From Pseudomonadota bacterium (lineage in GTDB: Bacteria; Bdellovibrionota_C; UBA2361; OMIW01): 8,128 nt of DNA. Location: positions 1 to 8,128 of the forward strand of contig OMIW01000052.1 of NCBI GenBank assembly GCA_900299205.1, given 5' to 3'. The notes under the pieces are model-generated. The model searched no databases. It saw only the letters and a list, made by a program, of their open reading frames with translations, and was not told the origin of the DNA. Shown in pieces: positions 1 through 8,128 of this stretch; within the stretch, counting starts at the first letter, position 1, and the number at the start of each line of letters is the position of its first letter. Both the position numbers and the translations under genes were made by a program.

Positions 1-528
1 CTCTTCAGGAGAGATATAGCCGCGCTCGGGACCCTCAATCCCCCCCTGCTTAACCACCTCGGGGAGAATCCCTGGAAGCCCTACGTCAACGATTTTTGCG
101 GTGCCGCCTGGGTCGATAAGGACCCGCCGCAAGGTAAAATCACGATGGTGGATGCCGACACTATGAAGATAATCCAAGCCAGAAGCGACCTGTTGCATGT
201 AATAAACAACAAGGGGATGTACGAGTTCTTGTTGATTTTGGATTAACTCGCGCAGGGTAATCCCTTCACAAGATTCTGTTATGAGAAAGATGTTTTGCTC
301 ATCTTGCTTGACATCAATCAGCCGAGCGATGTGCGGATGAGATATCTCCCGCATTGAGTCGATCCAACTCTGTAGCTCGAGGATGAGAGCTGCATGGGAG
401 GCACCCCCAGTAGCTAATTTGACAACCCGGATTTCCACAAGGGCTCCGCACGGGGCGGTGGCCGAAAAAAGTTGGTCGGGGAGAATTTCCTCGTTAATTT
501 CGTATGGGGCGCAAGAGATAGTGGCCAA
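1..528 (-). CDS. Ser/Thr protein kinase-fold protein, N-terminal 176 residues (3' end beyond window), probable pseudokinase
   Basis: Reading leftwards from 528, a TTG codon follows an AAGGAG Shine-Dalgarno site with a 6-base spacer. The frame then stays open to the window edge. An in-frame TGA lies upstream, and no ATG is better placed. The product has a eukaryotic-type (Hanks) kinase layout: VVK with the presumed ATP lysine K37, HPHIARLIDV at 64-73, the hinge-like ITESCEG, GLDYLHSVGIHHRD with the catalytic-loop HRD at 128-130, KIVDVG at 145-150 in place of DFG, and YISPE at 171-175 in place of APE. Known kinases use HRDxKxxN; here the Lys is T132 and the Asn is R135, and no GxGxxG loop is visible before K37. 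The fold assignment is solid. Loss of activity is inferred, since D130 and D148 remain. The substrate and the C-terminal half are unknown. Confidence 0.82.
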   Translation of the reverse strand, partial: MATISCAPYEINEEILPDQLFSATAPCGALVEIRVVKLATGGASHAALILELQSWIDSMREISHPHIARLIDVKQDEQNIFLITESCEGITLRELIQNQQELVHPLVVYYMQQVASGLDYLHSVGIHHRDFTLRRVLIDPGGTAKIVDVGLPGILPEVVKQGGIEGPERGYISPEE

Positions 529-666
529 GGACGGCTCCTTCTCAAATCTAGGTGAGGAGTTAGCGGAAGGTCAGTAATGCCACGGTACCCGCCGATAGAG
601 GGCCCTTGGTCAATAAATGAGAGCGAACATCTGCGAAATTAAGATGCCACGCAGACCCCATGCTCT

Positions 667-1902
667 TCAAGGAGTAGTTCTCACAGCCCGCAAAATCTGC
701 AAGAACTGTGAGGGGGGAACAAATTCGAGCACCCGGCTTGAATGAGGCTCTGTTTTATTTGGTGCAAAAAAGAGGATTGTCGGAAGTCCCTGGATTTGGA
801 ACTTTCGCTGGACCTCGAGACTTTCTGCGGTTTCTTCGGTGAAATCAATTTTCGTTATTACCCAATGATTGGCTAGCTCACGACGGATTTCTGGATCGGA
901 AAGGGTCGCGTCATCGATCTTTTTGCAGGCAGCGCACCAATCGGCAAAAAAATCCACAAGCAATGGTTTACCCGCGTCGCGGGCTTCTGTTATCCCCTCA
1001 CTAAGAGAGTACAACCAAACAAGGGAAGGCAGAGCTTCCTGCTCGTGCTTTTGCGACTTCTCCTGGGGTGGAAGGGAAAGGAAGTTTGAAATTATTAGCG
1101 CTAACATCCCTGAAGCGATGAATCGAAGGGTTCGACGATGTTCGCGGTAACTCTTCCGGATCAGCAAAGCTGACCCGAGGATGATGCTGAGGGCGACAAG
1201 GGGAGGGGGAGCTGGATACGCTATCCATGCTCGCACAAAGAGGAAGGCCACGGTTAAGAGTCCGATTGCGAGGGCGACTTTGATGAAGGTAAGCCAAGAG
1301 CCTGAGCGGGGTAACCGTGAGACAAGGGGAGAAAAGATTGCCAGCACCAGAAAGAGGGAGCCGATGCCGAGAGAGTAGGCGAAGAGAAGGATCGCTCCCC
1401 AAAGAGTGCTCCCTGAAGATGCGGCAACTCCGAGGATCATCGCAAGAACGGGGCCGATGCACGGGGCCGCTACCAGACCGCTCGCACCTCCCATTAAGAT
1501 TACTGCTGGGATACCACTTCCACCACCTAGTCGTGATGCAGCTCGTTGAACCCCGGAGAAAAAACGAATTGTAAGGATGTCGAGCTCGCTACAAGCGAGG
1601 ATTACCAAAATAAAGGCAAACGGAAATACGAATACGGGGCGCTGAAACATCGCGCCGAACAGAAGACCTGCTCGGGCCGATACAACACCCAGTACAGTAT
1701 AGGCGAGCGTCATACCGAAAACATATGCGGCGGCACGCCCCAAGGCGCGAAGGCGAGAGTCGGATCTTCTGACTCCGATTATCGAGAGGGTTATCGGAAT
1801 GAGCGGATAAACGCAAGGAGTGAGGCTGGAGAGAACCCCTCCTACATAGGCAGAGATGAGCGTTGGAAGATTCCAGGAATCGGAGAAAAGGGCCGTATTC
1901 AC
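667..1902 (-). CDS. DsbD-like thiol:disulfide interchange protein (membrane domain plus C-terminal thioredoxin domain)
   Basis: This 411-residue inner-membrane protein probably carries electrons from cytoplasmic thioredoxin across the membrane to periplasmic thiols, for disulfide isomerisation or cytochrome c maturation. Residues about 13-275 hold some eight hydrophobic segments with the two hallmark cysteines of the DsbD/CcdA core, TPCVYP (C30) and AAPCIGP (C148). A linker leads to a thioredoxin-like domain (about 293-411) with WCAACK (C323, C326) and a GLPT cis-proline region (P374). Escherichia coli DsbD is about 565 residues because of an N-terminal periplasmic domain; that domain is absent here, as in shorter family members. 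The start is GTG at 1902. An in-frame TAG lies 9 bases upstream, so the gene cannot extend, but no good SD site precedes it. The kinase gene follows on the same strand after 138 bases. The symbol dsbD is withheld because of the missing domain. Confidence 0.93.
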   Translation of the reverse strand: MNTALFSDSWNLPTLISAYVGGVLSSLTPCVYPLIPITLSIIGVRRSDSRLRALGRAAAYVFGMTLAYTVLGVVSARAGLLFGAMFQRPVFVFPFAFILVILACSELDILTIRFFSGVQRAASRLGGGSGIPAVILMGGASGLVAAPCIGPVLAMILGVAASSGSTLWGAILLFAYSLGIGSLFLVLAIFSPLVSRLPRSGSWLTFIKVALAIGLLTVAFLFVRAWIAYPAPPPLVALSIILGSALLIRKSYREHRRTLRFIASGMLALIISNFLSLPPQEKSQKHEQEALPSLVWLYSLSEGITEARDAGKPLLVDFFADWCAACKKIDDATLSDPEIRRELANHWVITKIDFTEETAESLEVQRKFQIQGLPTILFFAPNKTEPHSSRVLEFVPPSQFLQILRAVRTTP

Positions 1903-2008
1903 AGAGGGCTAAATAGGGATAGCAGGGGTTCTTCAATCCAAACTTATTCGGCTGTGCTCAGAGAGGTTGTCTTGAGGCCAGGGAACCGTGTGCGAGCTTT
2001 TGAATGAA

Positions 2009-2036
2009 CGGCTGCGAATACGCTAACGAGCAGCCG
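2009..2036 (-). terminator. Weak stem-loop over the stop codon of the 91-residue gene
   Basis: CGGCTGC at 2009-2015 and GCAGCCG at 2030-2036 are perfect 7-bp complements around a 14-base loop that contains the TAG stop (2023-2025) of the minus-strand gene. The sequence after the stem on the minus strand is mixed (TTCATTCAAAAG) and has no clean U-tract. It might attenuate or end transcription before the dsbD-like gene, but it could be chance. Confidence 0.25.
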
Positions 2037-2298
2037 CTGAGAGTCTCACGAGCTCACCCAACTTATCGAGTTCGCGCTCAAGAGATGCAAGAGTAAGCCG
2101 ATCTTCCGAGGAACAGCCACTTCCCTGCCATGTCCTCCAAATCATCGCCTGATATTTTTCAAGGGTTATCTCGAACGATTGTCGAATTGTCGAACTAGCC
2201 CCCTCCTGTTCCAGAAGGGCACGCCAGTCATTGAGCCGTTTTTGCTTCCGGGAGAGGGCTTGACGGCTAGTTGGTGGAAGGTAAGAAGTACTACTCAT
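2023..2298 (-). CDS. Hypothetical 91-residue protein, charged and probably helical
   Basis: I do not recognise this protein. It starts at ATG 2298 and ends at TAG 2023-2025. It has no signal peptide or membrane segment, so it is probably cytoplasmic. Residues about 12-55 are rich in Arg, Lys, Gln and Glu (SRKQKRLNDWRALLEQEG, then FEITLEKYQAMIWRTW). The tail LASLERELDKLGELVRL has a heptad-like leucine pattern, suggesting two or three helices and possibly a short coiled coil. The region before the ATG offers only a weak SD match. The gene lies 120 bases upstream of the dsbD-like gene on the same strand and is divergent from coaD. Support is the open frame, plausible composition and position between real genes. 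A spurious open frame is the main alternative. Confidence 0.5.
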   Translation of the reverse strand: MSSTSYLPPTSRQALSRKQKRLNDWRALLEQEGASSTIRQSFEITLEKYQAMIWRTWQGSGCSSEDRLTLASLERELDKLGELVRLSAAAR

Positions 2299-2368
2299 AC
2301 GATGTTCTCATCAGGTATCAGAATGAAGATAGAGGTACGTCGACCGGATTTCGGCGACCGATGAATAT

Positions 2369-2398
2369 TTGCCATAATTTTGCGACGCGCGGTAGAGT
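2369..2398 (+). promoter_or_regulatory. Candidate sigma-70-type promoter for coaD
   Basis: TTGCCA at 2369-2374 matches the TTGACA -35 box at five of six positions. After an 18-base spacer, TAGAGT at 2393-2398 matches TATAAT at four of six. It sits in the divergent gap about 90 bases upstream of the coaD start. The assignment is by motif only. Confidence 0.33.
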
Positions 2399-2488
2399 AC
2401 GACAAGATATCAAGTAGCTCTCCGGTGTGCGATAGGAGGGTAGCTTTCATATACAGGGAATCTGAATCCATTCATGAAGGGGGAAGGA

Positions 2489-2998
2489 ATGCAGGCTGCC
2501 ATTGCGGTTTATCCGGGATCGTTTGACCCATTCACAAATGGACACCTTGATATTATCTCGCGAGCGCTTCCCTTTTTTCAACGAATCATCGTGGGGGTTG
2601 TTTGGAATCCCAACAAGCAACCCCTTTTCTCCTCAGCCGAGAGAGTGGATATGATTCAGCAGGTCTGTCAAAAATTCGGGGAACGGGTCGAGGTACTCAG
2701 CTTCACTGGGCTGTTGGTTGATTTTGTTGAGAGTCAGGGGGCTCGGGTGGTCCTGCGAGGACTTCGGGCGATTAGTGACTATGAATATGAAGGTCAGCTT
2801 GCGCTTACTAATCGTCATCTCCGTCCTGCCATAGAGACGTTCTTCTTGATGGCTCGAGAGGAGGTTTCGTATGTCAGCTCCTCGATGGTAAAGCAGGTCG
2901 CTATGTTCGGGGGAGATGTGTCGGGGCTTGTTCCTGCTGTTGTTGCAGAAAGGCTTCGAGCGCAAGAAAGCAAAGTTGTGGTCTCGGATAAGAATTGA
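2489..2998 (+). CDS. coaD: Phosphopantetheine adenylyltransferase (CoaD), coenzyme A biosynthesis
   Basis: CoaD transfers AMP from ATP to 4'-phosphopantetheine, giving dephospho-CoA and pyrophosphate, the penultimate step of CoA synthesis in the cytoplasm. The 169-residue product has the nucleotidyltransferase signature YPGSFDPFTNGH, with the TNGH version of the T/HxGH ATP site at residues 16-19. It also has the family's VLRGLR segment at 88-93 and YVSSSMVKQVA at 128-138. Length is close to the E. coli enzyme (159 residues), with a slightly longer tail. I prefer ATG 2489 over the in-frame ATG at 2474 because AAGGGGG lies 5 bases before 2489 and the family usually begins just a few residues before the YPG motif. 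The gene stands alone, divergent from the dsbD-like block. Confidence 0.97.
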   Translation: MQAAIAVYPGSFDPFTNGHLDIISRALPFFQRIIVGVVWNPNKQPLFSSAERVDMIQQVCQKFGERVEVLSFTGLLVDFVESQGARVVLRGLRAISDYEYEGQLALTNRHLRPAIETFFLMAREEVSYVSSSMVKQVAMFGGDVSGLVPAVVAERLRAQESKVVVSDKN

Positions 2999-3413
2999 GT
3001 TTGGGATACGAGCAGCCAGCGCCCGCGGAGCTTTGAGGGTTTGTAGTCTCTGAACGCTCGCTGTTCTTTAGTCTCGCAATTCTCAAAGCGTGCGATGCCT
3101 CCCGTCGACGTCGCATCTCAAGATGTTGGACCTCTTTTCGGGAAGATTTATCCTTTACTTCGTCAATCGGCTTGAACCCTCTCGTGGTGTTCTACCCAGT
3201 TTTGAGGTGCACCTTTCCGATAGGCCTTTATCGAGCGCTCCTCTTACCTTTGATAAATTACAGGCTCGTGGAAATCTGGATTAAGTGAGTCAATCTATCG
3301 AAGAGACATTGGGGTGACAAATCGAGGCACCCCAATTGAAAGGAGGCATCGGAGATATTCATCGCCATCAATAGCCGGCGATCCTATCCAGAGCCTATTT
3401 TCAGCCCGAAGCG
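2999..3413. other. Intergenic region without a convincing gene
   Basis: About 415 bases lie between the convergent ends of coaD and the acidic-protein gene. Short open frames exist on both strands, for example plus 3090-3284, but none has a good ribosome-binding site or recognisable product. I see no tRNA. The one clear element is the stem-loop at 3308-3336. Confidence 0.6.
3308..3336. terminator. Stem-loop between convergent coaD and acidic-protein genes, possible terminator
   Basis: ATTGGGGTG (3308-3316) and CACCCCAAT (3328-3336) form a perfect 9-bp stem around an 11-base loop. It lies about 78 bases past the acidic-protein stop on the minus strand and about 310 bases past coaD. Neither flank has a U-tract, so classic intrinsic termination is unproven. 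Its location between convergent genes suits a terminator or a 3'-end-stabilising hairpin. Confidence 0.38.
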
Positions 3414-3824
3414 CTAGTCCTCTTCGTCGTCGTCCTCAAAATCTTCCTCGTAGTCCTCATCTTCATCGTCGAAGTCGAGGTCCTCATCATCCTCGTCTTC
3501 ATCTTCGTCCTCGTCATCCTCGTCTTCTTCCTCCTCCTCACTCCCCTCGAAGATGTCGGGATCAATCTCCTCCAGTGCTTCGGTGACAGAGGAGATCATC
3601 GCTGCAAAGTCTTCGACGGCAAAATCGTCTGACTCAATCACGGATTCAATCGCTGATCGCACCTCGGTGATAATGCCGGCCTCTATATCAGAGGCCCTCT
3701 CTTCCTCTTCATCTTCATCGGACTCTTCGCCAAGATCCTCTTCAATTTGCTCCTGGAGTTCGGCGAAGCCCTCAAGAAGTTGAGAAAGTGCTTCGGTGAT
3801 CTTTTCTGTGGCTTTGGTGCTCAT
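3414..3824 (-). CDS. Extremely acidic protein of unknown function (136 residues, 51% Asp+Glu)
   Basis: I do not recognise a family. By direct count 69 of 136 residues are Asp or Glu against only four Lys/Arg, giving a net charge near -65. Residues 1-30 (with KITEALSQLLEGFAELQEQI) look like an amphipathic helix. A first acidic patch covers about 28-45. Residues 46-90 return to normal composition with helical character (SAIESVIES, FAAMISSVTEALEEI). Residues 96-136 are an almost pure Asp/Glu tail, 37 of 41 positions. There is no signal peptide or membrane segment. Such tails occur in nucleic-acid mimics, histone-like binding partners and the Firmicutes RNA polymerase delta subunit, but no homology to those is seen. 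The ATG at 3824 has only a weak SD. The frame is credible because the structured middle segment is not low complexity. The upstream region may contain a regulatory leader. Confidence 0.75.
   Translation of the reverse strand: MSTKATEKITEALSQLLEGFAELQEQIEEDLGEESDEDEEEERASDIEAGIITEVRSAIESVIESDDFAVEDFAAMISSVTEALEEIDPDIFEGSEEEEEDEDDEDEDEDEDDEDLDFDDEDEDYEEDFEDDDEED
3417..3539 (-). repeat. Low-complexity GAN-codon tract encoding the acidic tail
   Basis: The tract is a run of GAA, GAG, GAT and GAC codons on the minus strand (imperfect TCN triplets on the plus strand). It encodes residues 96-136 of the acidic protein. The triplet register is irregular, so it is not a clean microsatellite, but it could change length by slippage in steps of three. 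Confidence 0.7.
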
Positions 3825-3928
3825 AGTATCTGCTTTTACAAACGTCTCTGCCTTAATAAACGAACTGCCTCTTCAGGGCCCTCTCTTCAGAGTATTCAAC
3901 TCCTCTTACTATCGGTGGTGCGTCGAGC

Positions 3929-4034
3929 GGTTTTTCAGATCAAAACCAAGAGGTTGCCCTCCGAATCCTTTATCCTTCTCTTCCACCTTTACGCTCTTCG
4001 CGTATCCCACCGCCTCGAGGACGGCTCGGCAACC
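3929..4034 (-). ncRNA. Candidate structured leader or small RNA upstream of the acidic-protein gene
   Basis: Read on the minus strand, GGTTGCC (4034-4028) is complementary to GGCAACC (3958-3952). This would close a loop containing two hairpins. One is CCGTCC/GGCGG with one bulge and a TCGA loop (4024-4010). The other is TACGC/GCGTA with a 5-base loop (4004-3990). A further 6-bp hairpin, GGTTTT/AAAACC with a 7-base loop, follows at 3947-3929. The closing stem starts about where transcription from the upstream -10 motif would begin. It matches no riboswitch, tRNA, 6S, SRP or tmRNA signature I know. The stems are individually short, and the stretch is also open in one frame (3909-4055), so this is a tentative call. 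Confidence 0.27.
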
Positions 4035-4039
4035 CACGG

Positions 4040-4048
4040 AGTATACCA
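4040..4048 (-). promoter_or_regulatory. Candidate extended -10 promoter reading toward the acidic-protein gene
   Basis: The minus strand reads TGG then TATACT: a TGn extension directly before a five-of-six match to TATAAT (4045-4040). No good -35 box lies 17 bases upstream, which is acceptable for extended -10 promoters. The predicted start near 4033 would give a leader of about 210 nucleotides before ATG 3824. Confidence 0.4.
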
Positions 4049-4217
4049 CAAGAGATTTTGTGATGCACCACCGAGACAGATCGCTACAATACACAAAACT
4101 GACCGAAGTAACGATGTTATCTCCTTGCACTTCGTCTCTCGTTGATTGTTCAATACCGACACAGAGAGAGTGGTAAAACGGGGATGACGTCGGTTCGCAA
4201 CAGGAGAGGGGAGAAGG

Positions 4218-4910
4218 ATGAGTTATCAAACAATGGAAGGGTCTGCTGGGGAGATGCCGTATCAAAGCTCAAAGGAACCCAACTTTTTGAAAAGGCTCCG
4301 CAGATGGGGAATTGAAGGCGATTTGCCTTCGTTACTCATCGTGGGGGTTGTAGCAGTGGCATCCGTACTGCTCAGTGGTTGTACATCGACGGGAGTGAAC
4401 ACAACGCACCTGGGGGGGCTTCGTTCAGTTGTCCTTGATGAGACGGGTCTTCTTTCAATTAACACGGTTGCCGTGGCACCTGTTGTAAGTGCTGGCGATG
4501 ATGGCGCCTTGAGCGAGGCTGAGCTCACTCAGGAGGTGGTAGATGCCATGCGGGGGGAGTGGGGAAGTGAGGTCATACCCGCTTCATCGGGGTCAGGAGA
4601 TGGTGTTTTTGCGGTCAGGGTCCGACATTTAACCTCCCTGAGGGGGTCTGCATTCGGGGCCATGCAGCCTGCCGAGGTTGAGTGCGAAATGACTCTTCGA
4701 AATATGCAGACTCACCGGGTTGTTTGGCAGGGGAGTTACGTCTTTAACGACAGACCACTCAGCGATAACTTGTTGCAGCTGAAGAAGCGACAAGAAGGGG
4801 GAGGCTCTGGGTGGAAAAGTGCACATGCCCTTCTGCGGTCGGCGTTTCGCGCTGCCGCACGAGAGGTCGCTGCTCAACGAGAGCGATTGTTCCTCCGCCG
4901 TGAGGAGTAG
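4218..4910 (+). CDS. Predicted outer-membrane lipoprotein of unknown function
   Basis: The 230-residue product has a basic stretch (KRLRRW, 25-30), a hydrophobic core (about 37-51) and the lipobox LLSGC with the lipidated cysteine at C55, followed by Thr. Under the E. coli Lol rule the absence of Asp at +2 predicts the outer membrane. After the cysteine come INTVAVAPV (about 81-89), a region resembling CsgG/LpoB-like lipoproteins in pattern only, then RGSAFGAMQPAEVECEMTLR and VVWQGSYVFNDRPLSDNLL. A pattern of PA-x-V, VW and PLS(D/E)NL followed by a Gly-rich GxW segment is, from memory, shared with unnamed deltaproteobacterial lipoproteins. ATG 4218 follows GGAGAGGGGAGAAGG, an excellent SD. 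The resulting 54-residue signal region is unusually long, so a later start such as TTG at codon 24 is possible. ftsK lies 205 bases downstream on the same strand. Confidence 0.82.
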   Translation: MSYQTMEGSAGEMPYQSSKEPNFLKRLRRWGIEGDLPSLLIVGVVAVASVLLSGCTSTGVNTTHLGGLRSVVLDETGLLSINTVAVAPVVSAGDDGALSEAELTQEVVDAMRGEWGSEVIPASSGSGDGVFAVRVRHLTSLRGSAFGAMQPAEVECEMTLRNMQTHRVVWQGSYVFNDRPLSDNLLQLKKRQEGGGSGWKSAHALLRSAFRAAAREVAAQRERLFLRREE

Positions 4911-5025
4911 AATAAGGCAGCAGCCCAGACGCACGTCGAGATATAAAGTTTCTGAGCTCCTGTTTTGTAACTTTCCTCATCAAAAGAAGGGGAGAGTATA
5001 TCAGGGGAAGTAAAACGCTGAGAGA

Positions 5026-5074
5026 GGGAGTGCATTGCTCGCCAAACGATGCGATTGACGAGCAATGCACTCCC
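5026..5074. repeat. Perfect 16-bp inverted repeat (stem-loop) between lipoprotein gene and ftsK
   Basis: GGGAGTGCATTGCTCG (5026-5041) and its exact reverse complement (5059-5074) flank a 17-base spacer. The RNA would form a very stable hairpin. It lies 115 bases after the lipoprotein stop and about 40 bases before the ftsK start. There is no U-tract directly after the stem on the plus strand. On the minus strand TTTT comes about nine bases past it. It could be a terminator, a dispersed palindromic repeat element or a protein-binding site. No second copy is present in the window. Confidence 0.85.
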
Positions 5075-5115
5075 CAATCTGAGGGTTATTTCGCCTCCCA
5101 AGAAAGGAACAAATT

Positions 5116-7653
5116 TTGACCATGCAGCGAAAGAATGGTGCAGCAAGGATCGCCCCAGCGCGGCGCACGACTCAACGTCCGCGTTCGGCACGGGTGGAGG
5201 GAATAAAGCGAATCTCAGCTAAAAAGCGGGAGGTGACGGTGTCTCAGCGTCGGGTGTGGCGCGGGACTGCTACTCTTCTGCTTGGAGGATCCTGTCTCCT
5301 CGCGGCCATTATCAGCAGTGAGTTGATATACAGCGATCTACCGTGGCTTAGAATGGGACATCTGTTCGGGCCCAGTGGCGTTGCAATCGGGGGATCGATG
5401 CTTCGCTGGTTTGGGTTTGGTGCATTCATTTTACCGGTATGTTTTTGGTCGTTCGGAACCCGAACCCATCGAAAAAGTTGCTCAGAACTTACGTCTGCTC
5501 CTCCACCAATAACATGGCGTTCTGTCGCGGTATCCGTGTCGGGGTGCATGTTCTCGGGATCGCTTCTCCTCGGACTCTTTGCGGGAGCAAGAGGAGGAGG
5601 TGTGGTTGGTATCACCCTGGCTGAACATATCGCGGGTCTCATCGGTCCCGGAGGTGCGTTTCTCGCGGCAAGCTCCCTCCTCTTTGTTTTTGTTCCACTG
5701 ATCACGGGACGCACGATGATTGCCTCTTCAAAGATGGCAGTCACTCGGGTGGGGACAGGAGCTCGGCATATTTTTGTTACCATGCCCCAGGCGCTCGTGT
5801 TTTCACCTGTCCGCCAGATATCTCGATTCGGAGTTGCAGCTTCGAGGTATATCGTTCAGTTGGGACACCGCCTTTTTTTTCGTTCTCCCGAACCTATTAT
5901 CCTCAAGACCGTCATTGAGCAGGGTCGGCCAATCGCAAGCTCGCCAAAGCGACGATTGCTGAGAGAGGTAGTTGCTCCTTGCGACGAAACGTCTCGAACG
6001 ACACCGGATGATCGTATTATTCCGATCGCGGTATTGCCCCCAGAGTCCGCACGGCGGATACCCCTCAAGGACAGGGTTCTCGATAATTATGTATTTCCGC
6101 AAGCGAAACTTCTTGCAGAGAGTGATCGGCAGCACGAAGGTGAAGATGGTCAGGAACTACAGCTCCGAGCGAAGCGAATCGAGGAAAAATTAGCTGATTT
6201 TAATATCAAGGGTCGTATTGTTCAATACCAGCGAGGCCCGGTGGTTTCGCTCTTTGAATTTGAGCCGGCACCGGGTGTCAAGCTCGGTCGGATTGTTTCT
6301 CTGCAGGACGATCTGGCGATGAGTCTCCGAGCCTCAGTGGTGAGGATAGTTGCTCCGATTCCCGGTAAAGGCACTGTGGGTATTGAGGTACCGAATCCGC
6401 GCCGGGATGTCGTCAGATTGCGGGAGTTGCTCGAATCCGAGGAGTCTCAGGGCCATCAGTCGCGACTAGCGATACCTCTCGGAAAGGATATCTCTGGTTT
6501 GCCCGTTGTCGTGGATATCGCGACGATGCCCCATCTTCTGATTGCTGGCGCGACGGGTACCGGAAAGAGTGTGTGCCTTAACGCGATTCTGGTTAGTTTG
6601 CTCTATCGGGCTACGCCTCAGGAGCTTGGTCTGATTATGATCGACCCAAAGGTGCTCGAACTCTCTGTATACGACGGAATACCTCATCTGAGGGTGCCCG
6701 TGGTCACGGTGCCAAAGCAGGCGAAAGCGGTGCTCGAGTGGGCAGCCAAGGAGATGGACCGGCGATATCGATTAATGCAGCGGTTTGGTGTCCGAAATAT
6801 AGATAGTTTTAATCGGATCGCGAGAGGGGAGATTGACCCGGAGGAGCTCGGGGAAAATGTGTCGGAGGCTCACCATTCAATCCTGGATCCCTCGGATGTC
6901 GATGCTAGTCGCGATGGGTTGAACGGGAGTGAAGATGCGCCGACCATTCCGGGCGAAGTTGTGCAACCCCTTCCGAAGATCGTTATTGTCGTGGATGAGC
7001 TTGCCGACCTTATGTTGCAGGTGGGACGAGATATTGAGGAGCTCATAACGAGGCTCGCTCAGAAGGCGAGGGCTGCGGGCATTCATCTCATTTTGGCGAC
7101 CCAACGGCCATCCGTCGATGTGATTACCGGACTGATTAAGGCAAATTTCCCGGCAAGATTATCGTTTCGGGTAACGAGTCGGATTGATTCCCGCACGATT
7201 CTCGATTCGATGGGAGCCGAGCGTCTCCTTGGTAAGGGAGATATGCTCTTCATGGCACCGGGAGCCAATCCGCTTCGTCGTATTCACGGAGCATTTGTAA
7301 CCGATGCGGAAGTAAATCGAGTCGTGAACGCGATAAAGTCAAAAGAGGGTCCACGGTACGACGAATCGATCGTCGCATTCTGTGATGCGGCGCTCCGAGA
7401 GGATGGTAGTGAAGGTGAAGAGGGAGGTGAAGGGGAAGGGGAGTACGACCCATTGTATGATAAAGCGGTGGAGCTCGTAATCGACAAACAACACGCCTCA
7501 ACATCTCTCGTGCAGAGGGTTTTTCGGATCGGGTACAACCGGGCTGCACGGATAATCGAGCGCATGGAGCGGGATGGTATTGTGAGCCAGATGGATGGGG
7601 CGCGGCCTCGTGAGGTGCTTGTGCATCATAGGCCCGGAGAGGGTGTTAATTGA
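5116..7653 (+). CDS. ftsK: DNA translocase FtsK/SpoIIIE family
   Basis: FtsK is a septum-anchored, ATP-driven DNA pump that clears and aligns chromosome ends during division. The 845-residue product has a basic cytosolic N-terminus (1-50) and four to five membrane segments (about 51-70, 88-112, 134-156, 161-197). A cytosolic linker runs to about 345, followed by the alpha and beta motor domains. Walker A is GATGTGKS at 478-485 and Walker B is VIVVDELADL with D627 and E628. The highly conserved ATQRPSVDVITGLIKANFPARLSF and LDSMGAERLLGKGDMLF motifs follow. An acidic, Gly-rich hinge (about 760-776) joins the C-terminal winged-helix gamma domain (about 776-840), which reads DNA polarity sequences. 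The linker is short compared with E. coli FtsK (1329 residues) and typical of the smaller SpoIIIE-size group. TTG 5116 suits AAAGGA at 5103-5108, 7 bases upstream; ATG 5122, two codons on, is the alternative start. Confidence 0.97.
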   Translation: MTMQRKNGAARIAPARRTTQRPRSARVEGIKRISAKKREVTVSQRRVWRGTATLLLGGSCLLAAIISSELIYSDLPWLRMGHLFGPSGVAIGGSMLRWFGFGAFILPVCFWSFGTRTHRKSCSELTSAPPPITWRSVAVSVSGCMFSGSLLLGLFAGARGGGVVGITLAEHIAGLIGPGGAFLAASSLLFVFVPLITGRTMIASSKMAVTRVGTGARHIFVTMPQALVFSPVRQISRFGVAASRYIVQLGHRLFFRSPEPIILKTVIEQGRPIASSPKRRLLREVVAPCDETSRTTPDDRIIPIAVLPPESARRIPLKDRVLDNYVFPQAKLLAESDRQHEGEDGQELQLRAKRIEEKLADFNIKGRIVQYQRGPVVSLFEFEPAPGVKLGRIVSLQDDLAMSLRASVVRIVAPIPGKGTVGIEVPNPRRDVVRLRELLESEESQGHQSRLAIPLGKDISGLPVVVDIATMPHLLIAGATGTGKSVCLNAILVSLLYRATPQELGLIMIDPKVLELSVYDGIPHLRVPVVTVPKQAKAVLEWAAKEMDRRYRLMQRFGVRNIDSFNRIARGEIDPEELGENVSEAHHSILDPSDVDASRDGLNGSEDAPTIPGEVVQPLPKIVIVVDELADLMLQVGRDIEELITRLAQKARAAGIHLILATQRPSVDVITGLIKANFPARLSFRVTSRIDSRTILDSMGAERLLGKGDMLFMAPGANPLRRIHGAFVTDAEVNRVVNAIKSKEGPRYDESIVAFCDAALREDGSEGEEGGEGEGEYDPLYDKAVELVIDKQHASTSLVQRVFRIGYNRAARIIERMERDGIVSQMDGARPREVLVHHRPGEGVN

Positions 7654-7736
7654 AGTGAGGCAGTCTCGTTAAGGGGGTGCGTAATCGAGCGGTATCTTTG
7701 AAGTGCACGGGGAATGTCGGTGAAAAGGACTGAAGC

Positions 7737-8128
7737 ATGGCACACGTTCCGCTCGAGAGTATCTTTCTTGTGTTTGCCGCAGGAGTTGTCGGAGGTGAGC
7801 TGAGTCAGCGATTACGATTGCCTGAGGTCGTCGGTCAGGTGCTCGCGGGGGTTTTTCTCGGGCCAGCGTGTTTGGGTTGGATCTCGGTTGGGGAAACCCT
7901 CGGCGTGCTCTCAGAGGTCGGGGCGATGCTTCTCCTTTTTTTGGTGGGGCTTGAGACGAGCGTAGATTCACTCCGCAAACTCGGCCGGATGCCACTTGTA
8001 GTGGGAAGTGTCGGAGTAGCAATACCATTTTGTGGGGGGGTCTGGTGGGCATGGTCGCTCCTCCAACTCGCCCCTCCCGCGGCCCTTTTTGTGGGAGCTG
8101 CGTTTGTCGCAACATCTGCAGGTATCAC
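7737..8128 (+). CDS. Cation:proton antiporter, CPA2/Kef family, N-terminal 130 residues (3' end beyond window)
   Basis: This is the beginning of an inner-membrane Na+/H+ or K+/H+ exchanger. ATG 7737 is preceded by AAAAGGA with a 7-base spacer. The translation contains the family pattern in order: a first helix (SIFLVFAAGVVGGELSQRL), LPEVVGQVLAGVFLGP then LGW, then SEVGAMLLLFLVGLE at about 63-77, and finally FVGAAFVATSAGI near the window edge. The pattern of G-x-x-L-G-P, LLLF-x-x-G-L-E and A-T-S-x-G is characteristic of Kef/NapA-type membrane domains. Roughly a third or less of a typical protein is visible, so the ion and any regulatory C-terminal domain cannot be told. It follows ftsK by 83 bases on the same strand with no evident terminator, so cotranscription is possible. 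Confidence 0.92.
   Translation, partial: MAHVPLESIFLVFAAGVVGGELSQRLRLPEVVGQVLAGVFLGPACLGWISVGETLGVLSEVGAMLLLFLVGLETSVDSLRKLGRMPLVVGSVGVAIPFCGGVWWAWSLLQLAPPAALFVGAAFVATSAGI

What the first reader, a model, noticed from the sequence alone, without database searches (positions are those of the whole stretch)
3414..3824. Hyperacidic protein with a split architecture
Half of all residues are Asp/Glu, and the last 41 are 90 percent acidic. They follow a normal-looking amphipathic middle domain rather than being one long low-complexity run. This resembles DNA mimics, chaperones for basic proteins, or calcium binders, but no known family is recognisable. Having its own 393-base upstream region suggests a regulated gene.
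Basis: partly seen in the sequence, partly recalled or inferred. Interest (0 to 1): 0.6.

Follow-up and report, generated by a model that had tools for sequence, protein, structure and literature searches.

The report
Conserved acidic-tailed protein beside FtsK
This is a real, previously undescribed small bacterial protein: a compact three-helix head carrying a long, almost purely negatively charged tail, found in essentially every member of one poorly known bacterial lineage and nowhere else we looked, and nearly always encoded back-to-back with the gene for FtsK, the chromosome-pumping motor of cell division.

Summary
ORF 3414-3824(-) encodes 136 residues, 50.7% Asp/Glu, with the last 41 residues 90% acidic. 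It is a real gene. Homologues occur in 37 of 45 held genomes of the same phylum and in none of 337 sampled genomes outside it. In six of the eight negatives the contig ends at FtsK before the expected position; in the other two FtsK itself was not found.

Residues 1-92 form a conserved domain, predicted as three helices (pLDDT 90), with no Pfam, NCBIfam, PDB-sequence or fold match. The tail (23-81 aa, 50-86% acidic) varies in length but keeps its composition: tyrosine is 20% of its non-acidic residues, and Lys and Asn are rare.

The gene is divergent from FtsK, usually with an LpoB-like lipoprotein gene (and sometimes uppP) between, in 30 of 32 testable loci across two orders; other neighbours change. 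The '393-base upstream region' is this shared spacer.

Best mechanism (inferred): a specific head docks on a partner, plausibly FtsK or something FtsK works with, and delivers a disordered polyanion that competes with nucleic acid, as RNA polymerase delta does. Membership in the delta family was tested and not met. The partner is unproven.

The parts
3414..3824 (-). acidic-tail gene, 136 aa, single copy in its genome
3549..3824 (-). residues 1-92: conserved folded domain, predicted helices 3-31, 37-66, 70-87, ending in the motif ALEEIDPxxF (P89 invariant in 28 sequences; D88 and F92 nearly so)
3690..3731 (-). residues 32-45: acidic linker between helices 1 and 2, variable in length across the family
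3417..3548 (-). residues 93-136: acidic tail (86% Asp/Glu) with scattered aromatic residues, presumably disordered (not modelled)
3825..4217 (.). divergent spacer shared by the acidic gene and the lipoprotein gene
4218..4910 (+). conserved neighbour: uncharacterised lipoprotein family with an invariant Cys and a weak LpoB similarity in some members
5116..7653 (+). FtsK DNA translocase (4TM, alpha, motor and gamma domains); the most constant genetic neighbour

Best explanation
A conserved cytoplasmic protein of one bacterial phylum. SHOWN: a real single-copy gene; a conserved N-terminal domain of about 80-105 residues predicted as three helices; an acidic C-terminal tail always present, with variable length but constrained composition (acidic plus tyrosine, few Lys or Asn); near-universal presence in the phylum; divergent linkage to FtsK. 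INFERRED: the helical head docks on one specific partner and holds the disordered polyanionic tail next to a basic, nucleic-acid-binding surface, where the tail competes with DNA or shields the surface, and the aromatic residues act as anchors inside the acidic run. It would thus work like a tethered polyanion (as RNA polymerase delta does with RNA polymerase, or acidic histone chaperones with histones). The best guess for the partner, from gene order alone, is FtsK or a protein that works with it at the division septum.
For: Homologues in 37 of 45 phylum genomes and none in 337 others. Tails kept in every homologue read, 23-81 aa and 50-86% acidic, with or without the inner linker. Tyr is 20% of non-acidic tail residues against 7% expected from one-step changes of Asp/Glu codons (a crude neutral model), while Asn (2% against 13%) and Lys (6% against 13%) are rare, so composition and not only a repeat is kept. 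Folded domain with confident model. Divergent to FtsK in 30 of 32 loci where the contig reaches far enough, while the genes on the other side change between orders (M16 peptidase pair in one, aspS and others in the second; G033). In loci L042, L048, L054 and L055 no lipoprotein gene lies between, yet FtsK is still there, so FtsK is the constant partner. Delta subunit precedent: folded NTD 1-90 plus disordered acidic CTR of net -47 that displaces nucleic acids (PMC7749165); aromatic anchors in the acidic domain of APLF are needed for histone binding (PMC9328677).
Against: No binding, expression or localisation data. Divergent gene order can reflect a shared regulatory region and not physical contact. 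In G037 the acidic gene and FtsK are on different contigs and unlinked, and in G035 FtsK lies downstream in the same direction. The basic N-terminal stretch of FtsK that could be a target is missing in f14 (L054, L055), which still have the acidic protein. Acidic tails also serve solubility or ion binding.
Confidence: 0.4

Rival explanations
1. General chaperone or anti-aggregation factor for small basic proteins such as HU/IHF or ribosomal proteins, with no special tie to FtsK.
For: Architecture like acidic chaperones; HU/IHF-type proteins are present in 44 of 45 phylum genomes, often 2-6 copies.
Against: HU/IHF are near-universal in bacteria, whereas this protein is restricted to one phylum; the link to FtsK would be unexplained.
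Confidence: 0.2
2. Regulator of transcription acting on RNA polymerase, a functional stand-in for the Firmicutes delta subunit.
For: Same size and layout: folded N-terminal domain of about 90 residues and a disordered acidic tail (for delta; here).
Against: No HARE-HTH (delta) match in any of 28 members; the head is all-helical; no linkage to RNA polymerase genes in the loci read.
Confidence: 0.15
3. Specific DNA mimic in which the folded head, not the tail, imitates DNA (as phage DNA mimics do), the tail only adding charge.
For: Conserved acidic positions in the head (E60, E64, D67, E82 acidic in 96-100% of sequences).
Against: No fold or sequence match to viral or PDB proteins; no phage or viral copy found; chromosomal core gene.
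Confidence: 0.12
4. Divalent-cation buffer or solubility/osmotic protein.
For: Very high negative charge.
Against: Only marginal chance matches to cation-binding families; retention of tyrosine and a conserved specific head are not needed for this.
Confidence: 0.08

Closest known systems
RNA polymerase delta subunit (RpoE, Firmicutes)
   Same: Folded N-terminal domain of about 90 residues followed by a disordered, strongly acidic C-terminal region (net -47 in B. subtilis; PMC7749165).
   Different: No HARE-HTH match; the head here is three helices with an acidic insert between helices 1 and 2; different phylum; linked to FtsK, not to RNA polymerase genes.
Acidic histone chaperones (nucleoplasmin tails, APLF acidic domain)
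   Same: Acidic disordered stretch with aromatic residues; in APLF the aromatic anchors are essential for histone binding (PMC9328677).
   Different: Eukaryotic; different folded domains; histone-fold proteins were found only as two weak partial matches in 45 genomes of this phylum, so histones are not the general client.
Phage and bacterial DNA-mimic proteins (for example SPO1 Gp44, PMC8208478)
   Same: Small, highly acidic, proposed to occupy DNA-binding surfaces.
   Different: No sequence or fold match; conserved chromosomal gene; charge concentrated in a variable tail.
LpoB (PF13036), for the neighbouring lipoprotein only
   Same: Lipoprotein with weak profile similarity in 3 of 14 members (best E 4.6e-4).
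   Different: Below Pfam's cut-off in the one member shown (18.8 against 22.3 bits); fold not obtained.

Membership tests
RNA polymerase delta subunit | N-terminal HARE-HTH domain | tested here: not met
   No such Pfam or NCBIfam match among the 28 homologues scanned at E <= 1; predicted head is three helices without strands
RNA polymerase delta subunit | disordered acidic C-terminal region | tested here: met
   Acidic tail in every homologue; disorder itself presumed, not measured
RNA polymerase delta subunit | binds RNA polymerase and displaces nucleic acid | not testable with these tools
   needs biochemistry
Histone/HU chaperone | a basic DNA-packaging client is present wherever the protein is | tested here: inconclusive
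   Histone-fold in 2 of 45 genomes, weak and partial; HU/IHF in 44 of 45, but these are general in bacteria
DNA-mimic protein | folded domain related to a known mimic | tested here: inconclusive
   No match in PDB or viral fold libraries or PDB sequences; absence of a listed match does not exclude it
DNA-mimic protein | binds the DNA site of a DNA-binding protein | not testable with these tools
   needs biochemistry
any described Pfam/NCBIfam/PHROG family | profile score above the family's cut-off | tested here: not met
   Window protein and domain: no match above a curated cut-off in Pfam or NCBIfam; nothing convincing in PHROGs

The most novel reading that the evidence does not exclude
A phylum-specific accessory factor of FtsK: a helical head that recognises FtsK (or the septal complex) and a tyrosine-bearing polyanionic tail that gates FtsK's contact with DNA, controlling when the chromosome is pumped.
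Probability: 0.15. Interest if true: 0.8.

Novelty: new variant of a known kind. Interest (0 to 1): 0.48.

Why it matters
It is an undescribed protein family that is close to universal in one bacterial phylum and absent elsewhere in our sample, so it is a marker and probably a core function of that lineage. The unusually stable pairing with FtsK gives a concrete, testable idea for a tail-based regulator of chromosome translocation or septal assembly, and it adds a bacterial case of the 'folded anchor plus polyanionic tail' design known from RNA polymerase delta and histone chaperones.

Tried and rejected
Spurious-frame idea: rejected by conservation and dN/dS. Bacterial-histone chaperone: only 2 of 45 genomes show a weak partial histone-fold match. 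Phage or mobile origin: no viral-contig relative. Defence system: the one PADLOC hit (ZorA, E 0.0013, helical stretch of a MotA-like protein) looks like a coiled-coil coincidence, and there is no Zorya gene set beside it. RNA element in the spacer: no Rfam match and ordinary folding energy. Sigma-70 promoter scan: no more sites than chance. Foldseek and VIA-align 2 against PDB and viral models: nothing above background for helical bundles. Basic N-terminus of FtsK as the target of the tail: common but missing in L054/L055, and FtsK/SpoIIIE N-termini are often basic in other bacteria (own knowledge), so not counted as evidence. A structure job for the neighbouring lipoprotein had not finished when the report was written (last poll). 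The GTDB name of the phylum was not established.

Full report
Observation. The ORF at 3414-3824 on the minus strand is exactly as described: 136 residues, 69 acidic (50.7%), last 41 residues 90.2% acidic, 4 basic residues, computed charge near -65. The window is a whole contig (8128 bases, C52) of a 2.45 Mb metagenome-type assembly in 206 contigs, 89.75% complete.

It is a gene. A protein search of relatives gave 36 further genomes with full-length or near full-length homologues (one additional marginal hit, G056 at E 0.006, is outside the class and was not confirmed by the profile search). With a profile of the N-terminal domain alone (28 sequences, tail removed), 37 of 45 held genomes of the phylum match at E 1e-22 to 1e-34, each once, and none of the 337 genomes outside the phylum matches. 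That scan uses two short peptide patterns, so it cannot exclude distant relatives.

The eight negatives. FtsK was looked for in them. In G013, G018, G019, G020, G041 and G042 the contig ends within or shortly upstream of FtsK, before the place where the acidic gene would lie (contig lengths; no domain found in the remaining upstream sequence). In G022 and G044 FtsK itself was not found. No genome shows a true absence.

Anatomy. The alignment shows a conserved first helix (about residues 5-31), a linker that is long and acidic in the window's own order but almost missing in the more distant families, then two helices and the boundary motif ALEEIDPxxF, with P89 invariant and L84, D88 and F92 nearly so. 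AlphaFold2 on the 28-sequence alignment gives three helices, 3-31, 37-66 and 70-87, mean pLDDT 89.9, pTM 0.73. The open arrangement with long amphipathic helices suggests an oligomer, which I could not test. Acidic positions 60, 64, 67 and 82 are acidic in 96-100% of sequences. No Pfam or NCBIfam match above cut-off, no convincing PHROG, no PDB sequence relative below E 0.016, no fold match (best Foldseek E 3.7 in PDB and 1.8 in viral models; best VIA Z 5.7, within the range for unrelated helical chains).

The tail. It is present in every homologue, 23-81 residues, 50-86% acidic. Its sequence is not alignable, but its composition is held: of 367 non-acidic tail residues in 32 homologues, 20% are Tyr, while one-step neutral changes of Asp/Glu codons would give about 7% Tyr, 13% Asn, 13% Lys and 27% Gly; observed Asn is 2%, Lys 6%, Gly 9%. 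The null is crude (equal codons, transition weight 2) and the homologues are related, so this is suggestive, not a test with a p-value. Two homologues end in a basic patch after the acidic run (L047, L050).

Selection. Between the closest homologues the domain has pN 0.03-0.25 against pS 0.64-0.90; most pairs are saturated at synonymous sites, and the unsaturated ones give dN/dS 0.06-0.14.

Surroundings. In 36 loci read at length plus G033, five end too close to the gene to judge (L033, L041, L049, L051, L064). Of the 32 others, 30 have FtsK on the upstream side in divergent orientation. Of these, 26 were detected by the automatic test; L035, L047 and L063 by the clustering, where FtsK is truncated or the acidic gene was not picked by the greedy gene caller; and G033 by coordinates. 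In L061 FtsK is downstream and in the same direction; in L057 (G037) it lies on another contig. Between the two usually sits a lipoprotein gene (the window's 4218-4910; invariant Cys, weak LpoB similarity in 3 of 14 members) and in some families also uppP (BacA). In L042, L048, L054 and L055 there is no lipoprotein gene between, and FtsK remains. Genes on the other side change: an M16 peptidase pair with YihY in much of the window's order, aspS or others in the second, coaD in the window. So the acidic gene and FtsK form the most stable pair here.

Mechanism. What is shown ends with architecture, constraint and gene order. I infer a head that recognises one partner and a tail that acts as a tethered polyanion with aromatic anchors. 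The direct precedent for the layout is RNA polymerase delta, whose NTD anchors an acidic CTR that displaces nucleic acids (PMC7749165). The precedent for aromatic anchors is APLF (PMC9328677). From gene order, FtsK or its septal partners are the first candidates. I put the general tethered-polyanion mechanism at 0.4 and a direct role on FtsK at about 0.15.

Membership. The delta family is excluded by the head. A histone chaperone in the strict sense is unlikely since histone-fold proteins are not general in the phylum; an HU/IHF client stays possible. Family novelty rests on the libraries used; a hypothetical-protein cluster may well exist in public databases without a name.

Noticed in passing
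window 4218-4910 (+) and relatives (alignment A3): Uncharacterised lipoprotein family conserved across the phylum between the acidic gene and FtsK; invariant Cys55, Gly143, Trp170 and Arg221 in 14 sequences; weak similarity to LpoB. A structure job did not finish in time.
   Followed up: partly
L047 8181-8654 and L050 7893-8459: Two homologues of the acidic protein end in a basic patch (RPSRGRRKRR; KPKKGKGKAKKAASGSRKKR) after the acidic run.
   Followed up: no
L041 3424-3726, L038 11006-11299: Small Cys-rich protein family of about 100 aa (CxxC pairs, CxNCxHYD-like motif) near the locus in the window's order; no confident Pfam or NCBIfam match.
   Followed up: no
window 2023-2298 (-): 91-aa ORF between the DsbD-like gene and coaD without a family match above cut-off.
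   Followed up: no
window 2999-3413: About 415 bases downstream of the acidic gene without a convincing gene, where relatives carry the M16 peptidase pair; no tRNA or Rfam match.
   Followed up: partly
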